NCBI RefSeq assembly: GCF_025460835.1
Contig: NZ_JAMXAY010000014.1
Location: 1 to 64,000 of the forward strand
Direction of reading: 5' to 3'
From: Parapedobacter soli
Lineage (GTDB): Bacteria; Bacteroidota; Bacteroidia; Sphingobacteriales; Sphingobacteriaceae
Length of the DNA: 64,000 nt
Every line of letters begins with the position of its first letter. Positions within the stretch are counted from its first letter, which is position 1. Under the pieces are notes generated by a model. That model searched no databases, was not told the DNA's origin, and was given only the letters and a program-made list of their open reading frames with translations. The translations under genes were made by a program, and so were the position numbers. This document shows positions 1 through 64,000 of the stretch, piece after piece.

Positions 1-862
1 GTTATTTGTGAGCCTTGAGTTACCCGCACAGCAACCCCTCACACATACGCAACACGGGCAGCTGCGCACGGTGGTGAACCCTGCCGCAAGCCTGATGCAG
101 CTGGGTGGCGAGGTATCAGTAATCGGCCGGAGGCAATGGGTGGGCATCGAAGGCGCGCCAACGGTATTCTGGGGCAGCGGACATATCGGGTTCGAAGGAA
201 TCGGATCGACGGCGGGGCTGAACATCCGGCATGAAAGCCTTGCCGTGGAAAAACTGACCGAAGCGAGTGTGTTTTTCGCCAAGTCGGTCCGGATTTCCGA
301 AAACGAATACCTGGGGCTGTCGCTGAATGCGGGATTCAGCTACCTCGACGGCCGCTTTTCACAGCTGGACCCCATGGATCCGGCGTTCCAGGAGGACATC
401 CGGGAAACGGATGCGTTGGTGGGCTTCGGCGTGATGCTGTACCGCCCGGAGCGCTACTATGTGGGCCTATCGCTGCCCCGATTGATGCTGGGTAACCTCG
501 GGTTGACCGGCGACAGCCGGTATCAATTTACCAACGTTTACCACCTCACCGCCGGGGCGCTCTTCCACCTGGGGCCAGACTTCCAGTTCCGGCCCTCATT
601 ACTGGTTACCTACTCCGAAAGTCTGCGGCCACAGGCGGAAGCCTCGGCGATGTTCTTCGTCAAGGAGGTGTTCGGCATCGGCGCAAACGTGCGCACGTAT
701 GGGGAGATTGCAGGCATGGCACAATTCAATTTCCCGCGTTTCGGCTTGGGTTACAGCTATCAGTTCAATCCGGGCAGTGAACCATTGAACAGGCGTATCA
801 ACAACACAACACACGAAATCGGGCTGAGCTATCGATTTGCCGCGGGTGCCGGACTGCTTTGA
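1..862 (+). CDS. PorP/SprF-type outer-membrane protein, 5' end missing
   Basis: This is the C-terminal part of a PorP/SprF family outer-membrane beta-barrel, a group linked to type IX secretion and gliding in Bacteroidota. The reading frame is open to the window edge, and the residues just before the first GTG (LFVSLELPAQQ) look like the end of a signal peptide, so the true start lies upstream. A VNPAASL stretch matches the conserved NPA motif that opens these mature proteins. Alternating amphipathic strands follow, and the protein ends in THEIGLSYRF, a typical barrel terminus. At about 284 visible residues it is nearly complete. The family call is firm; the secretion substrate and role are unknown. 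Confidence 0.8.
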   Translation, partial: LFVSLELPAQQPLTHTQHGQLRTVVNPAASLMQLGGEVSVIGRRQWVGIEGAPTVFWGSGHIGFEGIGSTAGLNIRHESLAVEKLTEASVFFAKSVRISENEYLGLSLNAGFSYLDGRFSQLDPMDPAFQEDIRETDALVGFGVMLYRPERYYVGLSLPRLMLGNLGLTGDSRYQFTNVYHLTAGALFHLGPDFQFRPSLLVTYSESLRPQAEASAMFFVKEVFGIGANVRTYGEIAGMAQFNFPRFGLGYSYQFNPGSEPLNRRINNTTHEIGLSYRFAAGAGLL

Positions 863-883
863 CGTCGTTGGTCGGGCAGGTGA

Positions 884-1249
884 TTACTTTCGTAGAATTT
901 TCTCCATGGCCTTTCCTTTGGCCAGCTCGTCGATCAACTTGTCCAAATAACGGATTTTTTGCATCAAGGGTTCCTCGATTTCCTCGACCCGGTAGCCGCA
1001 GATCAGACCCGTGATTTTTGATGCATTTGGATGGATTTGCGGCGCTTGGTTGAAGAACGTTTCAAAGTTGGTTTTGTCGTTGATGTGCTGCGTTAGGCTT
1101 CGTTCGTCGTATCCGGTAAGCCAATGGATGATTTCGTCTACTTCAGCCTTGGTTCGGCCTTTCCGCTCGGCTTTGTTAAGGTAATGGGGATAAACACTTG
1201 CAAACGACATGTTGTATACCTGCTGTAAATTGTCTGCCTTGTTAGCCAT
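884..1249 (-). CDS. DUF2200 family protein
   Basis: A 121-residue protein of the DUF2200 family, small cytosolic proteins of unknown function found in many bacteria. The recognisable block runs from [21 protein letters not shown] through the centre ([33 protein letters not shown]) to [20 protein letters not shown] at the C-terminus. It is full length for the family. It converges on the PorP-like gene with only 21 bases between the stops, and it stands alone, separated from gltA by 175 bases in which I see no gene or clear promoter. No function should be assigned. Confidence 0.85.
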
Positions 1250-1424
1250 TGATTATCCATTTGATTCAGGTTTAAATTTCCAGATTTTTATTGATATACG
1301 CAAATGGTTCCATGTATGGGTGAGGGCGATCGTTGATTAGCTATGAAGTTTTGCTCATGAGCTTTGGAGCGTTGTTAATGAACAACAGCACCTTTTAAAC
1401 GATAACGGTTCTTCACCGTATCAC

Positions 1425-2711
1425 CTACCGCTTATCCAGCGGAATGTAATCGCGTCTTGTACTACCTGTATAGATCTGCCGGGGACGTCCGATCGGCTCC
1501 TTGTTCGCTTTCATCTCTTTCCACTGTGCAATCCAGCCGGGTAAACGTCCCAATGCGAAAAGTACGGTGAACATATCGGTGGGGAAACCCAGTGCCCGGT
1601 AAATGATACCCGAATAGAAGTCGACATTAGGGTAAAGCTTCCGGTCTACAAAATACTGGTCTTTCAGTGCTGCCTCTTCCAGTTCTTTTGCGATATCCAA
1701 TACCGGGTCGTCGATGCCCAGTTTCTCCAGTACATCATCACACGCCTGCTTGATGATTTTGGCTCGGGGGTCGAAGTTTTTGTATACGCGGTGCCCGAAG
1801 CCCATCAGGCGGAAAGGGTCTTTTTTATCTTTTGCTTTGGCAATCCACTTGGCACTGTTCCCACCGTCTTTACGGATGTTTTCGAGCATTTCGATAACGG
1901 CTTGGTTCGCGCCGCCATGCAAAGGGCCCCAAAGGGCCGAGATACCCGCAGATATGGAAGCATAAAGGTTGGCATTTGAGGAGCCAACGATGCGTACTGT
2001 AGATGCCGAGCAGTTCTGCTCGTGGTCGGCATGCAAGATCAGCAGTTTGTGCATGGCGCGGACAACGGCAGGATCTATTTTGGTGTCTTCGGTAATCTGG
2101 CCGAAGGTCATGTTCATGAAGTTGTGGACGTAGTTGAGCTCATTACGCGGGTATATTACCGGATGGCCTAGTGATTTCTTATATATCCACGATACGATGG
2201 TTGGCATTTTTGCCAACAACTTCATAATAGTCAGATTTTCTTCTTCCTCACTGGGGTTTGGATCGAGCGATTCGGGATAAAAAGCAGATAACGCCCCCAC
2301 CAGGCAAGAAAGCTGCCCCATGGGGTGCGACTTCGACGGGAAACCGTCAAAGAATTTCTTCATATCTTCGTGGATGAGCGTGTGCCTGCTGATTTTGGCC
2401 CTGAAATCTGTCAATGTGTCGGGCGCCGGCAAATCGCCATATATCAGCAAATAGGCCACTTCCAAAAACGTAGACTGCTCCGCAAGCTGCTCAATCGGAT
2501 ACCCGCGGTAGTGCAATACTCCTTTCTCACCATCCAAAAAAGTAATCGCACTTTGCGTGGCACCGGTATTCTTGAAACCGGGATCGAGCGTAACTGCACC
2601 CGTTACGTCACGCAGTTTCGAAATGTCGATGGCCTGTTCGTTTTCCGTACCCGTAATGACGGGTAATTCGTGAGATTTACCGTTTATTGATATGGAAGCT
2701 TTTTCTGACAT
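1425..2711 (-). CDS. gltA: Citrate synthase
   Basis: Condenses acetyl-CoA with oxaloacetate to citrate, the entry step of the TCA cycle, in the cytosol. All three catalytic elements are present: WGPLHGGANQA (His near residue 265), GFGHRVYKN (His near 306) and VDFYSGI (Asp near 363). The 428 residues match the length of hexameric bacterial GltA. I start it at the ATG at 2711 (MSEKASIS); a longer reading from a TTG at 2732 would begin inside the promoter box at 2730-2737, which argues against it. It is probably monocistronic, as a separate promoter stands upstream. Confidence 0.97.
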   Translation of the reverse strand: MSEKASISINGKSHELPVITGTENEQAIDISKLRDVTGAVTLDPGFKNTGATQSAITFLDGEKGVLHYRGYPIEQLAEQSTFLEVAYLLIYGDLPAPDTLTDFRAKISRHTLIHEDMKKFFDGFPSKSHPMGQLSCLVGALSAFYPESLDPNPSEEEENLTIMKLLAKMPTIVSWIYKKSLGHPVIYPRNELNYVHNFMNMTFGQITEDTKIDPAVVRAMHKLLILHADHEQNCSASTVRIVGSSNANLYASISAGISALWGPLHGGANQAVIEMLENIRKDGGNSAKWIAKAKDKKDPFRLMGFGHRVYKNFDPRAKIIKQACDDVLEKLGIDDPVLDIAKELEEAALKDQYFVDRKLYPNVDFYSGIIYRALGFPTDMFTVLFALGRLPGWIAQWKEMKANKEPIGRPRQIYTGSTRRDYIPLDKR

Positions 2712-2729
2712 ATTTTTTTGGATGAAGTG

Positions 2730-2760
2730 CAAACATAGATAAATTAGCGTTTATATGCAA
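2730..2760 (-). promoter_or_regulatory. gltA promoter (Bacteroidota type)
   Basis: Read on the minus strand, GTTGC (TTG at 2760-2758) is followed after 20 bases by TATGTTTG (2737-2730). This fits the primary sigma factor pattern of Bacteroidota, TTG/TTTG then TAnnTTTG. The box ends 18 bases before the gltA ATG, leaving a short leader of roughly 13-15 bases. Confidence 0.6.
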
Positions 2761-2830
2761 CTTATTATGCCGTAAATGACGCTTAATTTACCTGCATTAC
2801 GAGGCCCTGTGTAAGGCCTGTCGTTCCTCG

Positions 2831-3400
2831 TTATCCGTTAAACTGCGACATTGTCAGATCTACGCCGATATTGATGAAGCTATTGATGATTTGGGTGGAG
2901 CGGTCGATAAGGGCCGGCAGTTCTGCAAGTTCATCGTCATCGAAACCGCTAAGTACGTAATCGACCTGGCGGCCTTTCGGGAAATCGCTCCCGATGCCGA
3001 AGCGGAGCCGTGGGTACCCTTGCCCGCCGCACAATGCCTCGATACTCTTCAATCCATTGTGTCCGGCACTGCTGCCTTTGGGACGGAGCCTGATCTTGCC
3101 AAAAGGTAGTGCAATTTCATCGACGATGACCAATACGTCTTGCAAGGGGATTTTTAATTCATGCATCCAATAGTTGACCGCTTTGCCGCTCAGGTTCATG
3201 TAGGTGGTGGGTTTGATAAGGTAAACGCTGTTGCCACGCTGGCGGTATTCGGTATAGTAAGCGTATCGTAGGGTGGAAAAACTAGCGTCCGCCTGCTTGG
3301 CCAGTTCATCAGCAATCATGAAGCCAATGTTGTGTCTGGTGTCTGCGTATTCGTGGCCGATGTTACCGAGGCCGACAATCAACTGTTTCTTTGAAGCCAT
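2831..3400 (-). CDS. pth: Peptidyl-tRNA hydrolase
   Basis: Releases peptides from prematurely dissociated peptidyl-tRNA so the tRNA can be reused. The N-terminus IVGLGNIGHEYADTRHNIGF holds the catalytic His of the family; YMNLSGKAV and GHNGLKSI are the conserved substrate-binding blocks. From the ATG at 3400 (MASKKQ) it is 189 residues, normal for Pth. An upstream TTG reading would run into the promoter box and is rejected. It lies directly downstream of rplY, a pairing common in bacteria, but a terminator and a new promoter separate the two here, so they are probably transcribed independently. Confidence 0.96.
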   Translation of the reverse strand: MASKKQLIVGLGNIGHEYADTRHNIGFMIADELAKQADASFSTLRYAYYTEYRQRGNSVYLIKPTTYMNLSGKAVNYWMHELKIPLQDVLVIVDEIALPFGKIRLRPKGSSAGHNGLKSIEALCGGQGYPRLRFGIGSDFPKGRQVDYVLSGFDDDELAELPALIDRSTQIINSFINIGVDLTMSQFNG

Positions 3401-3407
3401 ATCCGTG

Positions 3408-3436
3408 CAAACATACAATTATTTGTGTTTTACCAA
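3408..3436 (-). promoter_or_regulatory. pth promoter, very short leader
   Basis: On the minus strand TTGG (from 3436) is followed after about 17 bases by TATGTTTG (3415-3408), identical to the gltA box. The box ends only 7 bases before the pth ATG at 3400, so the transcript would have almost no 5' leader. Confidence 0.6.
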
Positions 3437-3438
3437 TT

Positions 3439-3468
3439 AAAAAAGCACCAGCGTGATGGGCTGATGCT
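3439..3468 (-). terminator. Intrinsic terminator after rplY
   Basis: Minus-strand transcript: AGCATCAGC, a 7-base loop, GCTGGTGCT (nine pairs, one G-U), then six T. It sits 32 bases past the rplY stop and just upstream of the pth promoter, which overlaps its T tract. Confidence 0.8.
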
Positions 3469-3499
3469 CTTCTATTTTTCCTATGTTGATTACCGAACC

Positions 3500-4084
3500 T
3501 TACTTGGTAGCCTTCGCGGCTTCTTGTTCTGCTTGGCGCAACGCACGTGACATGATAACCGATACGATGGTATCGTCACCATTGTTGAGTACTTTGCCGT
3601 TTTCAACTTGCACATCCTCCACACGGACGGAACTGCCTACCTCAAGGGTATCGATGTTTACCTCGATGTATTGCGGTAAATTGTTCGGGAGTGCTTTAAC
3701 GCGTAGGCTGCGGAGTTTTTGGACTAATTTACCACCAACTTTAACCCCGGGTGAAACACCAACAAGTTTGATGGGGATGTTCAACGCAACCTCTTTACCG
3801 TCGCTCAGCTCCAGGAAGTCAACATGGCGCACTTGGTCGGTAAGTGGATGGAACTGGGCGTCTTGTAGGATCGCCTTGAATTTTTTACCCTCGATGTCGA
3901 GGTCGACGAAATGAACATCCGGTGTATAGATAACCGGCTTCAAATCAGTTGCGGACACAGAAAAGTGGTATTGTTCTTTCCCACCATAGAGTACTGCTGG
4001 TACCTTACCTTGGTAGCGCAGCTCTTTCGCGTCGCGTTTCCCTACGTTCTTTCTTGAAGAACCGCTAATAGCAATTGATTTCAT
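3500..4084 (-). CDS. rplY: 50S ribosomal protein L25 (TL5/CTC type)
   Basis: Binds 5S rRNA in the large ribosomal subunit; the long CTC form is also known as a general stress protein. The 194 residues comprise the N-terminal 5S-binding domain (RYQGKVPAVLYGG, residues about 23-35, through the HVDFLEL segment near 88-94) and the C-terminal TL5 beta domain (residues about 95-190; VNIDTLEVGSSVRVEDV). The C-terminus is a short Ala/Lys/Glu-rich tail. The gene has its own promoter and an intrinsic terminator. The neighbouring pth and prs form the widespread prs-rplY-pth order. Confidence 0.95.
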   Translation of the reverse strand: MKSIAISGSSRKNVGKRDAKELRYQGKVPAVLYGGKEQYHFSVSATDLKPVIYTPDVHFVDLDIEGKKFKAILQDAQFHPLTDQVRHVDFLELSDGKEVALNIPIKLVGVSPGVKVGGKLVQKLRSLRVKALPNNLPQYIEVNIDTLEVGSSVRVEDVQVENGKVLNNGDDTIVSVIMSRALRQAEQEAAKATK

Positions 4085-4111
4085 TGTTTTTTATTTAAAA
4101 AATTGAGGATG

Positions 4112-4144
4112 CAAAGGTATGCAATGTTTTCATATTTCGAAAAC
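4112..4144 (-). promoter_or_regulatory. rplY promoter
   Basis: TACCTTTG on the minus strand at 4119-4112, with a weaker upstream element GTTTTCG ending near 4138 (18-base spacer). The box ends 27 bases before the rplY start codon. Confidence 0.5.
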
Positions 4145-4193
4145 GAATCCGTTAAAGTTTTGTCCGCCTGTAGCTCCACGCTAATTTATAGCG

Positions 4194-5138
4194 TTAGTCC
4201 ACTTTGAATAGATTACTGATGGAGCCATGTTCATTGACATTCTTGATCGCACTCGCGAATAGACTGGCTGTTGAAAGCACTTTGATTTTTTCGCTTTGAC
4301 GTTTCAGAGGGATGGTATCTGTGACAATCAGTTCGGTCAACTGCGATTTTTCGATCGTATCGTAGGCTTCGCCCGAAAGGACGGGGTGGGTACATACGGC
4401 GCGTACGCTGGCGGCACCATTTTCCATAATAAGGGATGCCGCTTTGGATAACGTGCGGGCCGTATCGCAGATGTCATCAATCAATACGATATCCTGGCCG
4501 GTCACATCGCCGATGATCGACATGGACTCGATTTCGTTTGCCCGTTTGCGCTGCTTGTCGCAGATGACGACTTCGGCGTTGAAATATTTCGCAAATGTGC
4601 GTGCGCGGTACGAACCGCCCATATCCGGTGAGGCGATGGTAAGGTTGGGGAGGTTTAGCGACTTGATGTGCGGTACGAAAATCACCGATGCATCCAGGTG
4701 ATCTACCGGAATGTCAAAAAACCCCTGGATCTGTGCCGCGTGGAGGTCCATGGTCATGAAACGGTGTGCGCCGGCGGCTGTAATCAGGTTGGCGATCATT
4801 TTCGCGCCGATGGCCACACGGGGTTTGTCTTTGCGGTCTTGGCGTGCGAATCCGAAATACGGTACTACCGCGGTGATGTAATGTGCCGAGGCTCGCTTGG
4901 CAGCATCGATCATTAATAACAGCTCGAACAAGTTGTCGCTCGGCTGGTTTGTCGACTGGATGAGGAACACGTCGCATCCGCGGACCGATTCATTATAGAA
5001 TGGCTGGATTTCACCGTCGCTAAACCGCGAAACGGTCATTTCGCCGAGGTCTTTGCCGTAGGCGACTGCTATTTTTTTGGCTAATTCGATAGCGCCGGTG
5101 CCTGAAAAGAGCTTCACCGGATTGAATTGCAATGGCAT
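4194..5138 (-). CDS. prs: Ribose-phosphate pyrophosphokinase
   Basis: Makes PRPP from ribose 5-phosphate and ATP for purine, pyrimidine, His and Trp synthesis. Class I PRS features are visible: SRFSDGEIQPF and RGCDVFLIQST at the N-terminus, YFGFARQDRKDKPR (ATP site), MDLHAAQIQGFFDIPVDHL (metal/ATP flag region) and the PRPP loop VLIDDICDTARTL near residue 220. The start is the ATG at 5138 (MPLQFNPVKLF), giving 314 residues, the standard length. A longer open frame continues upstream through the terminator and the tRNA-Gln gene and cannot be coding. Confidence 0.96.
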   Translation of the reverse strand: MPLQFNPVKLFSGTGAIELAKKIAVAYGKDLGEMTVSRFSDGEIQPFYNESVRGCDVFLIQSTNQPSDNLFELLLMIDAAKRASAHYITAVVPYFGFARQDRKDKPRVAIGAKMIANLITAAGAHRFMTMDLHAAQIQGFFDIPVDHLDASVIFVPHIKSLNLPNLTIASPDMGGSYRARTFAKYFNAEVVICDKQRKRANEIESMSIIGDVTGQDIVLIDDICDTARTLSKAASLIMENGAASVRAVCTHPVLSGEAYDTIEKSQLTELIVTDTIPLKRQSEKIKVLSTASLFASAIKNVNEHGSISNLFKVD

Positions 5139-5208
5139 GGTGTTGTAGTTGTTTTGAGGGTCAGCAATGGATTGGGGTATTGTAATATTCTTGCGATAAA
5201 TATACGTT

Positions 5209-5246
5209 AAAAAATTACGGATTGCCAAGTGACAATCCGTAATTTT
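5209..5246 (-). terminator. Terminator after tRNA-Gln
   Basis: A perfect inverted repeat: AAAATTACGGATTG (5211-5224), 8-base loop, CAATCCGTAATTTT (5233-5246). On the minus strand it ends in a T run and lies 8 bases past the tRNA, so it should end the tRNA transcript before prs. The A/T flanks make it usable in both directions. Confidence 0.8.
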
Positions 5247-5253
5247 CTTTTTG

Positions 5254-5324
5254 TTGCCCGACCAGGATTCGAACCTAGACAAACAGAACCAAAATCTGTC
5301 GTACTACCATTATACTATCGGGCA
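5254..5324 (-). tRNA. tRNA-Gln (anticodon TTG)
   Basis: The minus strand folds as a complete cloverleaf: acceptor TGCCCGA/TCGGGCA, T arm with GGTTCGAATCC, anticodon stem ACAGA/TCTGT closing the loop TTTTGGT, so the anticodon is TTG, reading CAA/CAG glutamine. The discriminator base is A and CCA is not encoded. It has its own promoter upstream and a strong terminator downstream, so it is a single-gene transcript. Confidence 0.96.
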
Positions 5325-5360
5325 ATCCGAACTGTTTTACCACCCTTTCGAATGGGTTTG

Positions 5361-5392
5361 CAAATATAGGAGGAAGGAATAATTAATGCAAA
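5361..5392 (-). promoter_or_regulatory. tRNA-Gln promoter
   Basis: On the minus strand TTTG (5392-5389), a 20-base spacer, then TATATTTG (5368-5361): a near-perfect match to the Bacteroidota primary promoter. The predicted start leaves a leader of about 30 bases before the mature tRNA. The rest of 5325-5525 holds no other gene that I can see. Confidence 0.7.
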
Positions 5393-5525
5393 AATATTTT
5401 GTTTTTTAGTAGAATGCCCTGATTGCATGCACAATGTGTTAAAAATCTAAATATTATGTCGCTCTTATCAGACTATTCTTTATTTTCGGGGCGTGAATTT
5501 TCAGGGAACGTACGCGAAAAATGAT

Positions 5526-8500
5526 ATGAACTACAATAAAATCAATAACATTTTGGGTTGGGTGTGTGGTTTGATCGCCATGATTGTCTATGTAATGACC
5601 GTGGAGCGGACCACCAGTTTTTGGGATACGGGCGAGTTTATCGCTTCCGCTTATAAGATGCAGATCGTACACCAGCCGGGTGCCCCGCTCTTCCTGATGC
5701 TACAGAATGTTTTTTCGAACCTTGCTTTCGGCAATCCGGAGCGGATAGCCTATTGGATGAATATTGGTTCGGCTGTATCCAGCGGACTCACCATTTTGTT
5801 TTTATTTTGGACCATCACCGCATTAGCAAGGAAAGTGGTATGGAAGCCGGGGACGGAACTTTCCCAAGCAGGGCTAATCCAGATTATGGGTGCCGGAGCG
5901 GTCGGAGCATTGGCATATACCTTCACAGATACCTTTTGGTTTTCTGCAGTTGAGTCGGAAGTCTATGCGATGTCGTCACTCTGCACGGCGGTGGTATTCT
6001 GGGCCATCCTCAAATGGGAAGCACACGCCGACGAACCCCGTGCAGATAAGTGGTTATTGTTCATTGCGTATATCATGGGGCTCTCCATAGGTGTACACTT
6101 ATTGAATCTCTTGGCTATCCCAGCCATTGCACTGGTTATTTATTTCCGCCGCACAAAACAAGCTGCCAGTGGAGGGGCTATCAAAGCATTGCTCATCGGC
6201 TGTGTGGTGGTAGCCATCGTCTTGTGGGGGATTATCCAATACCTTATTAAGTTTGCCGCTTATTTCGATTTGTTTTTCGTGAACACATTGGGCATGGGCT
6301 TCGGTACCGGTGTAGTAGTGTTCGCACTGTTGGTGCTCGGCGGAACGGCGTATGGGATATGGTATTCCATCCAAAAGGTTAAACCGTTGCTTAATATTAT
6401 CCTCTTATCATTTGCATTCATCTTATTTGGCTACAGCTCATTCACCATGATCCTTATCAGGGCTAAAGCCGACCCGACGTTGAATAACAGCGACCCCGAT
6501 AATGCATTTTCATTTCTCAGCTACCTCAACCGCGAACAATACGGCGATAACCCCCTTATAAAAGGGCCTTACTTTGATTCGCGACCTATTGATATAAATT
6601 ACGGAAGTAACATCTACCGTAAGGGTGCGGAAAAATATGAAGTGGCGGGGCGCAACTTCGACTATGTGTACGACCGGGAGACCGTATTCCCGCGTATCCA
6701 CAGTAGCCGGGAGACGTCGCATCAGCAATATTACCGCAATTACCTGAACCTCGGTGAGAATGAACAGCCGACCTTCGGCGATAACCTGCGTTTCTTCTTC
6801 AGCTACCAGGTGGGGCATATGTATGGCAGGTATCTCCTTTGGAATTTCGTAGGCCGGCAGAATGACCAGCAGGGTCATGGCGACTTCACCACTGGCAATT
6901 GGATCAGCGGCATCAAGTTTGTCGACCAATTGCATGTGGGTGGACAGAATGCACTACCCGAATCATTGAAGTCTGACCCCTCGCACAACCGCTTTTATTT
7001 CTTGCCACTCATATTGGGGCTGATCGGTGCCTTCTGGCATTTCAAACGCCGTCAGAAAGACGCTGGTGTGGTGGGCTTATTGTTTTTCTTCACCGGATTG
7101 GCAATCGTGCTTTACCTCAACCAAAACCCACTGCAGCCCCGGGAGCGCGACTATGCGTATGCGGGATCATTTTACGCATTTGCCATTTGGATCGGCTTGG
7201 GAGTGATCGGTATCAGCGAATGGCTAAAGAAGCTCAACGGGAAAGCTGCCGCGTGCGTGGCAACGGCCATCGGTCTGCTGGCCGGGCCTATTATCCTTGC
7301 CAACGATGGTTGGGACGACCATGACCGTTCGCAAAAATACCTTGCCCGCGACATCGCCAAAAACTACCTGGAGTCTTGTGCGCCTAATGCTATTTTATTT
7401 ACTTATGGTGATAACGATACCTACCCGCTGTGGTACGCACAGGAGGTAGAAAATGTTCGCCCAGATGTGAGGGTGGTAAACCTAAGCTTGCTCAGCGCTG
7501 ATTGGTACGTACGCCAGATGACGAAGAAGGTGAACGAGGCCGACGGGCTACCGATCAACATCCCTGAGGAAAAGTACGTAAAAGGGGTGCGCGATGTTAT
7601 TTATTATCAGGATGCCAAAATCCCCGGGGCAGTGGAATTGAAAGACATCGTGGCACTCATGCTTTCGGACAACCCGAACGATAAGCGGCCGATGCAAAGC
7701 GAACAGCCGGAAAATTTCCTGCCTACCAAAAACTTGCGGTTAACAATCGATAAGGAAGCTGTTATCGGAAATGATGTGGTGCCGGAAGCCTGGCAGGACA
7801 GTATCACAGACGTTATGCAGTGGACGTATAACCGAAATTACGTATCGCGGGCAGAATTGGCTATTATGTCGATTTTGGTCAACAATAAATGGGAGCGGCC
7901 GGTTTATTTCGCCAGTACGGTTCCGAGTGAAAACTTCATGGGACTGGACGACTATCTCGTTTCAGAAGGGTTTGCCCTTCGGCTGATGCCGATAGCTATG
8001 CAGCCCAATACGTCGCAGGGGCTGGTGAATGCGGAAGCGGTCTATGACAATGCGATGAACAAATATGTGTGGGGCAATATCAAGGATGCTTCATATATCG
8101 ATCCGGAATCCTATCGGATGATTAGCTTGATATTGAATAATATATATGCTATGCCAGCCGAAGCACTCATCGCATCCGGTAAAAAGGAGCAGGCAAAAGA
8201 ACTGTTGAACAATGCTTTGGAGTACATGCCGGAACGTATTTACCGCATTATGGACTCGTACGGATATTCGTTCGTCGCAGAGAACCTGTATGCCGTCGGG
8301 GAGAACGACAAGGCGAATGCGCTGATTGAGCGGAATGTCGATTACTTGGCAGGCCAGCTCCAATACTATGCCGCAATAGCCGAAACCAAGCCGAACTTGG
8401 AGATGCAGAATATCCAATCCAGTATGTTTACCCTGAATCGGTTCGCAGCAGCAGCGCAAGAAAATGGCGAGGATGAGTTGGCAGCGCGCGTATCGGATGT

Positions 8501-8552
8501 TTTCAGCCAATATGAGACACGTTTTTTCGGCGGATTGCCGACTAGCCCATAG
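5526..8552 (+). CDS. DUF2723 polytopic membrane protein (GT117-like)
   Basis: A 1008-residue member of the DUF2723 family, which is placed with glycosyltransferase family 117 and resembles protein O-mannosyltransferase-type membrane enzymes. The hallmark N-terminus is here: TTSFWDTGEFIASAYKMQIVHQPGAPLF (conserved Asp/Glu region after the first membrane helix). About ten or more hydrophobic segments fill residues 10-330 and 500-620, followed by a soluble C-terminal half with a TPR-like helical end. The ATG at 5526 (MNYNKINN) fits family N-termini better than the GTG at 5493. It is likely to transfer a lipid-linked sugar on the outer face of the inner membrane, but donor and acceptor are unknown. 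Confidence 0.88.
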   Translation: MNYNKINNILGWVCGLIAMIVYVMTVERTTSFWDTGEFIASAYKMQIVHQPGAPLFLMLQNVFSNLAFGNPERIAYWMNIGSAVSSGLTILFLFWTITALARKVVWKPGTELSQAGLIQIMGAGAVGALAYTFTDTFWFSAVESEVYAMSSLCTAVVFWAILKWEAHADEPRADKWLLFIAYIMGLSIGVHLLNLLAIPAIALVIYFRRTKQAASGGAIKALLIGCVVVAIVLWGIIQYLIKFAAYFDLFFVNTLGMGFGTGVVVFALLVLGGTAYGIWYSIQKVKPLLNIILLSFAFILFGYSSFTMILIRAKADPTLNNSDPDNAFSFLSYLNREQYGDNPLIKGPYFDSRPIDINYGSNIYRKGAEKYEVAGRNFDYVYDRETVFPRIHSSRETSHQQYYRNYLNLGENEQPTFGDNLRFFFSYQVGHMYGRYLLWNFVGRQNDQQGHGDFTTGNWISGIKFVDQLHVGGQNALPESLKSDPSHNRFYFLPLILGLIGAFWHFKRRQKDAGVVGLLFFFTGLAIVLYLNQNPLQPRERDYAYAGSFYAFAIWIGLGVIGISEWLKKLNGKAAACVATAIGLLAGPIILANDGWDDHDRSQKYLARDIAKNYLESCAPNAILFTYGDNDTYPLWYAQEVENVRPDVRVVNLSLLSADWYVRQMTKKVNEADGLPINIPEEKYVKGVRDVIYYQDAKIPGAVELKDIVALMLSDNPNDKRPMQSEQPENFLPTKNLRLTIDKEAVIGNDVVPEAWQDSITDVMQWTYNRNYVSRAELAIMSILVNNKWERPVYFASTVPSENFMGLDDYLVSEGFALRLMPIAMQPNTSQGLVNAEAVYDNAMNKYVWGNIKDASYIDPESYRMISLILNNIYAMPAEALIASGKKEQAKELLNNALEYMPERIYRIMDSYGYSFVAENLYAVGENDKANALIERNVDYLAGQLQYYAAIAETKPNLEMQNIQSSMFTLNRFAAAAQENGEDELAARVSDVFSQYETRFFGGLPTSP

Positions 8553-8729
8553 TTGATCCGGTATTGAGGAGGGCGTCGGGGCCTAGCCGACATAGCGGCT
8601 GGAGGGGAAGTGGCGGGGTATTACGGGCCCGGGAACCGGTTGTGTTCGACGTAGATGGCCGACTGTGGGACCGGCTGCCATGGCGTGAAAAATATCCCTG
8701 TAGCAGCCCTATTAGTGAAAAAAATATAG

Positions 8730-8737
8730 TAGTTTTG
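8730..8737 (+). promoter_or_regulatory. pyrR-pyrB promoter -7 box
   Basis: TAGTTTTG matches TAnnTTTG and ends 38 bases before the pyrR ATG. I find no clear TTG element at the expected distance upstream. The rest of the 223-base gap after the DUF2723 gene is GC-rich and shows no gene. Confidence 0.45.
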
Positions 8738-8775
8738 CACCCGTATCCCGTGTTCAATTTGAAAGTTCAGCTCAG

Positions 8776-9327
8776 ATGAAACGATCCATTTTATTGGAAG
8801 GCCAAAAGTTCCAAATTACCATCCAGCGGCTGTGCCACCAGTTGATCGAAAACCACGGTGATTTTTCCGATTCCGTTATTGTTGGCATCCAGCCCCGTGG
8901 TATCTACTTGGGCCGCCGGATTGTTGAAGAGTTACAGCAGATACCTGGTTTGCCGAATATTGCTTACGGCGAACTGGATATCACTTTTTTCCGCGATGAT
9001 TTCCGGCGGAAAGATAGTGGCTTGCTTGTGCCCAGCAGTACAAATATGGATTTTATCGTAGAAGGGAAAAAGGTCATTCTGATGGATGACGTGCTGTGGA
9101 CAGGGCGTACCATACGTGCTGCCATGGATGCATTGCAGGCATTTGGCCGGCCGGAGAAGATCGAGTTATTGGTATTGGTAGATCGCCGGTTTTCAAGGCA
9201 GCTACCCATTGAACCCGACTACATCGGCATCCAAGTGGATTCCATCGACTCGCAGCGGGTGATTGTCAGCTGGAATGAAGTGGATTCGTACGATCGGATT
9301 GAATTATTGACAGAAAGGAATAATTAG
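8776..9327 (+). CDS. pyrR: PyrR: pyrimidine operon regulator / uracil phosphoribosyltransferase
   Basis: Type I phosphoribosyltransferase of the PyrR group, 183 residues. The PRPP loop VILMDDVLWTGRTIRAAMDAL (about 98-118) and the N-terminal GIQPRGIYLGRR block are diagnostic, as is the SIDSQRVIVSW-type C-terminal region. In Firmicutes PyrR binds pyr mRNA and causes attenuation; in Bacteroidota that role is not established, so UPRT activity may dominate. It is followed 32 bases later by pyrB, with an RNA hairpin in the gap that could be a regulatory site or a simple stabiliser. Confidence 0.92.
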   Translation: MKRSILLEGQKFQITIQRLCHQLIENHGDFSDSVIVGIQPRGIYLGRRIVEELQQIPGLPNIAYGELDITFFRDDFRRKDSGLLVPSSTNMDFIVEGKKVILMDDVLWTGRTIRAAMDALQAFGRPEKIELLVLVDRRFSRQLPIEPDYIGIQVDSIDSQRVIVSWNEVDSYDRIELLTERNN

Positions 9328-9347
9328 CGCCATCAAAGCGATGGTGC
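9327..9347 (+). promoter_or_regulatory. RNA hairpin between pyrR and pyrB
   Basis: GCGCCATC (9327-9334), loop AAAGC, GATGGTGC (9340-9347): eight pairs including one G-U. It begins at the last base of the pyrR stop codon and ends 12 bases before the pyrB ATG. No T run follows, so it is not an intrinsic terminator; translation control or PyrR binding are possible but unproven. Confidence 0.4.
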
Positions 9348-9359
9348 CTCGGATAAAAA

Positions 9360-10298
9360 ATGACAGCATCACCAAGGCAACTGAGTACCAATCATCTGTT
9401 GGGAATCAAGGATCTCCAGGCGACCGATATCGAACTTATTTTCGAGACTGCCGACAATTTCAAGGATGTTCTTAACCGGCCGATCAAAAAAGTACCTTCA
9501 TTACGTGATATCACGATAGCGAATGTGTTTTTCGAGAACTCCACCCGTACGAGGCTGTCTTTTGAATTGGCTGAAAAGCGGTTGTCTGCAGATATCATCA
9601 ACTTTGCGGCGTCCTCTTCGTCGGTAAGCAAGGGTGAAACGCTTATTGATACGGTGAATAACATATTGGCCATGAAGGTGGATATGATCGTGATGCGCCA
9701 CCCATACCCCGGTGCCGGTGTTTTCTTGAGCAAACACGTGAACGCCCAGCTGGTGAATGCGGGCGACGGTGCCCACGAACACCCGACACAAGCCTTGCTG
9801 GATGCGTTCTCGATCCGGGAGCGGCTTGGAGACGTAGCGGGTAAGAAAGTTGCTATTATCGGGGATATCCTCCATTCACGCGTGGCATTGTCTAACATCC
9901 TGTGCCTGCGTAAATTGGGTGCGGAAGTGATGGTGTGTGGACCTACCACTTTAATACCCAGGTATATCGGTTCTTTAGGGGTGAAGGTAGAATATGACTT
10001 GCTCGCAGCATTGAAATGGTGCGATGTGGCGAATATGCTACGTATCCAGTTAGAACGGCAGGATATTGCATATTTTCCGTCGTTGCGGGAATACTCCATG
10101 CTTTATGGTCTGAATAAAAAAATACTCGATTCGCTCGATAAGGAAATTACCATCATGCACCCGGGGCCGATCAACCGCGGAGTGGAAATCACGAGTGACG
10201 TAGCCGACAGCCACCATTCCATTATTTTAGATCAGGTGGAAAACGGGGTTGCTATCCGAATGGCTGTGCTATACCTCCTCGCTGGTAAGCGAGGATAG
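9360..10298 (+). CDS. pyrB: Aspartate carbamoyltransferase catalytic subunit
   Basis: Joins carbamoyl phosphate and aspartate to carbamoyl-aspartate, the committed step of pyrimidine synthesis. The carbamoyl-phosphate motif FENSTRTRLSFE lies at residues 59-70, and HPTQALLDAFSI and MHPGPINRGVEI are the other catalytic and substrate-binding blocks. The 312 residues match the family. No pyrI regulatory subunit gene is adjacent, as is usual for Bacteroidota gene pairs with pyrR. Co-transcription with pyrR is likely because the gap is 32 bases with no promoter. Confidence 0.96.
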   Translation: MTASPRQLSTNHLLGIKDLQATDIELIFETADNFKDVLNRPIKKVPSLRDITIANVFFENSTRTRLSFELAEKRLSADIINFAASSSSVSKGETLIDTVNNILAMKVDMIVMRHPYPGAGVFLSKHVNAQLVNAGDGAHEHPTQALLDAFSIRERLGDVAGKKVAIIGDILHSRVALSNILCLRKLGAEVMVCGPTTLIPRYIGSLGVKVEYDLLAALKWCDVANMLRIQLERQDIAYFPSLREYSMLYGLNKKILDSLDKEITIMHPGPINRGVEITSDVADSHHSIILDQVENGVAIRMAVLYLLAGKRG

Positions 10299-10312
10299 GG
10301 CGCCGCAGTACG

Positions 10313-10332
10313 TTATCAACATTTGTGGACAA
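10313..10332. other. Pair of DnaA-box-like sequences
   Basis: TTATCAACA (10313-10321) and, in opposite orientation, TTGTCCACA (complement of 10324-10332); each differs at one base from the DnaA consensus TTATCCACA. They are two bases apart, between pyrB and the TPR gene. With only two sites this is not an origin; it could be a DnaA-responsive regulatory site or chance. Confidence 0.3.
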
Positions 10333-10356
10333 CTTTTGAGGAAAACTCTAGCGTTT

Positions 10357-10373
10357 CCCGCTAATTTAGCGGG
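10357..10373. promoter_or_regulatory. Inverted repeat before the envelope locus promoter
   Basis: CCCGCTAA-T-TTAGCGGG is a 17-base perfect palindrome with one central base. It could form a small hairpin ending the pyrB transcript, but no good T run follows. Because it stands five bases upstream of the promoter's TTG element it could equally be an operator. Confidence 0.35.
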
Positions 10374-10378
10374 TTAAA

Positions 10379-10411
10379 TTGGGTGAGGTGTATTTTATGG
10401 CCCTAACTTTG
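10379..10411 (+). promoter_or_regulatory. Promoter of the envelope locus
   Basis: TTGGG (TTG at 10379-10381) and TAACTTTG (10404-10411), spacer 22 bases. The box ends 35 bases before the ATG of the first TPR gene. Confidence 0.6.
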
Positions 10412-10446
10412 CATAAAAAATAGAAACAGTAGCATAATTTGACGGC

Positions 10447-13400
10447 ATGTTTAATCGGATTTATCAGTTAGTTGTTGCGTTCAGTTTGGTTTCGTCGGTT
10501 GCGTTAGCGCAGCAAAGTGCCTGGCAGGAAGTGAACCAGGCATACAAAACGGGGATGGAGTTGTTTGAGAAAGGGAAATATGCGGCTGCCGCTAAACATT
10601 TTGATCAGGTAGAAGCTATCCGGATAAAGTCGACATTGCAACAGGATGAACATGTCGAATTGTCCCTGCTGAAAGAAAACGCTCGTTTTTACCAGGCTAT
10701 ATGTGCTTTGGAACTTGGCGAATCGGATGCGGAGAGCCAATTCTTGCGTTATATCAAAGATTACCCGGCAAGTGCCAATGCTAAAGCCGCTTACTTCCAA
10801 GTGGGGCGATCATATTTTGCCAAGAAAGATTACGAGCGCGCACTCGAGTGGTTTACCAAATTGGATAGCCGGAACCTGGCTGGCTTGGAGAGTAAAGAAT
10901 TCCGGTATAAGATGGCGTATTCGTATTTCATGACGGACGATTACGATTCGGCGAAACCACTCTTCGGACAACTGAAGGATGAAGGCGGTATATACCAGGA
11001 AGCATCTATCTACTACTATGCTTATTTATGCTACCTGGACCGGGAATTCAAGGTTGCGCTGGCAGAGTTTGAAAAACTGAAAGGTTCGAAAACGTACGAA
11101 GCAACGTACCCGTATTACATTACAGCGCTTTATTACCTTGATAACCGGTATGACGACGTACTAGATTATGCGTTGCCGATTTTGGAGCAGACTAAACAGG
11201 CCCACGAGACCGACATGTTCCGTATTATAGCAGCTACCTATTTCGCTAAAAACGATTTTGAAAACGCATCTGCATACTACGATAAATTCCAAGCGGACGA
11301 CCGTGGCCGGACCCAGAATAATCAGGATAGCTACCAGATTGGGTACATCGCATACAAAACGGGCGATTATGAGCGTGCGATTTCGGAATTGGAGAAAATG
11401 GAAGAACCGGATGCTTATTATCAAAGCGCGATGATCGCATTGGGCGACGCATTCTTGAAAACAGGTAATAAACAAAGCGCACGCAATGCATTTTTCAGGG
11501 CCTCGAAGCTCGACTTTGATCCCGCGCTGAAGGAAGAGGGGTTGTTCAACTATGCAAAACTGTCGTCCGAGCTTGAGTTTCACCAGGTGGCGTTGGAAGC
11601 AGCCAAGGAATACTTAGACACTTACCCTAATACGAGAAGACTGGAAGAGGCAAAAACGCTATACGCCGAAACGCTTCTCGGCACCAGTAACTACCGTGCC
11701 GCGGTGGATATCCTTGAATCTATTAAAGACCGGGGGCCGGAGGCCGATGCTGCCTATCAGCGGGTTACGTATTACCGGGGGCTCGAATTCTATAATGAAC
11801 GCGCTTTCGAGAACAGCATCTCCCTGTTCATGAGGTCAGAACAATACCCTATCGATGCACGTATCGAAGCGTTGGCGACCTATTGGAAAGCGGAGGCGAT
11901 GTATGAGGTGCGCAAATATGGCGAATCGGTCCAGGCGTTTTCGCGTTTCCTAAGGATGCCTGCTGCCCGCCAAACGGATGTATACAGTTATGCAAATTAT
12001 GCGTTGGCTTATGCCGCGTTCCGTAACAATAGTTTCAATACCGCCGCCAATTACTTCGAGCGTTTCCTTTCAACCGGTGGGAATGCTATCGAGACCAACG
12101 TGCGCAATGATGCGATTGCCCGGTTGGGCGACTCGTATTTTTCGATGCGCAATTACAGTCGGGCGATGCAGTATTATGACCGGTTGATTAACAGTAAGGC
12201 CCAAAGCCAGGACTATGCGCTCTTCCAGCGTGGTATTATCCAGGGACTGCAGGGCAACAACGAGGCGAAACTTAGTACATTGCGGGCCGTAGTGGAGCAG
12301 TTTCCGAATTCCAATTACGCCGACGATGTTGCCTTTGAGGTGCCATACACCTATTTCACGATGGGCGATTATGAAACGGCCATCGATGGTTTGCAACGGA
12401 TGATCGAGCAGTATCCCCGCAGTAGTTATGCACCGCGTGCACTGATGACGATCGGCCTTGTGCAGTATAACAACGACGAGACGGAGGCAGCCATGGCTAC
12501 GTTCAGGAAGGTAGTGGAGGAGCATTCTACTACCGATGAAGCCCGGCAGGCCCTGCGTTCCATCGAAAACATCTACCTGGAGCGTGGGGATGCCTCGGGA
12601 TACATCAATTACGCTACAAGCGCCAATATCGGTGACCTCTCCAAAGAGGAGCAGGACAATCTTTCCTTCCAAGCGGCACATACATTGTTTGCCAGAGGAG
12701 AGTATCAGGGAGCGGTGGAAGCCATCAATGCTTACTTTGATAAATTCCCGAATCCGCTCCGGGAAAAACATGCACGGTACATCCGGGGCGTAAGTTACTA
12801 TCGGACAGGCCACCCGAAAGAGGCATTGCACGACCTCAATATCATCCTGAATGATTGGACCAGCCAATACACAGAAAACACACTGCTCACGGTATCTGAA
12901 CTATACCTTGGGTTGGAACAATACAATGAAGCTATTGTACATTTGAAGAAACTGGAGCTGACGTCTGAATACAAGGCGAACTATGGCTACGCGGTAAACA
13001 ACCTGATGCTGTGCTACGACAAAATCGGCGATATGGAGCAGGTCGTTAAGTACGCGGATTTGATCAAGGCTTACGATCGTTCGTCGGAAGAGGATATCGC
13101 CAAGGCACACCTGTATACTGCCCGGGCTTTACTAAGGAAAGGTGATGTGGCGCCTGCGATGAAGGAGCTCAACCTTGCTGCGTTGAAGAGCCAAACGGTG
13201 ACTGGTGCCGAAGCACGGTACCGCGTTGGCCAGTTGCAATATGAAGCGGGCGATTATGACAAGGCCATCGAATCAGCTTTCGATGTCATCAATAACCTGG
13301 GCTCTTATGAATATTGGGTGGCCAAAAGCTTTATCCTCCTTGCGGATGCATATGCCGGCAAGGGCGACGACTTTCAGGCAAAGAGCACTTTGGAGAGTAT

Positions 13401-13479
13401 CATCGAGAATTACGAAGGAGAGGATGATATCATCCCGGCGGCCAAGGAACGGCTGGCTAAGTTGAACAGTAAAGGATAA
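10447..13479 (+). CDS. Large exported TPR protein
   Basis: A 1010-residue protein with a signal peptide (MFNRIYQLVVAFSLVSSVALAQQ) followed almost wholly by tetratricopeptide-type helical repeats, for example GKYAAAAKHFDQVEA near 42-56, and later many repeats with A-Y-x-x-G-D-Y-x-x-A spacing. It is likely periplasmic, where TPR arrays act as protein-binding scaffolds; in Tol-Pal systems the TPR protein CpoB (YbgF) plays such a role. From residue 253 to the end it is paralogous to the next gene. The operon continues with an outer-membrane barrel, an SPOR protein and ExbB/ExbD/TonB-like genes. No enzymatic motif is visible. The function in this locus is inferred from context only. Confidence 0.85.
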   Translation: MFNRIYQLVVAFSLVSSVALAQQSAWQEVNQAYKTGMELFEKGKYAAAAKHFDQVEAIRIKSTLQQDEHVELSLLKENARFYQAICALELGESDAESQFLRYIKDYPASANAKAAYFQVGRSYFAKKDYERALEWFTKLDSRNLAGLESKEFRYKMAYSYFMTDDYDSAKPLFGQLKDEGGIYQEASIYYYAYLCYLDREFKVALAEFEKLKGSKTYEATYPYYITALYYLDNRYDDVLDYALPILEQTKQAHETDMFRIIAATYFAKNDFENASAYYDKFQADDRGRTQNNQDSYQIGYIAYKTGDYERAISELEKMEEPDAYYQSAMIALGDAFLKTGNKQSARNAFFRASKLDFDPALKEEGLFNYAKLSSELEFHQVALEAAKEYLDTYPNTRRLEEAKTLYAETLLGTSNYRAAVDILESIKDRGPEADAAYQRVTYYRGLEFYNERAFENSISLFMRSEQYPIDARIEALATYWKAEAMYEVRKYGESVQAFSRFLRMPAARQTDVYSYANYALAYAAFRNNSFNTAANYFERFLSTGGNAIETNVRNDAIARLGDSYFSMRNYSRAMQYYDRLINSKAQSQDYALFQRGIIQGLQGNNEAKLSTLRAVVEQFPNSNYADDVAFEVPYTYFTMGDYETAIDGLQRMIEQYPRSSYAPRALMTIGLVQYNNDETEAAMATFRKVVEEHSTTDEARQALRSIENIYLERGDASGYINYATSANIGDLSKEEQDNLSFQAAHTLFARGEYQGAVEAINAYFDKFPNPLREKHARYIRGVSYYRTGHPKEALHDLNIILNDWTSQYTENTLLTVSELYLGLEQYNEAIVHLKKLELTSEYKANYGYAVNNLMLCYDKIGDMEQVVKYADLIKAYDRSSEEDIAKAHLYTARALLRKGDVAPAMKELNLAALKSQTVTGAEARYRVGQLQYEAGDYDKAIESAFDVINNLGSYEYWVAKSFILLADAYAGKGDDFQAKSTLESIIENYEGEDDIIPAAKERLAKLNSKG

Positions 13480-16191
13480 GAGTTTAAACAAGCGATGATA
13501 ACGCGAGGACCGATCGGCTATAGATATTTGCTTACCGGGGCTTTTTCGGCCTTGCTCGCAATAACTTATGCGCAGGAAGGGGAGAAACAGGATCCCGTTA
13601 CGATCGATTCTATCGACGTGGTACGCGACTACCGCCCGATGCTGGAGGATGCTGTGAAGGTTCGCCGGAGCCCGGACATGGGCATGGACCGGCAAACACT
13701 GGAGACCGAGCTGCGATGGAGTGTCGCCACTGCCTATTTCGTAAAGAGCAAATTCAGAAAACCGTATTACAGTAGATTGCTTGAGCGGCACCCCGATGCA
13801 GCGCCAGACAATATCGATAACTACCGGATCGGATACATGGCCTACGAGAACGGTGAATATGAACGGGCAGCTGCCATTTTGAAGCAATTGGAGGAGTCGG
13901 ATGCCTTTTACCAGGGCTCATTGATAGCGTTGGGTAATATCTACATGGCAGCCGGAGATAAATATGCCGCACAGGATGCGTTTGTCAAGGCATCGGAACT
14001 GGACTTTGACCAAGCATTGAAAGTGGATGGCCTGTTTAATTACGCTAAGCTTTTGTTTGAAGCGGATTCCCCGCGGGTTGCCTTGGAAGCCGCCCGCGAA
14101 TATGTCACTCAGGTACCCTTGGCTGCGGCGCCGGATAGTGAAAAAACGGAAACCCCCGAGACCCTGCTGGCAGAAATCTTGCTAGGCACGAGCAATTTCG
14201 AGGCTGCCGTGAATATGCTGGAATTAATCAACAACAGGGATAGGGACGGTGATATGATCTACCAAAAGGTGGCATATTACCGTGGACTGGAATTCTACAA
14301 TGAGCGAGCATTTGAAAACAGTATTTCCTTGTTTATGAGGTCGGAAGGATTCCCTATCGACCCATTGATAGCTGCCCTGGCTACCTATTGGAAAGCGGAG
14401 GCGATGTACGAAGTACGGAAGTATAGGGAAGCGGTGGAGGCATTTTCCCGTTTCCTCCGGATGTCCGCGGCGCCTGAAACGGAAGTGTACGTTTATGCCA
14501 ACTATGCACTGGCGTATGCGGCATTCCGCAGTAGTAACTTTGACACCGCGGCCAATTATTTCGAGCTCTTTTTGTCGGCCGGTAAAAGTTCGATGGAAGA
14601 GAATATACGAAATGACGCTATGGCGCGTTTGGGGGATTCGTATTTATCCTTACGCAATTACGGGCGGGCAACCCAGTATTATGATCGGTTGATTAGCACC
14701 GGGGCGCCAAATCAGGACTACGCCCTGTTCCAACGCGGGATTATCCAAGGACTGCAAGGTGACAACCAGGAAAAGATGAATACACTGCGGTCGGTTACCG
14801 AGCAATTTCCGAATTCGAATTATGCCGACGATGTGGCCTTTGAAATACCGTATACCTATTTCGTGATAGGCGACTATGATACAGCCATTTCGGGGTTGCG
14901 GCAGATGATTGAAAAGTATCCGCGCAGTAGTTATACCCCCCGCGCATTGATGACAATAGGCCTGGTGCAATATAATAAGGGCGACAGTGAAGCAGCAATG
15001 GCTACATTTAATAGGGTAGTAGCAGAGTATTCCACCACAGATGAGGCCCGCCAGGCACTACGCTCCATCGAAAATATATACCTGGACAGCGGAGATGCGT
15101 CGGGATATGTCGACTATGCGACGAGCTCGAACCTCGGAGACCTGACGAATGCTGAAAAGGATAATCTGGCATTTAGGGCAGCCCAGACGCTGTTCTCCCG
15201 GAAACAATACCAGGCAGCAGTAGAAGCTGTAAATGCTTATTTTGACAAATTCCCCAATCCTGCACAAGAGAAACACGCCCGTTACATCCGAGGAGTGAGC
15301 TTATACAACGCTGGCTATCCGGAAGATGCACTGCACGACCTGAATATCATCTTGAACGATTGGACCAGCCCGTATACCGAAAAGACGCTGCTTGCGGTAG
15401 CAGATTTATATCTCGGATTGGAACAGTATAATGAGGCCATAGTGCATCTCAAAAAATTGGAAATCACATCGGAATACAAAGCGAGCTATGGGTATGCCCT
15501 GAATAACCTCTTGGTGTGCTACTATGAAATCGGGGATACCGAACAAGTACTCAAATACGCAGAATTGATTAACGCGTATGATGGATCGGCTGAGGAAGAT
15601 ATTGCCAGAGCCCATCTCTATACCGGTTATGTATTGCTCCAAGCGGATGATCCAGCGAAAGCAACGAAGGAGTTGAATCTTGCAGCGTTGAAGAGCCACG
15701 AATCGGTCGGCGCTGAAGCGCAATACAATATCGCCCGTTTGCAATACGAAGCCAAAAGATACGACAAGGCAATCGAAAGTGCCTTCGACGTGATTAACGA
15801 TCGGTCGCAGTATGACTACTGGGTAGCGAAAAGCTTTATCCTGCTTGCCGATGCCTATGCCGGAAAAGGCGATAGTCTGCAGGCAAAAAGTACCTTGGAG
15901 AGTGTCATCGGAAATTATGAGGGTGAAGATGACATTATCCCAACGGCCGAGGAGCGTTTACAGATGTTTAACAATAAGTGATAGGAGTTTTTACGGATTA
16001 TGATCTTTCAGGAATCAATACGATATCGGTTTTTATTCACCACTGTTCTGTGTGGGGTAGTACTGGTTGGATACACACAGGAGGTAACGCAACGGGATGA
16101 GCGGCCCGCTACCATCGACTCCATTGACGTGGTACGCGACTACAGGCCGATTTTGGCCGATGCCGTAAAGATTCGGCAGAGTCCCGACATG
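11203..16191 (+). repeat. Diverged tandem duplication, two units of about 2.5 kb
   Basis: Unit 1 runs from 11203 (residue 253 of the first TPR protein) to about 13680 (residue 62 of the chimera). Unit 2 runs from about 13690 to 16191 (residue 64 of the barrel protein). Both consist of the last 758-760 residues of a TPR protein followed by the signal peptide and N-terminus of a barrel-type protein ending in SPDM. One tandem duplication with these endpoints gives the present order: TPR, barrel-N::TPR-C fusion, barrel. In the block YYRGLEFYNERAFENSIS to MRSE, identical in protein, 14 of 24 codons differ silently, so the copies are old and both under selection. Confidence 0.8.
13495..15981 (+). 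CDS. Chimeric protein: barrel-type N-terminus fused to TPR array
   Basis: An 828-residue exported protein. Residues 1-62 (signal peptide ending near ITYAQEG, then IDSIDVVRDYRPMLEDAVKV and SPDM) match the N-terminus of the barrel protein encoded next. Residues from about 69 on match residues 253-1010 of the preceding TPR protein with no large gap. It therefore lacks the first third of the TPR array and instead carries the short VVRDYRP segment. The start 15 bases after the previous stop and 18-base gap to the next gene place it in one operon. It is not a pseudogene: the frame is intact and substitutions are mostly silent. Confidence 0.85.
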   Translation: MITRGPIGYRYLLTGAFSALLAITYAQEGEKQDPVTIDSIDVVRDYRPMLEDAVKVRRSPDMGMDRQTLETELRWSVATAYFVKSKFRKPYYSRLLERHPDAAPDNIDNYRIGYMAYENGEYERAAAILKQLEESDAFYQGSLIALGNIYMAAGDKYAAQDAFVKASELDFDQALKVDGLFNYAKLLFEADSPRVALEAAREYVTQVPLAAAPDSEKTETPETLLAEILLGTSNFEAAVNMLELINNRDRDGDMIYQKVAYYRGLEFYNERAFENSISLFMRSEGFPIDPLIAALATYWKAEAMYEVRKYREAVEAFSRFLRMSAAPETEVYVYANYALAYAAFRSSNFDTAANYFELFLSAGKSSMEENIRNDAMARLGDSYLSLRNYGRATQYYDRLISTGAPNQDYALFQRGIIQGLQGDNQEKMNTLRSVTEQFPNSNYADDVAFEIPYTYFVIGDYDTAISGLRQMIEKYPRSSYTPRALMTIGLVQYNKGDSEAAMATFNRVVAEYSTTDEARQALRSIENIYLDSGDASGYVDYATSSNLGDLTNAEKDNLAFRAAQTLFSRKQYQAAVEAVNAYFDKFPNPAQEKHARYIRGVSLYNAGYPEDALHDLNIILNDWTSPYTEKTLLAVADLYLGLEQYNEAIVHLKKLEITSEYKASYGYALNNLLVCYYEIGDTEQVLKYAELINAYDGSAEEDIARAHLYTGYVLLQADDPAKATKELNLAALKSHESVGAEAQYNIARLQYEAKRYDKAIESAFDVINDRSQYDYWVAKSFILLADAYAGKGDSLQAKSTLESVIGNYEGEDDIIPTAEERLQMFNNK

Positions 16192-17736
16192 ACCAATAAG
16201 AGGCAATACCAACCCGATTTTAGCTATAGCATCATCGATAAAAAACTCGACATCAATACCGGTACGAAACGGTTGACCATCCAGGAGATGCCCTTTTCAC
16301 GTACCCAGCAATTGACAAATAATTATGTCAAATTCGGAGCGGGAAACCTTGGAACCATTTTAGGGGAGGTGTACCTTAGTTCGGATTACTGGGTGGATAC
16401 GCGAGTGGGGGGGTATGTGAAGCATTTGAATCAACAAGGCACATTTGAAGAGCAGAAATTCTCATCGCAACACTTGGGGGTGTTCGGCCGCACAGTGTAC
16501 GGTCCCATCACGCTCGATGGTGAAGTGGGCTTCAAACGGTACGGTACACGGTTTTATGGCACGGTGGCGGATGCGGATGGTACATCGCTTAACGTCAGCC
16601 CGGCTAAGCAGGCATTCAACGATATTTATTTTACGGGGGAGATAACCAGTAACTACGACGACCAAGCGACAGATGCCCTTGTTTATTCAGCGAAAGCAGA
16701 TGCTTATATCTACAGCAATGCCTTCGAAACAAAGGAAAACTCCTTTGCATTGGCAGGTTACATCAACAAACAGATCAATGCATTTAACGTCGGTCTCAAT
16801 GTATCGGGAGACTTCACAACGGTAAAAGATGCGTCTTACAACCTTGCTAACCATATCGGCCGTGTCAATCCATATATCCGCTTCCAAGGCCCCAATTACA
16901 ACATCACGTTAGGCGCCAATTTCGTCGCGGAATTCGGCGACTCCTCACGGACCAATATTTTCCCTTCTGCGGAGGTGGATTTCGCATTGGTTCCGAAATA
17001 TGCACACCTTTTCGGAGGGATTGGTGGAGATGTGAACAAAACGTCGTTCAAGACACTCTCCGGCGAGAATCCGTGGCTGGCAGCATTGGGAAGTTCAAAT
17101 GATATCCGCAATGCAGTTGACCGTATGTACGTGTTTGGTGGTATCAAAGGGAATGCCGGCGCAACGTTCGGCTATAAGGTAAAAGCGTTATACCGCCGCG
17201 TTGAGGGGATGCCTTTTTATGCTATTGCTCCCGGCAGACCGTATGAGTTCAATCTTTTGTATGAAAGCGGCGAAAACGCCAGTACCGTTATTGGGTTGGA
17301 GGGTGAGTTGAATGTCCGTATCTCGGAAGTGGTAACCGTTGGCGGCCGGGTGAACTTCAATGAGTTTGACCTCCAGCAGCAGGAAGAGGCATGGTATACA
17401 CCGAAGATGCGGATGGCTGCCAATGCCCGTTTCAATATCAGCGATAAACTTTATATCGACGGTGAGCTCCTGTTCCAGGGGCAGACCTACGGGCTGGTGC
17501 CCGACGGTAATATTGATTTGTCGGATTATGCCATTACAGAAGTAGGGACCACGGGCATGCGTAAAGCGACTATCCCTTCTTTTGCAGACTTGAGTGCCGG
17601 AGCGGAGTACCGTGCTACCGACCGCATTGGGATTTATGTGCGGCTGAATAATATGCTGGGTGCTAATTACGAACGATATCTATTCTACCCCCGTTTGGGC
17701 CTGAATGTAATCGGCGGTATTAATTTTTCATTTTGA
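16000..17736 (+). CDS. Outer-membrane beta-barrel protein with VVRDYRP N-terminus
   Basis: A 578-residue exported protein. After a signal peptide (LCGVVLVGYTQ) comes the segment IDSIDVVRDYRPILADAVKI (about 39-58), then many amphipathic strands and a C-terminal strand ending GLNVIGGINFSF, whose last aromatic residue is typical of outer-membrane barrels. It resembles TonB-dependent receptor barrels in the strand region but has no recognisable plug domain or carboxypeptidase-like domain. Its place between TPR genes and the HU-SPOR/ExbB/ExbD/TonB group suggests it is the outer-membrane end of that trans-envelope system. Ligand unknown. Confidence 0.78.
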   Translation: MIFQESIRYRFLFTTVLCGVVLVGYTQEVTQRDERPATIDSIDVVRDYRPILADAVKIRQSPDMTNKRQYQPDFSYSIIDKKLDINTGTKRLTIQEMPFSRTQQLTNNYVKFGAGNLGTILGEVYLSSDYWVDTRVGGYVKHLNQQGTFEEQKFSSQHLGVFGRTVYGPITLDGEVGFKRYGTRFYGTVADADGTSLNVSPAKQAFNDIYFTGEITSNYDDQATDALVYSAKADAYIYSNAFETKENSFALAGYINKQINAFNVGLNVSGDFTTVKDASYNLANHIGRVNPYIRFQGPNYNITLGANFVAEFGDSSRTNIFPSAEVDFALVPKYAHLFGGIGGDVNKTSFKTLSGENPWLAALGSSNDIRNAVDRMYVFGGIKGNAGATFGYKVKALYRRVEGMPFYAIAPGRPYEFNLLYESGENASTVIGLEGELNVRISEVVTVGGRVNFNEFDLQQQEEAWYTPKMRMAANARFNISDKLYIDGELLFQGQTYGLVPDGNIDLSDYAITEVGTTGMRKATIPSFADLSAGAEYRATDRIGIYVRLNNMLGANYERYLFYPRLGLNVIGGINFSF

Positions 17737-17763
17737 CGTTGTGCGTCGAAGGTGTTAGCTTTG
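17731..17763 (+). promoter_or_regulatory. Internal promoter before the HU-SPOR gene
   Basis: TTTTG (17731-17735), a 20-base spacer, TAGCTTTG (17756-17763): an excellent Bacteroidota promoter. It overlaps the last codons of the barrel gene and ends 30 bases before the HU-SPOR ATG, so the motor genes can be expressed apart from the TPR and barrel genes. Confidence 0.65.
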
Positions 17764-17793
17764 TAGGAGCTTGATTGAGCAAGAAGTGAGAAT

Positions 17794-18846
17794 ATGAATT
17801 TGGGTGTGAGTATTGCGAGTCTGTTGAGGCGGTACCCAGCGGTAGACGTGCCAGGCATCGGTGTCTTCAAGAGGACCCGTTACCCGGCTTCGTACGACTC
17901 CGATCGGTCTACCTTTAATCCACCGGTTGAACACATAGAGCTCGTGGCCGACCAGCCTGCCCATGGGTTTCCTATTACTACCTACTTGAAGGCACAGCAG
18001 CAGGTGGATGAGGCAACGGCTGTGGCCATGCTGGAAGCCTCGGTCAATACATTGATGGACACCATCAGCCGGAATGGTGAGGCGCTCTTAGAGGGGCTTG
18101 GACACCTGTTTGCTGACGGTGCCTCATTCGTATTCAAGCCATTTGAGGCTAACGGATTAGTTATGGAACCGGTTGCTGCCCCGTTGCCGCCAGACGGTGA
18201 GACATTGGATACGGAGCATGCTGGGGAGGTGATAGGCGCCGAATTGATAGGTGCAGATAGCGAAGAAGAACCGGTAGTTCAGCCCGAAGAGACCGAAGCA
18301 AATGAAGCTGGCATTCCCGTGAAGCGGCGGAGCCCGTGGATTATGGCAGCAGCGGTCGTGGTAGCACTGTTGATCGGAGCGGGCTTGGTATGGTATTATC
18401 AACCGGCCGGGTTTGGTAGTATCATCGCTGGCGATGTAGTCGAACACGGGGCTGGTAGACCAGACGAAGTAAAGCCAGTTATCTCCGGTCTCGGGAATGA
18501 TTCGGTGGAAGTTGCAGATACTGCGCAGTTAACAGCCATGGCAATCGACGCTGATTCGGTTCAGGTAAATACCAAACCCGAGGTCAATAGCATACCAGCT
18601 GAGCCATCGGTAACCTATGAGATTATCGTTGGATCATTTGCTACGATGCGGCAGGCAGATAAATTTGTGGCAGAAATGAAGGCGAAAGGATACGACCTGC
18701 ATGCAATCGACAGCCGGATGCCGGGTAACCGTAAGAAAATTAGTTGGGGATCATTTGCCACGGAGGAGGAAGCCTACAAGGAATTGGCGCGGGTGCAAAA
18801 AACATTTGAACCCGGAGCTTGGATAGCGAAGATAGAACATCAATAA
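17794..18846 (+). CDS. HU-CCDC81-like / transmembrane / SPOR domain protein
   Basis: A 350-residue protein with three parts. Residues 1-125 (SIASLLRRYPAVDVPGIGVF, then FPITTYLKAQQQVDEATA) match the paired bacterial HU-CCDC81 domains, folds related to HU/IHF. A membrane helix (WIMAAAVVVALLIGAGLVWYY) lies near 182-202 after an acidic linker. The C-terminal 80 residues (YEIIVGSFATMRQADKFV to WGSFATEEEAYKELARV) are an SPOR domain, which in other proteins binds glycan strands without stem peptides at the division septum. Topology would be HU domains inside, SPOR in the periplasm. It heads the ExbB/ExbD/TonB genes and has its own promoter. A link between the cell interior and septal wall is an inference. 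Confidence 0.85.
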   Translation: MNLGVSIASLLRRYPAVDVPGIGVFKRTRYPASYDSDRSTFNPPVEHIELVADQPAHGFPITTYLKAQQQVDEATAVAMLEASVNTLMDTISRNGEALLEGLGHLFADGASFVFKPFEANGLVMEPVAAPLPPDGETLDTEHAGEVIGAELIGADSEEEPVVQPEETEANEAGIPVKRRSPWIMAAAVVVALLIGAGLVWYYQPAGFGSIIAGDVVEHGAGRPDEVKPVISGLGNDSVEVADTAQLTAMAIDADSVQVNTKPEVNSIPAEPSVTYEIIVGSFATMRQADKFVAEMKAKGYDLHAIDSRMPGNRKKISWGSFATEEEAYKELARVQKTFEPGAWIAKIEHQ

Positions 18847-18893
18847 CAAATACATAATAATTAAAACAATACAGGAACATCATACGACGATTT

Positions 18894-19595
18894 ATGTTAC
18901 TTTTACAGCAAGACACCATTTATCCGCTAGATACATTGGCGGGCGCAGCGCAGCAGACGGTAGAACTAGCAAACGAGAAAATAAGCCTCATCGGCTTGCT
19001 TTTCAAGGCGGGCTGGATCATGATCCCACTGTCGCTTTTGCTTTTCGCTACACTTGTGGTATTTATCGAACGCTACATCACGATTAAAAAGGCCTCGAAA
19101 TATGATCCGAGCCTGATGTCGCATGTCAAACAAAGTGTGCTTTCAGGACGCCTGGACTCGGCGTTGTCGGTTTGCAGGGCTAGCAACAGTGCATTGGGCA
19201 GGATGCTTGAGAAAGGGTTGGTACGTATCGGTCGGCCTATCAAAGACATAGAGGGCGCTATAGAGAACGTTGGTAAGCTCGAGGTTGGCAGGTTGGAGAA
19301 AAACCTTAATATACTAAGTATCATCGCCGGTGTTGCGCCGATGTTGGGTTTCGTGGGAACAATTTTCGGTGTGATCATTATCTTCCGCGACGTGGAAGCG
19401 GCCGGAGGCATCGACATTGCTAGTGTGTCGGGGGGACTGTACGTGAAGATGATTGCTTCAGCTGCCGGACTTACAATCGGTATCTTGGCATTTGCTGGTT
19501 ACCATTGGTTGAATACCATGCTCGAACGCCTGATTCTCCGCATCGAAACAGATGCCATTGAATTTGTTGACTTATTGGATGAACCCGGCTCATAA
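18894..19595 (+). CDS. MotA/TolQ/ExbB proton channel protein
   Basis: A 233-residue inner-membrane protein with three helices (about 37-58, 140-162 and 178-202), the TolQ/ExbB pattern. The second helix region GVAPMLGFVGTIFGVI and the third SGGLYVKMIASAAGLTIGI are the conserved channel blocks. With the following ExbD-like subunit it should form the proton-driven motor that energises a periplasmic arm. In this operon the arm is the TonB-like protein two genes on. Whether it is closer to Tol, Exb or a Bacteroidota-specific type cannot be told from motifs alone. Confidence 0.92.
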   Translation: MLLLQQDTIYPLDTLAGAAQQTVELANEKISLIGLLFKAGWIMIPLSLLLFATLVVFIERYITIKKASKYDPSLMSHVKQSVLSGRLDSALSVCRASNSALGRMLEKGLVRIGRPIKDIEGAIENVGKLEVGRLEKNLNILSIIAGVAPMLGFVGTIFGVIIIFRDVEAAGGIDIASVSGGLYVKMIASAAGLTIGILAFAGYHWLNTMLERLILRIETDAIEFVDLLDEPGS

Positions 19596-19609
19596 ACCTT
19601 GTTTTACGA

Positions 19610-20017
19610 ATGAACTTAAGAGCGAAGCGAAATAAATCGGAGGTAAGGGTTTTTACGGATTCCCTGAACGACATCATGTTCTTCCTGATGTTGTTTTTCC
19701 TGTTGGCGTCGGCGGTTTCAAATCCGCAGGTGGTGAAGCTGCTATTGCCGCGTTCGAGTGCAGGCGAACAATCCGTAGCGAAGAAGACGATTACGGTATC
19801 GGTTACCCAGGATTTGAAATACTACCTCGATAAAGAGGAGGTGCCCTATGAGAACTTGATGAGTGCGATACAGGCATACGTGCAGCCGGGTGAAGAGCTT
19901 ACCATCATGCTTTATGCAGACAGCACGGTGCCTATCCAAAATGTGATATCGGTTATGGACGTGGCCAATAAGTTGAGAATTAGGCTCGTATTGGCTACCG
20001 AACCGTTGCGCGAATGA
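19610..20017 (+). CDS. ExbD/TolR biopolymer transport protein
   Basis: A 135-residue single-span protein with a short cytoplasmic N-terminus, one helix (about 21-42) and a periplasmic domain. The key acidic residue at the mouth of the helix is Asp21 in SLNDIMFFLMLFFLL, the proton-carrying position in ExbD and TolR. The gene starts 14 bases after exbB, so the two subunits are co-translated. The periplasmic part (YYLDKEEVPYENLMSAI, IMLYADSTVPIQNVISVMDV) follows the ExbD/TolR domain layout. Confidence 0.92.
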   Translation: MNLRAKRNKSEVRVFTDSLNDIMFFLMLFFLLASAVSNPQVVKLLLPRSSAGEQSVAKKTITVSVTQDLKYYLDKEEVPYENLMSAIQAYVQPGEELTIMLYADSTVPIQNVISVMDVANKLRIRLVLATEPLRE

Positions 20018-20083
20018 GTTCGGATTTATGGAATTCAGTGAGGTTTAGCATCCTACAGGAAACGTAAAAGATAAGGAGATAAG

Positions 20084-20905
20084 ATGGGTTACTATCATTT
20101 ACAGGAAGAAAATAACTACCCCAAAGCGTTGTGGATATCCAGCGGCATCATGGGTGGGTTATTGATTCTCAGTTTCATCATTATGATCGGTTCGGCCTTC
20201 CCTGAGATCGGAACCGGGGGTATCATCGTGAACTACGGTACTTCGGACGTCGGGATGGGCGACGATTACATGACAGTCGATGATGCTTCGATGGATCCCA
20301 ATGCCAATAATGTGCGGCCCGACAAGATTGACCCGCAGCAGGAGATTCAGGAAACGCCATCGCAGCAGGTTACCGAGCAAAGTGTGGCGACACAGGATAT
20401 GGAAGATGCACCGGCGGTGGTTGCCAATGAACCTAAAAAGGCCAATGCAGCCGAAGCAACCGCTACGAAGGAAGAAAGTAAACCAGCGATCAATCCCAAT
20501 GCGCTTTACACCGGGAAGCGAAACAATTCAACGGGTAGGGGAGACGGTACCGGTACAGAGGCCGGCAACCAGGGCAGCAACCAAGGCGACCCGCTTGCGT
20601 CCAATTACGGCGAAGGCGGGTCGGGCGATGGCGATATCGGGCTCTCCATCCAGAATAGGGGGTGGGCTGTGCCGCCCAATATCGAAGACAACGGGCAGCA
20701 GGCCGGAGTTGTAATGGTGGAAGTGCGTGTGGCACGGGATGGCCGGATAACCTTTGCCCGGGTGAGTTTGAAGGGAACAACCCTGACCGATAAAGCCTTA
20801 TGGGATAAATGTGAACGTGCGGTGAGGAACGCCCGGTTTAACGAAATTGAGCGCGCACCACGCGAGCAACGTGGACTGATACCATTCCGGTTCAGGTTGA
20901 AATAG
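20084..20905 (+). CDS. TonB/TolA-like energy transducer
   Basis: A 273-residue protein with an N-terminal membrane helix (about 16-39, ALWISSGIMGGLLILSF), a long low-complexity periplasmic linker rich in Glu, Gln, Asn, Thr and Gly (60-180), and a C-terminal alpha/beta domain (VMVEVRVARDGRITFARVS to FNEIERAPREQRGLIPFRF). The layout is that of TonB/TolA arms that couple an ExbB/ExbD or TolQ/TolR motor to outer-membrane partners. The linker contains no proline-rich spacer as in classical TonB; it is glycine-rich instead. Its most likely partner is the barrel or TPR protein encoded upstream. Confidence 0.85.
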   Translation: MGYYHLQEENNYPKALWISSGIMGGLLILSFIIMIGSAFPEIGTGGIIVNYGTSDVGMGDDYMTVDDASMDPNANNVRPDKIDPQQEIQETPSQQVTEQSVATQDMEDAPAVVANEPKKANAAEATATKEESKPAINPNALYTGKRNNSTGRGDGTGTEAGNQGSNQGDPLASNYGEGGSGDGDIGLSIQNRGWAVPPNIEDNGQQAGVVMVEVRVARDGRITFARVSLKGTTLTDKALWDKCERAVRNARFNEIERAPREQRGLIPFRFRLK

Positions 20906-20934
20906 GGATTTAATTTAAACAAGCCTAATCCGCA

Positions 20935-22245
20935 ATGAATTACGAGGAAGCGGTTGAATGCCTCTACGCGCAACTTCCCATGTTTACACGGGATGGCACT
21001 TCCGCATTGAAAAAAGATCTCACCAATACGTATCGGCTTTGCGAGGCCTTGGGTAACCCCCATGAGCGGTTTAAATCGGTTCACATAGCAGGTACCAACG
21101 GTAAGGGGTCTACCTCGCACATGCTGGCGGCTGCCCTGCAACAAACAGGCTATAAGATAGGTTTATATACGTCTCCCCATTTATTGGATTTCCGAGAACG
21201 TATCCGTGTGAATGGCTCAATGATCCCCCGGACCTGGGTCGCAGAATTTGTCGATTCGCAGCAATCGTTGATTGAAACTATCAAACCTTCGTTTTTTGAA
21301 GTTACGGTAGCCATGGCATTTGCTTATTTCGCAAACCAGGGGGTGGATATCGCTATCGTGGAAACAGGATTGGGAGGCCGGTTAGATTCCACGAATGTCA
21401 TCACACCGTTGCTGGCTATCATTACAAATATCGGTTATGACCACACCGCTATATTAGGGAATACATTACCTGAAATAGCCGCCGAAAAAGCTGGGATCAT
21501 CAAGTCAGGGGTACCTGTGATTGTTGGTGAAAAACAGCAGCCGGCAGTGGCGGAGGTCTTTGAATGCGTGGCAGGAGATAAGCGCAGTAGGTTGGTGTTC
21601 GCAACTGAACAGTGGCATGTAGATAATTTAGGCCGCGATGGACAATACCTTGATCTACGTGCTACGCGGCATCAATCAGCCGAACAGACAACCTACACAC
21701 TGGATCTGACCGGCATGTACCAAGCTAAAAATCTACCTGCAGTGCTGTGTGCCATCGATGAATTAAGGCAGCAGGGGTTTTCCATCCCCGCTAACGATGT
21801 GAAGTACGGGCTGGCACATGTACAGCAGCTTACCGGTCTGATGGGGCGCTGGCAGACGTTGGCGACTGGTCCCCTGGTCATCTGCGATACCGGCCACAAT
21901 GTGGATGGTTGGCGGGAAGTTTTGGCTAACATTGCCTCCACCCCGTATCTATCCCTCCGCATGGTCATCGGCGTGATGCGCGATAAGGATTTGGATCACA
22001 TGCTGCCCATGCTGCCAAATGATGCCCATTATTATTTCTGCCAGGTTGCCATGCCTAGAGCACTTCCTGCGGGAGAGCTGTGTGCGATTGCTTCCCAATA
22101 TGGATTGCAGGGCCAAGCATTTGCTACGGTGGCTGAGGCCGTTGAAGCAGCGGAGCGCTCGGCATCGCCCCAGGACTTGGTATTTATCGGCGGAAGTACG
22201 TTTATAGTAGCCGATGCCTTATTAGCTAGGCAATACAATTCCTGA
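20935..22245 (+). CDS. folC: Bifunctional folylpolyglutamate / dihydrofolate synthase
   Basis: Adds glutamate to folates and, in many bacteria, to dihydropteroate. The Mur-ligase-type ATP loop HIAGTNGKGSTSHML lies near residue 50, LYTSPHLLDFRERIRVNG is the folate-binding Omega loop region, and GLGGRLDSTNVI and ITNIGYDHTAILG are the metal and central-domain motifs. The 436 residues are normal. It is last in the envelope operon, 29 bases after the TonB-like gene; this neighbourhood is probably an operon of convenience, not a functional link. Confidence 0.95.
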   Translation: MNYEEAVECLYAQLPMFTRDGTSALKKDLTNTYRLCEALGNPHERFKSVHIAGTNGKGSTSHMLAAALQQTGYKIGLYTSPHLLDFRERIRVNGSMIPRTWVAEFVDSQQSLIETIKPSFFEVTVAMAFAYFANQGVDIAIVETGLGGRLDSTNVITPLLAIITNIGYDHTAILGNTLPEIAAEKAGIIKSGVPVIVGEKQQPAVAEVFECVAGDKRSRLVFATEQWHVDNLGRDGQYLDLRATRHQSAEQTTYTLDLTGMYQAKNLPAVLCAIDELRQQGFSIPANDVKYGLAHVQQLTGLMGRWQTLATGPLVICDTGHNVDGWREVLANIASTPYLSLRMVIGVMRDKDLDHMLPMLPNDAHYYFCQVAMPRALPAGELCAIASQYGLQGQAFATVAEAVEAAERSASPQDLVFIGGSTFIVADALLARQYNS

Positions 22246-22259
22246 GTTGTGATTAACTG

Positions 22260-23276
22260 TTACGCGGTAAGCTCCCCACGGATATTCTGTTCGGCCCAAT
22301 AAGCCACATCACGTTGCTGTTTGAACTCCCCTTGCAGGTACATCAATTTGGTTACCGCGGCCTCGAATGTCATGTCGTACCCACTGATCACACCCATTTC
22401 CTTCAGGTATTTACTGGTTTCATAACGTCCAAGTTCTACGCTGCCAACCTTGCATTGTGAGATATTGAGGATGTTTTTGCCTCCACGGATGGCTTGGTCG
22501 ATAAGGTCGAGGAACCATCGGTTGGTTGTGGTATTACCCGAACCGAACGTTTCCATGATGACCGACCGGGCAGGCGATTCCAGTACGGCGCGCACCACCT
22601 CGGGGCTGATACCGGGATATAATTTGAGTACAGATACAGAATTGTCGAGCTGGGTGTGCAGTATGAATTCCTTGCCACTATTGTCGAGTAGCGCATCGCG
22701 GTTGTATTTAAGGTGTACGCCTGCCTCTACAAGTACGGGGTAATTAGGTGAACGGAATGCTTCGAATTTGGCCGAATTGTATTTGAATGACCGGTTGCCA
22801 CGGAAGAGCTTGTTGTCGAAGAAAATACATACTTCATGGATGAGCGACTTGTCCTTTTTCTTTGCCGATGCCAACTCCAATGCAGTGATTAGGTTTTCCC
22901 GGGCGTCGGTGCGGATTTCGCCTATGGGTAGCTGGGAGCCGGAGAGGATAACCGGCTTCTGCAGCCCCTCAAGCATGAAACTCAACGCAGAAGCTGAAAA
23001 GGCCATCGTATCTGAGCCGTGTAGAATAACAAACCCGTCGTAGGCGTCATAGTGCTCCTTGATGATATTTGCCATTTCAACCCATATAGCTGGTTGCATA
23101 TTAGACGAGTCTATGATGGGGGTGAACGAATGTACCGTGAGGTTATAATTGAGCCGGGCCAATTCGGGGATGTTTTTTGCAATCAGGTCGAAGTCGAAAG
23201 GCATGAATGTATCATTCCGTTCGTCTTTGACCATCCCGATGGTACCGCCCGTATAGATTACGAAAACATTGTTCAT
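22260..23276 (-). CDS. ansA: Type I (cytosolic) L-asparaginase
   Basis: Hydrolyses asparagine to aspartate and ammonia. The first catalytic threonine is in YTGGTIGM (Thr12) and the second triad part in LHGSDTMAFSASALSFML (Thr90, Asp89). The 338 residues without a signal peptide fit the cytoplasmic type I enzyme. Its ATG directly follows the TatD stop codon (TAAATG), so it is translated from the tatD transcript. It converges on folC with a 14-base gap and no obvious terminator. Confidence 0.93.
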   Translation of the reverse strand: MNNVFVIYTGGTIGMVKDERNDTFMPFDFDLIAKNIPELARLNYNLTVHSFTPIIDSSNMQPAIWVEMANIIKEHYDAYDGFVILHGSDTMAFSASALSFMLEGLQKPVILSGSQLPIGEIRTDARENLITALELASAKKKDKSLIHEVCIFFDNKLFRGNRSFKYNSAKFEAFRSPNYPVLVEAGVHLKYNRDALLDNSGKEFILHTQLDNSVSVLKLYPGISPEVVRAVLESPARSVIMETFGSGNTTTNRWFLDLIDQAIRGGKNILNISQCKVGSVELGRYETSKYLKEMGVISGYDMTFEAAVTKLMYLQGEFKQQRDVAYWAEQNIRGELTA

Positions 23277-24044
23277 TTAAATACTGAATATCCGTTTAGC
23301 ATTTTCCGTGGTTGCCGCTGCTACTTCTTCAATGGATATCCGATGTAAATCGGCTATCTTCTGTGCAATATAAAGTAGGTAACTGCTTTCATTTTTCTTT
23401 CCCCGGTGTGGTACGGGTGGGAGGTAGGGTGAATCGGTTTCGAGCACTAAGTAGCGGAGGTCGAGGTTGGCTACCACGGCATCGAGCCCAGCATTCTTGT
23501 AAGTCACCACACCGCCGATACCGAGGTGGAGTCCGAGATCTATGGTGCGCTGTGCCTGTTTGGCATCACCCGTGAAGCAGTGCAATACTCCGGTCAAGCG
23601 GCCATCCTGCACCTCTTCCAATAGTTCAAATAACTCGTCAAACGCATTACGGCAGTGGATAGAGACCGGTAGTCCCAATTCTTTCGCCCAACCTGTTTGG
23701 ATGCGGAATGCTTGTTGCTGCAGGGGGAGTGTCGATTGATCCCAATGCAGGTCGATACCTATTTCACCGATACCGTATATTTTATGGGCTGTTAGCGCTT
23801 TTTCAATCACATCCAACTCGTCGCGGTAGTCTTCCTTTACATCGCATGGATGCAGGCCCATCATCGCATAACAATTATCGGGGAATGCCGACACCGTACC
23901 CATTACTTTACTGATCGATTCACGATCAACATTTGGAAGCAGGCAATACCGTACCCCATTTTTGAAACAGCGCTGCATTTGGGCGTCCAATTCAGCAGTG
24001 CCGTATAGATAATATAAGTGGGTATGTGTATCTACAAGCTCCAT
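23277..24044 (-). CDS. TatD family metal-dependent hydrolase
   Basis: A 255-residue TIM-barrel hydrolase of the TatD DNase family. Metal ligands are in place: DTHTHL (His7, His9), GEIGID (Glu near 97), SIHCRNAFDE (His near 130), LHCFTGD (His near 155) and ETDSPYLPP (Asp near 205). Members act as 3'-5' exonucleases or D-tyrosyl-type deacylase-like enzymes; the precise substrate here is not known. It leads a two-gene operon with the asparaginase and has a clear promoter 19 bases upstream of its start. Confidence 0.93.
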   Translation of the reverse strand: MELVDTHTHLYYLYGTAELDAQMQRCFKNGVRYCLLPNVDRESISKVMGTVSAFPDNCYAMMGLHPCDVKEDYRDELDVIEKALTAHKIYGIGEIGIDLHWDQSTLPLQQQAFRIQTGWAKELGLPVSIHCRNAFDELFELLEEVQDGRLTGVLHCFTGDAKQAQRTIDLGLHLGIGGVVTYKNAGLDAVVANLDLRYLVLETDSPYLPPVPHRGKKNESSYLLYIAQKIADLHRISIEEVAAATTENAKRIFSI

Positions 24045-24063
24045 AGTTAATTGTGGTATGGTG

Positions 24064-24094
24064 CAAACTTAGCTAACTCGCCTTTTAAAACCAA
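24064..24094 (-). promoter_or_regulatory. tatD-ansA promoter
   Basis: Minus strand TTGG (from 24094), about 19 bases, TAAGTTTG (24071-24064). The box ends 19 bases before the tatD ATG. Confidence 0.6.
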
Positions 24095-24113
24095 GGGTGT
24101 GCAGTCTTAATGC

Positions 24114-24142
24114 AAAAAACGCCCTCCGTGTCGGGAGGGCGT
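24114..24142 (-). terminator. Terminator after the FKBP gene
   Basis: On the minus strand ACGCCCTCC, 6-base loop, GGAGGGCGT followed by six T; nine perfect pairs. It lies 11 bases past the FKBP stop and upstream of the tatD promoter, so it separates the two transcripts. Confidence 0.88.
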
Positions 24143-24153
24143 CTGTTTTCCTG

Positions 24154-25122
24154 TTATTCCTGGGTGTTTTCCTGTGCTGTTGAATCCGGTGCGGTGGGTT
24201 TCAGGATATCGATAAGTTCGATATCGAATACCAGTGGGGCAAACGGTGGAATTACACCGCGGCCGTCACCGCGCTCACCGTACCCGAGTTCGGATGGGAT
24301 GATGAGCTTCGCTTTGGTGCCTTTGGGTAGTAAAAGTAGGCCTTCGTCCCAACCGGGAATAACTTGGCGGACGCCTATAGCGAATTTCGCCGGCTCATAG
24401 GGGCGCATTGCATTATATATTTTGTGCTCCTCGGCTACTTCCTTAATGGATGTGTCGAACACTTCACCTGTGGCCACCAATGCACCCGTATAGTTTACCT
24501 GTACGGTATCGCCGGCCACCGGTTTTTCACCGGTTCCTTCTTCGGTGATAATATATTGCAAACCGGAAGCTGTTGTCAACGGCTCAAGGTTGTTTTTTCC
24601 GATATAGCTTGTTATTTTTCCCTCTTCCGATGCTTTCAGTTTCTCAATTTCACCGTCGAAATAAGTATTCACCTCTGCATACAATGCGCTATCAGTAAGA
24701 TCCCCTTTTTTGAAGTGTTTATTTACCTTGACATTGAAGGTTACGTATTTATCGGCAAAATCGGGCTTAGGTTGCATCGTTTTTGCCGCCATCGTGTCAA
24801 GATCGAGCTTGAAGATGGCACTGTCGCCTTCGCCAAGCATTTTGAACATTGAGTTATAGTCGCCCGGATAGAGTCCGGGGAGCGAATCGGCTGCGATGTT
24901 GACAATCTGGGGCAGTCCGATTTTGTATGTGCTGGAAAGCAGCGAATCCCGGTCCGTTGTTACGGTCAGGTTCACGGAAAGCAGGTCGCCCGTTTGCGCT
25001 TTGGGCTGGCCGTTGTCTTTCACAATCCTGTATTGCAAGCCGCCGTCGCCTTTCTCGAACTGCTGGCAGGCGCTACCCATTATCGTGACGGCAAGCCCTA
25101 AACTAAAAATTGATTTCTTCAT
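24154..25122 (-). CDS. FKBP-type peptidyl-prolyl isomerase lipoprotein
   Basis: A 322-residue lipoprotein (lipobox GSAC near residue 19) that should speed folding of exported proteins at the envelope. The C-terminal third is a standard FKBP domain: TASGLQYIITEEGTGEKP, VNYTGALVATGEVFDTS, VIPGWDEGLLLLPKGTKAKLIIP and LGYGERGDG with IPPFAPLVFDIEL. The N-terminal 180 residues look like a second, degenerate FKBP-like domain plus a helical linker. It follows the DHH phosphoesterase gene by 17 bases and shares its promoter. Confidence 0.92.
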   Translation of the reverse strand: MKKSIFSLGLAVTIMGSACQQFEKGDGGLQYRIVKDNGQPKAQTGDLLSVNLTVTTDRDSLLSSTYKIGLPQIVNIAADSLPGLYPGDYNSMFKMLGEGDSAIFKLDLDTMAAKTMQPKPDFADKYVTFNVKVNKHFKKGDLTDSALYAEVNTYFDGEIEKLKASEEGKITSYIGKNNLEPLTTASGLQYIITEEGTGEKPVAGDTVQVNYTGALVATGEVFDTSIKEVAEEHKIYNAMRPYEPAKFAIGVRQVIPGWDEGLLLLPKGTKAKLIIPSELGYGERGDGRGVIPPFAPLVFDIELIDILKPTAPDSTAQENTQE

Positions 25123-25139
25123 GTTTTGACTGTGATTAA

Positions 25140-26150
25140 TTATTGTATTAAACGTGTTTTATACTCGGGTAATAGTGATTTGAATTTTTTTACGACGGTT
25201 TGTAGCGGTTCATTTGAGTTTCCACCTGCTGCATTACGGTGCCCGCCGCCGTTGAAGTGGTCTCTGCATACCTCGTTGCAAGGAAAGTCGCCCACCGACC
25301 GCAGTGAGAGTTTAACCTGGTCAGTTCGATCGATAATCAATGCGGCAAGTTTGATGCCACTAATCGCGAGCGCATAGTTTACCAAACCTTCCGTGTCGCC
25401 GGTGGTGATATTGTACCTGGTAAGGTCTTCTCGAGACACACTGAATAGCGCTGTACGGTACTCGTGTAACACTTGGAGCCGGTTTTCCAAACAGAATCCG
25501 AGGAATTTTAGTCGAGCCTCGGTGTAGCTATTGTATACGTGTTCATGTATTTCCCAGTTTTTAGCGCCCTGTGCGATGAGGTCAGCCGCAATCAGGTGTA
25601 CCAAAGAGGTAGTGGTCTGGAAGCGGAAAGAGCCCGTATCGGTCATGATTCCTGTATAAAGGCAGGTGGCTATCTCCGGTGTAATGCCATTGTGGTCGTC
25701 CATAGCATTGACGATGAAATCATAGACCAATTGTGCTGTTGCGGCGGCTCCGCTGTCCCAATGCCGATAATCGTCAAACCCCTCGGGGTCCAAATGGTGG
25801 TCGATCATGATTTTCAGCGCGGATGCGGCTCGTACGCTATCCGCCATGGCATGGATACGCGGCAATCCATTGAAATCGAGGCACCATATCATATCAGCGG
25901 CCGCGATACGGGCATCGCTGCTTTCTCTAGCTTCTGTATATATGATTACATCTTGCCGGCCAGGCATCCAGTCCAGGAATGTCGGGAAGTCCGACGGTAC
26001 AATTACATTGACGGCATGCCCCTTGGCTTTCAGCCAATGATACATTGCCAACGATGAACCTAAGGCATCTCCGTCGGGTTTGTGGTGCGTGGTGACAACA
26101 ATCTGCTTCGGTTTGGCGAGTTCCTCCCTAAGCGCTTCCGGTGTAAACAT
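25140..26150 (-). CDS. DHH phosphoesterase, NrnA-like
   Basis: A 336-residue DHH/DHHA1 protein of the oligoribonuclease/pAp phosphatase type. The metal motifs HHKPDGDALGSS (22-33), WCLDFN, MIDHHLDPEGF (about 116-126) and the C-terminal substrate motif GGGHRNAAGG (about 300) are all present. NrnA enzymes degrade 2-5 base RNAs and 3'-phosphoadenosine 5'-phosphate. Its promoter lies 18 bases upstream of the start codon and FKBP is encoded in the same transcript. Confidence 0.9.
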   Translation of the reverse strand: MFTPEALREELAKPKQIVVTTHHKPDGDALGSSLAMYHWLKAKGHAVNVIVPSDFPTFLDWMPGRQDVIIYTEARESSDARIAAADMIWCLDFNGLPRIHAMADSVRAASALKIMIDHHLDPEGFDDYRHWDSGAAATAQLVYDFIVNAMDDHNGITPEIATCLYTGIMTDTGSFRFQTTTSLVHLIAADLIAQGAKNWEIHEHVYNSYTEARLKFLGFCLENRLQVLHEYRTALFSVSREDLTRYNITTGDTEGLVNYALAISGIKLAALIIDRTDQVKLSLRSVGDFPCNEVCRDHFNGGGHRNAAGGNSNEPLQTVVKKFKSLLPEYKTRLIQ

Positions 26151-26168
26151 TCAACTGCTAAAAGGTTG

Positions 26169-26199
26169 CAAACCTACTATAAAAAATCCGATTATCGAA
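26169..26199 (-). promoter_or_regulatory. Promoter of the DHH phosphoesterase gene
   Basis: TAGGTTTG on the minus strand at 26176-26169, with a weak TTCG upstream element near 26199. The box ends 18 bases before the ATG. The upstream element overlaps the terminator of the sugar island. Confidence 0.5.
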
Positions 26200-26204
26200 T
26201 TTTT
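26181..26204 (-). terminator. Terminator at the end of the sugar island
   Basis: Minus strand AAAAATTCG, loop ATAAT, CGGATTTTTT: nine pairs with one G-U and a T tail, 20 bases past the DUF1080 stop. Confidence 0.55.
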
Positions 26205-26224
26205 GAATGCGAAAAGAGCGATAT

Positions 26225-26980
26225 TTAATCGAGGTACTTCAGCCGGATGTTTCGGTATTCGATTTTCATTGGGGGACCTACATGAACTTGGAAACCAATC
26301 AACCCCTCTTGTTTACGGTTAGCAACGTCGTGATCCTCCACTTTACTCATTAAGGTGCCATTGATGTAGTGCTCCAATTGGTTGCCATTTGCAACGATCC
26401 GGATTTCATTCCAATCATTTTCCTTAACCAACGTGCGCAGGGAGTCCCGGTTACCCAGAGATTCTACTTCCTCTGCAACAGTCCATATATTTCCTTTCGC
26501 ATAGTCGGCTATCGGCCCTGTTACCTCGGGAAGCCTAACGTGTTGTCCCGGAAACGCGAGTATGGTGCGGCCACGCTCTTCGTAGTTTTGTCCGGTATAT
26601 GTATTTGCAGCATCGATATCTGCTTGGTAGCCTTTCAATGCGAAAGACGGCTCCATTAGCTCCTCGCTCCTGTAGTTGATGCCACTATTACCCTTGCCGG
26701 TCATCCGGTATTCGGCGACCAATTCGAAATCAGCGGGCTTGCCACCATCCCAAATGATGAACGAATTGTGGTCCAATTCTGCACCCGGGGCAATCTCGCC
26801 TATTAGCACGCCGCCTTCGGCCCGCCAAAGGGATGTGTCACCCCGCCAGCCTGTTAAACTTGACCCGTCAAACAGTGATATATACGCTGACGGGTCCTGC
26901 TGGTTTTGGGTAGCACCTGATCCACATGATGAAATGGCCAAGGCTGATATGGCAATCGCACCGATTATCGGCAATTTCAT
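26225..26980 (-). CDS. DUF1080 lipoprotein, 3-keto-glycoside hydrolase type
   Basis: A 251-residue lipoprotein ([10 protein letters not shown] lipobox) with one DUF1080 domain, a concanavalin-like fold now often labelled 3-keto-disaccharide hydrolase. Family blocks are clear: [32 protein letters not shown] and [20 protein letters not shown]. In Bacteroides, relatives near Gfo/Idh oxidoreductases act on 3-keto-glucosides. The start is the ATG at 26980, whose ATGA overlaps the stop of the Gfo/Idh gene; a longer reading lies inside that gene. The overlap implies coupled translation with the oxidoreductase. Confidence 0.88.
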
Positions 26981-28131
26981 ATTTCTACATTTGTATTTTT
27001 CCATGACTTTGAGTTTGCCGATTCGATGACGGCATCGCATACTTTCTGTGTTTCATACGCATTTTTGAAATCCGGTTGGCAGGGAGTTCCGGTCTCTAGG
27101 CTTTTGAGGAAATCTGCGGCTTGGTGTACAAAGCTATGCTCATAACCGATCCCGAGTCCCGGTACCCACCACTTGTCCATATAGGGGTGGTCGCCGTTGG
27201 TGACATGGATTGAGCTCCATCCTTTTACGTCGGAGTCACAGTCATTATCAAAATACTCCAGCCTGTTCAGGTCGTGTAAATCCCAGCGGATGGAAGCATT
27301 TTCGCCATTTATTTCAAACGTATATAGTGCTTTATGGCCCCTAGCATAGCGTGTGGACTCGAACAAGCCCAGTGATCCGTTTGAGAACTTACAATGAAAA
27401 ATGCAGGCATCGTCAATCCCAACGTCCTGCAGCTTTCCGGTGTCGAGGTGCACCCGTTGCTTCACAAATGTTTCAGTCATTGCCGATACCTCGGTAATGC
27501 CGCCATTGAGCCACATAGCGGTATCGATACAATGGGCCAATAGGTCGCCGGTTACGCCGGATCCCGCAACATCCACGTCCATGCGCCATGCGGCGTCGCC
27601 CCCTTGGGGTAGGTCGGCATTAATGGTCCAATCTTGCAGGAAATTAGCACGGTAATGGAATATTTTCCCCAGTTTCCCGGAGTCGACGATTTTCTTGGCC
27701 AGGGTAACGGCCGGCAACCGCCGGTAATTGTACCAAACTGTGTTGGCCACACCAGCTTTAGTAACGGCGTCGACCATGGCTTTAGCTTCATCCAGGCTCC
27801 TTGCCAGCGGTTTCTCGGTGAGTACTATCTTTCCGGCCTCGGCTGCCGCGATGGCTATTTCCGCGTGTAAGTGGTTGGGTGTACAGATGTCTACCGCATC
27901 GATATCGTCGCGGGCGATGAGCTTACGCCAATCGGTTTCGTACGATGCAAACCCCCATTGGGCTGCGAAAGCCTTTACTTTTTCTTCGCGTCGTGAGCAT
28001 ACCGCTTGAAGTACCGGTTGGTATTGGAGATCGGGGAAAAAGTTTGGTATACGGTTATACCCATTGGAGTGGGTGCGGCCCATGAAGCCGCAGCCTATCA
28101 GACCTATTCTTAGTTGCTTTTTTTTGTCCAT
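26977..28131 (-). CDS. Gfo/Idh/MocA family oxidoreductase
   Basis: A 384-residue NAD(P)-dependent sugar oxidoreductase. The Rossmann motif [17 protein letters not shown] is at 9-25, the EKP motif in [10 protein letters not shown] near 103-112, and a substrate-domain motif [17 protein letters not shown] (with the catalytic His/Asp area) near 193-209. No Tat signal is present, so it is probably cytosolic. With DUF1080, which it overlaps, it may interconvert a hydroxyl and a keto group on a sugar. Substrate unknown. Confidence 0.9.
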
Positions 28132-28146
28132 AATGTTAACAGTGAA

Positions 28147-28182
28147 TAAAACCGGCGTTGCCGATGGAAATCGACATCGCCG
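28147..28182 (-). terminator. Hairpin terminator between MFS and Gfo/Idh genes
   Basis: Minus strand CGGCGATGTCGAT, short loop, ATCGGCAACGCCG, then GTTTTATT; about 12 pairs with one mismatch and one G-U. It sits 24 bases past the MFS stop in an otherwise continuous minus-strand run, so it may lower expression of the last two genes. Confidence 0.6.
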
Positions 28183-28205
28183 ATGAATAATATGTTGTAA
28201 AACGA

Positions 28206-29456
28206 TTAGTGCGCTGCCGGAGCCGCTTCTTCATTCGTTTTGATTTTTACGTTTTTTTGCCAGATAAAGAAAATGATGAATGCCACGATGAGAATGGCAG
28301 GGAAGGTAACCATTTTGCCCAAGGCATCCTGTCCGGTAGCCAGCTCCAACGCCGAGTCCGTTAAGCCTGCCGCCGCATGTTTAACCCGCGCGCCGTCAAT
28401 CCAGCTGCCGATGATCGGTTGGAAGATGGCCGATGAGAACATGCCTACACCACCGATGATCGACATGCCAAGCGCGCCGCTGAGCGGTACCCGTTTAGCT
28501 GCTGCGCCCACCATCGTTGGCCAGAAGTAGCAAACACCCATCGCAAAGATGACTGCTGCGAAATAAGCCATGGGGCCTGTGACCACGCTAAACATGTAAA
28601 TACCGATCAATGTAAGGATTGCGCCGCCAAGGAGCACCCCGGTTTGGCCGAGTAGCTTCACCACGGGACCCGCAAAAAAGCGGCCTACAGCCATCAGACC
28701 CGTAGTGAGCGCCAATATTAACATGCTGTCGGCCCCGCTATGGCTCATCACGATGGAAACCCATTGTTGCGGACCGAATTCGCTGATGGCGGTAAGGAAC
28801 ATTGCAAAGAAGAGGAACAGGAAAGTCGGCGTAACCATGGCCTTCAGGTTTTGCGCAATCGAAGTGACACCTTCCACTTTGGGTTTGGGGAATGTTTTGC
28901 CGAAGAAGAGGAAGGCATAAATCACGGTCGGTATCATCAACACCCACATCTGGGTTTGCCATTGCTGCAGAAAGCCGCCGGCATCGGTCATGAATTTAGA
29001 GATTAATGCACCGAGCAGGATCCCGCCGGGGAACCACATGTGAAACCGGTTCAGCATCTTATCCAATTTGTTGCCCTCATACATATCGGCAATCATCGGA
29101 TTACAGGCTGCTTCCGTACATCCGTTGCCAAATCCGATAAAGAGGGTGGAAATCAACAATCCGGTATACCCTCCTGAATAAATGGTCAGCAGGATACCCA
29201 GGGTGTGGGCGACAAAAGCAACCCGCATAATGTTTCTCGCGCCGAAAGAATGGTAAACCAAGCCTCCGATAATCATGGAGATAGGGAACCCGAGGAACCA
29301 CATGGAGTTGATAAAACCGAGTTGCTCGGCGGTCAAGTTAAATTGCTCACCCAACTGAGGCAATATGCCTGCGCGGATAGCGAAGGTGAAAGCGGTTGTA
29401 ATCAGTGCAAAACAAGAGCCGTTGAATAAGGCACTTCTGTTAATGTTCTCGTTCAT
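28206..29456 (-). CDS. MFS sugar transporter
   Basis: A 416-residue inner-membrane transporter with twelve hydrophobic segments. The first helices ([39 protein letters not shown]) and the loop [14 protein letters not shown] match sugar-type MFS permeases. An [10 protein letters not shown] motif lies near residue 120. The C-terminus ends in a short charged Ala-rich tail. By context it should bring the sugar or keto-sugar handled by the island into the cytosol. A LacI-type palindrome lies 13 bases upstream of the start codon. Confidence 0.88.
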
Positions 29457-29468
29457 CTTTTTAATGTT

Positions 29469-29480
29469 TTAACCGGTTAA
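29469..29480. promoter_or_regulatory. Palindromic operator candidate upstream of the MFS gene
   Basis: TTAACCGGTTAA, a perfect 12-base palindrome centred on CG, as in LacI-family operators. It lies in the 113-base gap between the epimerase and the MFS gene. No LacI regulator is encoded in the window. Confidence 0.4.
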
Positions 29481-29569
29481 TCCTGATTTTTTCTAATATC
29501 AATTCTAGTTATAAATGAAGCGTTGAAAATACAATGTTTATCGTCAGTTTCTAAATTTTGTTTATAAAA

Positions 29570-30427
29570 TTAAAAACCCGTCATAAAATGGTTACGTAAG
29601 AAGGCTACCCCCTTGATTGCGATATCTTCTCTGGAAGGTTCGAAGTCGCGCCAGATGGAAGCTGCCTTGGCCACTACTTTGACTGCGGGGGTAAATGACT
29701 CGATGACTAGGCTTCCACGATAATGGACCTCCTTCAGGGCGTCGCGTATACTGTCCCAATTAATGTGGTCGCCTCCGGGAGCCCCGCGGTCGCACCCGCA
29801 AGCATGGACGTGCAGCAGCCTGTTTCCGGTTTTCCGGATAGCGGCGGCCGAGTCTTTCTCTTCGATATTCATGTGATAGGTGTCCAAGAGGATGCCTACG
29901 GCACGATGACCGATTTCGTCGACGAGTGCCACTGCTTGATCGGCGGTATTGATGAAGTCGGTTTCATAACGGTTGAGTGGCTCCATGGCTAGCTTAACGC
30001 CAAGGTTGTCTGCCCGCACTGCCAGGCGGCGAAGGTGGGCAACCACGGTATCCCATTGCCTGCGGTATTCGTCCTCGGGAGTTTGCTCTGCACGGCCCAC
30101 TGTAGAATACATCGGTCCGGCCATAACCGGACAACCGATTTGTGCCATCAGCTCCATGGCTTGGGTGATGTATTCGACAGCCGCCTCCTGTTCGGCAGGT
30201 GTGCCCCGTAGGTCGCGCCCGGGACCCATGGCGGCACAGATAGATGAACAGGCTATGCCGTATTCATCCAATGCCCGTTTGATGATGTCGGCATCGATAT
30301 GGGAGGCATCTTCCAATGCGATTTCCACCGCGTCGCAGCCCCAGGCTTTGAATTGTCCAAAGATATCAACCTGTTCACTGGTAAACGGTGAAGTAAGCAG
30401 AAATGTGTTGACTCCTATTTTCAGCAT
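29570..30427 (-). CDS. Sugar 3-epimerase (D-tagatose/psicose 3-epimerase type)
   Basis: A 285-residue TIM-barrel enzyme of the xylose isomerase-like AP2 family. The metal-dependent 3-epimerase signature is visible: MEPLNRYETDF (first Glu, near 150), LLDTYHMNIEE (Asp near 183), VHACGCDRGAPGGDH (His) and LVIESFTP (second Glu near 245). These positions match D-tagatose 3-epimerases, so a ketose C3 epimerisation is likely. It lies between ThuA and the MFS gene and is 34 bases from ThuA. Confidence 0.88.
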   Translation of the reverse strand: MLKIGVNTFLLTSPFTSEQVDIFGQFKAWGCDAVEIALEDASHIDADIIKRALDEYGIACSSICAAMGPGRDLRGTPAEQEAAVEYITQAMELMAQIGCPVMAGPMYSTVGRAEQTPEDEYRRQWDTVVAHLRRLAVRADNLGVKLAMEPLNRYETDFINTADQAVALVDEIGHRAVGILLDTYHMNIEEKDSAAAIRKTGNRLLHVHACGCDRGAPGGDHINWDSIRDALKEVHYRGSLVIESFTPAVKVVAKAASIWRDFEPSREDIAIKGVAFLRNHFMTGF

Positions 30428-30461
30428 ATTTATCTTTTTTTGTGATTCACTTTTTCGCTCG

Positions 30462-31511
30462 TCAATCCGTTGCTAACCGGAAATCTGCAGGGAACTGCCC
30501 GCGTTTGAATTCATCGAAACCAAACATTGTGGGTGTATATGTCGAAATGAACGACACGTCCACTTGTTGGGGTATGGCATCCTCCAATCCGGTAGCCCAA
30601 AAACAAGCGTTGATCAGTAACCGTCTTAGATCCGCGCTTTCGAAGTCTACCGATGCGCCCATGGTTGTGGTAAAGGCCCTTCCCGGCTTCCCGCCGGGTA
30701 ATTGGTATGTCCGTGTCCAAGCAATAGGCATCGTTCCCTTTTCAGTGTTGATCGGCGCGTCGGCATCCATTCCACTTGTAGACTGGCCCAAAAGCAGTAC
30801 GGTGGCATCCGGTAGGGCACCTACAGTATATACGTCTGTTGGCCCCCAAATGTCGGCTATACCATTCAGTACCGGGTGGGTAGCTTGGGCTTCGTTGATG
30901 ACGGCCCTTGTTCCCTCACTACCGTGGGCCCCATGATGGCTTACCCAGGTTTCACCAAGTACAACCTTACCGAAGCCATTTTCCCATCCAGGGATGTCGC
31001 TCTGGAAATCATACTTGGCATACTGGTTTTCCGCATCTTTAAAATGAAAAGCATGTGTGGCTGTACGAAGGCCTATTACCGGTTTTCCAGCCATCAGGTA
31101 TTCGTCGATATAGCGCATCTGCTCGGAGGGAAGCGCCCGGAAGCGGGTGGAAATCACCATGAGATCAGCGTCTTCCAGTGCTTGGAGCCCGGGAATGTTG
31201 GATTGCTCGTTGGGATTGATTTCACCGCTTTGAGGATCGAGAGAAAATAATACGGTACAGGTGAAGCCCATCCGCTTAGCGAGGAGTTGTGCCAACATGG
31301 GGAGGGCCTCTTCCGAACGGTACTCTTCGTCTCCGCTTACCAACACGATGTGTTTGCCTACCCCCGGCCCCGTTTCACCCACATAGGTAACCCACTGCTC
31401 TGATTGTGGGTTTTGCTGTTCGGTCTGCGAAGTGGTTCCCCCTGCACAGCAGGAAAGAACCACGCATAAAACCGCCAACGGAAAAGAAAACATACGCTGT
31501 TTGTTATGCAT
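30462..31511 (-). CDS. ThuA-like lipoprotein
   Basis: A 349-residue lipoprotein (lipobox VVLSC) with a ThuA-type domain, a class I glutamine amidotransferase-like fold that lacks the usual catalytic triad role. Recognisable parts are HIVLVSGDEEYRSEEALP, EDADLMVISTRFRALPSEQMRYID and the His-rich HHGAHGSEGTR region. ThuA was first linked to trehalose/disaccharide use in rhizobia, where 3-keto-disaccharides are intermediates, which fits the DUF1080 and Gfo/Idh neighbours. The exact reaction is unknown. Confidence 0.82.
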   Translation of the reverse strand: MHNKQRMFSFPLAVLCVVLSCCAGGTTSQTEQQNPQSEQWVTYVGETGPGVGKHIVLVSGDEEYRSEEALPMLAQLLAKRMGFTCTVLFSLDPQSGEINPNEQSNIPGLQALEDADLMVISTRFRALPSEQMRYIDEYLMAGKPVIGLRTATHAFHFKDAENQYAKYDFQSDIPGWENGFGKVVLGETWVSHHGAHGSEGTRAVINEAQATHPVLNGIADIWGPTDVYTVGALPDATVLLLGQSTSGMDADAPINTEKGTMPIAWTRTYQLPGGKPGRAFTTTMGASVDFESADLRRLLINACFWATGLEDAIPQQVDVSFISTYTPTMFGFDEFKRGQFPADFRLATD

Positions 31512-31532
31512 ACTTCAACTAGTTGATGTAAC

Positions 31533-32570
31533 TTATGCTTCTTGCCACCCGTGTGCATTTTGCACACTTACCAATGCGGCAAGTATATCATTCCATGTTT
31601 CCTGCTTGTTGAGTACGGCATTGGGGAACATGCAGCCGTCCCAGCAGATATGCTTGAGCTTTTTGGTGAGTTCACCATTTTCGTCGCGGAGCCAGTGCCC
31701 TGCGTCTGTTGCTATATCCAACTTGCCGTTCGGGTCGTTGGGTAGGCAATGGCGCCCGGTTTTGTCGTGCGATCCGGAGCCGAATACGGTGCCGTCGTTC
31801 TGTGCGACATGGAAGTCGATGGTCCATGGGCGCAATGCACGGGTAAGCGTCTTTAATCCTTCGGTGAGTGTTTCGCGGTCGCTCCACTCAAAGTCACTCG
31901 GAAGGATGCGGTCTTCGGGTTTGTTATACCCTAGCAGGTATAAGAACGTGTGCGACATATCGGCTTGGAAACCGATGTTGGGCCGGTCTACAGCTTCCAG
32001 TGTATCCAACATCGCACGCCAGCTGTGCATGCCACCCCAGCAAATTTCACCTTCTGCGGCCAGCTGCTCGCCATAATCCGCGGCAACATCACACGCCGCT
32101 CTGAATGTTTCGGCTATCAGCTTGGTGTTGCCCGCGGGGTCTTCTGCCCATGCTTTCGGTGAGCAGGATGAGTCGATGCGTACCACGCCATACGGACGGA
32201 TGCCGAGTTCGCGTAACTGTTGGCCGAATTGGCATGATTTGCGTACCATCTCGATAAATGTCTTCCGGCTTTCTTCACTGCCTATGGCCGAGCCGGCCCA
32301 GATTGGCGCAACAAGCGAGCCGATATTCAAACCATGGCTGCCTACCTTATCGGCTAGTCGTTTCACTTCATCGGTACCGCCATTGATATCCACATGGGGT
32401 TCTAACAAGCCAATGTCGACACCATCGAATTTTACACCATCTACTTCCGCGGCAGCGGTAAATGCCAGCAAGTCGTCAAAAGGGATGACCGGTTCGGAAT
32501 CGGGGCCTTTACCCACGATACCCGGCCAGGTTGCATTGTGCAATTTCGGAAATCTAGTCGTCTTATCCAT
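31533..32570 (-). CDS. Sugar phosphate isomerase/epimerase family protein
   Basis: A 345-residue TIM-barrel protein of the AP2/xylose isomerase-like group. Visible elements: DGVDIGLLEPHVDINGGTDEV, GSHGLNIGSLVAPIW, AAEGEICWGGMHSW (Glu), NIGFQADMSHTFLYLLG (Asp, His) and IDFHVAQNDGTVFGSGSHDKTG. It is longer than the 3-epimerase next door and clearly not a recent copy of it. No signal peptide is seen, so it is cytosolic. The reaction is probably isomerisation or epimerisation of the island's sugar. It is separated from ThuA by 21 bases. Confidence 0.82.
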   Translation of the reverse strand: MDKTTRFPKLHNATWPGIVGKGPDSEPVIPFDDLLAFTAAAEVDGVKFDGVDIGLLEPHVDINGGTDEVKRLADKVGSHGLNIGSLVAPIWAGSAIGSEESRKTFIEMVRKSCQFGQQLRELGIRPYGVVRIDSSCSPKAWAEDPAGNTKLIAETFRAACDVAADYGEQLAAEGEICWGGMHSWRAMLDTLEAVDRPNIGFQADMSHTFLYLLGYNKPEDRILPSDFEWSDRETLTEGLKTLTRALRPWTIDFHVAQNDGTVFGSGSHDKTGRHCLPNDPNGKLDIATDAGHWLRDENGELTKKLKHICWDGCMFPNAVLNKQETWNDILAALVSVQNAHGWQEA

Positions 32571-32623
32571 ATCTTTGCTGTTAAAGTACGTAAATTTATA
32601 AAAATAAACGGTTCATTACCGGA

Positions 32624-33841
32624 TTATGATATCACGAGGTCGGGATTACCGGGTCCAAAGTGTTTTAGCATCACGATGGGGTCGGTTTTCGATAGGTTCA
32701 CGATTTTAACACCCGTTTGGGCGGCTGCTTCACTCACGAAATACTCATCGTGTGTAAGCTGGCCATAGCGGATGAGCGCGGGTGTCTCGATGTCCCAGTT
32801 GCCCATTTTACCGTGCCCCTGCATCATGATCATGCCGTATGCCGCAGCATCGTGGATGGTGACCGTTGCACCGGGGAAGACGGTCAGCTCCTTGGCACTG
32901 AAAGCTTCCGATTTGTAGCATATCCATTTTTCGGAGTACCCTGCTGCGTTCATTTCTGCTTCGTTGCGAACGGGTAGGGGGGGCATAAAGCGGTTCTGCA
33001 TCGTGTTGGGATCGAGGTTGAGGTCCCAGTCGAGTACATCTATCAGCTCGTCGAAATCGCCCAGTTTATCCTCAGGTGTACATTTCCATAGCAGCTCCTC
33101 CGGGATGATGGCCTCGTTGACCAGCGATTGGTACATGGCGAACACGTCTGACGCTTTCTGTGGTTCGTAGGTACACAGGCTTCCCGGGGCATGGAGCAGG
33201 CCCGGGGGAACGTCCCATCCCGTTCCCGGTTCCAAGCGATAGGCTTGTGAATAATTGGTGATTTTGTTGTCGCCCTTCGTAAAGTTTTCCAAGCATTCGC
33301 GTATTTGTTCCTTGGTGGTGCCGGGGGCCAGCCCAATGAACGTATAGGGGTAGTCGCCGCCGTGGTTATTCAGTTGCGGCGGGAAGTAGTATGCCTCGGG
33401 CTTTCCTTTCTGGCCCACTAGCGCGGCTTTCTCATCGTTGTGGTGTACGTGGTGGGGTAGGGGCCCCATGTTGTCGAAAAACTTGGAGTACATCGGCCAA
33501 CTGCCATGTTCGTCCCAGATCCGCGACCCGATCAGTTCACCTTTCAGTTCGTCTACCGCATCGCGGAGAAGGAATTGGCTGGTTTTGCCATCGTTATCGT
33601 ACACCACCTGGCTTAATCCCTCATGCTCGCCGGTAAGTGGTCCGTTCTCTGCTGGAGTGGTAGACGACAGCCAGCGCTCGTCTATACCGCCCCGGACGCC
33701 TCCGAGCACATAGTAATCATCCGGGTGGAGTTTGATGCGCCGCCCCGGCACGCAAAATGAGCGCGGAACCCATGTGGGGGCCAACCGTAATATTCCGGAT
33801 CCGGAATCAAATGCATCGCGAATTAACTGTTTTGTATTCAT
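32624..33841 (-). CDS. Cupin protein, mannose-6-phosphate isomerase-like
   Basis: A 405-residue protein with two cupin-like halves. The first metal-binding motif is PLPHHVHHNDEKA near 130-142 and a matching second-half motif is GTGWDVPPGLLHAPG near 210-224, in the arrangement of class I phosphomannose isomerases. A C-terminal cupin-like segment (ELTVFPGATVTIHDAAAYGMIMMQGHGKM) follows. Substrate is unknown; sugar aldose-ketose isomerisation is likely. It sits in the middle of the island, co-directional with its neighbours. Confidence 0.72.
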   Translation of the reverse strand: MNTKQLIRDAFDSGSGILRLAPTWVPRSFCVPGRRIKLHPDDYYVLGGVRGGIDERWLSSTTPAENGPLTGEHEGLSQVVYDNDGKTSQFLLRDAVDELKGELIGSRIWDEHGSWPMYSKFFDNMGPLPHHVHHNDEKAALVGQKGKPEAYYFPPQLNNHGGDYPYTFIGLAPGTTKEQIRECLENFTKGDNKITNYSQAYRLEPGTGWDVPPGLLHAPGSLCTYEPQKASDVFAMYQSLVNEAIIPEELLWKCTPEDKLGDFDELIDVLDWDLNLDPNTMQNRFMPPLPVRNEAEMNAAGYSEKWICYKSEAFSAKELTVFPGATVTIHDAAAYGMIMMQGHGKMGNWDIETPALIRYGQLTHDEYFVSEAAAQTGVKIVNLSKTDPIVMLKHFGPGNPDLVIS

Positions 33842-33905
33842 AATTGTTGTATTTTTTTCTGTTTATCTTTTGCTCTTCTGTTTGCTTACAGTTATCGTGT
33901 ATTAG

Positions 33906-34985
33906 TTATCGTCCGTTGCCTGTTTGTCGTAAAAACTGTGCGATGTCATCAGGGTTTTCGTGTACCTTAACCATAACGCCATACCGGCGCCGCTCACCGG
34001 GTTGCAATACAATCAGCGATCCCTCACGGCGGGCCTGCGTTTGTCCGATGGGCGGATGCGTGCCCGGTTCTAACCCTACCACATACTCACCGGGGCCCCA
34101 GTGTTGCCAGTTGGTCATCCATGGAAGCTGGGACTTTTCGAATTCGACAGCCAAGGCGATACCCAGCCGCGCATTATGTATGCCGCATCGGCATATGCCA
34201 TCATTATCTGCGGTTATATCGATAAATGCGGCTTCCTCACCGCTGCCGGCATGGTCGTCCAACGGTGGTTTCCCCTTTTTAAAGGAGGAGCCTTCTTTGA
34301 AGATTTTCGCTTTGCCAGCCCCTTCGCGCGACGTCCACGGACCTTGCCAGCAGATATCCACATCTTCATCCACCAAAGGCCACCCCAAATTCATATGGTA
34401 CAATAACATATGCGGAGCAGCCACATTTCCGGTATTGACTACTTCGTCATCAACACGGATAGCGGCCTCGCCCAATCGGCTCGAGATGGTTCGTCTGAGG
34501 GTGAGTTGCGTACCCAGGGGCTGTGACTGCCTTACCACCCCGGTGATCCGCATATCCAGTTGGCCATTGGCGGGGTCGGGCTGGATGATGGATTCGATCG
34601 CGGCAGGGAGGCCACTAAATTGGCTGTGGAGTCCCCGTTCGCCGGTGCCGTCCGCTTCCGGCCCGCCAATGTGGTCAAGGCCACAGGTCGTCAGCAACCC
34701 ACCCCCGAAGGCATGCAGCCACTCTATTCCCCGGTAGGGCCGGTGGGTTGGGGCAGTGATGCCGACATGGCTTATCCAGGCCAAGCCATGGGCGTTGTAT
34801 TGGGCGTCGGCGATATCCATGCCGCGGTCAATCACCACCTTGTAACGTAACCCGGTTCCTGTATTTACCCAGGCTATCCGTGTCCCTTTTCCGGCACCGT
34901 TATCGAGCACCGCGGTTTCAATGCCGCCCACTTGCAGCGGATTGGAAACCTTCTTTACCCAATTTGTTGTCCTGCCGTTATCCAT
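33906..34985 (-). CDS. DUF4432 family aldose 1-epimerase-like protein
   Basis: A 359-residue galactose mutarotase-like protein of the DUF4432 family. Diagnostic segments: VVIDRGMDIADAQYNAHGLAWIS, WLHAFGGGLLTTCGLDHIGGP, MLLYHMNLGWPLVDE and VVGLEPGTHPPIGQ. Such proteins bind sugars in a mutarotase fold, but the reaction is not established. The ATG at 34985 comes two bases after the stop of the upstream propeller gene (TGATAATG), so translation is coupled to it; a GTG overlapping that stop is the alternative start. Confidence 0.85.
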   Translation of the reverse strand: MDNGRTTNWVKKVSNPLQVGGIETAVLDNGAGKGTRIAWVNTGTGLRYKVVIDRGMDIADAQYNAHGLAWISHVGITAPTHRPYRGIEWLHAFGGGLLTTCGLDHIGGPEADGTGERGLHSQFSGLPAAIESIIQPDPANGQLDMRITGVVRQSQPLGTQLTLRRTISSRLGEAAIRVDDEVVNTGNVAAPHMLLYHMNLGWPLVDEDVDICWQGPWTSREGAGKAKIFKEGSSFKKGKPPLDDHAGSGEEAAFIDITADNDGICRCGIHNARLGIALAVEFEKSQLPWMTNWQHWGPGEYVVGLEPGTHPPIGQTQARREGSLIVLQPGERRRYGVMVKVHENPDDIAQFLRQTGNGR

Positions 34986-34987
34986 TA

Positions 34988-37684
34988 TCACTTTTTGTAA
35001 ATTGGACTATTCTCGTTTCCACCAGCCATGAGGTAGGCCATGAGGTCTTTCAGTTCCTCTGGATTCAACACATTCAACGTGCCCGGGGGCATAATGGATA
35101 CCGTCGATTCTTTGACCTCCGTTACCTCTTTCTTCGAAATCTCCCTCAGCTCTTGGGGGGCATAGGGATTTTGGGACACCGAGTAGGTGTTATCGTCTTC
35201 ACGGATCAATCTGCCCATTATCGATGTGCCGTCTTTGAGTACGAATACTTTACTTCCATACTGGTCGGAGATAGCATCACCCGGTTTGATAATGGCCGTA
35301 AGCATATCCTGCACGGAGAAGCGGGTGCCCAATTGTGTCAGGTCGGGACCGATATCGCCACCTTCGCCCCGCATAGTGTGGCAGGAAGCGCACCTTACGG
35401 CAGCAAATAACGACTTGCCGTTTTCGTAGCTGCGCGATGCTTTGGTGTCGTCCTCTTCGACGGTTTTGAGGGCGTCTTCTATTTTCCAGTTTTTACCGGG
35501 GCCCTTAGGCGGTACGATATCGGCAAATAGGTCTTTGCCCGATTTGGTCAAAAGGGAGTCGCCTGAAATCACATTGTAGTGGTCACGTTGGTCGTCGGGT
35601 ACGAGATCGAGCGCGCTTTTCCGCGCGGCATTGATATAACCCACGTAGCTATTGCCGCCTTTGTAACCAAAGGCATCATAAAACCAGTTGAAGTAACGTT
35701 CATATAATTCGGGTGTCCAACCCGTATCCGCTTTACTCAGTGCAGTGGCAAAATAAATCTGTTGCGCCGGTGGTGTTTTGGCCAGTACGGTGGCTATGGT
35801 CATTCCATAATCAGGGTTGCGTAAAATCAAGTCTGCCGAGCTGGTCAACATAGCCTGTGTGGTTGTCGAATCATCAAGGCTGTTTTCGAGAAGCGCGACG
35901 GTTCTCCCGGTCGCATACGGTGCGCCGATATGGATAAGTAATTTACTTAATTCCCGGTTCAGTGCGTTATCGTTCGCCGGATAGTGGTCGGCAAAGTAAC
36001 CGATGAGCCGGTTGGTGATTTCCGGTTTCACATTGCCCATCCGGTAGAACGACACTTCCATTGTCCGTAGGAGTGCGATCTTGTTTTCTTTCGATATACG
36101 GCCGAAATCGATGGTCATCAATTTGCGGAGAATGACGGGCTGTAGTATGGGGTCTCCCATTTTGGCCATGGCCAGCATGGCGTGGGTTGCTGTACGGATG
36201 TTCCGCTCGCGGAAGGCTTTTTTACCCCAGACGGTAACAGGCTGGTGCATCAGTGCCATGGTGGCTGCATACCGGATATGGCGGTCTTCATGATTCAGGT
36301 ATGGCCATACCTCGTTAACGATGTTGGTGTCTGGAGCTGACCCGAAGTAACCCTCTATTTTCCTGCGGATAGCCATTTCTTCGGTAATCCGGGGTTCCGC
36401 TGTTGACGCTTCCTTGATTTTCTGGTAATCTTTATAGGAAACGCGGTACAGGTCCGATTCCAGCCGTCGTCCGCCGGTAAGGAAATAAAGTGCACCATCC
36501 GGCCCGATTTCACCATCGGTGAGCGGGAGGGGCACACCGGAAAGGAATTCTTCTGCCGCTACCGTGTATGATGCGCCCTGTTGTTTTAGCTGTACCGAAT
36601 AGATGATTCCGAAGCTCCAGTCAAAAGCAAATAAGCTGTTGCGGTATTTGTCGGGGAATTTGGCCTTTCCGCCATCCATCAGGTTTGTTGGTGATCCTTG
36701 GCCGATGTTGAGCAGGGGAGGCAGGTTGTCGGGGTAATATGTTGCCCATTTGGCCGTTCCGGTGCGCCATCCAAATTCGGCACCTTTGGTAACGTGCAGC
36801 AGTCGGGTAGGGCGATACCAAGGCATGCCAAAATCCCACTCCATGTCTGAGTCATAGGCAAAAAGTTCACCATCGTTGTTAAAAGAGATATCGAAAGTGT
36901 TGCGGAAGCCTCCAGCAACAAATTGCCATTCTTTTCCCAGCGAGTCTGTTTCCACAACGAAGCCTCCCGGGGCTTTCCGGTCTACCGCGTGTCCACGGGG
37001 ATCCGTAATGAGTTGAATGATGTTGTCTTCGTCCCAATTGGAAGGAAGGAGATAACTGTCCATCTCGGGTACATCGGTATGGTTGCCCAGCACGAGGTAG
37101 AGCGACTGGCCATCGGGAGCGAGGATGATGCTGTGCGGTCCATGTTCGCCTTGGCCATCGAACAATTTCAATTGGGTGATTTCGTCAAATTGATCATCAT
37201 TGTCCGTGTCTTTCAGTCGGTACAGGCCGCTGCTTTTTTCCATTTTATCATCGCCTTGGTGGTTCACTACGACGTACAGGCTGTTGAATGCCCACAGCAG
37301 CCCCTGGGCGTAGCCCATACCTACCTTGGTTTGTGTGCTGTCGTTTTCCCATTTATCGTCTGGAAAAACAAGCTGTTGCGGCTCGTTGGTAAGGGTGTCG
37401 GCACCTATTTCGGGCATTTCCAAGCGATACAGCGCCCCATATTGGTCAGACACAATCATCCTTCCTTTACCATCGAATGTCATGGCTACCCATGAGCCTT
37501 TTTTGTTTTCGGAAGGGCTGTATAGGTGTTCAACCACAAAATCCCGGGCCACCGTGATCTTCTCAACTTTGGGCTTTTTGGCTTCTGGTTCCTTCTCGCT
37601 GTCTTCCGTTTGGCACGCCGCAGCCAGCAGTAGCGAGAGGCATAGCGCTACGAGCGGAGTGTTGTTTCTGATAGGTGTTGGCAT
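34988..37684 (-). CDS. Lipoprotein beta-propeller / HEAT / cytochrome c dehydrogenase
   Basis: An 898-residue lipoprotein (LLAAAC lipobox) of the membrane-bound dehydrogenase group that is common in Planctomycetes and environmental Bacteroidota. Residues about 50-430 form a glucose/sorbosone-dehydrogenase-like beta-propeller (EHGPHSIILAPDGQSLYLV, GGFRNTFDISFNNDGELF, GAEFGWRTG), then a HEAT-like helical region (450-700), then a cytochrome c domain with one haem site CASCH and a later IMPPGT methionine ligand. It should oxidise a sugar in the periplasm and pass electrons to its haem. ATG at 37684 gives the cleanest signal peptide; ATG at 37699 is also possible. Confidence 0.85.
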   Translation of the reverse strand: MPTPIRNNTPLVALCLSLLLAAACQTEDSEKEPEAKKPKVEKITVARDFVVEHLYSPSENKKGSWVAMTFDGKGRMIVSDQYGALYRLEMPEIGADTLTNEPQQLVFPDDKWENDSTQTKVGMGYAQGLLWAFNSLYVVVNHQGDDKMEKSSGLYRLKDTDNDDQFDEITQLKLFDGQGEHGPHSIILAPDGQSLYLVLGNHTDVPEMDSYLLPSNWDEDNIIQLITDPRGHAVDRKAPGGFVVETDSLGKEWQFVAGGFRNTFDISFNNDGELFAYDSDMEWDFGMPWYRPTRLLHVTKGAEFGWRTGTAKWATYYPDNLPPLLNIGQGSPTNLMDGGKAKFPDKYRNSLFAFDWSFGIIYSVQLKQQGASYTVAAEEFLSGVPLPLTDGEIGPDGALYFLTGGRRLESDLYRVSYKDYQKIKEASTAEPRITEEMAIRRKIEGYFGSAPDTNIVNEVWPYLNHEDRHIRYAATMALMHQPVTVWGKKAFRERNIRTATHAMLAMAKMGDPILQPVILRKLMTIDFGRISKENKIALLRTMEVSFYRMGNVKPEITNRLIGYFADHYPANDNALNRELSKLLIHIGAPYATGRTVALLENSLDDSTTTQAMLTSSADLILRNPDYGMTIATVLAKTPPAQQIYFATALSKADTGWTPELYERYFNWFYDAFGYKGGNSYVGYINAARKSALDLVPDDQRDHYNVISGDSLLTKSGKDLFADIVPPKGPGKNWKIEDALKTVEEDDTKASRSYENGKSLFAAVRCASCHTMRGEGGDIGPDLTQLGTRFSVQDMLTAIIKPGDAISDQYGSKVFVLKDGTSIMGRLIREDDNTYSVSQNPYAPQELREISKKEVTEVKESTVSIMPPGTLNVLNPEELKDLMAYLMAGGNENSPIYKK

Positions 37685-37917
37685 ATATCTGTTTAGCATG
37701 AAAATGATGTGTAACAAATGCGTTGAAAATGTATGTTTACCATAAATCTGTTCACCGATCCGGTTGGTTCATTGACTGGATATGGAAAATCAAAATTGAA
37801 CTATGCGGGTAAGTATTTAACGATTCCAATTGTAATCGGCTTTTGTATGGTCGGTAACATCATTTTAGTATTGTAGTTGGTATTTAGTAACATAAAATAA
37901 AAGCTCACTGGTGAACA

Positions 37918-37962
37918 CAATGCTACTATGTATATAGCAAAATTTCATCCTGTACTGTCCTG
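37918..37962 (-). promoter_or_regulatory. 45-base conserved upstream element, copy 1
   Basis: The element is 35/45 identical, ungapped, to 41311-41355. Read toward the gene it begins CAGGACAG, then CAGGATGA ten bases on from the first CAGGA, and ends GTAGCATTG. It lies about 220-235 bases upstream of the propeller-cytochrome gene at 34988-37684. An additional shared CCA-T-AGCT follows 12 bases further. The remainder of the 37685-38015 gap is AT-rich with no gene. It looks like a binding site for a regulator shared with the second copy. Confidence 0.6.
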
Positions 37963-38015
37963 AATAGCCTCTTGCGGTGCATTTATTGTGCCTCGCTGCG
38001 CGCGTGTAGAGCTCG

Positions 38016-41000
38016 CTATTTCAGCGGGTGCTCTTTTAGCAACTCTTCTGGTGCATAGAAGCCTTTCTTATCTGCGATTGCTGTGCGGACAGCATTTACC
38101 TGCTCTGCGCTGATAGGCGTTCCTTTGTTTCCGAAAGAGTTTTTTACGTAGGTAAGCACTGCAGCCACTTCTTCATCGTTCAGCAAGCCGCCGAAGGGCG
38201 TCATGGGTACTTGTCCAGGGTATTTCTGTCCCAGTACCTCGATTGGCCCATGGAGGCCATTCAGGGTCAGTTTAATGAGGCGGACATCATCATTGAGTAC
38301 CCACCGGGTTCCGGCCAATGGCGGGAATCCTGAGTTAGGTAGGCCTTTACCATCGGCTTGGTGGCAGGTGATGCAGAAGCCCTCTCGCTGGAAAATCAGC
38401 TGGCCCTGTTTAAAGCGGGCTAAGTCGGTACCTTTCAAATTGGTATTAGCAGTTGTCGGCGATTCGGTGCCAGTGGGAGCAGGTTTGTCTGCCAGCCTTG
38501 CGGCTGCGGTTTGGTAGGCATCGGCCATCCAGCTATCGATCGGGTGCTTTGCGGCTTCTTCCAAGATTGGTCTAGTTTCCGTGCTGTCTAGCCACGAAGC
38601 CGCTACGATTGCTTCCAGTCGTACGCGCCCATGCTCATCGGCCGCCGCTTCACGCAGCAGGTCGGCTTGGTCTTTTACCTGGTGGCCGGTATAGCGCAGT
38701 ACCCGTACGGCGGCTGCCCGCACACGGTGATCGTTGGCATGCAATAGTTGGCGCAGCAGCGCCTGGTCAACACGGTTGAGGCCCCAGGTTACCCATAGGC
38801 CCTCAAGTAGGTGGTGTTCGTAGTCGGGGCTGCTTCGGTCCAGCCCATCCAGCCACGGGCGGAGCTGCTTCAGTACGTCGTCGGCGTTGCGGCCACGCAG
38901 CTCGCGGCGGGTGCGGTAGCGGGTACGGTATTCAGGCAGCTTCAGGTTATCCAACAAGGTATTGATGTCGGCCCCGGCGATGGTAGCTGGTTTTACAAGC
39001 GGCCGCGCAGGGTAGGTAATCCGATATATGCGGCCGTGGGTATGGTCGCGAAGCGGATCGCGCTGGTTGTGCTGCATGTGGCCAATGAGTACGTTGTGCC
39101 AATCTACGACGTAAAGAGATCCATCGGGTGCAAATTCCATGTCGACCGGCCGGAAGTTCGGGTCGTCCGAGCGCATGAGGTCCTGGCGGTGGTGGCTGCT
39201 GTAGCCTGTTCCGTCCTCGGCCATGGCATGCTGTTTCATACCCAGGAAGCCAATGGTGTTGTTGATGAGCATATCGCCCTGCACCTCGTCGGGGAAATGG
39301 CGGCTCGACACGAATTCCAGCCCTGAAGTGGGCCTTACACGATGGGCATCTTCAATCAGGTTCCTCGCCTTCGGGTTCGCTTTCCCATAGACTGGTTTGA
39401 GTGATCCGGGCATCATCCACGTAGCATCGGGCCCTGATGTTTCTGCATAGAAGTTTTGCCCCCATTCATCGAAAGCGATACCCCATGGATTTGGGATAGA
39501 GAGCTGGGCGGTATACTCCAATTTGTGGCGGGCGGGGTTGTATCGGAAGAACCCTCCGTTGGTAGCGCGTACGGGTCCATAGGGCGTTTCGATATCGCTC
39601 AGCAAGAACACGCCCTGCCCCATGTAGATGGCGCCCGATGGGTCACTCGTATATGCATGGTGTGCATGGTGCGTGTCGTGGTCGTCGAAGCCGCTCAACA
39701 GGACTTCCCGTTTGTCGGCTTTGTCATCGCCGTCCGTATCGGTCAGTAGGATCAGGTTTGTCCCTTGCGATACATACACGCCTTCGGGAGCCAGTTCGAA
39801 GCCCATTGGCAGGTGTAGGCCATCGGCAAAGATGGTCTGTTTGTCGGCTTTGCCGTCGTTGTCGGTATCTTCAAGTATCAGTAGTTTATCCGTGGGTTTC
39901 GGGTCGCCGGGTTTCCAGTGCGGATAGGAGGGCATGGTGGCCACCCAAAGGCGTCCTTTGTTGTCGAATGTGAGCTGTACAGGTTTCTGTAGGTCGGGGA
40001 ATTCCTGTTCTGAAGCGAACAGATCTATTTTATAGCCGGGCGCCATGTGGAACTTGGCTAATGCCTCTTCGCCATAGAGATATTTGGGCAGAGGTTGGTT
40101 GGTGTTCCGCGGTAAGTAGTTGGTTTCCACTTTGGGCAGTACCGTGGTTGTTGCATCGGCACTGTCGAGGTCCATCCGGATTCCCTTGGATGCTTTCCAG
40201 ATGGCCTGGTCGCGTAGGGCCGTCATCTCCCGGATTTTAATAAACTCGGCCGGGTAGTTATCGGGACCGAAAGGATCGTACCTTCGTCCGAATGCCTGTA
40301 CGCCATTGGGGTGTTTGAAATCCTGGAACCAGACCCAGTTTTTTTCCATCACTGCATCGTGGACCAATTGCCGGTTGGTGTCGTCTATTTTTTTCATTCG
40401 GCCGAATACGGCGTCAGCGAGCATCGTGGAGAACTCCCTGTAGCCGGCATCGTTGAGCTGCGTGCCGTCGATGGTAAGCGGGGAACTGCTCCGGCGGAAC
40501 AGTTTACCGAAGGGACGATACATGTCTACAAAGAGTACATCGTTGTTTCGAGCTACCTCTGCCATGGCTTCGGTATACATCGCCAGGCGTTTGTTTTCCG
40601 CTATGCCATCCGGTAGGTCGTGGTCGTCCGAGCGGTCTTCAAAGGCTATGGGAGACACGATGGCCAAGCGCGGTGGCTTGACGCCGTTGTAATGTTGTTG
40701 CAGGGTATACTTTATAAAAGCATCTAGTTCTTTGCGGTATTGCTCAAGCCCTTCTGTGTCACGGAAGGATTCTGTGTAGCCGAAGAATGCGATGATGACA
40801 TCGGCCTTATGCCGAGCGAGCCACTCGTCTGGTGTTTCCCAATGACCTTGGGTATTGGGGTCATTGAGCAGATCTGTATCGGACTGCAACGTGTCGGCTC
40901 CGGGAAATGCCCATGGAGAGGGACGGCCGGAATGGGGGCGGAAGCCCGGTGTGTTCCCCCCGTCGCACATGTTACGGATATATAGTAGGCTATCCGGATA

Positions 41001-41189
41001 CCGTAAATACATCTCGGTTTCGAAGTGGCCGTAGTCCATCATGCGCGATCCGAGGTTATTGCCTATGAGAATAATATGATCTCCGCGTTGCAGTGTCAAC
41101 GGAGCAGGGGTGGGGGGGCTGCATTGGGAGAGGCAGACCAGGGCAATGAAAACGCCAGCGAATATAACCGGTCTTAAATACCTTTCCAT
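38016..41189 (-). CDS. SGNH hydrolase / beta-propeller / HEAT / cytochrome c fusion lipoprotein
   Basis: A 1057-residue lipoprotein (signal ALVCLSQC). Residues about 35-260 form a GDSL/SGNH hydrolase-like domain (DHIILIGNNLGSRM, VIIAFFGYTESF, late LNDAGYREF). Residues about 365-730 are a sugar-dehydrogenase-type propeller of the PVC kind (YKIDLFASEQEFPDLQKP, FDNKGRLWVATMPSYPHW, DGSLYVVDWHNVLIGHMQHN). A HEAT-like segment follows (750-900) and a C-terminal cytochrome c domain with CITCHQADGKG. ATG at 41189 gives a proper lipoprotein signal. The hydrolase part could remove an acyl group before oxidation, an inference from domain order only. Confidence 0.84.
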   Translation of the reverse strand: MERYLRPVIFAGVFIALVCLSQCSPPTPAPLTLQRGDHIILIGNNLGSRMMDYGHFETEMYLRYPDSLLYIRNMCDGGNTPGFRPHSGRPSPWAFPGADTLQSDTDLLNDPNTQGHWETPDEWLARHKADVIIAFFGYTESFRDTEGLEQYRKELDAFIKYTLQQHYNGVKPPRLAIVSPIAFEDRSDDHDLPDGIAENKRLAMYTEAMAEVARNNDVLFVDMYRPFGKLFRRSSSPLTIDGTQLNDAGYREFSTMLADAVFGRMKKIDDTNRQLVHDAVMEKNWVWFQDFKHPNGVQAFGRRYDPFGPDNYPAEFIKIREMTALRDQAIWKASKGIRMDLDSADATTTVLPKVETNYLPRNTNQPLPKYLYGEEALAKFHMAPGYKIDLFASEQEFPDLQKPVQLTFDNKGRLWVATMPSYPHWKPGDPKPTDKLLILEDTDNDGKADKQTIFADGLHLPMGFELAPEGVYVSQGTNLILLTDTDGDDKADKREVLLSGFDDHDTHHAHHAYTSDPSGAIYMGQGVFLLSDIETPYGPVRATNGGFFRYNPARHKLEYTAQLSIPNPWGIAFDEWGQNFYAETSGPDATWMMPGSLKPVYGKANPKARNLIEDAHRVRPTSGLEFVSSRHFPDEVQGDMLINNTIGFLGMKQHAMAEDGTGYSSHHRQDLMRSDDPNFRPVDMEFAPDGSLYVVDWHNVLIGHMQHNQRDPLRDHTHGRIYRITYPARPLVKPATIAGADINTLLDNLKLPEYRTRYRTRRELRGRNADDVLKQLRPWLDGLDRSSPDYEHHLLEGLWVTWGLNRVDQALLRQLLHANDHRVRAAAVRVLRYTGHQVKDQADLLREAAADEHGRVRLEAIVAASWLDSTETRPILEEAAKHPIDSWMADAYQTAAARLADKPAPTGTESPTTANTNLKGTDLARFKQGQLIFQREGFCITCHQADGKGLPNSGFPPLAGTRWVLNDDVRLIKLTLNGLHGPIEVLGQKYPGQVPMTPFGGLLNDEEVAAVLTYVKNSFGNKGTPISAEQVNAVRTAIADKKGFYAPEELLKEHPLK

Positions 41190-41310
41190 GGTACGTTTTG
41201 CTGCCATAGATTTCATTGGTTTTACTGGCGCTCGCATGAATGGGGATTATTATTATTTCGTATCATAATTTAAAACTAGTACTTATAGCACAATAGCTAA
41301 TTGGAATTTG

Positions 41311-41355
41311 CAATGCTACCATTTTTGTGGTAAAACGTCATCCTGCCCTGTCCTG
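41311..41355 (-). promoter_or_regulatory. 45-base conserved upstream element, copy 2
   Basis: Second copy of the element described at 37918-37962, here 122 bases upstream of the SGNH-propeller-cytochrome gene. It keeps CAGGACAG, CAGGATGA and GTAGCATTG. The gap 41190-41522 otherwise holds only the panD terminator and a short direct repeat; I see no gene. Confidence 0.6.
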
Positions 41356-41463
41356 TGTATGCTCGGTTGGCCCACTGTCGTTATCTTTGGTTGCCAGCCC
41401 GCTAAGGACTAACGATATTGCCATAAGTTGCCAAGGGGTAGGGCGGTTGGCCAGCGAGTTTAG

Positions 41464-41489
41464 GGAGTAGTATTATAGGAGTAGTATTA
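41464..41489. repeat. Short direct repeat, two copies
   Basis: GGAGTAGTATTA occurs at 41464-41475 and again at 41478-41489, a 14-base period. It directly adjoins the panD terminator. No function is apparent. Confidence 0.5.
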
Positions 41490-41514
41490 AAAATATTCGG
41501 GCGAGTAAGGCCCG
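41487..41514 (-). terminator. Terminator after panD
   Basis: Minus strand CGGGC, 7-base loop, GCCCG, then AATATTTTT; five GC pairs, 8 bases past the panD stop. Confidence 0.5.
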
Positions 41515-41522
41515 CATCGGTA

Positions 41523-41891
41523 TCAATAGGTATACTTATCTATCTTGTGGATTTGGTTATTGCCTTCGGTGAATACCAAAACAGGCTGATAGTTATCTGC
41601 CTCTTCTTCACTAACCTTGAAGAAGCTGAGTATGTGGACAGTATCGCCCACTTTAGCATGCAGTGCTGCACCACCATTCATGCATACTTCGCCACTGCCG
41701 CGTTTACCTGGCAGCACGTAGGTCATGATGCGGCTTCCGTTTATGGCATTATTGACATACACTTGCTCGTATTTTTTTATTTGAGCTGCGTCTAGTAAAT
41801 CGGCGTCAACGGTAATAGATCCATTATATTCAACATTTGCCTCCGTTACTTTGACCGTGTGGATTTTTGATTTTAAAATAGTTAACTCCAT
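41523..41891 (-). CDS. panD: Aspartate 1-decarboxylase
   Basis: Makes beta-alanine from aspartate for pantothenate and CoA. It is a proenzyme cleaved between Gly24 and Ser25 (EYNGSITVDADLLDAA), leaving a pyruvoyl group on Ser25. The 122 residues, KIHTVKVTEAN at the N-terminus and the Tyr/Asn-rich YVNNAINGSRIMTYV block fit PanD. No other pantothenate gene is adjacent. The DUF6695 gene lies 49 bases upstream on the same strand and may share its transcript. Confidence 0.93.
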   Translation of the reverse strand: MELTILKSKIHTVKVTEANVEYNGSITVDADLLDAAQIKKYEQVYVNNAINGSRIMTYVLPGKRGSGEVCMNGGAALHAKVGDTVHILSFFKVSEEEADNYQPVLVFTEGNNQIHKIDKYTY

Positions 41892-41940
41892 ATTATTTGT
41901 GTGTGTTTCTGTTATTGTGTGTGGTTCTGTTATTCGTCCT

Positions 41941-43002
41941 TTATGCTGTTTTAGCCTGTCTACTGGGTTTTTCAGATGTTTCTAGTTCAATTTCCTTGCC
42001 ATATTGCGTTATTATGTGGTATTGGTGGTGGCAATGATAGGTGAACTGATAAGGCATGTTTGGATTTATGGGGTGATTGCCCGAACATGCTACGCGATAT
42101 TCTTCGCTGCCGTTGGCTGCATATTTTGCTATTACAAGTGTGTTTTGGTCCATGTCATGTTCAAGGATAAACCACGCTCCTTCTCCGATGCCACCCAACC
42201 ACTGTGCTGCCGCCGGTACCGTTTCTGGCCGTTGCGGTTCGGCGATAGAGCCCGGTTCCTGATCGCACGGGAGGTCTTTGGACTTGTCGGTGGAAAGGTT
42301 ATGCATTAATTGGTCCAATTGGAAGCCCAGCGATTGCCAGCGGGTCATCTGCCGCGACTGCAATATACCTTCATGGTATAGGTAAACCATCCCGTTGGGC
42401 GATGCGTTCACTACATTACTCATTGGGCTTGGTTTGATGGTTTCGGGCAGACTTATCCGTCGTCGTACGCGGTGCCTGTTTACAAAGCCAGCCAATAATA
42501 CCTGGGCAACGAACCGTGAACAGCTATTATTCCCACGGGCGATGGCACCATACTTTACCGGACCTTTATTTACGATTTGCTCAGCAAGTCGGTTTGCCAT
42601 GGTATATGATAAACCTTCGGCGACAGCGAAAAATAGCCTTCCGCTGCCGTGGGTTGCGTCTTCTATTTGGTGTAACTCATCCAGAATAGCCTTTAAGTTA
42701 TCGATATGGTTATTGTCATCAAAACGTGCCCGCGTGTTTAGCACAAGCCGAGGATCTGACGTAGCGGAACGCGCGCGGCCATATCCCCTCGGTGTGATGT
42801 ATCTGCCGAAATCGAAATAAGCCAATAAACCGCTTTGACGGTGTATCAATACAATAGCTGCATGGCCCACTTTGAAATTCAGGTTTTTTACAATACCCAG
42901 TTGTTTGAGTATTGCCATCCATCGCTCGTCGCCACGAGCAGTCTGGTCTGGCCACGCCATCACCAATGCTAAGTCTTGGTTTTCTTCCAACTTGCCCTCC
43001 AT
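41941..43002 (-). CDS. DUF6695 family protein, possible cysteine-hydrolase fold
   Basis: A 353-residue protein that I assign to the DUF6695 family of Bacteroidota with moderate confidence. Its N-terminal half has ALVMAWPDQTARGDERWM and the block VGHAAIVLIHRQSGLLAYFDFGRY, and further on a conserved Cys in ARGNNSCSRFVAQVLL. A His in a GHAA-like turn followed by a later Asn-Ser-Cys motif resembles permuted NlpC/P60 (LRAT/YaeF-like) cysteine hydrolases; this is an inference. The C-terminal third looks like a small beta domain. No signal peptide is seen. It is divergent from the ThuA-propeller gene with a 180-base gap. Confidence 0.65.
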   Translation of the reverse strand: MEGKLEENQDLALVMAWPDQTARGDERWMAILKQLGIVKNLNFKVGHAAIVLIHRQSGLLAYFDFGRYITPRGYGRARSATSDPRLVLNTRARFDDNNHIDNLKAILDELHQIEDATHGSGRLFFAVAEGLSYTMANRLAEQIVNKGPVKYGAIARGNNSCSRFVAQVLLAGFVNRHRVRRRISLPETIKPSPMSNVVNASPNGMVYLYHEGILQSRQMTRWQSLGFQLDQLMHNLSTDKSKDLPCDQEPGSIAEPQRPETVPAAAQWLGGIGEGAWFILEHDMDQNTLVIAKYAANGSEEYRVACSGNHPINPNMPYQFTYHCHHQYHIITQYGKEIELETSEKPSRQAKTA

Positions 43003-43182
43003 TCGCGGTTTTTTCCTCGGCAGTGAAATAACCGTGTAAATCTGTAAAGAATTGGGAATTGAGGTTTATTAGCTGATGTCTGCCCTTTGTATTGAGAAAC
43101 TTACGGAACCAATTTCATATTTATCACAATAATAGCGTAAAATTTGCCACTTTTGCAATCCAATATATATTTGAGGCCCATC

Positions 43183-46100
43183 ATGGAAAGAATTAGTAAT
43201 GGAGGTATAACAAAATCTTTTTTGTTTTTTTTATCGGTAGCCCTATTGTTTGGTAGCTACTCATGCAATAAGCGGAGTGGCAAACCGCGGCTTTTGGTGT
43301 TTAGTAAGACGGCGGCTTTTTACCACGAGTCTATCCCAGCCGGGAATGCTGCTTTGATTAAACTTGCCCATGAAAACGGCTATGATATCGATACGACTAC
43401 CAATGCCGAATGGTTTAATGAAGATACACTGGAGAACTATTCGGCTGTTATCTTTCTGAGTACAACTGGCGACGTCCTTAACCACTACCAAGAGGCTGCG
43501 TTTGAGCGGTATATTCAGGCGGGAGGTGGTTTTGTGGGCATCCACGCTGCATCGGATACCGAATATGATTGGGGATGGTTCGGCCGGCTTGTAGGCGGTT
43601 ATTTTAAAGGCCATCCGCATCCACAGGAAGCTACGTTCCATGTGGTGGATACCCTCCATCCGGCTACGGAAGGGCTCCCGGCTGCCTTTACTTACCACGA
43701 CGAATGGTACAACTTTAAGAAACTCAATCCTGACAACAATGTGTTGGTGACGATTGATGAAGGCAGTTATGAAGGGGGCGATAATGGTGCGGAGCACCCC
43801 ATGGTATGGTACCATGAATATGACGGTGGACGATCGTTTTACACAGCATTGGGACATTCCGTCGAGTCATTTAGTGACCCGCTGCACTTAAAGATGATAT
43901 TGGGAGGCATCAAGTATGCCGTTGGGAAGAACCTGAAGCTTAATTATAATAAGGCGAGAACCCAGCTGCCACCCAATCCACAGCGTTTTGTGAAAAGACA
44001 ACTTCTTACCGGGGAGCTTTTTGAGCCAACAGAGATGGCGATACTGCCGAATTATGATATCCTCGTCGCCCAACGCCGCGGTGAGCTGATGCTTTTCCAG
44101 CAGGATAGCCAAACCGTAAAACAAGTGGGCTTCCTCGACGTGTACCACCAATCGGGTGTGCCGAATGTAAATGCCGAGGAAGGATTTATGGGGCTGGCGC
44201 TAGACCCGGACTACGAGCAGAATAAGTTTCTTTACGCGTTTTATAGCCCGGTGGATACTTCCGTAAATCGGTTGTCGCGGTTTGTTTATGACGATGGTAA
44301 GCTTGATCTGGAATCGGAGCAGATCATTCTTCAATTTTATTCACAACGGCAAATCTGCTGCCACACGGGAGGTTCTATCGCTTTCGGGGGAGATGGGCTA
44401 CTCTACCTATCTACCGGCGATAATTCGACACCGTTTGACCAACCGACTCAGTATAAAAACCATGGCTTTGCGCCCCTTGATGGACGCCCGGGATACGAAC
44501 AGTATGACGTGCGTCGTTCTTCTGGGAACACCAATGACTTGCGGGGTAAAATCCTCCGTATTGACGTGCAGGCAGATGGCAGCTATAAAATACCTGAAGG
44601 CAACCTTTTCGCCGAAGGCACTGAAAAGACCCGCCCCGAGATATATGTGATGGGAAATCGGAACCCTTACCGAATTTCGGTCGACCAAAAAACGGGCTAC
44701 CTCTATTGGGGTGAGGTTGGTCCGGATGCGGCCAACGACAGTCTGGCGACACGAGGGCCGCGTGGTTACGATGAGGTAAACCAGGCCCGAAAAGCCGGGT
44801 TCTATGGATGGCCCTTTTTCATCGGTGATAATTATGCTTACCGGCCGTTTAACTATAATACGGGCGAATTTGGCGAACCTTTTGACCCGGCACATCCGGA
44901 AAACCACTCACCGAACAATACCGGTTTGCAGGTACTGCCTCCCGCGCAGCCTGCCTTTATCTGGTACCCGTATGCGGCGTCGCCGCAATTCCCCCAGGTG
45001 GGTACAGGTGGGCGTAATGCCATGGCTGGTCCGGTATACTATACCGATATGTTTCCCAAAGAGACCCGTTATCCGGAATACTACAATGGTAAACTGATCA
45101 TCTATGATTGGATCCGTGGGTGGATCAAAGCGGTAAGCCTATTGCCGAATGGTGATTTCGACAAGATGGAGCCTTTCGTGGAAGATGCGTCATTCGCCAA
45201 CCCAATTGATATGGAAGTGGGAAAAGACGGCAGGATTTACGTGCTGGAATACGGTAAAGGTTGGTTTGCCAAGAATGCCGATGCCGGTATCTCGCGGATC
45301 GACTATATCGCGGGAAACCTCCCGCCGCAAGTGGGCGATATCGAGATCGAAAAGCTCAATGGTGCCACACCGTTTACCGTGAAGGCGTCGGTTACGGCTA
45401 CCGATAATGAGGGTGATCGGCTCACATATACCTGGAAGATTGGCGATGTTAGCCAAGTAACTAATGAGCCGACACTCAGCTACACCCTGGAAGAACGGGG
45501 GGAATATGCTATCAGCGTGACGGTGTCTGACGGAAAAGGGCAGGCAGAAAGTAATCCAGTATTGGTTTACGCAGGTAACGACAACCCTGTGGTGAATATT
45601 GTGCTTACCAATACCACCGGCTTTTATACACCCGGAGAACATGTCGGTTACACAGTGGAGATAGATGACCACGGGCGGCCCATTGATACGGCGAATCTTG
45701 TGGTTGCTATTGACTATATCACTGGTTCGGACCTGGCGGGTGCCTCACTCGGCCACCAGCAAGTATCTGAGATTGTGTTGGGGCGTAGCTTGATGATGGC
45801 TTCCGACTGTCAATCGTGCCATAAGGTGGATGAGCCAAGTATTGGCCCTTCCTATATGCAGGTAGCTTCGCGGTACCGCAACCAGAAAGACGCTTCGCCT
45901 TACCTTACTGAAAAAATTATGAAAGGTGGCAGCGGCGTGTGGGGCGAAGTTGCTATGGCAGCACATCCCGACATGAAAGAAGCTGAAGCACGCCAGATTG
46001 TGCGTTGGATCATGTCGTTGGGAGATGATCAGGCGGGTAAGCAGAAATCGCTCCCGGCGACAGGTGCTATCATCGCGAAAAAGGCAAGTGAAGGCGATAA

Positions 46101-46209
46101 AGAAACCGTACTACGTATTCATGCACAATACACCAATGCGCCGGGCATGGGTATCAAGCCGCTTACCGGCTCGGAGACGGTGGATTTGAAACTGAAGACG
46201 GAGGAGTAG
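43183..46209 (+). CDS. ThuA / sugar-dehydrogenase propeller / PKD / cytochrome c fusion lipoprotein
   Basis: A 1008-residue lipoprotein (signal LLFGSYSC). Residues about 30-250 are a ThuA domain (LLVFSKTAAFYHESIP, GGGFVGIHAASDTEYDW, HPMVWYHEYDGGRSFYTALGH). Residues about 270-690 are a PQQ-type soluble glucose dehydrogenase-like propeller (GFMGLALDPDYEQNKFLY, CCHTGGSIAFGGDGLLYLSTGD, MGNRNPYRISVD). A PKD-like Ig domain follows (about 695-780) and a C-terminal cytochrome c with CQSCHKVDEPSIGPSY. ATG at 43183 is preferred over 43144 since it gives a compact signal peptide. It likely oxidises a sugar outside the cytosol with internal electron transfer. Confidence 0.87.
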   Translation: MERISNGGITKSFLFFLSVALLFGSYSCNKRSGKPRLLVFSKTAAFYHESIPAGNAALIKLAHENGYDIDTTTNAEWFNEDTLENYSAVIFLSTTGDVLNHYQEAAFERYIQAGGGFVGIHAASDTEYDWGWFGRLVGGYFKGHPHPQEATFHVVDTLHPATEGLPAAFTYHDEWYNFKKLNPDNNVLVTIDEGSYEGGDNGAEHPMVWYHEYDGGRSFYTALGHSVESFSDPLHLKMILGGIKYAVGKNLKLNYNKARTQLPPNPQRFVKRQLLTGELFEPTEMAILPNYDILVAQRRGELMLFQQDSQTVKQVGFLDVYHQSGVPNVNAEEGFMGLALDPDYEQNKFLYAFYSPVDTSVNRLSRFVYDDGKLDLESEQIILQFYSQRQICCHTGGSIAFGGDGLLYLSTGDNSTPFDQPTQYKNHGFAPLDGRPGYEQYDVRRSSGNTNDLRGKILRIDVQADGSYKIPEGNLFAEGTEKTRPEIYVMGNRNPYRISVDQKTGYLYWGEVGPDAANDSLATRGPRGYDEVNQARKAGFYGWPFFIGDNYAYRPFNYNTGEFGEPFDPAHPENHSPNNTGLQVLPPAQPAFIWYPYAASPQFPQVGTGGRNAMAGPVYYTDMFPKETRYPEYYNGKLIIYDWIRGWIKAVSLLPNGDFDKMEPFVEDASFANPIDMEVGKDGRIYVLEYGKGWFAKNADAGISRIDYIAGNLPPQVGDIEIEKLNGATPFTVKASVTATDNEGDRLTYTWKIGDVSQVTNEPTLSYTLEERGEYAISVTVSDGKGQAESNPVLVYAGNDNPVVNIVLTNTTGFYTPGEHVGYTVEIDDHGRPIDTANLVVAIDYITGSDLAGASLGHQQVSEIVLGRSLMMASDCQSCHKVDEPSIGPSYMQVASRYRNQKDASPYLTEKIMKGGSGVWGEVAMAAHPDMKEAEARQIVRWIMSLGDDQAGKQKSLPATGAIIAKKASEGDKETVLRIHAQYTNAPGMGIKPLTGSETVDLKLKTEE

Positions 46210-46212
46210 CTC

Positions 46213-47235
46213 ATGAAGAAAATAGGATTTTTATCTTTCGGGCATTGGTCTGACCACCCTGCATATAAAACCCGAACAGCAAGCGATACCCTGCTTCAAT
46301 CCATTGATTTAGCTGTTGCTGCCGAGGAAATCGGTTTGGATGGCGCATATTTCCGTGTACATCATTTTGCAGCGCAGCTGGGATCACCGTTCCCGTTGCT
46401 TTCGGCTATCGGTGCGAAAACAAGCAAAATAGAGATTGGAACAGGGGTAATCGATATGCGGTATGAGAATCCGATGTATATGGTCGAAGACTCCGGTGCG
46501 GCTGATTTGATTTCAGGAGGACGGCTGCAATTGGGAATCAGCAGGGGTTCGCCAGAGCAGGTAATCGATGGTTGGCGTTATTTCGGTTACGAGCTTGCCG
46601 AAGGGGAGAGTGATGCCGATATGGGGCGACGGAAGGCCTTGGAATATTTGGAGCTGTTAAAGGGAGTTGGCTTTGCCGAGCCAAATCCGTACCCGATGTT
46701 TCCGAATCCGCCAGGCCTTTTGCGATTGGAGCCGCATTCGGAGGGGTTGAGGGAGCGTATTTGGTGGGGGGCAGCTTCCAATGCAACAGCTGTTTGGGCT
46801 GCCGAGAACGGAATGCACCTCCAAAGCTCCACCCTGAAATACGACGAGAGCGGCAAGCCCTTCCATGTACAGCAAGCCGAGCAGATCAGGCTTTATAAAG
46901 AGGCCTGGAAGAATGCAGGGCATCAGCGTGAGCCACGGGTGTCGGTGAGCCGGTCTATTTTTGCGTTGGTAACTGACCAAGACCATTATTATTTTGGGCA
47001 AGAAGCCAATCGTGTCGATAAAATCGGATTTATCGAAAATAATAGGCGAGCGGTTTTCGGGAGAAGTTACGCTGCGGAACCCGATAAGCTCATTGAAGAA
47101 CTGGCCCGCGATGAAGCTATCCAGGAGGCTGATACGCTTCTTTTGACAATACCGAATACCTTAGGGGTTGAATACAATGTGCACGTACTGTCTTCTATTT
47201 TGGAGCACGTGGCACCCGGACTAGGCTGGCGTTGA
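46213..47235 (+). CDS. LLM-class flavin-dependent oxidoreductase
   Basis: A 340-residue TIM-barrel protein of the luciferase-like monooxygenase family, which uses reduced FMN (or F420 in actinobacteria). Family features: GLDGAYFRVHHFA, IEIGTGVIDMRYENPMYMVED, SGGRLQLGISRGSPEQV and IWWGAASNATAVWAAENGMH. No signal peptide. The ATG follows the stop of the fusion dehydrogenase after 3 bases, so the two are co-translated; why a flavin monooxygenase is paired with a periplasmic dehydrogenase is not clear. It converges on the DUF4397 genes with 19 bases between stops. Confidence 0.88.
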   Translation: MKKIGFLSFGHWSDHPAYKTRTASDTLLQSIDLAVAAEEIGLDGAYFRVHHFAAQLGSPFPLLSAIGAKTSKIEIGTGVIDMRYENPMYMVEDSGAADLISGGRLQLGISRGSPEQVIDGWRYFGYELAEGESDADMGRRKALEYLELLKGVGFAEPNPYPMFPNPPGLLRLEPHSEGLRERIWWGAASNATAVWAAENGMHLQSSTLKYDESGKPFHVQQAEQIRLYKEAWKNAGHQREPRVSVSRSIFALVTDQDHYYFGQEANRVDKIGFIENNRRAVFGRSYAAEPDKLIEELARDEAIQEADTLLLTIPNTLGVEYNVHVLSSILEHVAPGLGWR

Positions 47236-47254
47236 AGCGCTGTTGCGGAAGTTG

Positions 47255-47980
47255 CTAATTAACCCCGCGATGGCGAACGATGCCGATATAAAAGGGCGTC
47301 GAGTCATTTCCATTACCGGTTAGGAATATGGTCAGGTAGTCGCCGGGGTCTAATGCAACACCGGTTCGCCTTGCCAGCTGCCCTCCGTTTTCATCTCGCA
47401 CGGTTAATACGTGCGTACCTGTATTTGATGTCAAGATAAACTCCGCAGCACCCTGTCCGGTTTCGGATGTCTCGGTGGGCCTGTCTTGGAATGCTGGAAT
47501 AGGCTCTCCGGTAGCTATCTGAAGTGTCACGCGGTGTGGTGTTTCGGCCAAGTTGAAGAATCGCAAGCCAGCTATAGCGGTGGGGTCTTCCGTGCCGGCA
47601 GGCAATCGGTCGTCGGTAAGGAAATGCAGCGGTGCGGCTTCCGTGCCGAAAAGAAAAGATGTATAATATTTGTTCTCCTCTATTGTAAAAGCTGTATCCA
47701 CAAGCTGGGCCGACTCGTTGGACGAGATGATTTCCAGTCTGCAGTTTTCATGACTGGGTATCGCATAGAAGTCAATACCCCGGTAGCCTAAACCTTGGCC
47801 CAGTGACTGGAGGCCGAGTCCGACATCCACCCGATGGAGCACTGCCTCTGCTTCCAAAAATGAATTAACCACTGTTACCCCAGACCGGACATCCGGTGTC
47901 GGTTCTTCATCTTTTATGCATCCGGCGACTAATACCATGCCTGTAAACAGGGATAGACATACAATAAAATTGGCTTTCAT
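47255..47980 (-). CDS. DUF4397 domain lipoprotein
   Basis: A 241-residue lipoprotein (lipobox VAGC) with a DUF4397-type Ig-like fold, a common surface or periplasmic domain in Bacteroidota. Visible blocks: VTVVNSFLEAEAVLHRVDVG, a central LRFFNLAETPHRVTLQIATGEPIPAF and the end YLTIFLTGNGNDSTPFYIGIV. It is a paralogue of the next upstream gene. Start ATG at 47980 (MKANF) is preferred; a longer frame would run into the upstream gene. Function unknown. Confidence 0.8.
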   Translation of the reverse strand: MKANFIVCLSLFTGMVLVAGCIKDEEPTPDVRSGVTVVNSFLEAEAVLHRVDVGLGLQSLGQGLGYRGIDFYAIPSHENCRLEIISSNESAQLVDTAFTIEENKYYTSFLFGTEAAPLHFLTDDRLPAGTEDPTAIAGLRFFNLAETPHRVTLQIATGEPIPAFQDRPTETSETGQGAAEFILTSNTGTHVLTVRDENGGQLARRTGVALDPGDYLTIFLTGNGNDSTPFYIGIVRHRGVN

Positions 47981-48000
47981 CCACATTGTAGTTAATTGAC

Positions 48001-48723
48001 CTAATTGACCCATTGGTACACCCTGGCTACATAGAAAGTAGTTGGGTCGCGTTCATCGCCCGTTAAAAAGATGCTGACGTAACTGCCTGCAACCAAATCG
48101 ACCGGGTCGTTCCTCGTCGCCACGGTTTCGCCGTTTTCATCTACCACGCTGACTATATACGAGCCAGTAGCCACCGGGATAAAGCCTTCTCTTTCTTTTC
48201 CGGTCTGTGGTGTTTCCGTAGGCCGGTCGCTAAAGGCGGCTATCGGGGTAAGGTCACCGATATGCAGCGTAACGCGCCGGTCGGTATTCGCCAAGTTATA
48301 GAACCGCACAGCAGCGATAGCACTTGCGTCGTCTATGTCCTCAGGCACCCTGTCGTCTGTGATGAAGTGCCGGGGGTCGTCATGTGTGCCGTATACGAAG
48401 GATGAATAAAATACGCTGTCTTGCACGGTGATGGTCGTATCCACGAGCCTGTTATTTTCGTATGTTGAATAAAGCTCCAGCCGAGCCTCCCCGGGGTACA
48501 TGTATATTGGTGGAGTAGGACCGTAAGTCCGATAAAATAGCGGATTCAATACCGATATCGTATTGCGGTCAACATAATAATATACGGCATCAGTCTCGAT
48601 AAATGCGTTTATAAATGTTGCCCCTCCGACCTGCTTCGGCTGTGGGTCGGTCCCCTTTAAACAGCCCCCTAAAAACACGACCGTGGTTAATAGGGCAAAT
48701 ATCAAATTCAATCTTTTCATCAT
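48001..48723 (-). CDS. DUF4397 domain lipoprotein, paralogue
   Basis: A 240-residue lipoprotein (VFLGGC lipobox) with the same plan as its neighbour: ATFINAFIETDAVYYYVD, VRFYNLANTDRRVTLHIGDLTPIAAF and YVSIFLTGDERDPTTFYVARV. The shared DRPTE(T/S)xxTG-type loop (FSDRPTETPQTGK here, FQDRPTETSETGQ in the other) confirms tandem duplication. Both lie in one short operon downstream of the di-heme peroxidase gene. Function unknown. Confidence 0.8.
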   Translation of the reverse strand: MMKRLNLIFALLTTVVFLGGCLKGTDPQPKQVGGATFINAFIETDAVYYYVDRNTISVLNPLFYRTYGPTPPIYMYPGEARLELYSTYENNRLVDTTITVQDSVFYSSFVYGTHDDPRHFITDDRVPEDIDDASAIAAVRFYNLANTDRRVTLHIGDLTPIAAFSDRPTETPQTGKEREGFIPVATGSYIVSVVDENGETVATRNDPVDLVAGSYVSIFLTGDERDPTTFYVARVYQWVN

Positions 48724-48763
48724 ACCCTATCTAACGCATGGGAAAGAATAAATGCTACAGCGC

Positions 48764-49801
48764 TTATTCTTCAAATGGCGACTTTTTCACATCATCCGGA
48801 ATATCGGATGATAAACTGCCTAAAAACACAGTGAGGTCTGCTACTTGGTCGTCTGATAAGTCTACCCCCCGCTGCAGTTTTCCCATAATGCGGACGGCTT
48901 CGTCCAAGCTATCTACAGAGCCATCGTGGAAATAGGGCCAGGTATGCGTTACATTTCGCAGACCGGGAACCTTGAAAAAGTATTTCTCTGCTTCATTCTG
49001 GCTCACGTCAAACACACCCGCATCCACCTTTTCAGAACCGGTCTGTTTCCAGTAATCTTCAAAGAGTCCGAATTTCTGCAGCATTTGCCCTCCCAGTGCA
49101 ACCCCATTATGGCAAGTGATACAGCCCGCGGAAATAAAGGTTTGTAATCCGGCTTGCTCTTGTGCGGTCAATGCAGAGATATCGCCCTCTAAATATTTGT
49201 CAAATCGGCTTTCCGGCATCAGTGTTCGTTCAAAAGCGCCGATAGCGCGGGTGATGTTATCGAATGTAATAGCGTCGCTATCGCTTTTAAAAGCTGCAGG
49301 AAAGAGTTCTTGGTAGATTTCCACTTTTTTGAGGCGGTCTACCAGTTGCTGTTTGTCTTTGATGTTATGTTCAATGGGGTTCAGTATTGGTCCGGCAGCC
49401 TGCTCTTCCACATCAACAGCCCTGCCATCCCAGAACTGCATCTTGTGTAAAGCCGCATGGAAGACGGTGGGCGAATTTCTTGCTCCAACAGACTTATCGT
49501 CACCAAGTGAAAACTGGAGGTTGTCCACTCCGTAATTGCTTAAGCTATGGCATGAATTGCAACTGATGTTTCCTTCGCCTGATAACCTGGTGTCGAAAAA
49601 TAAATATTTGCCCAATTTTACCATGGCTGAATCAGGTCGGCTAACCGCGATGGCGGAGATGGGTTGGAAAAGGACCTGTGCTTGTGCCAATAAGTCAGCG
49701 GCAGCCTCGTCCGTGACGGCCGGCGATTTTTTCTGGCTGTTGTTCATGCAGCTGATCACAACGAAAAGGCCGATAGAGGTGATGGTTAATAACTTCTTCA
49801 T
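48764..49801 (-). CDS. Di-heme cytochrome c peroxidase lipoprotein
   Basis: A 345-residue lipoprotein (FVVISC lipobox) of the bacterial cytochrome c peroxidase/MauG family. Two haem sites, CNSCHSLSNYGVD near 82-86 and CITCHNGVALGG near 234-238, are separated by the usual domain linker; FWDGRAVDVEEQAAGPI and RNVTHTWPYFHDGSVDSL are the other conserved parts. It should reduce hydrogen peroxide with electrons from cytochromes, or act as a MauG-like oxidase. It likely heads the transcript that includes both DUF4397 genes, 40 bases downstream. Confidence 0.92.
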   Translation of the reverse strand: MKKLLTITSIGLFVVISCMNNSQKKSPAVTDEAAADLLAQAQVLFQPISAIAVSRPDSAMVKLGKYLFFDTRLSGEGNISCNSCHSLSNYGVDNLQFSLGDDKSVGARNSPTVFHAALHKMQFWDGRAVDVEEQAAGPILNPIEHNIKDKQQLVDRLKKVEIYQELFPAAFKSDSDAITFDNITRAIGAFERTLMPESRFDKYLEGDISALTAQEQAGLQTFISAGCITCHNGVALGGQMLQKFGLFEDYWKQTGSEKVDAGVFDVSQNEAEKYFFKVPGLRNVTHTWPYFHDGSVDSLDEAVRIMGKLQRGVDLSDDQVADLTVFLGSLSSDIPDDVKKSPFEE

Positions 49802-50011
49802 TTTTAAAATATTATTTTTTTATATCTGACATAATCCGGCTATTCTATATCGTAAACACCATAGCCGAGAGAATGTTTTTTGTATCCTCGCCACTTTTGT
49901 AATAGGCCACCCGAGTCTACTAAAATAAGTTGTACCCTGGAAAGTTTTTTCAGGTGCATTTTACGTAAATTATTGTAGCTTGCATCGTAATTGGAAATAA
50001 TTGGAGGTATT

Positions 50012-51067
50012 ATGAGCATATACACGGTGAAGGCTTTCGGGACCGCCGCGCCGGAGGCGGATTTAAAACAAATGACCATTGATCGCCGGACAGTGACGGC
50101 CAAGGACGTTGAAATAGACATTCTGTATTGTGGCGTATGCCATTCTGATTTGCACACCGCTCGCAATGAATGGGGTGGCACGGTGTATCCCAACGTTCCG
50201 GGGCATGAAATTGTCGGGCGCATTACCCATGTTGGTAGCGGGGTAACCAAATTCAACGTAGGTGATCTGGCGGGTGTAGGCTGCATGGTAGATAGCTGCC
50301 GCGAATGCGATAGTTGCAAAGGAGGGTTAGAACAGTATTGTGAAAAAGGTAATATCCAGACGTATAACGGGCATGACACACATTTGAACCGGCAAACCTT
50401 TGGTGGTTATTCCGAACGGGTGGTGGTAGATGAGGATTTCGTATTAAGGATACCCGACAAGCTGGATTTAGCCGCTACGGCTCCTTTGCTCTGCGCGGGC
50501 ATTACCACGTATTCACCGCTGCGGCGCTGGGATGTGGGCGCCGGGAAACGGGTGGGTGTCGTTGGCATCGGCGGCTTAGGGCATATGGGCGTAAAAATAG
50601 CAAAAGCGATGGGTGCTTACGTGGTGGTTTTCACCACATCACTTTCCAAAGTGGCGGACGCCAAGCGGTTGGGTGCTGATGAAGTTATACTGTCTACAGA
50701 CAACGAGCAAATGAGAACACATGCAAAAAGTCTGCATTTCATTCTAGACTGCGTATCGGCCCAACATGATATTAACGCATATTTAAAGTTGTTGAAAAGA
50801 GACGGTACGCTTACGCTCGTTGGTGCGCCCGAACTCCCGCTTCCGGTGTCGCCGTTCAGCCTGATTCCCGGGCGCCGGAGTTTAGCGGGCTCATTGATTG
50901 GCGGTATTGCCGAAACACAGGAGATGCTCGACTTCTGCGGGCGGCATAACATTGTTTCGGATGTCGAAGTAATTCGAATGCAAGACATCAATGAAGCGTT
51001 TGACCGTATGTTGAAGGGCGACGTGAAATATCGTTTTGTTATTGATATGGCGTCGTTGAAAGATTAA
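50012..51067 (+). CDS. Zinc-dependent alcohol/aldehyde dehydrogenase (CAD/YahK type)
   Basis: A 351-residue medium-chain dehydrogenase. The catalytic zinc ligands are Cys in YCGVCHSDLHTARNEWGG and His/Glu in VPGHEIVGRI; the structural zinc site is CRECDSCKGGLEQYC; the nucleotide motif is GVVGIGGLGHMGVKIAKAMG. This pattern fits cinnamyl-alcohol-type NADP(H)-dependent aldehyde reductases. ATG at 50012 is preceded four bases away by GGAGG, a strong Shine-Dalgarno site that is rare in Bacteroidota; an upstream TTG start at 49991 is rejected. It reads away from the peroxidase gene and stands alone; 51068-51312 downstream holds no gene that I can see. Confidence 0.92.
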   Translation: MSIYTVKAFGTAAPEADLKQMTIDRRTVTAKDVEIDILYCGVCHSDLHTARNEWGGTVYPNVPGHEIVGRITHVGSGVTKFNVGDLAGVGCMVDSCRECDSCKGGLEQYCEKGNIQTYNGHDTHLNRQTFGGYSERVVVDEDFVLRIPDKLDLAATAPLLCAGITTYSPLRRWDVGAGKRVGVVGIGGLGHMGVKIAKAMGAYVVVFTTSLSKVADAKRLGADEVILSTDNEQMRTHAKSLHFILDCVSAQHDINAYLKLLKRDGTLTLVGAPELPLPVSPFSLIPGRRSLAGSLIGGIAETQEMLDFCGRHNIVSDVEVIRMQDINEAFDRMLKGDVKYRFVIDMASLKD

Positions 51068-51312
51068 TTAATCCCCACCATATCCCAATCAGTTTCCCCT
51101 GGGTTAGACTCAAACCGGGTTAGGTAGGATGCTCGTTCGGGGCAGATTGACACCTTGGACTTATACTGGATTTAATATGTTTTTGTAGCGAAGTAGGTGT
51201 TAACCGGTCACGAAGCAGTTGTCCAGATGACGTTAACGAAATACGAACGGCGTATGTAACACGCGAAATTATAGGATGATTTTACCGGACAAGCGGTGGA
51301 TACGACGGGACG

Positions 51313-52044
51313 TCAATACCGGAAGCACTGCAATTCCCCGTCACTTCTGCTGCAGAGCAGGTAGCGTTGACCGTCGTCATATAATGGGCCGACGTAGGCC
51401 AATGGACCGCAATCGTGGGGCAGCGGTTCTGAAAGCGTATCGTCAGGCGGCTCGACATCGTTGGTTCGGTTAGTACGGCTACCCGCTTGCCGCTGGAGCA
51501 GTCTTCCACGGCCATCATACGATAGTCGCTGCCGGTCCGTTCCAACCTCGATGCGTACGGTCTTATCGTTGCTGGTCAATAGAGCGCCCTGCGTAGCCCG
51601 CTGTGGTAGTTTCAACGAGAAACCGGGCAGGGGATCTCCATCTGTATCGATGCGGTAAAGCCTTTCGGCCGTGGTAAATACCAGGCTCCGATCGGGTAGC
51701 TGGGAAATACTGTCCACGATTGGTCCCGGTAATTGTGCATTCCATAGTTTTTGTCCCGCTGGCGAAATGGCATGGAGGATATGGTAGGCATCTTGTACCA
51801 GGATGAAGCGGCCACTGTCACTATACAGGCGTACAGAAGGGGCTGTGATAGCCCTGACGTTGAGGTCGAATGTCCACAATGCGCCATAACTGGTTTGTGG
51901 TTCCTCCTCTGTTACAATGGTTTCTTCCGGTATATGCTCTGGTAGCTGTACAACATCTTTTTTAGCTAAATTTGAAAAATAGAAGTATGAAACGGCTATA
52001 ATAGTGACAAAAAGCACCGAGATAATAATGATCAGATTTCTCAT
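51313..52044 (-). CDS. Membrane-anchored propeller-like hypothetical protein
   Basis: A 243-residue protein with an N-terminal membrane helix (LIIIISVLFVTIIAVSYFYF) and an exported beta-rich domain. LWTFDLNVRAITAP, FILVQDAYHILHAISPAGQKLW and RLYRIDTDGDPLPGF look like PQQ-type propeller repeats and resemble the segment that follows the DUF3352-like part in larger Bacteroidota membrane proteins. Only about three repeats are present, fewer than a full propeller, so it may be a reduced or C-terminally shortened relative. The frame is clean. Function unknown. Confidence 0.6.
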   Translation of the reverse strand: MRNLIIIISVLFVTIIAVSYFYFSNLAKKDVVQLPEHIPEETIVTEEEPQTSYGALWTFDLNVRAITAPSVRLYSDSGRFILVQDAYHILHAISPAGQKLWNAQLPGPIVDSISQLPDRSLVFTTAERLYRIDTDGDPLPGFSLKLPQRATQGALLTSNDKTVRIEVGTDRQRLSYDGRGRLLQRQAGSRTNRTNDVEPPDDTLSEPLPHDCGPLAYVGPLYDDGQRYLLCSRSDGELQCFRY

Positions 52045-52050
52045 CTTTTA

Positions 52051-52081
52051 CAAATCTAACACAAAAAGTGCCAGTTTCCAA
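52051..52081 (-). promoter_or_regulatory. Promoter of the propeller-like gene, near-leaderless
   Basis: Minus strand TTGG (from 52081), 19 bases, TAGATTTG (52058-52051). The box ends 6 bases before the ATG at 52044, leaving almost no leader. Confidence 0.6.
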
Positions 52082-52083
52082 TC

Positions 52084-52114
52084 TTGCATATCAAACCAAT
52101 TATAATTAAGTTTG
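52084..52114 (+). promoter_or_regulatory. DUF423 gene promoter
   Basis: TTG (52084-52086), 20 bases, TAAGTTTG (52107-52114). It faces away from the neighbouring minus-strand promoter, the two sharing a 120-base divergent region; the leader to ATG 52165 is about 46 bases. Confidence 0.55.
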
Positions 52115-52164
52115 GCAAAATATTGCAATCGAAAGTTGGCCTTGAAAAAATCACAGACATACCG

Positions 52165-52554
52165 ATGAATAAACGAATTATTCTCACCGCATCATTCTTT
52201 GGCTTGGCAGCAGTGATACTGGGTGCCTTTGGGGCACACGGTCTGGAAGATAAAGTTAGCAACGATAGCCTTGAAGTGTGGAAAACGGCAGTGGATTATC
52301 AGTTTTATCATACGCTCGCCCTGTTGTTTCTAGCTACTTTCTCAAGAGCAAAAAACACCTATATTCGCTTTTCCTTCATTACTTTCACACTTGGGATTTT
52401 ACTATTCTCCGGTTCGTTGTATATACTGAGCACCCGTGCGATTACGGGCTTCGGAGCGGCTGCCATCCTGGGGCCTATTACACCCATAGGTGGATTGTGC
52501 TTTATTTTGGGATGGATAGGCTTGTTTGTAGCCACCATCAAGAATAAGGGGTAA
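52165..52554 (+). CDS. DUF423 family membrane protein
   Basis: A 129-residue inner-membrane protein with four hydrophobic helices. The conserved N-terminus AAVILGAFGAHGLEDKVS and the centre VDYQFYHTLALLFLA are diagnostic of DUF423 (YgdD-like), proteins of unknown function. ATG at 52165 (MNKRIIL) matches family starts; the longer frame from 52084 overlaps the promoter. priA begins 26 bases downstream and is probably co-transcribed. Confidence 0.9.
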   Translation: MNKRIILTASFFGLAAVILGAFGAHGLEDKVSNDSLEVWKTAVDYQFYHTLALLFLATFSRAKNTYIRFSFITFTLGILLFSGSLYILSTRAITGFGAAAILGPITPIGGLCFILGWIGLFVATIKNKG

Positions 52555-52580
52555 CACACATACCCGATTTTTTATTTTTT

Positions 52581-55064
52581 ATGCTGGAGTTCACCGATGG
52601 GAAGACACAAACCCGCGTTACGCTATTTGTCGAGGTAATATTGCCGCTGGCTATTGCCAAGACATACACCTACCGGGTACCGTACGAATGGAATGCCAAC
52701 GTAGCCGTGGGCAAGCGTGTCATCGTCCAGTTCGGGAAAAGTAAAGTCTATTCTGCCATCATCAGCCGGGTGACGGACCAAGCCCCTCAATTGTACGAAG
52801 CGAAATATATCCTCGATGTGCTGGATGAAGCACCGGTGGTAGATAGCACTCAGCTCCACTTATGGGATTGGATATCATCCTATTACCTCTGTTCGCTTGG
52901 AGAAGTGATGCAGGCCGCACTCCCGGCAGCACTGAAGCTGGCTAGCGAAACGCGGATTGTTGCCGCGCAAAATACCGGAGTAGATCGATCTGAGTTGAGT
53001 GACAAAGAATTCTTAATCCTCGACGCGCTTGACATCGCGCCCGAACTGAAGGTAAGCGACATCGTAAAACTATTGGGTCAGAAAAGTGTTTTCCCCTTGT
53101 TGAAGCGGCTTTTTGAAAAGGGGCTTATCCTGATCTCCGAAGAAATAGCACCTAGATATCGGCCAAAGATGAAGGTGTTCGTTAGCTTGCACAGCGACTA
53201 TACAGACAATGCCGGTAGAAAGGCGTTGTTAGAGTCACTGGCTAGGGCTCCAAAGCAACAGGACGCGGTGATGGCTTATATCCAGCTGAGCCGCCAACAA
53301 CCCGAAGTAGCAAAGACCGATATCATGGAGGCCAGTGGCTGCAGCTCAGCCATAATCGCTTCGCTGGTTGAAAAAGGGGTGTTTGTCGCCGAGGAGCGGG
53401 CAGTAAGCCGGTTAGCGGGTGAGGATGTGGAGGTAACGGCTAGCTTTACCTTCAGTGATGCACAATCACGTGCTTTTGACGATATCAATAGGCAATTTGC
53501 AGAAAAGGATGTCGTGCTGCTACACGGTGTCACCGCGTCGGGTAAGACGCAGGTGTACATCCGGCTGATAGAGGCAGCTATGGCCTGTGGCCGGAACGTC
53601 TTGTATCTATTGCCCGAGATTGCGCTGACTACACAGATCACCGAGCGCCTGTGTAAGCATTTCGGTAACAAACTGGGGGTATACCATTCGCGCTTTAGCG
53701 ACAATGAGCGGGCTGAAGTATGGCATAAGGTACTCCAAAATGAATACCAGATCATCATAGGGGCACGGTCGGCGGTTTTTCTTCCTTTTCAGTCGCTGGG
53801 ATTCATCGTGGTAGACGAAGAGCATGAGACGTCATATAAACAATTCGACCCTGCACCAAGGTACCACGCGCGCGATACGGCGATTTATCTTGGCCACCTG
53901 CACGGAGCGAAAGTGCTGCTGGGTTCCGCTACACCGGCTATCGAAAGCTTTTACAACGCCCGCGCCGGCAAATACGGGTTGGCCACGCTGACACAACGGT
54001 TCGGCGATGCCAAGCTGCCTGAAATCGTAACGGTAAATATCAGCGAAGAGAGCCGCAAAGGTACTATGTTTACCTATTTTAGTGCCGTACTCTTACAGGA
54101 GATGGAGAAGGCGTTGGCTGAGGGCCAACAAGTAATCCTTTTCCAGAATAGGCGTGGGCACACGCCACTGCTGCAGTGCAAGACGTGTGGTTATATCGCC
54201 AAATGCATCCATTGTGATGTGAGCCTCACTTATCATAAAAGCAGCGGACATTTGCACTGCCACTATTGCGGGTTTACCGAAGCACCGCTGCAGGTTTGCC
54301 CGGCATGCGGCTCAACTCATATCGAAAGTAAGGGCTTTGGTACTGAGCGGATAGAGGAAGAGCTGGAAACGCTGCTGCCGCAGGCCCGCATCGGTCGCCT
54401 CGACCTCGACTCGACCAAGGGCAAGTATGGGTTTGAGCGTGTGTTGACGGCTTTTGATGAACATCGGTATGATGTATTGGTGGGTACACAGATGGTAGCA
54501 AAGGGGTTGGACTTCGGAAAAGTAAGCGTTATCGGTATCATCAATGCCGACGGTCTGATTAATTACCCCGATTTCCGTGCGCATGAGCGGGCATTTTCGT
54601 TACTAGCCCAGGTGAGTGGTCGCGCCGGGCGCCGAAACAGCAGCGGGAAGGTAGTCATCCAATCCTACGCGCCCAACCACCGTGTTATCCAACAGGTAAT
54701 TGCCAACGACTACGAAGGCATGTTCATGGCGGAGGTCGCCGAACGGAAAAATTTTGGTTATCCGCCGTTTTTCCGGTTGTTTAAGGTGGAAGTGAAACAC
54801 AAAGAACAGCAAGCTGCGCACGAGGGGGCACTCCGTTTAGTGGCGCTGCTGCGCGAGATACTGGGCCACCGGGTTTTCGGGCCTGAAGTGCCGCTTGTGG
54901 GGCGCGTGCGAAATTACTATATCTTTGGTGTGCTGCTCAAAATTGAGCGGGCAGGCATCAGCATTGTCAAAGTAAAAGAGCAGATTTCCGTCGCCCTGCA
55001 GCGTTTTGAAACCAATAAAGCTAACCGCGGCGTGCGGGTACAGGTCGATGTGGATCCCTATTGA
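52581..55064 (+). CDS. priA: Primosomal replication restart helicase PriA
   Basis: An 827-residue superfamily 2 helicase that reloads the replisome at collapsed forks. N-terminal DNA-binding domain LFVEVILPLAIAKTYTYRVP; Walker A LLHGVTASGKTQVYIR near 320; DEEH box FIVVDEEHETSYKQ near 415; zinc-binding cysteines in CKTCGYIAKCIHCDVSL and CHYCG/CPACGSTHIESKGFGTERIEEEL; and QVSGRAGR. Length is normal. Its end overlaps the convergent barrel gene by 7 bases, which is unusual but harmless. Confidence 0.96.
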   Translation: MLEFTDGKTQTRVTLFVEVILPLAIAKTYTYRVPYEWNANVAVGKRVIVQFGKSKVYSAIISRVTDQAPQLYEAKYILDVLDEAPVVDSTQLHLWDWISSYYLCSLGEVMQAALPAALKLASETRIVAAQNTGVDRSELSDKEFLILDALDIAPELKVSDIVKLLGQKSVFPLLKRLFEKGLILISEEIAPRYRPKMKVFVSLHSDYTDNAGRKALLESLARAPKQQDAVMAYIQLSRQQPEVAKTDIMEASGCSSAIIASLVEKGVFVAEERAVSRLAGEDVEVTASFTFSDAQSRAFDDINRQFAEKDVVLLHGVTASGKTQVYIRLIEAAMACGRNVLYLLPEIALTTQITERLCKHFGNKLGVYHSRFSDNERAEVWHKVLQNEYQIIIGARSAVFLPFQSLGFIVVDEEHETSYKQFDPAPRYHARDTAIYLGHLHGAKVLLGSATPAIESFYNARAGKYGLATLTQRFGDAKLPEIVTVNISEESRKGTMFTYFSAVLLQEMEKALAEGQQVILFQNRRGHTPLLQCKTCGYIAKCIHCDVSLTYHKSSGHLHCHYCGFTEAPLQVCPACGSTHIESKGFGTERIEEELETLLPQARIGRLDLDSTKGKYGFERVLTAFDEHRYDVLVGTQMVAKGLDFGKVSVIGIINADGLINYPDFRAHERAFSLLAQVSGRAGRRNSSGKVVIQSYAPNHRVIQQVIANDYEGMFMAEVAERKNFGYPPFFRLFKVEVKHKEQQAAHEGALRLVALLREILGHRVFGPEVPLVGRVRNYYIFGVLLKIERAGISIVKVKEQISVALQRFETNKANRGVRVQVDVDPY

Positions 55065-55795
55065 TTGATCAAGCCAAAACTATACTGGATAGTGATGGCC
55101 GCAACGGGGGCGAAGAAGTACTCCCAACGATACCGTTTCACCTGGTCAGGAGCGCCGGTAAAAGAGTCGTCGGTGTAATTGTTGGTTTTCTGGTAAGTGT
55201 ATGCAATATTGAAATTGGCCTCAGCCCCCACGGCGACCCGGGGAACCACGTATACTTTGGCTCCTACAAATGGTGAAAATAGCAGGGCGTTTTTTGTGTC
55301 TTCGGCAAAAACCGAAGTGTTGGCGAACCCCTGTGTGTTGAGTTGCTGGAACATGAAGCCCAAATCGCCGCCGAAGTAAGGCTGAACGCGCGAATAATTC
55401 ACGCTTTTTTCGACACCCAGCTTTATAGCTGTGTTCCGGAGTTTGCCGCCAACGTCTGGCAGGCACCCCTCACACTCATCACTAAACACAATGTCATTAC
55501 GGAAATGCGCGGCTTGTAACCGATAACTGATCTGGTTGTCGTTGATTTTGAAGAGCAGACCATTGAAATAGGACGTGTGGTATTGTTTCCCTGAAGGCTG
55601 GTTGAGTAATTGCGGGAACTGCTCGTAGGCGTATGCGCGAACCGCAATAGTATACCAGAAGTCGGTATTGAAGTTGTGTGTATTGCTTTTTGGAATAATC
55701 GGATCCGGATAATCAACGGTATCAATGTTTGTTACCTGTGCTGACAATTGCACGGCTCCGAAGCATAGGAGAATAACCAAAAGTAAATACCTCAT
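55058..55795 (-). CDS. Outer-membrane beta-barrel protein
   Basis: A 245-residue exported protein (signal LLLVILLCFGAVQLSAQ). The mature part alternates hydrophobic and polar residues in barrel strands, including PYFGGDLGFMFQQL and FVGAKVYVVPRVAVGAEANFNIAYTY, and ends YFFAPVAAITIQYSFGLINQ. It resembles small porin/OmpW-like barrels of Bacteroidota in general shape; no specific family is recognised. ATG at 55795 is taken over 55804. It is the only gene on its strand here and overlaps the priA tail. Confidence 0.7.
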   Translation of the reverse strand: MRYLLLVILLCFGAVQLSAQVTNIDTVDYPDPIIPKSNTHNFNTDFWYTIAVRAYAYEQFPQLLNQPSGKQYHTSYFNGLLFKINDNQISYRLQAAHFRNDIVFSDECEGCLPDVGGKLRNTAIKLGVEKSVNYSRVQPYFGGDLGFMFQQLNTQGFANTSVFAEDTKNALLFSPFVGAKVYVVPRVAVGAEANFNIAYTYQKTNNYTDDSFTGAPDQVKRYRWEYFFAPVAAITIQYSFGLINQ

Positions 55796-55877
55796 TCGTC
55801 GCATCGTTTATACCGTGCGAAAATAATAAATAAAATCGGGTATCGATTACTGCCTCGTTAATCTCGGGTAATCTGTG

Positions 55878-55885
55878 TATTTTTG
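55878..55885 (+). promoter_or_regulatory. pcm promoter box, near-leaderless
   Basis: TATTTTTG matches TAnnTTTG and ends 8 bases before the pcm ATG. No good TTG element is seen at the expected distance. Confidence 0.45.
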
Positions 55886-55893
55886 GGACCATA

Positions 55894-56550
55894 ATGGCAT
55901 ATAAGTTTATTGATAATTACCGCGAACGTGGCGCACGCAAACAATTGGTAGAGCTGCTGAAGCGGCGTGGGATAGCAGATAAGCGGGTGCTGGCGGCTAT
56001 TGGGAAAGTACCGCGGCACTATTTTTTCGACGAGACATTTTGGAACCAGGCCTACCGCGATATCGCTTTCCCCATTGGTGATGGGCAGACCATTTCACAA
56101 CCTTATACTGTAGCTTACCAAACAGAGCTGTTGCATATTGAACGGGGCGACCGCGTATTGGAGGTCGGTACCGGATCAGGTTACCAAACATGTATCCTGT
56201 TGGAACTGGGAGCCGAAGTCTACACCATTGAGCGTCAACCCAACCTATATAATCGTACCATACAAGTGTTGCCCTATATGGGCTATAAACCACACTTTTT
56301 CTTGGGTGATGGGTCGAAAGGAATACCCGACCATGCACCATACGACAAAATTCTGGTCACTGCCGGGGCTCCGTTTGTGCCCGATGTGATGCTGAAACAG
56401 CTCCGTATCGGGGGATTATTGGTTATTCCGGTAGGTAGCGAGAAGGAGCAGAAGATGATGACCATCCTGAGGGTGGGGGAACAAGAGTACGAGCGGATCG
56501 AGCTGGATACGTTCCGATTTGTTCCTTTAGTGGGCGATCGTGCATGGTAA
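55894..56550 (+). CDS. pcm: Protein-L-isoaspartate O-methyltransferase
   Basis: Methylates isoaspartyl residues so that damaged proteins can be repaired, using S-adenosylmethionine. The 218 residues contain the SAM motif VLEVGTGSGYQTCILLELG (about 88-106), TIERQPNLY, ISQPYTVAYQTELL and the DKILVTAGAPFVPDVMLKQL block, all canonical. It precedes the MutS-like gene by 17 bases and is probably co-transcribed with it. Confidence 0.94.
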   Translation: MAYKFIDNYRERGARKQLVELLKRRGIADKRVLAAIGKVPRHYFFDETFWNQAYRDIAFPIGDGQTISQPYTVAYQTELLHIERGDRVLEVGTGSGYQTCILLELGAEVYTIERQPNLYNRTIQVLPYMGYKPHFFLGDGSKGIPDHAPYDKILVTAGAPFVPDVMLKQLRIGGLLVIPVGSEKEQKMMTILRVGEQEYERIELDTFRFVPLVGDRAW

Positions 56551-56567
56551 TCGCCAAATTAAATTGA

Positions 56568-58367
56568 ATGGAAGACATATTTGATACTTACGGCAAAAAT
56601 ATAGCCGATGCCGATGGTCGCATAGCAAGCTTACGGAAATCGGTTAATGGCAATTCGCTCCTGCGGCTAGCCACTATCGTGGGTGGCGGTGCGGCACTAT
56701 TTGCTGCAGTGCAGACGGAGAATGTGTCGTTAGTGATTGGCCTATTCCTGCTGATTATGGTCTGTTTCATGATGCTCGTGTGGCGACAAAGCAAGCTCGA
56801 GGCACAGAAAGCAGCGTGGGAAGATTTCCGTGAGGTAAACCGGAATGAAGTAGCTATGACTGAAGGCAGGCCTAACATGTATCCTAATGGTGCTGCTTAT
56901 GCGGACCGCCGCCACCCCTATAGCGGGGATTTGGATATTTTTGGTCCATCGTCCGTATTTGCACTTATCAACCGGTGCGCGACTTCCACAGCAAACCGAT
57001 TGCTGGCGGGGTGGCTTGCTGCTCCGGCGAGCCGGGAAACTATATTGTTGCGGCAAGAGGCGGTACGCGAATTGGCACCAGATGCGGAGTGGTGCCAACA
57101 ATTCCAGGCAGGGCTCATATTCAACCTTACCCGAGATGCCGATTTTAAACAGCAGTTTGCCCATTTTTTGGAGGCTGGAGATACACTGGAGAGCAAGTTT
57201 CTAAGACGATACGTGAAAATTGTTCCCTGGCTGATGGCTTTCGTTATCGTACTTGCCATTTTTTGGGCACCTGCAATACCACTGGCCGTTGTTTTGGCGC
57301 TTGCCCATCTGCTGGCTGCAGTGGCCTATGGTGGAAAGGTAGGGCGCATAGCAGGCCAGCTGGACCGGGTGGGGCGTATTTTGGGTGCTTTTGCCAAGTC
57401 GTTTGAAAAAATAGAAAACCGCCATTGGGAAAGTGAATGGGGGCAAAGTGTATTGCAGGGTACAGGTGGATCGGTTCCTGTTTCGGTGATTTTCCTTAAA
57501 CTGGCGATACTGATTGATCGGCTGGATTACCGGTTGAATATGCTGGTTGGGGGTGTGCTCAACATGTTTGCGTTGTGGGATTTCAAACAGGTTTTTGCGG
57601 TTCTCGATTGGCGTAAGCAATACGGTGGCCGGTTGCTTGCCGCGTTGGATGTCGTGGCCGAGGTTGAAGCAGTGGTAAGTTTAGCAACTTTATGCCGCAA
57701 TCACCCGCAATGGGTTTTCCCCGAGGTGGTGGAGTCAGCGAAACCCTATGTCGCAGCTAAGGGTTTATCGCATCCGTTAATCCCATCACATGCAGCTGTG
57801 CCAAACGATTACGTGATGGACGGCCACCGGGTTGCACTGATTACTGGTTCCAATATGGCCGGTAAAAGCACTTTTCTCCGCGTTATCGGTACCAATTCAG
57901 TGCTGGCGTTTTGCGGTGCACCCGTTTGCGGCACATCCATGCAGCTATCGGTTTTCCATGCGGTAAGTTACATGCGCATTGCCGACTCGTTGAATGAGAG
58001 TACTTCTACCTTTAAAGCGGAGCTCAACCGGATTGAAGACGTATTACGGGCTGTACGTACCCGGCCACGCACCTTTTTTCTCATTGATGAAATGTTACGG
58101 GGCACCAATTCCAGGGACAAGTACCTTGGGTCGAAAGCGATTATCAAGCGGTTGATTGCCGATGGTGGCGTGGGTATGGTGGCCACACACGATCTCCAAT
58201 TGGCTAAATTGGCAGAAGAATATCCTGGTGTACTGGCCAACTTCCATTTTGATATCCAAGTGAAGGAGGGAGAGATGCTTTTCGATTACAAGCTTAAGCC
58301 TGGTGAGTGTACGATTTTCAATGCATCGCTATTATTGAAGAATATAGGTATCGACGTAGCGGAATAG
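56568..58367 (+). CDS. Membrane-anchored MutS-like ATPase
   Basis: A 599-residue MutS-family ATPase without the mismatch-binding domain I. The C-terminal ATPase is complete: Walker A ITGSNMAGKSTFLRVIG near 430, Walker B FFLIDEMLRGTNSRDKYLGS, and the signature VATHDLQLAKLAEEYPG. Unlike true MutS, it has hydrophobic helices near 35-75 and near 220-250, so it is probably membrane-bound. Such MutS-like proteins are widespread in Bacteroidota, role unknown. Since the mismatch-recognition and clamp parts are absent, repair function should not be assumed. pcm upstream and smpB downstream (convergent, 4-base gap) give no strong clue. Confidence 0.83.
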   Translation: MEDIFDTYGKNIADADGRIASLRKSVNGNSLLRLATIVGGGAALFAAVQTENVSLVIGLFLLIMVCFMMLVWRQSKLEAQKAAWEDFREVNRNEVAMTEGRPNMYPNGAAYADRRHPYSGDLDIFGPSSVFALINRCATSTANRLLAGWLAAPASRETILLRQEAVRELAPDAEWCQQFQAGLIFNLTRDADFKQQFAHFLEAGDTLESKFLRRYVKIVPWLMAFVIVLAIFWAPAIPLAVVLALAHLLAAVAYGGKVGRIAGQLDRVGRILGAFAKSFEKIENRHWESEWGQSVLQGTGGSVPVSVIFLKLAILIDRLDYRLNMLVGGVLNMFALWDFKQVFAVLDWRKQYGGRLLAALDVVAEVEAVVSLATLCRNHPQWVFPEVVESAKPYVAAKGLSHPLIPSHAAVPNDYVMDGHRVALITGSNMAGKSTFLRVIGTNSVLAFCGAPVCGTSMQLSVFHAVSYMRIADSLNESTSTFKAELNRIEDVLRAVRTRPRTFFLIDEMLRGTNSRDKYLGSKAIIKRLIADGGVGMVATHDLQLAKLAEEYPGVLANFHFDIQVKEGEMLFDYKLKPGECTIFNASLLLKNIGIDVAE

Positions 58368-58371
58368 CGCT

Positions 58372-58827
58372 TCACCGTTTCATTACCCGTGCCAGCTCGC
58401 GCTTAGTGTCACGTTCTTTGATCGTTTCCCGTTTATCGAAATCCTTTTTGCCCTGGGCCAATGCGATTTCCACTTTGGCGAATCCGCGGTTGCCGATAAA
58501 TATACGCAGCGGGATGATGGTGAGACCGCGCTCGTCGATTTTTGATTTTAGCTTTTTGAGTTCTTTTTTGGTGAGCAGCAGCTGCCGGTCGCGCTTGGCT
58601 TCATGGTTGTAAAACGAACCGTGCGAATATTCTGCGATATGCATGTTGCGGATATATAAATCATTTTCGAAAAATGAGCAGAATGCGTCGTTGATATTGG
58701 CCTTTCCCTCCCGGATCGATTTGATTTCTGTGCCAAGCAGGCGGATGCCAGCGATGTAAGTGTCGAGGATGTGGTATTCGAAATGTGCCCTTTTGTTTTT
58801 AATATGGATAGTTGAAGATAATGCCAT
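58372..58827 (-). CDS. smpB: SsrA-binding protein
   Basis: Partner of tmRNA in trans-translation, rescuing stalled ribosomes. The 151 residues include the OB-fold core (IKNKRAHFEYHILDTYIAGI, GTEIKSIREGKANI, YIRNMHIAEYSHGSFYNHE) and the basic C-terminal tail GKKDFDKRETIKERDTKRELAR that reaches into the decoding centre. Full length and typical. No ssrA gene is seen in the window. Confidence 0.96.
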   Translation of the reverse strand: MALSSTIHIKNKRAHFEYHILDTYIAGIRLLGTEIKSIREGKANINDAFCSFFENDLYIRNMHIAEYSHGSFYNHEAKRDRQLLLTKKELKKLKSKIDERGLTIIPLRIFIGNRGFAKVEIALAQGKKDFDKRETIKERDTKRELARVMKR

Positions 58828-58862
58828 TTTAGTTGTAAGTCTTTCGTCGATAGCTCACCGTC

Positions 58863-59525
58863 TTAATTCAGTTTGCAATAAATATTTTGTGCTACCTTAT
58901 CGGATATGTTGATTTTCGTCCTATCGATCTCTATGGCGATCGAGTGGTCGAATTCATACCGTTGCAGCACGGTTATCTCGCTGTGGATACCGATGCCGAT
59001 CTGGCTTACGTATTGGAGAAACGACGGGCTGTTATCTCTGACAGCGATGATGGTGTAGGTGTTGCCGCTGTCAGCTTCGGCCAGCGTAAGCCGTGCTTCA
59101 TGTACATAATTGCCATCAGCCTTGGGTATGGCGTCGCCGTGTGGGTCGAATTGCGGGAATCCCAGAAAGCGGTCGAGCCGTTCCACCAGTTTGTCGGATT
59201 TGATATGCTCCAATTGCTCGGCGATATCATGCACTTCATCCCAACTGAAGCCCAGCTTGTCAAACAGAAACGTTTCCCACAGCCGATGGCGCCGGATAAT
59301 GGCCACTGCCAGGTCGCGCCCCGTATCGGTGAGGGTGATTTTGCCATATTTTTCGTAGTTGACCAACTGCTTTTCACGCAACTTCTTTAACATATCGGTT
59401 GCCGTGGCGGGGCGGACATTGAGCTTGCCGGCCAACTGATTTGTGCCTGCTTCGCCAACACCGTCGTGTTCGGCCGTGATGCGGAGCAGCGCCTTTAAAT
59501 AGTTTTCCTCGGTATCCGATAGCAT
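58863..59525 (-). CDS. DtxR/MntR-family metal-dependent regulator
   Basis: A 220-residue iron or manganese-responsive repressor. Residues 1-70 are a winged helix (TEENYLKALLRI, TNQLAGKLNVRPATATDMLKKLREKQLVNYE), 75-140 the metal-binding dimerisation domain (RRHRLWETFLFDKLGFSWDEVHDIAEQLEHI), and 150-220 an FeoA/SH3-like C-terminal domain. Metal ligands His and Glu in the middle domain are present. A promoter box ends 5 bases before the ATG, so the mRNA is likely leaderless. Its target genes are not visible. Confidence 0.9.
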   Translation of the reverse strand: MLSDTEENYLKALLRITAEHDGVGEAGTNQLAGKLNVRPATATDMLKKLREKQLVNYEKYGKITLTDTGRDLAVAIIRRHRLWETFLFDKLGFSWDEVHDIAEQLEHIKSDKLVERLDRFLGFPQFDPHGDAIPKADGNYVHEARLTLAEADSGNTYTIIAVRDNSPSFLQYVSQIGIGIHSEITVLQRYEFDHSIAIEIDRTKINISDKVAQNIYCKLN

Positions 59526-59530
59526 AACGG

Positions 59531-59538
59531 CAAAGGTA
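59531..59538 (-). promoter_or_regulatory. DtxR gene promoter box, near-leaderless
   Basis: TACCTTTG on the minus strand, identical to the rplY and amidotransferase boxes, ending 5 bases before the start codon. The upstream element is only a T run. Confidence 0.5.
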
Positions 59539-59558
59539 GGGAAATTGTTATGAAAAAA

Positions 59559-59566
59559 TATTTTTG
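59559..59566 (+). promoter_or_regulatory. YbdK-like gene promoter box
   Basis: TATTTTTG matches TAnnTTTG. It lies inside the longer possible frame beginning at 59550 and so supports the later start codon at 59613. Confidence 0.4.
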
Positions 59567-59612
59567 GTTTTGCTCAGAAAAAACCGATATCTTACAGGGA
59601 AATTTACACATT

Positions 59613-60710
59613 ATGGATCCTCATCGCTTTACTATCGGCATAGAAGAAGAATATATGGTGATGGATCCCATTAGCCGTGAACTCAAATCGCACGATCAGA
59701 AAATTGTGGAACTATCGCAGAAGATCCTGAAAGACAGGGTGAAGGCCGAAATGCACCAGGCGGTAGTAGAGGTGGGTACGGATATTTGCAGCAATATTGA
59801 AGAGGCGCGCGAAGAGGTACAGTTTCTGCGTGCCACCGTAGCAGCGATTGCGGGCGACCTGGACCTGATTGTGGGGGCTTCTGGTACCCATCCGTTTTCA
59901 GAGTGGCAGCGGCAGCTGATCACCGATACGCCGCATTATTTCGAAATCATCAATGAGATGCAGGATGCTGCTCGCTCCAACCTTATTTTCGGGTTGCATG
60001 TGCACGTGGGTATGGAGAACCGGCAGATGGCGATACATATTGCCAACTCCGCGCGGTATTTTCTACCCCATATTTTTGCGTTATCCACCAACTCACCCTT
60101 CTGGGAGGGTAGAAATACCGGCTTTAAGTCTTTCCGTACGAAGGTGTTCGATAAATTCCCGCGAACGGGCATTCCGGATTATTTCGAGTCTATCGAGGAA
60201 TACGACAGCTACATCAATCTACTCATCAAAACCAATTGCATTGACAATGCGAAAAAAGTATGGTGGGATCTCCGCGTACACCCATTTTACAACACGATCG
60301 AGTTCCGTATCTGCGATGTGTCACTAACCATACAGGAAACCATGGCACTGGCTGCCCTCTTCCAAGCCGTTTGCGTGAAGCTGCATAAACTGCGTTCGCG
60401 GAACATGAGTTACATGATTTATAAGCGACCGTTGATAAACGAAAACAAATGGCGGGCTTCCCGTTATGGGTTGGATGGACAGCTGATTGATTTTGGCAAG
60501 GAAATGGAAGTCAATACCCGAGTGTTAATTTACGAGTTGCTTGATTTCGTGGACGATGTGGTGGATACCCTGGGAAGTAGGGAGGCAATCAACTTTGTGC
60601 CCCGAATTTTGGAAATCGGCACGGGTGCGGACCGCCAGTTGGCCGTTTATGAAGACGCCGGAAACTTGATAGCTGTGGTTGATTTTGTTTGTGATCAATT
60701 CCTAGCCTAG
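59613..60710 (+). CDS. YbdK-like carboxylate-amine ligase (GCS2 family)
   Basis: A 365-residue glutamine-synthetase-fold ligase of the GCS2/YbdK type, which joins a carboxylate (often glutamate gamma-carboxyl) to an amine with ATP. Core motifs: FTIGIEEEYMVMDP (Glu/metal), VVEVGTDICSNIEEA, IVGASGTHPFSEW and LIFGLHVHVGMENRQMAI. E. coli YbdK shows weak glutamate-cysteine ligase activity; substrates in this context are unknown. It begins a cluster with a glutamine amidotransferase and an ATP-grasp protein. Confidence 0.88.
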   Translation: MDPHRFTIGIEEEYMVMDPISRELKSHDQKIVELSQKILKDRVKAEMHQAVVEVGTDICSNIEEAREEVQFLRATVAAIAGDLDLIVGASGTHPFSEWQRQLITDTPHYFEIINEMQDAARSNLIFGLHVHVGMENRQMAIHIANSARYFLPHIFALSTNSPFWEGRNTGFKSFRTKVFDKFPRTGIPDYFESIEEYDSYINLLIKTNCIDNAKKVWWDLRVHPFYNTIEFRICDVSLTIQETMALAALFQAVCVKLHKLRSRNMSYMIYKRPLINENKWRASRYGLDGQLIDFGKEMEVNTRVLIYELLDFVDDVVDTLGSREAINFVPRILEIGTGADRQLAVYEDAGNLIAVVDFVCDQFLA

Positions 60711-60743
60711 CTTTTTATTCCCTCATTTTTATTCTGTTATTAT

Positions 60744-60751
60744 TACCTTTG
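60744..60751 (+). promoter_or_regulatory. Amidotransferase gene promoter box
   Basis: TACCTTTG, in the gap after the YbdK-like gene. It ends 4 bases before the ATG at 60756 and 25 before the ATG at 60777, so either a leaderless or a short-leader start is possible. Confidence 0.5.
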
Positions 60752-60776
60752 CCCGATGGACCGACCGGGACGTAAT

Positions 60777-61607
60777 ATGCGGATAGCATTACTTGACTTC
60801 AATAAAGGGTATCCCAACCAAGGGATAGACAACATACACGATATCCTGCAGCGCTACGCTGCTGAAAAGGGGCTGGAGCTTTATCTCGATGTATTCGATG
60901 TACGCCAGCGCCATGAAATACCTGATTTGTCGTATGACGTGTATATCTCGAGCGGTGGCCCGGGCTCACCGCTCGAAGAATCTGCAACCGTTTGGGAAAG
61001 CCGTTATTTTAAGTTGATCGGCGACTTGATATCCCATAACAACGTTGCGTTGCCCACCGAACGTAAATTTTCGTTCTTCATCTGCCATGCATTCCAGTTG
61101 GCATGCAAATATTTCAAAGTAGGTGCCCTGTGCCGGCGCAAATCCACTGCATTCGGAGTGTTTCCTGTCCACAAAACATTGGCAGGTAAATCCGAGCGGA
61201 TATTTATGGGGCTACCGGATCCGTTTTATGCAATTGACAGCCGGGAGTGGCAGGTAGTGATGGTTGATAAGACGCGATTGCGTGCATCGGGGATGGAGAT
61301 TATCGCTATCGAGAAAGAACGCCCGCATGTACCGCTCGAACGGGCCGTAATGGCAATCCGTTTCTCACCGGAGATGATCGGCACGCAATTCCACCCCGAG
61401 GCTGATGCTTGCCGGATGCATGACCATTTGTTGGTGCCGGAGCAGAAGCAACGAGTTATCGATCAGCACGGTATAGCCAAGTATGAAGATATGGTCCAGT
61501 GCCTGGCCGATCCCATGAAAATCAGACTTACCCAAATGTCGGTGTTGCCCGAATTTCTGGAAGTTGCGCGGCAGGCCCGTATGCAGCGGCAGGAAGCTGT
61601 TGTCTGA
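60777..61607 (+). CDS. Class I glutamine amidotransferase-like protein
   Basis: A 276-residue (283 from the earlier ATG) GATase of the GMP synthase/PuuD-like group. SSGGPGSPLEE is the oxyanion-type loop, FFICHAFQLACKYF carries the nucleophilic Cys (about 103) and GTQFHPEADA the His-Glu pair, so the triad is complete and it should release ammonia from glutamine or hydrolyse a gamma-glutamyl bond. A C-terminal 60-residue extension is not usual for this class. It probably works with the flanking YbdK-like ligase and ATP-grasp protein. Confidence 0.85.
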   Translation: MRIALLDFNKGYPNQGIDNIHDILQRYAAEKGLELYLDVFDVRQRHEIPDLSYDVYISSGGPGSPLEESATVWESRYFKLIGDLISHNNVALPTERKFSFFICHAFQLACKYFKVGALCRRKSTAFGVFPVHKTLAGKSERIFMGLPDPFYAIDSREWQVVMVDKTRLRASGMEIIAIEKERPHVPLERAVMAIRFSPEMIGTQFHPEADACRMHDHLLVPEQKQRVIDQHGIAKYEDMVQCLADPMKIRLTQMSVLPEFLEVARQARMQRQEAVV

Positions 61608-61623
61608 TTAATCGCCTCCCGCC

Positions 61624-62817
61624 ATGATTCCTTTTTTCCGTAATGCGTTTAATGCCGGGTTTTCTAAAAAGAGGTACCAGCGGCTGCTTGCGCTATTGGA
61701 TGGGCCTTATCCAGGGGCACTCGGCTTCCGCATAGCGGAAACCCCGGTGTTTGTGCCTGGTGAGCTTGCCGAAAAATTGGTTCGTGCATGTGAAGGGATT
61801 GTAGATACATTGGTGCGACCCGGTTTCTCTCACCGCAGTGAAGGCGCTATTCCACCGCGCTTCCGTGTACCGGGTAGCGAAGGTCACAGTGACGTGCTGT
61901 GTCTCGATTTTGCCATCTGTCTCGACGATGCCGGGCGCCTTATGCCGCAATTGATCGAACTTCAGGGATTCCCTACCATACTCTTCTTCCAGGCGGCTTT
62001 GGCGCGTGCCTATAGGCAGTGTTATGATATTCCCTCCGGCTTCGATAACTATTTCAACGGATATACCGAAGAACGCTATGTTCAGCTGTTGAAACGGCTG
62101 CTGCTAGGGGGGCACCCACCTGGAAATGTCGTTTTGTTGGAAGTGAAACCCCATGAGCAGAAAACCAGGATGGATTTTTACCTTACCGAGGAAGCCACGG
62201 GGATACGGCCGGTATGTATTTCGGAGCTTTTCAGGGAGGGCGATACGTTTCATTATTTCCGGGATGGGCGCAAAATACCAATAAAGCGTATTTATAACCG
62301 CGTTATTGCAGACGATTTTGAAGCTCAGAAAGGACAGTTATCCCGTTATGCCGATATCACGGCAACGTCGGATGTGGAATGGGTTCCGCATCCCAACTGG
62401 TTTTACCGCATCAGTAAGCATACCCTGCCAAGCCTTGATTCGCCTTATGTGCCCGAAACCCACTTTCTAGGTGAGGTAGGTGTACTCCCCCACGACTTGG
62501 AAAACTATGTGTTGAAACCGTTGTATTCCTTTGCGGGCCAAGGCGTGATTGTGGATGTGATGGAAGCTGATATTGCCGCTATCCGCAACCCTATGCAGTG
62601 GATTTTGCAGCGTAAGGTAAGCTATGCGCCGGCGGTTGACACACCGACGGGTGGGGCATTTTGTGAGGTACGGATGATTTACTGTTGGGAACGGGAGGCT
62701 GAGCGCCCGGTACTGGTCAATAACCTAGTGCGGTTGAGTAAAGGGAAACAGATCGGTGCCCGCTATAACACGGATATGGATTGGGTAGGGGTGGGGATTG
62801 GTTTTTTTGAGCAATAA
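61624..62817 (+). CDS. ATP-grasp-like ligase
   Basis: A 397-residue protein with the shape of an ATP-grasp enzyme: LPHDLENYVLKPLYSFAGQGVIVD (phosphate-binding Lys and Gly-rich loop), MQWILQRKVSYAPAV (hinge), CEVRMIYCW and NLVRLSKGKQIGARYN (metal/ATP ligands). It is not a match to a named family that I can recall, and annotation as hypothetical would be understandable. As third gene of the cluster, 16 bases after the amidotransferase, it most likely forms a peptide or amide bond on a carboxylate. Substrate unknown. Confidence 0.68.
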   Translation: MIPFFRNAFNAGFSKKRYQRLLALLDGPYPGALGFRIAETPVFVPGELAEKLVRACEGIVDTLVRPGFSHRSEGAIPPRFRVPGSEGHSDVLCLDFAICLDDAGRLMPQLIELQGFPTILFFQAALARAYRQCYDIPSGFDNYFNGYTEERYVQLLKRLLLGGHPPGNVVLLEVKPHEQKTRMDFYLTEEATGIRPVCISELFREGDTFHYFRDGRKIPIKRIYNRVIADDFEAQKGQLSRYADITATSDVEWVPHPNWFYRISKHTLPSLDSPYVPETHFLGEVGVLPHDLENYVLKPLYSFAGQGVIVDVMEADIAAIRNPMQWILQRKVSYAPAVDTPTGGAFCEVRMIYCWEREAERPVLVNNLVRLSKGKQIGARYNTDMDWVGVGIGFFEQ

Positions 62818-62848
62818 AAAAGTGCCGGGAGTTTATCACCTCCGGCAC
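62816..62848 (-). terminator. Terminator after sucD
   Basis: Minus strand GTGCCGGAG, loop, CTCCCGGCAC, then six T (one bulged base). It overlaps the 3' end of the ATP-grasp gene, and the stem may also stop that convergent transcript weakly. Confidence 0.8.
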
Positions 62849-62878
62849 CTGTTTATCTTGTAGGGTATCTCGCGCGTG

Positions 62879-63757
62879 TCAGGCGCTCACACCCAACTCT
62901 TCAGCCATTGCCTTGCCGATTTCCGCGGGGGATTCAACCACGCGTATACCGCACTCGCGCATGATTTTCATCTTAGCGGCGGCGGTATCTTCCGCCCCCC
63001 CTACGATTGCACCTGCGTGCCCCATGCGGCGCCCCGGGGGCGCTGTTTGGCCCGCGATGAATCCGACGACCGGTTTGGTACCGTTTTCTTTGATCCAACG
63101 TGCCGCTTCGGCTTCCATACCTCCGCCTATTTCACCAATTACAATGATACCCTCGGTTTCGGGGTCGTTCATCAGCAGCTCCACGGCCTCCTTAGTAGTG
63201 GTGCCGATGATCGGGTCGCCTCCGATACCGATTGCTGTGGTAATGCCTAAGCCGGCTTTAACGGTCTGGTATACAGCTTCATAAGTAAGCGTACCCGATT
63301 TAGATACGACACCCACGGATCCTTTTTTGAAGATGAAGCCGGGCATGATGCCGATTTTCGCTTCGTCAGCCGTGATGATACCGGGGCAGTTCGGACCAAT
63401 AAGTCTCGAATTTTTATCACTCAGGTATGACTTTACCTGGATCATATCCTTGGTGGGTATACCTTCGGTAATGCACACGATAACACCGATGCCAGCAGCC
63501 GCAGCTTCCATGATTGCATCGGCGGCGAATGCCGGGGGCACGAAAATAATCGATACGTTCGCACCGGTTTTTTCAACGGCCTCTTCGATTGTGTTGAATA
63601 CTGGCCGCTCAAGGTGTGTCTGCCCACCTTTGCCGGGGGTTACACCTCCAACTACATTTGTGCCGTACTCAATCATTTGCGATGCATGGTAAGTACCTTC
63701 GTTACCGGTGAAACCCTGTACGATTACTTTGGAACCCTTATTTACTAATACACTCAT
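62879..63757 (-). CDS. sucD: Succinate-CoA ligase, alpha subunit
   Basis: TCA-cycle enzyme making succinate and ATP or GTP from succinyl-CoA. The CoA-binding Rossmann domain ([36 protein letters not shown]) and the ligase domain with the phosphorylated His near residue 245 ([13 protein letters not shown]) are complete. The 292 residues are normal. sucC is not next to it in this window, so the beta subunit must be elsewhere or upstream of the edge. It has a good promoter and a terminator. Confidence 0.95.
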
Positions 63758-63776
63758 TGTTCTGGTTTTTGCACCG

Positions 63777-63807
63777 CAAACTTAGATAAAATTGCGTTGA
63801 TATGCAA
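63777..63807 (-). promoter_or_regulatory. sucD promoter
   Basis: Minus strand TTG (63807-63805), 20 bases, TAAGTTTG (63784-63777). The box ends 19 bases before the sucD ATG. Confidence 0.65.
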
Positions 63808-63837
63808 GATGGGAGAGCGTAAATCGTATAGCAGAAG

Positions 63838-64000
63838 CTATGTGCGCAAATGTAACTTGGAGTAGAATTCCCACAGTACAATACCCACGGATACCGCGAT
63901 ATTGAGGGAATGCTTGGTGCCCGACTGGGGTATTTCGACGCAGCTGTCTACGCATGCCATCACTTCGCTCGAAACGCCGTGCACTTCATTGCCGAATACC
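63838..64000 (-). CDS. SpoU/TrmH-family RNA methyltransferase, 5' part missing
   Basis: Only the last 53 or so residues are inside the window, ending at the stop TAG at 63840-63838. The segment VFGNEVHGVSSEVMACVD, then EIPQSGTKHSLNIAVSVGIVLWEFY is the knotted SAM-binding end of SPOUT RNA methyltransferases (motifs 2 and 3). It is probably a tRNA or rRNA 2'-O-methyltransferase; which RNA cannot be told from this piece. Confidence 0.85.
   Translation of the reverse strand, partial: VFGNEVHGVSSEVMACVDSCVEIPQSGTKHSLNIAVSVGIVLWEFYSKLHLRT

Follow-up and report, generated by a model that had tools for sequence, protein, structure and literature searches.

When a gene resembles its downstream neighbor at the beginning and its upstream neighbor over the rest of its length, an obvious question arises: how did it come into being, and did it stay where it was born? 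Such a gene is found in the Parapedobacter soli DNA analyzed here (a stretch of 64,000 nucleotides, hereafter the window), within an operon encoded on the forward strand. The gene in question (13495-15981), identified by its open reading frame, repeats and protein scores, codes for an 828-aa protein in which a barrel-type signal peptide and motif are followed by a TPR solenoid. It is preceded by the gene of a canonical 1010-aa TPR protein (10447-13479; ORF and Pfam TPR families), the parent of its C-terminal part, and followed by the gene of a 578-aa barrel protein (16000-17736; ORF), a predicted outer-membrane beta barrel and the parent of its N-terminus. The next gene of the operon encodes a SPOR domain protein (17794-18846), for which Pfam places SPOR above its cut-off and suggests HU-CCDC81 domains, both models of which score below theirs; the gene order at this position is kept in the named relatives. 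Further downstream are the genes of an ExbB/TolQ-type proton channel protein (18894-19595; PF01618), an ExbD/TolR-type protein (19610-20017; PF02472) and a weakly assigned TonB-type protein (20084-20905; PF03544 at 19.2 bits against a cut-off of 24.6, TIGR01352 at 25.9 against 27.1). We found no description of this operon of Bacteroidia (TPR, barrel, SPOR, ExbB, ExbD, TonB) in the literature searched, where, judging from titles and the beginnings of abstracts, we also recognized no publication describing the fusion.

The initial annotation proposed that the middle gene is a product of a single tandem duplication inside the operon. The open reading frames and protein scores bear out its composite make-up: approximately 65 residues of a barrel-type N-terminus are joined in frame to the last 760 or so residues of the TPR protein. 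The fusion scores 2696 against the TPR protein (top of 100 shuffles, 88), and its residues 1-67 score 172 against residues 1-69 of the barrel protein (top of 100 shuffles, 63). At the DNA level, direct repeats with a spacing of 2505 lie at 11665-11964 and 13306-13536, another with a spacing of 2511 lies at 13594-13695, and a scan in 60-base steps yields a single diagonal spanning roughly 11300 to 13690, along which the offset passes from 2490 through 2505 to 2511; no clear diagonal is seen in the steps flanking this interval. The chimera lies between intact parents, and a single repeat period spans the distance from the break in the TPR gene to the break in the barrel gene. The junction and the unit ends, close to where they had been placed before, now map to residues ~62-66 of the fusion, ~250 of the TPR protein and ~64-69 of the barrel protein. 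As delimited by the repeats and the scan, with approximate edges, the left copy of the duplicated unit (11194-13689, forward strand) comprises the TPR gene from residue ~250, the intergenic spacer and the barrel-type 5' end, and the right copy (13690-16191, forward strand) comprises the TPR-type part of the fusion, the intergenic spacer and the 5' end of the barrel gene. This repeat geometry supports a single tandem duplication of about 2.5 kb within the operon. Chimeric genes that stem from tandem duplications with breaks in two neighboring genes are a known kind, and in these, likewise, the 5' part of the downstream gene is joined in frame to the 3' part of the upstream gene while the parents are retained. 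The present chimera differs in that it left its locus and crossed genera, with parent remnants edging many of its copies.

Did the chimera survive as a functioning gene? Between the fusion and the TPR protein, dN is 0.20 and dS is 3.2, a saturated value, in line with the earlier impression that silent changes dominate. Purifying selection is supported, and dN/dS suggests that the fusion has indeed been kept as a working protein. In the AlphaFold2 model of the fusion, the solenoid of some 40 helices has a mean pLDDT of 82.7, with residues 1-57 below 50.

Searching related genomes, the way of dating the event that the initial annotation had put forward, shows that the fusion is as old as the genus: every one of the nine Parapedobacter genomes searched has it, in a single copy. 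In four of these, the species of the window included, it resides in the operon, and in the other five it is solitary and located elsewhere; in the other Parapedobacter, 50-column alignment windows gave no clear chimera that would mark a lost in-operon copy. Solitary fusions are found also in Olivibacter, Sphingobacterium and related genera, and in most carriers the fusion is outside the operon. A sample of 183 genomes, covering 20 other genera of the family, showed none, and within group g16 its presence is patchy (39 of the 51 genomes sampled). Across the class, 229 of 247 genomes match the fusion query, mostly by way of canonical-type TPR proteins.

How could a gene born in the operon of one genus come to be solitary in several? 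One answer would be that the fusion predates the genera and was passed down vertically from the ancestor they share, with many losses or relocations, and the unrooted tree of fusions alone can indeed be read as a split between Parapedobacter and the other genera. The trees that include the TPR proteins tell otherwise. We built a first tree with 36 fusions and a careful tree with 20; in both, the fusions fall into a single clade joined to the Parapedobacter TPRs, with a support of 100/100 in the careful tree. The finding that the initial annotation had named as a refutation, namely that the middle gene of most sphingobacteria is deeply divergent and arose independently, is thus not borne out. 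Forcing all ingroup TPRs into one clade, as a pre-genera origin demands, lowers lnL by 158 and is rejected by the AU test (p 7e-6), and forcing the Parapedobacter fusions into one clade lowers it by 82 (p 3e-74), while a clade of Parapedobacter TPRs with the fusions outside gives p 0.09; the groups for these AU tests were chosen after the first tree was seen. In 11 of 11 alignment windows with data, the fusions of Olivibacter and Sphingobacterium are nearer the TPRs of those Parapedobacter species whose fusion is out of the operon than the TPR of their own genus. The fusion tree also conflicts with the canonical TPR tree of the same genomes, the comparison gene here being the TPR gene.

The degree of divergence points in the same direction. 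Between Olivibacter and the out-of-operon Parapedobacter, identity is 83.7% for the fusion as against 68.3% for the TPR protein. The synonymous divergence of the fusion is below that of every operon gene compared in 24 of 24 Olivibacter-Parapedobacter pairs, where 0.81-0.85 of the synonymous sites of the operon genes differ, and likewise in 10 of 10 pairs among the out-of-operon Parapedobacter; within Sphingobacterium this holds in only 81 of 105 pairs, and one Sphingobacterium pair shows the opposite direction. The vertical scenario can draw on the in-operon fusions, whose synonymous divergence is similarly low (pS 0.53 against 0.72-0.76 for operon genes, 3 of 3 pairs), and, therefore, slower synonymous change or recombination may explain part of the effect. 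Neither the base composition nor the shared DNA fits that scenario: in nine Sphingobacterium genomes, GC3 is 0.50-0.56 in the fusion and 0.35-0.46 in the TPR gene of the same genome, and species otherwise unlike in the loci compared have lone blocks of DNA in common, namely one of 2,733 bp (94.0%) in P. luteus and P. tibetensis, with nothing further at E 1e-5, and one of 2,631 bp (88.8%) in P. tibetensis and Olivibacter domesticus. We regard a pre-genera origin as strongly disfavored, to the point of being scarcely credible.

Could the affinity to Parapedobacter TPRs be an artifact, with gene conversion between the adjoining TPR and fusion genes in that genus mimicking an origin there? Tandem copies are generally able to convert each other, and in P. 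indicus the species' own TPR is nearer its own fusion than are other Parapedobacter TPRs in 4 of 11 alignment windows, by at most 8 points, so that short conversion tracts are possible there. In the species of the window and in P. pyrenivorans, however, the own TPR is not consistently nearer, and conversion would leave unexplained both the whole-gene likeness of other genera's fusions to the Parapedobacter TPR and the common DNA blocks; it appears to be mostly refuted, with very little probability left to it. The descent of the foreign copies from a Parapedobacter TPR gene, as judged from the trees, window scans, synonymous divergence and GC3, argues for horizontal spread. We conclude from these sequence comparisons that the fusion has moved horizontally between genera, which was not visible from the window alone.

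The edges of the solitary copies preserve traces of their departure. The TPR gene has left a remnant of its final codons ahead of the start codon in 29 of 48 solitary loci (absent in 19), and the barrel gene a remnant of its initial codons behind the stop codon in 5 of the 48 (absent in 43), each count exceeding all 200 mononucleotide shuffles. These remnants indicate that the solitary copies were excised from a TPR-fusion-barrel arrangement. The common block of about 2.6-2.7 kb consists of the fusion ORF and short edges only, with no transposase gene inside; no terminal inverted repeats are common to the copies, L054 alone of 11 loci having beaten the shuffles. With regard to the means of movement, there are hints in tRNA sites and a recombinase remnant. 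Of 50 solitary loci, 12 have a tRNA gene no more than 800 bp away; they represent three settings, namely L054, a set of nine with tRNA-Pro(tgg), and L091 together with L093. What we take to be a recombinase-like 3'-end remnant is present in L054, and a decayed one in L055. At the tRNA-Pro site used by the unit in S. athyrii, S. siyangense and the metagenome-assembled genome of L074 are devoid of it, and the downstream DNA differs; a reverse search at this S. athyrii site returned mostly matches to a repeated gene family. The search for carriers gave only distant TPR relatives (26-28% identity, from query residue 96 or later) in three plasmid records and a single phage record, and none of the 12 stretches matched in the viral contigs scanned is a relative of the fusion. 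The promoter of the TPR gene itself was considered as a source of the region upstream of the solitary copies and set aside, the upstream part of one leader being unmatched in the operon loci examined.

The following history can be envisaged. In the Parapedobacter lineage, a tandem duplication of about 2.5 kb, with breaks within the TPR gene and the downstream barrel gene, would have produced the in-frame fusion between them; the window retains this original in-operon arrangement. Later, a copy would have been cut out of the operon, flanked by the final codons of the TPR gene in front and by the initial codons of the barrel gene at its rear. It would then have acquired an upstream region of about 80-100 bp and, now a self-contained solitary stretch of about 2.6-2.7 kb, would have spread to many sites in other Parapedobacter, Olivibacter, Sphingobacterium and related genera. 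We consider this succession of duplication, fusion, excision and spread highly probable.

What, then, does the fusion do? The fusion lacks the barrel and the first ~250 residues of the TPR protein, and it keeps the conserved N-terminal peptide of the barrel protein; it is probably exported. The peptide, IDSIDVVRDYRPMLEDAVKVRRSPDM (residues 37-62; 13603-13680, forward strand), delimited by pattern match and dN/dS, is under tighter constraint than any other part of the fusion, with a pooled dN/dS of 0.035, as compared to 0.10-0.13 in the TPR part and 0.38 in the signal and linker; its counterpart in the barrel protein (residues 38-64; 16111-16191, forward strand) has a pooled dN/dS of 0.008. A relaxed motif pattern is matched by 58 of 60 fusion rows, the other two having a V to I change, and the motif is recognizable in barrels of family f4 of the class. 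Most fusions carry DSIDVVRDYRP or a near variant at the N-terminus, like the Parapedobacter barrels, whereas Sphingobacterium barrels have mostly DSFDVVRDYKP or DSFDIVRDYRP, a stretch too short for a tree. By eye, and against the TonB-box consensus, we take the motif to resemble a TonB box with an extension; the other ORFs of the window picked for a TonB-box comparison do not look like typical TonB-dependent transporters.

The barrel itself may resemble such transporters in part. Its low-confidence AlphaFold2 model (mean pLDDT 49; under 50 for residues 1-106 and 384-578) has many strands from residue 109 onward, and its top Foldseek matches are TonB-dependent transporters (PirA, PfeA, FepA, BtuB; E 7e-11), with the N-terminal motif, TonB-box-like by eye, as a further likeness; unlike them, it has no plug or receptor domain by Pfam, residues 1-106 being disordered in that model, and the fusion is entirely without a barrel. 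Among solved structures, no relatives of the barrel were found at E 0.1, and those of the TPR protein at E 1e-6 are engineered or consensus TPRs only. A tentative reading, perhaps one chance among several, is that the fusion serves as a soluble periplasmic TPR scaffold acting in trans, its TonB-box-like peptide being offered to the TonB or the TPR protein of the operon; the TPR-barrel-TonB/ExbB/ExbD machine would then have in it an additional subunit, or one that competes with the others. Docking of the motif in cis on the fusion's own solenoid finds no support in the model, in which the motif region has a pLDDT under 50. The history and this function reading taken together appear reasonably probable.

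The motif might bind the TPR protein rather than TonB, docking the barrel on the TPR scaffold, so that the fusion would take part in TPR assemblies or occupy the groove of its own solenoid. Peptide binding is common among TPR solenoids, the constrained block of 26 residues exceeds the length of a TonB box, and the TPR and barrel genes adjoin in all operon loci examined that are long enough; yet, with residues 1-57 under pLDDT 50, the model gives the motif no confident placement on the fusion's own solenoid, and we hold this reading to be possible but less likely than not. It seems improbable, though conceivable, that the fusion is a mobile decoy: bacteriocins or phages that exploit the TonB/TPR/barrel machine would face competition from its TonB-box-like peptide, and the protection so gained would drive the spread. 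The horizontal spread, patchy presence and strong constraint on the motif would suit a decoy, as would the targeting of TolA by bacteriocins and phages that is described in PMC7391070, along with the binding of the TolB N-terminus to TolA much as the TonB box binds TonB; against it, the neighbor genes of solitary copies show no common theme by eye.

Known periplasmic TPR proteins offer partial parallels. CpoB/YbgF of the Tol-Pal system is likewise encoded beside TolQ/TolR/TonB-type genes, and both the TPR protein (175.3 bits) and the fusion (138.1 bits) exceed the 90.1-bit cut-off of TIGR02795 (tol_pal_ybgF), for which a generic TPR signal may be enough. However, CpoB/YbgF consists of a coiled coil and three TPRs, and its gene shares an operon with tolB and pal, whereas the 828-aa fusion has a far longer solenoid and is set apart by its barrel-derived peptide, and no TolB or Pal was found among the 7 and 8 operon proteins scanned. 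PorE is, similarly, a composite periplasmic TPR protein of Bacteroidetes, proposed in PMC12204202 as a compact Tol-Pal-like protein and suggested partner of a TolA/TonB-like force transducer; as described there, PorE is a lipoprotein and combines TolB-like, carboxypeptidase-like and peptidoglycan-binding domains. The domain searches found none of these in the fusion, which, in contrast, originated within one lineage of genera.

Taken together, these data provide an unusually clear record of the birth of a new gene and its subsequent movement out of an operon and between genera, a record that is readable because the tandem arrangement survives in some species, parent remnants edge many of the escaped copies, and the gene can be traced across genera. 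A 26-residue peptide from the N-terminus of a conserved barrel appears to be a functional element by itself, given that it has remained almost unchanged after the loss of the barrel, and it offers a direct handle on the TPR, barrel, SPOR, ExbB, ExbD and TonB operon of Bacteroidia. It is even possible, although we consider it unlikely, that the fusion roams as a trait encoded by a single gene, being a TPR decoy or alternative subunit with a TonB box that arose in one genus and repeatedly enters others; if so, it would gain entry by altering how a TonB-driven outer-membrane machine widespread in the Bacteroidia behaves, or how readily that machine can be exploited.

The fusion gene of Parapedobacter soli was produced by a tandem duplication within its operon. 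The three open reading frames listed in the initial annotation, encoding the TPR protein (10447-13479, 1010 aa), the fusion (13495-15981, 828 aa) and the barrel protein (16000-17736, 578 aa), were reproduced in the window sequence at the positions claimed. Direct repeats with spacings of 2505 and 2511, together with a diagonal scan, delimit a single duplicated unit with one boundary in the TPR gene, at residue ~250 (near 11194), and the other in the barrel gene, at residue ~64 (near 16191). Since this unit runs from inside the one gene to inside the other, the middle gene consists, as had been proposed, of the first ~65 residues of the barrel protein followed by the last ~760 residues of the TPR protein. 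The fusion aligns with the TPR protein at a score of 2696 (at most 88 in 100 shuffles), and its N-terminus aligns with that of the barrel at 172 (at most 63 in 100 shuffles). Between fusion and TPR gene in the window, dN is 0.20 and dS is 3.2, with synonymous sites saturated. At motif position 51 (13645-13647), the window fusion carries E and nearly all other fusions A; its branch in the tree is also long (0.20), so that it apparently evolves faster than the related in-operon copies.

The gene order of the operon is PyrR, PyrB (the names that we assume for the first two genes), TPR, fusion, barrel, SPOR protein, ExbB, ExbD, TonB-type protein and FolC. The HU-CCDC81 domains of the SPOR protein scored below the cut-off; the putative TonB-type protein scored under both family cut-offs, and its identity as such is weak. 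At E 1e-20, the fusion query matched 229 of the 247 genomes of the class. Among the matches listed outside the family, the open frames are of at least 960 aa, the size of canonical TPR proteins, and a few alignments start at query residues 39-51. Two operon loci are peculiar: the barrel gene of Sphingobacterium multivorum NCTC11343 (L125, 10369-12059) falls into three ORFs (242, 104 and 114 aa), reflecting either a broken gene or a sequencing fault, and a metagenome-assembled genome (MAG) labelled Massilibacillus (L128) contains a Sphingobacterium-type operon stretch (TPR 68% and PyrB 88% to the window), probably through a binning error.

All nine Parapedobacter genomes carry the fusion. In four of them (G000, P. 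indicus, P. lycopersici and P. pyrenivorans), it lies within the operon, with the TPR gene on one side and the barrel gene on the other, and in five (G001, G002, G004, G005 and G008) it is found on a separate contig from the operon. Close to the end of a contig, the in-operon fusion of P. lycopersici (L011, L019, L020, L075) changes frame, which may reflect either the assembly or a real break. In a sample of 251 genomes of the family, fusions counted by hand among the matches listed, down to ~759 bits, were present in 9/9 genomes of Parapedobacter, 4/5 of Olivibacter and 39/51 of Sphingobacterium (the latter two genus names being our assignment), 2/2 of genus g17 and 1/1 of genus g19. Among the same matches, from ~759 bits upward, none of the 183 genomes of the other 20 genera had a fusion; as the matches listed end at ~759 bits and three of these 183 genomes had no match to the fusion query at all, a strongly diverged fusion may have escaped notice. 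No genome of this sample had two fusions among the matches listed. A scan of named loci, which overlaps the genome sample in several genomes, yielded at least 79 loci in Parapedobacter, Olivibacter, Sphingobacterium, Rhinopithecimicrobium, one Sphingobacteriaceae and the MAG labelled Massilibacillus; in 50 of these the fusion is solitary, with no operon TPR gene nearby.

The solitary copies have no common neighbourhood: their flanking genes differ between most species and are alike only inside a few groups of close relatives. The stretch of P. tibetensis used for comparison, which starts 771 bp 5' of the fusion, has a single match to P. luteus at E 1e-5, a block of 2,733 bp with 94.0% DNA identity; the single blocks shared with P. 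defluvii, Olivibacter domesticus and O. jilunii are of 2,685 bp (89.7%), 2,631 bp (88.8%) and 2,591 bp (87.3%), respectively, and that shared with P. koreensis is in two pieces. Among the 14 locus pairs compared, eight had one block, and five, each within a genus, had further DNA in common beyond it. Judging from the length of these blocks, the moving unit is ~2.6-2.7 kb long and comprises the ORF with ~130-160 bp before it and a few tens of bp past the stop. In P. composti (L056, 7776-8000), the fusion frame is open upstream into the end of another ORF, by its look presumably Rpn/PD-(D/E)XK transposase-like, and the usual leader is absent.

The edges of the unit retain traces of the operon. 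The sequence directly 5' of the solitary start resembles the 3' end of the TPR gene (the IIPSAKERLxKL codons) with a short intergenic stretch. In the 48 of 50 solitary loci where a start was found, the match to the TPR 3' end exceeded all 200 mononucleotide shuffles in 29 (4/5 in Parapedobacter, 1/3 in Olivibacter and 24/40 in Sphingobacterium). A match to the first codons of the barrel (MIxQKSM-like) follows the stop in 5/48 loci (L053, marginally, L055, L057, L059 and L060). Because solitary loci share ancestry, neither count represents independent events. The simplest reading of these sequences is that the solitary copy was excised from a TPR-fusion-barrel arrangement. In BLASTN, three leaders gave weak matches to operon loci (E 1e-4 to 0.06), mostly at TPR 3' ends, with one (L086) where a fusion gene ends and others (L161, L162) 130-180 bases ahead of the end of longer TPR genes. 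The rest of the upstream leader had no match in the operon loci examined, and we take it for a putative captured promoter.

The fusion has spread between genera. When 36 fusions were placed in a tree with 57 canonical TPR proteins, they all formed one clade joined to the nine Parapedobacter TPRs at 100; in a more careful tree of 48 rows, this union has support of 100/100, and the fusions of Olivibacter, Sphingobacterium, g17 and g19 are nested within those of Parapedobacter (100/100, 99/95, 91/89 and 89/94 from the base upward). For groups defined after the first tree was known, AU tests rejected a single clade of all ingroup TPRs (lnL 158 lower, p 7e-6) and a single clade of Parapedobacter fusions (lnL 82 lower, p 3e-74); a clade of Parapedobacter TPRs with the fusions outside gave p 0.09. 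In 11/11 windows with data, the first three by a small margin, Sphingobacterium and Olivibacter fusions resemble the TPRs of the five Parapedobacter with an out-of-operon fusion more than the TPR of their own genus. Short tracts of gene conversion between the TPR gene and the fusion may exist in P. indicus, and for the barrel-derived N-terminus Parapedobacter is a putative source. Mean identity between Olivibacter and these Parapedobacter is 83.7% for the fusion vs 68.3% for the TPR. The third-position GC content of nine Sphingobacterium fusions is 0.50-0.56, compared to 0.35-0.46 in their own TPR genes; the fusions of eight Parapedobacter have 0.56-0.63.

Synonymous divergence, measured as the proportion of differing synonymous sites in eight Parapedobacter (P. 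lycopersici left out), 15 Sphingobacterium and three Olivibacter, points in the same direction, with no values for ExbD and, in Olivibacter, for TonB. For out-of-operon Parapedobacter pairs, the fusion mean is 0.26, whereas the operon genes range from 0.71 to 0.76 (fusion lowest in 10/10), and between Olivibacter and Parapedobacter the values are 0.44 vs 0.81-0.85 (24/24). The fusion was also below all operon genes compared in 45/45 Olivibacter-Sphingobacterium and 115/120 Parapedobacter-Sphingobacterium pairs, in 3/3 pairs within Olivibacter and 81/105 within Sphingobacterium, and in 13/15 pairs of in-operon with out-of-operon Parapedobacter; in one Sphingobacterium pair, the dS of the fusion exceeded that of the TPR gene. 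Because in-operon pairs are low as well (0.53 vs 0.72-0.76, 3/3), part of the low divergence may be due to slower synonymous change or local recombination.

As for the vehicle, no fusion was found in 72,556 plasmid records, 50,697 phage records or a viral scan. In 12/50 solitary loci, the unit has a tRNA gene no more than 800 bp away. Three settings occur: P. koreensis has tRNA-Pro(ggg), nine Sphingobacterium loci that share one type of neighbourhood have tRNA-Pro(tgg), and L091 and L093 have tRNA-Asn. Between tRNA and fusion, P. koreensis has a remnant of an ORF 3' end, with a decayed counterpart in P. luteus, both of which we take to be recombinase-like. In S. athyrii (L078, 7486-7745), a second copy of the 3' end of tRNA-Pro(tgg) stands downstream of this tRNA and ahead of the fusion unit, as expected of the attachment site of an integrative element. 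There are, thus, hints of a tRNA-targeted integrative element as the vehicle.

The barrel-derived motif (fusion residues 37-62) is strongly constrained: over nine pairs, its pooled dN/dS is 0.035, compared with 0.38 in the signal and linker, 0.14 at the junction and 0.10-0.13 in the TPR portion, and the value for the motif in the barrel itself is 0.008. A relaxed form of the motif occurs in 58/60 fusion rows, some of them near-identical, and the other two have a V to I change. In barrels of other genera of the family, the motif is found, for example, as EEIVVTTAYKPVLADAVKI (L136), and it is recognisable in those of f4, a different family in the class, for example as IGTETVNVVKPYSPTISDAFKV in L150; f4 barrels with a ETVNVVKPYSPTISDAFKV-like peptide near the N-terminus are L142, L144, L147, L148, L150 and L152-L160, and ETVNVVKPYSPTISDAFKV matches the EEIEVVRPYKPILAEAVKI type seen in Sphingobacteriaceae. 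In barrels of families f8, f9 and f10, just an acidic-hydrophobic stretch seems to be left. The barrel profile matched 79/198 genomes of the phylum, in many over the C-terminal part only.

The computations establish how the fusion arose, that it spread and that its motif is constrained; its mode of action is inferred. Judged by eye, the N-terminus of the fusion is signal-like, suggesting export to the periplasm, and the motif, set against the TonB-box consensus, appears to be a TonB-box-like peptide. The fusion is modelled as a solenoid of TPRs, with a mean pLDDT of 82.7, and its Foldseek matches are solenoids of TPR and related helical repeats; as residues 1-57 score under 50, the model gives no position for the motif. 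The barrel model is poor (mean pLDDT 49.1; residues 1-106 and 384-578 under 50), with many strands from residue 109, and its best Foldseek matches are TonB-dependent transporters. Sequence search found no solved structure among natural relatives. The fusion may act in trans on the operon's machine. In Escherichia coli, according to PMC7391070, the pairing of the TolB N-terminus with TolA resembles that of a TonB box with TonB, and the TPRs of CpoB also bind TolA. The fusion would join a TolB-kind peptide to a CpoB-kind scaffold. The main rival reading, a doubtful but serious one, is that the motif docks to the TPR protein. A decoy against bacteriocins or phages would account for the spread of the fusion; we consider this role unlikely.

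The formation of chimeric genes by tandem duplication is known, as is gene transfer. A text search of titles and abstract starts revealed no recognisable description of this fusion gene. What is new here is a single chimera with a readable birthplace, excision remnants and a later spread between genera.
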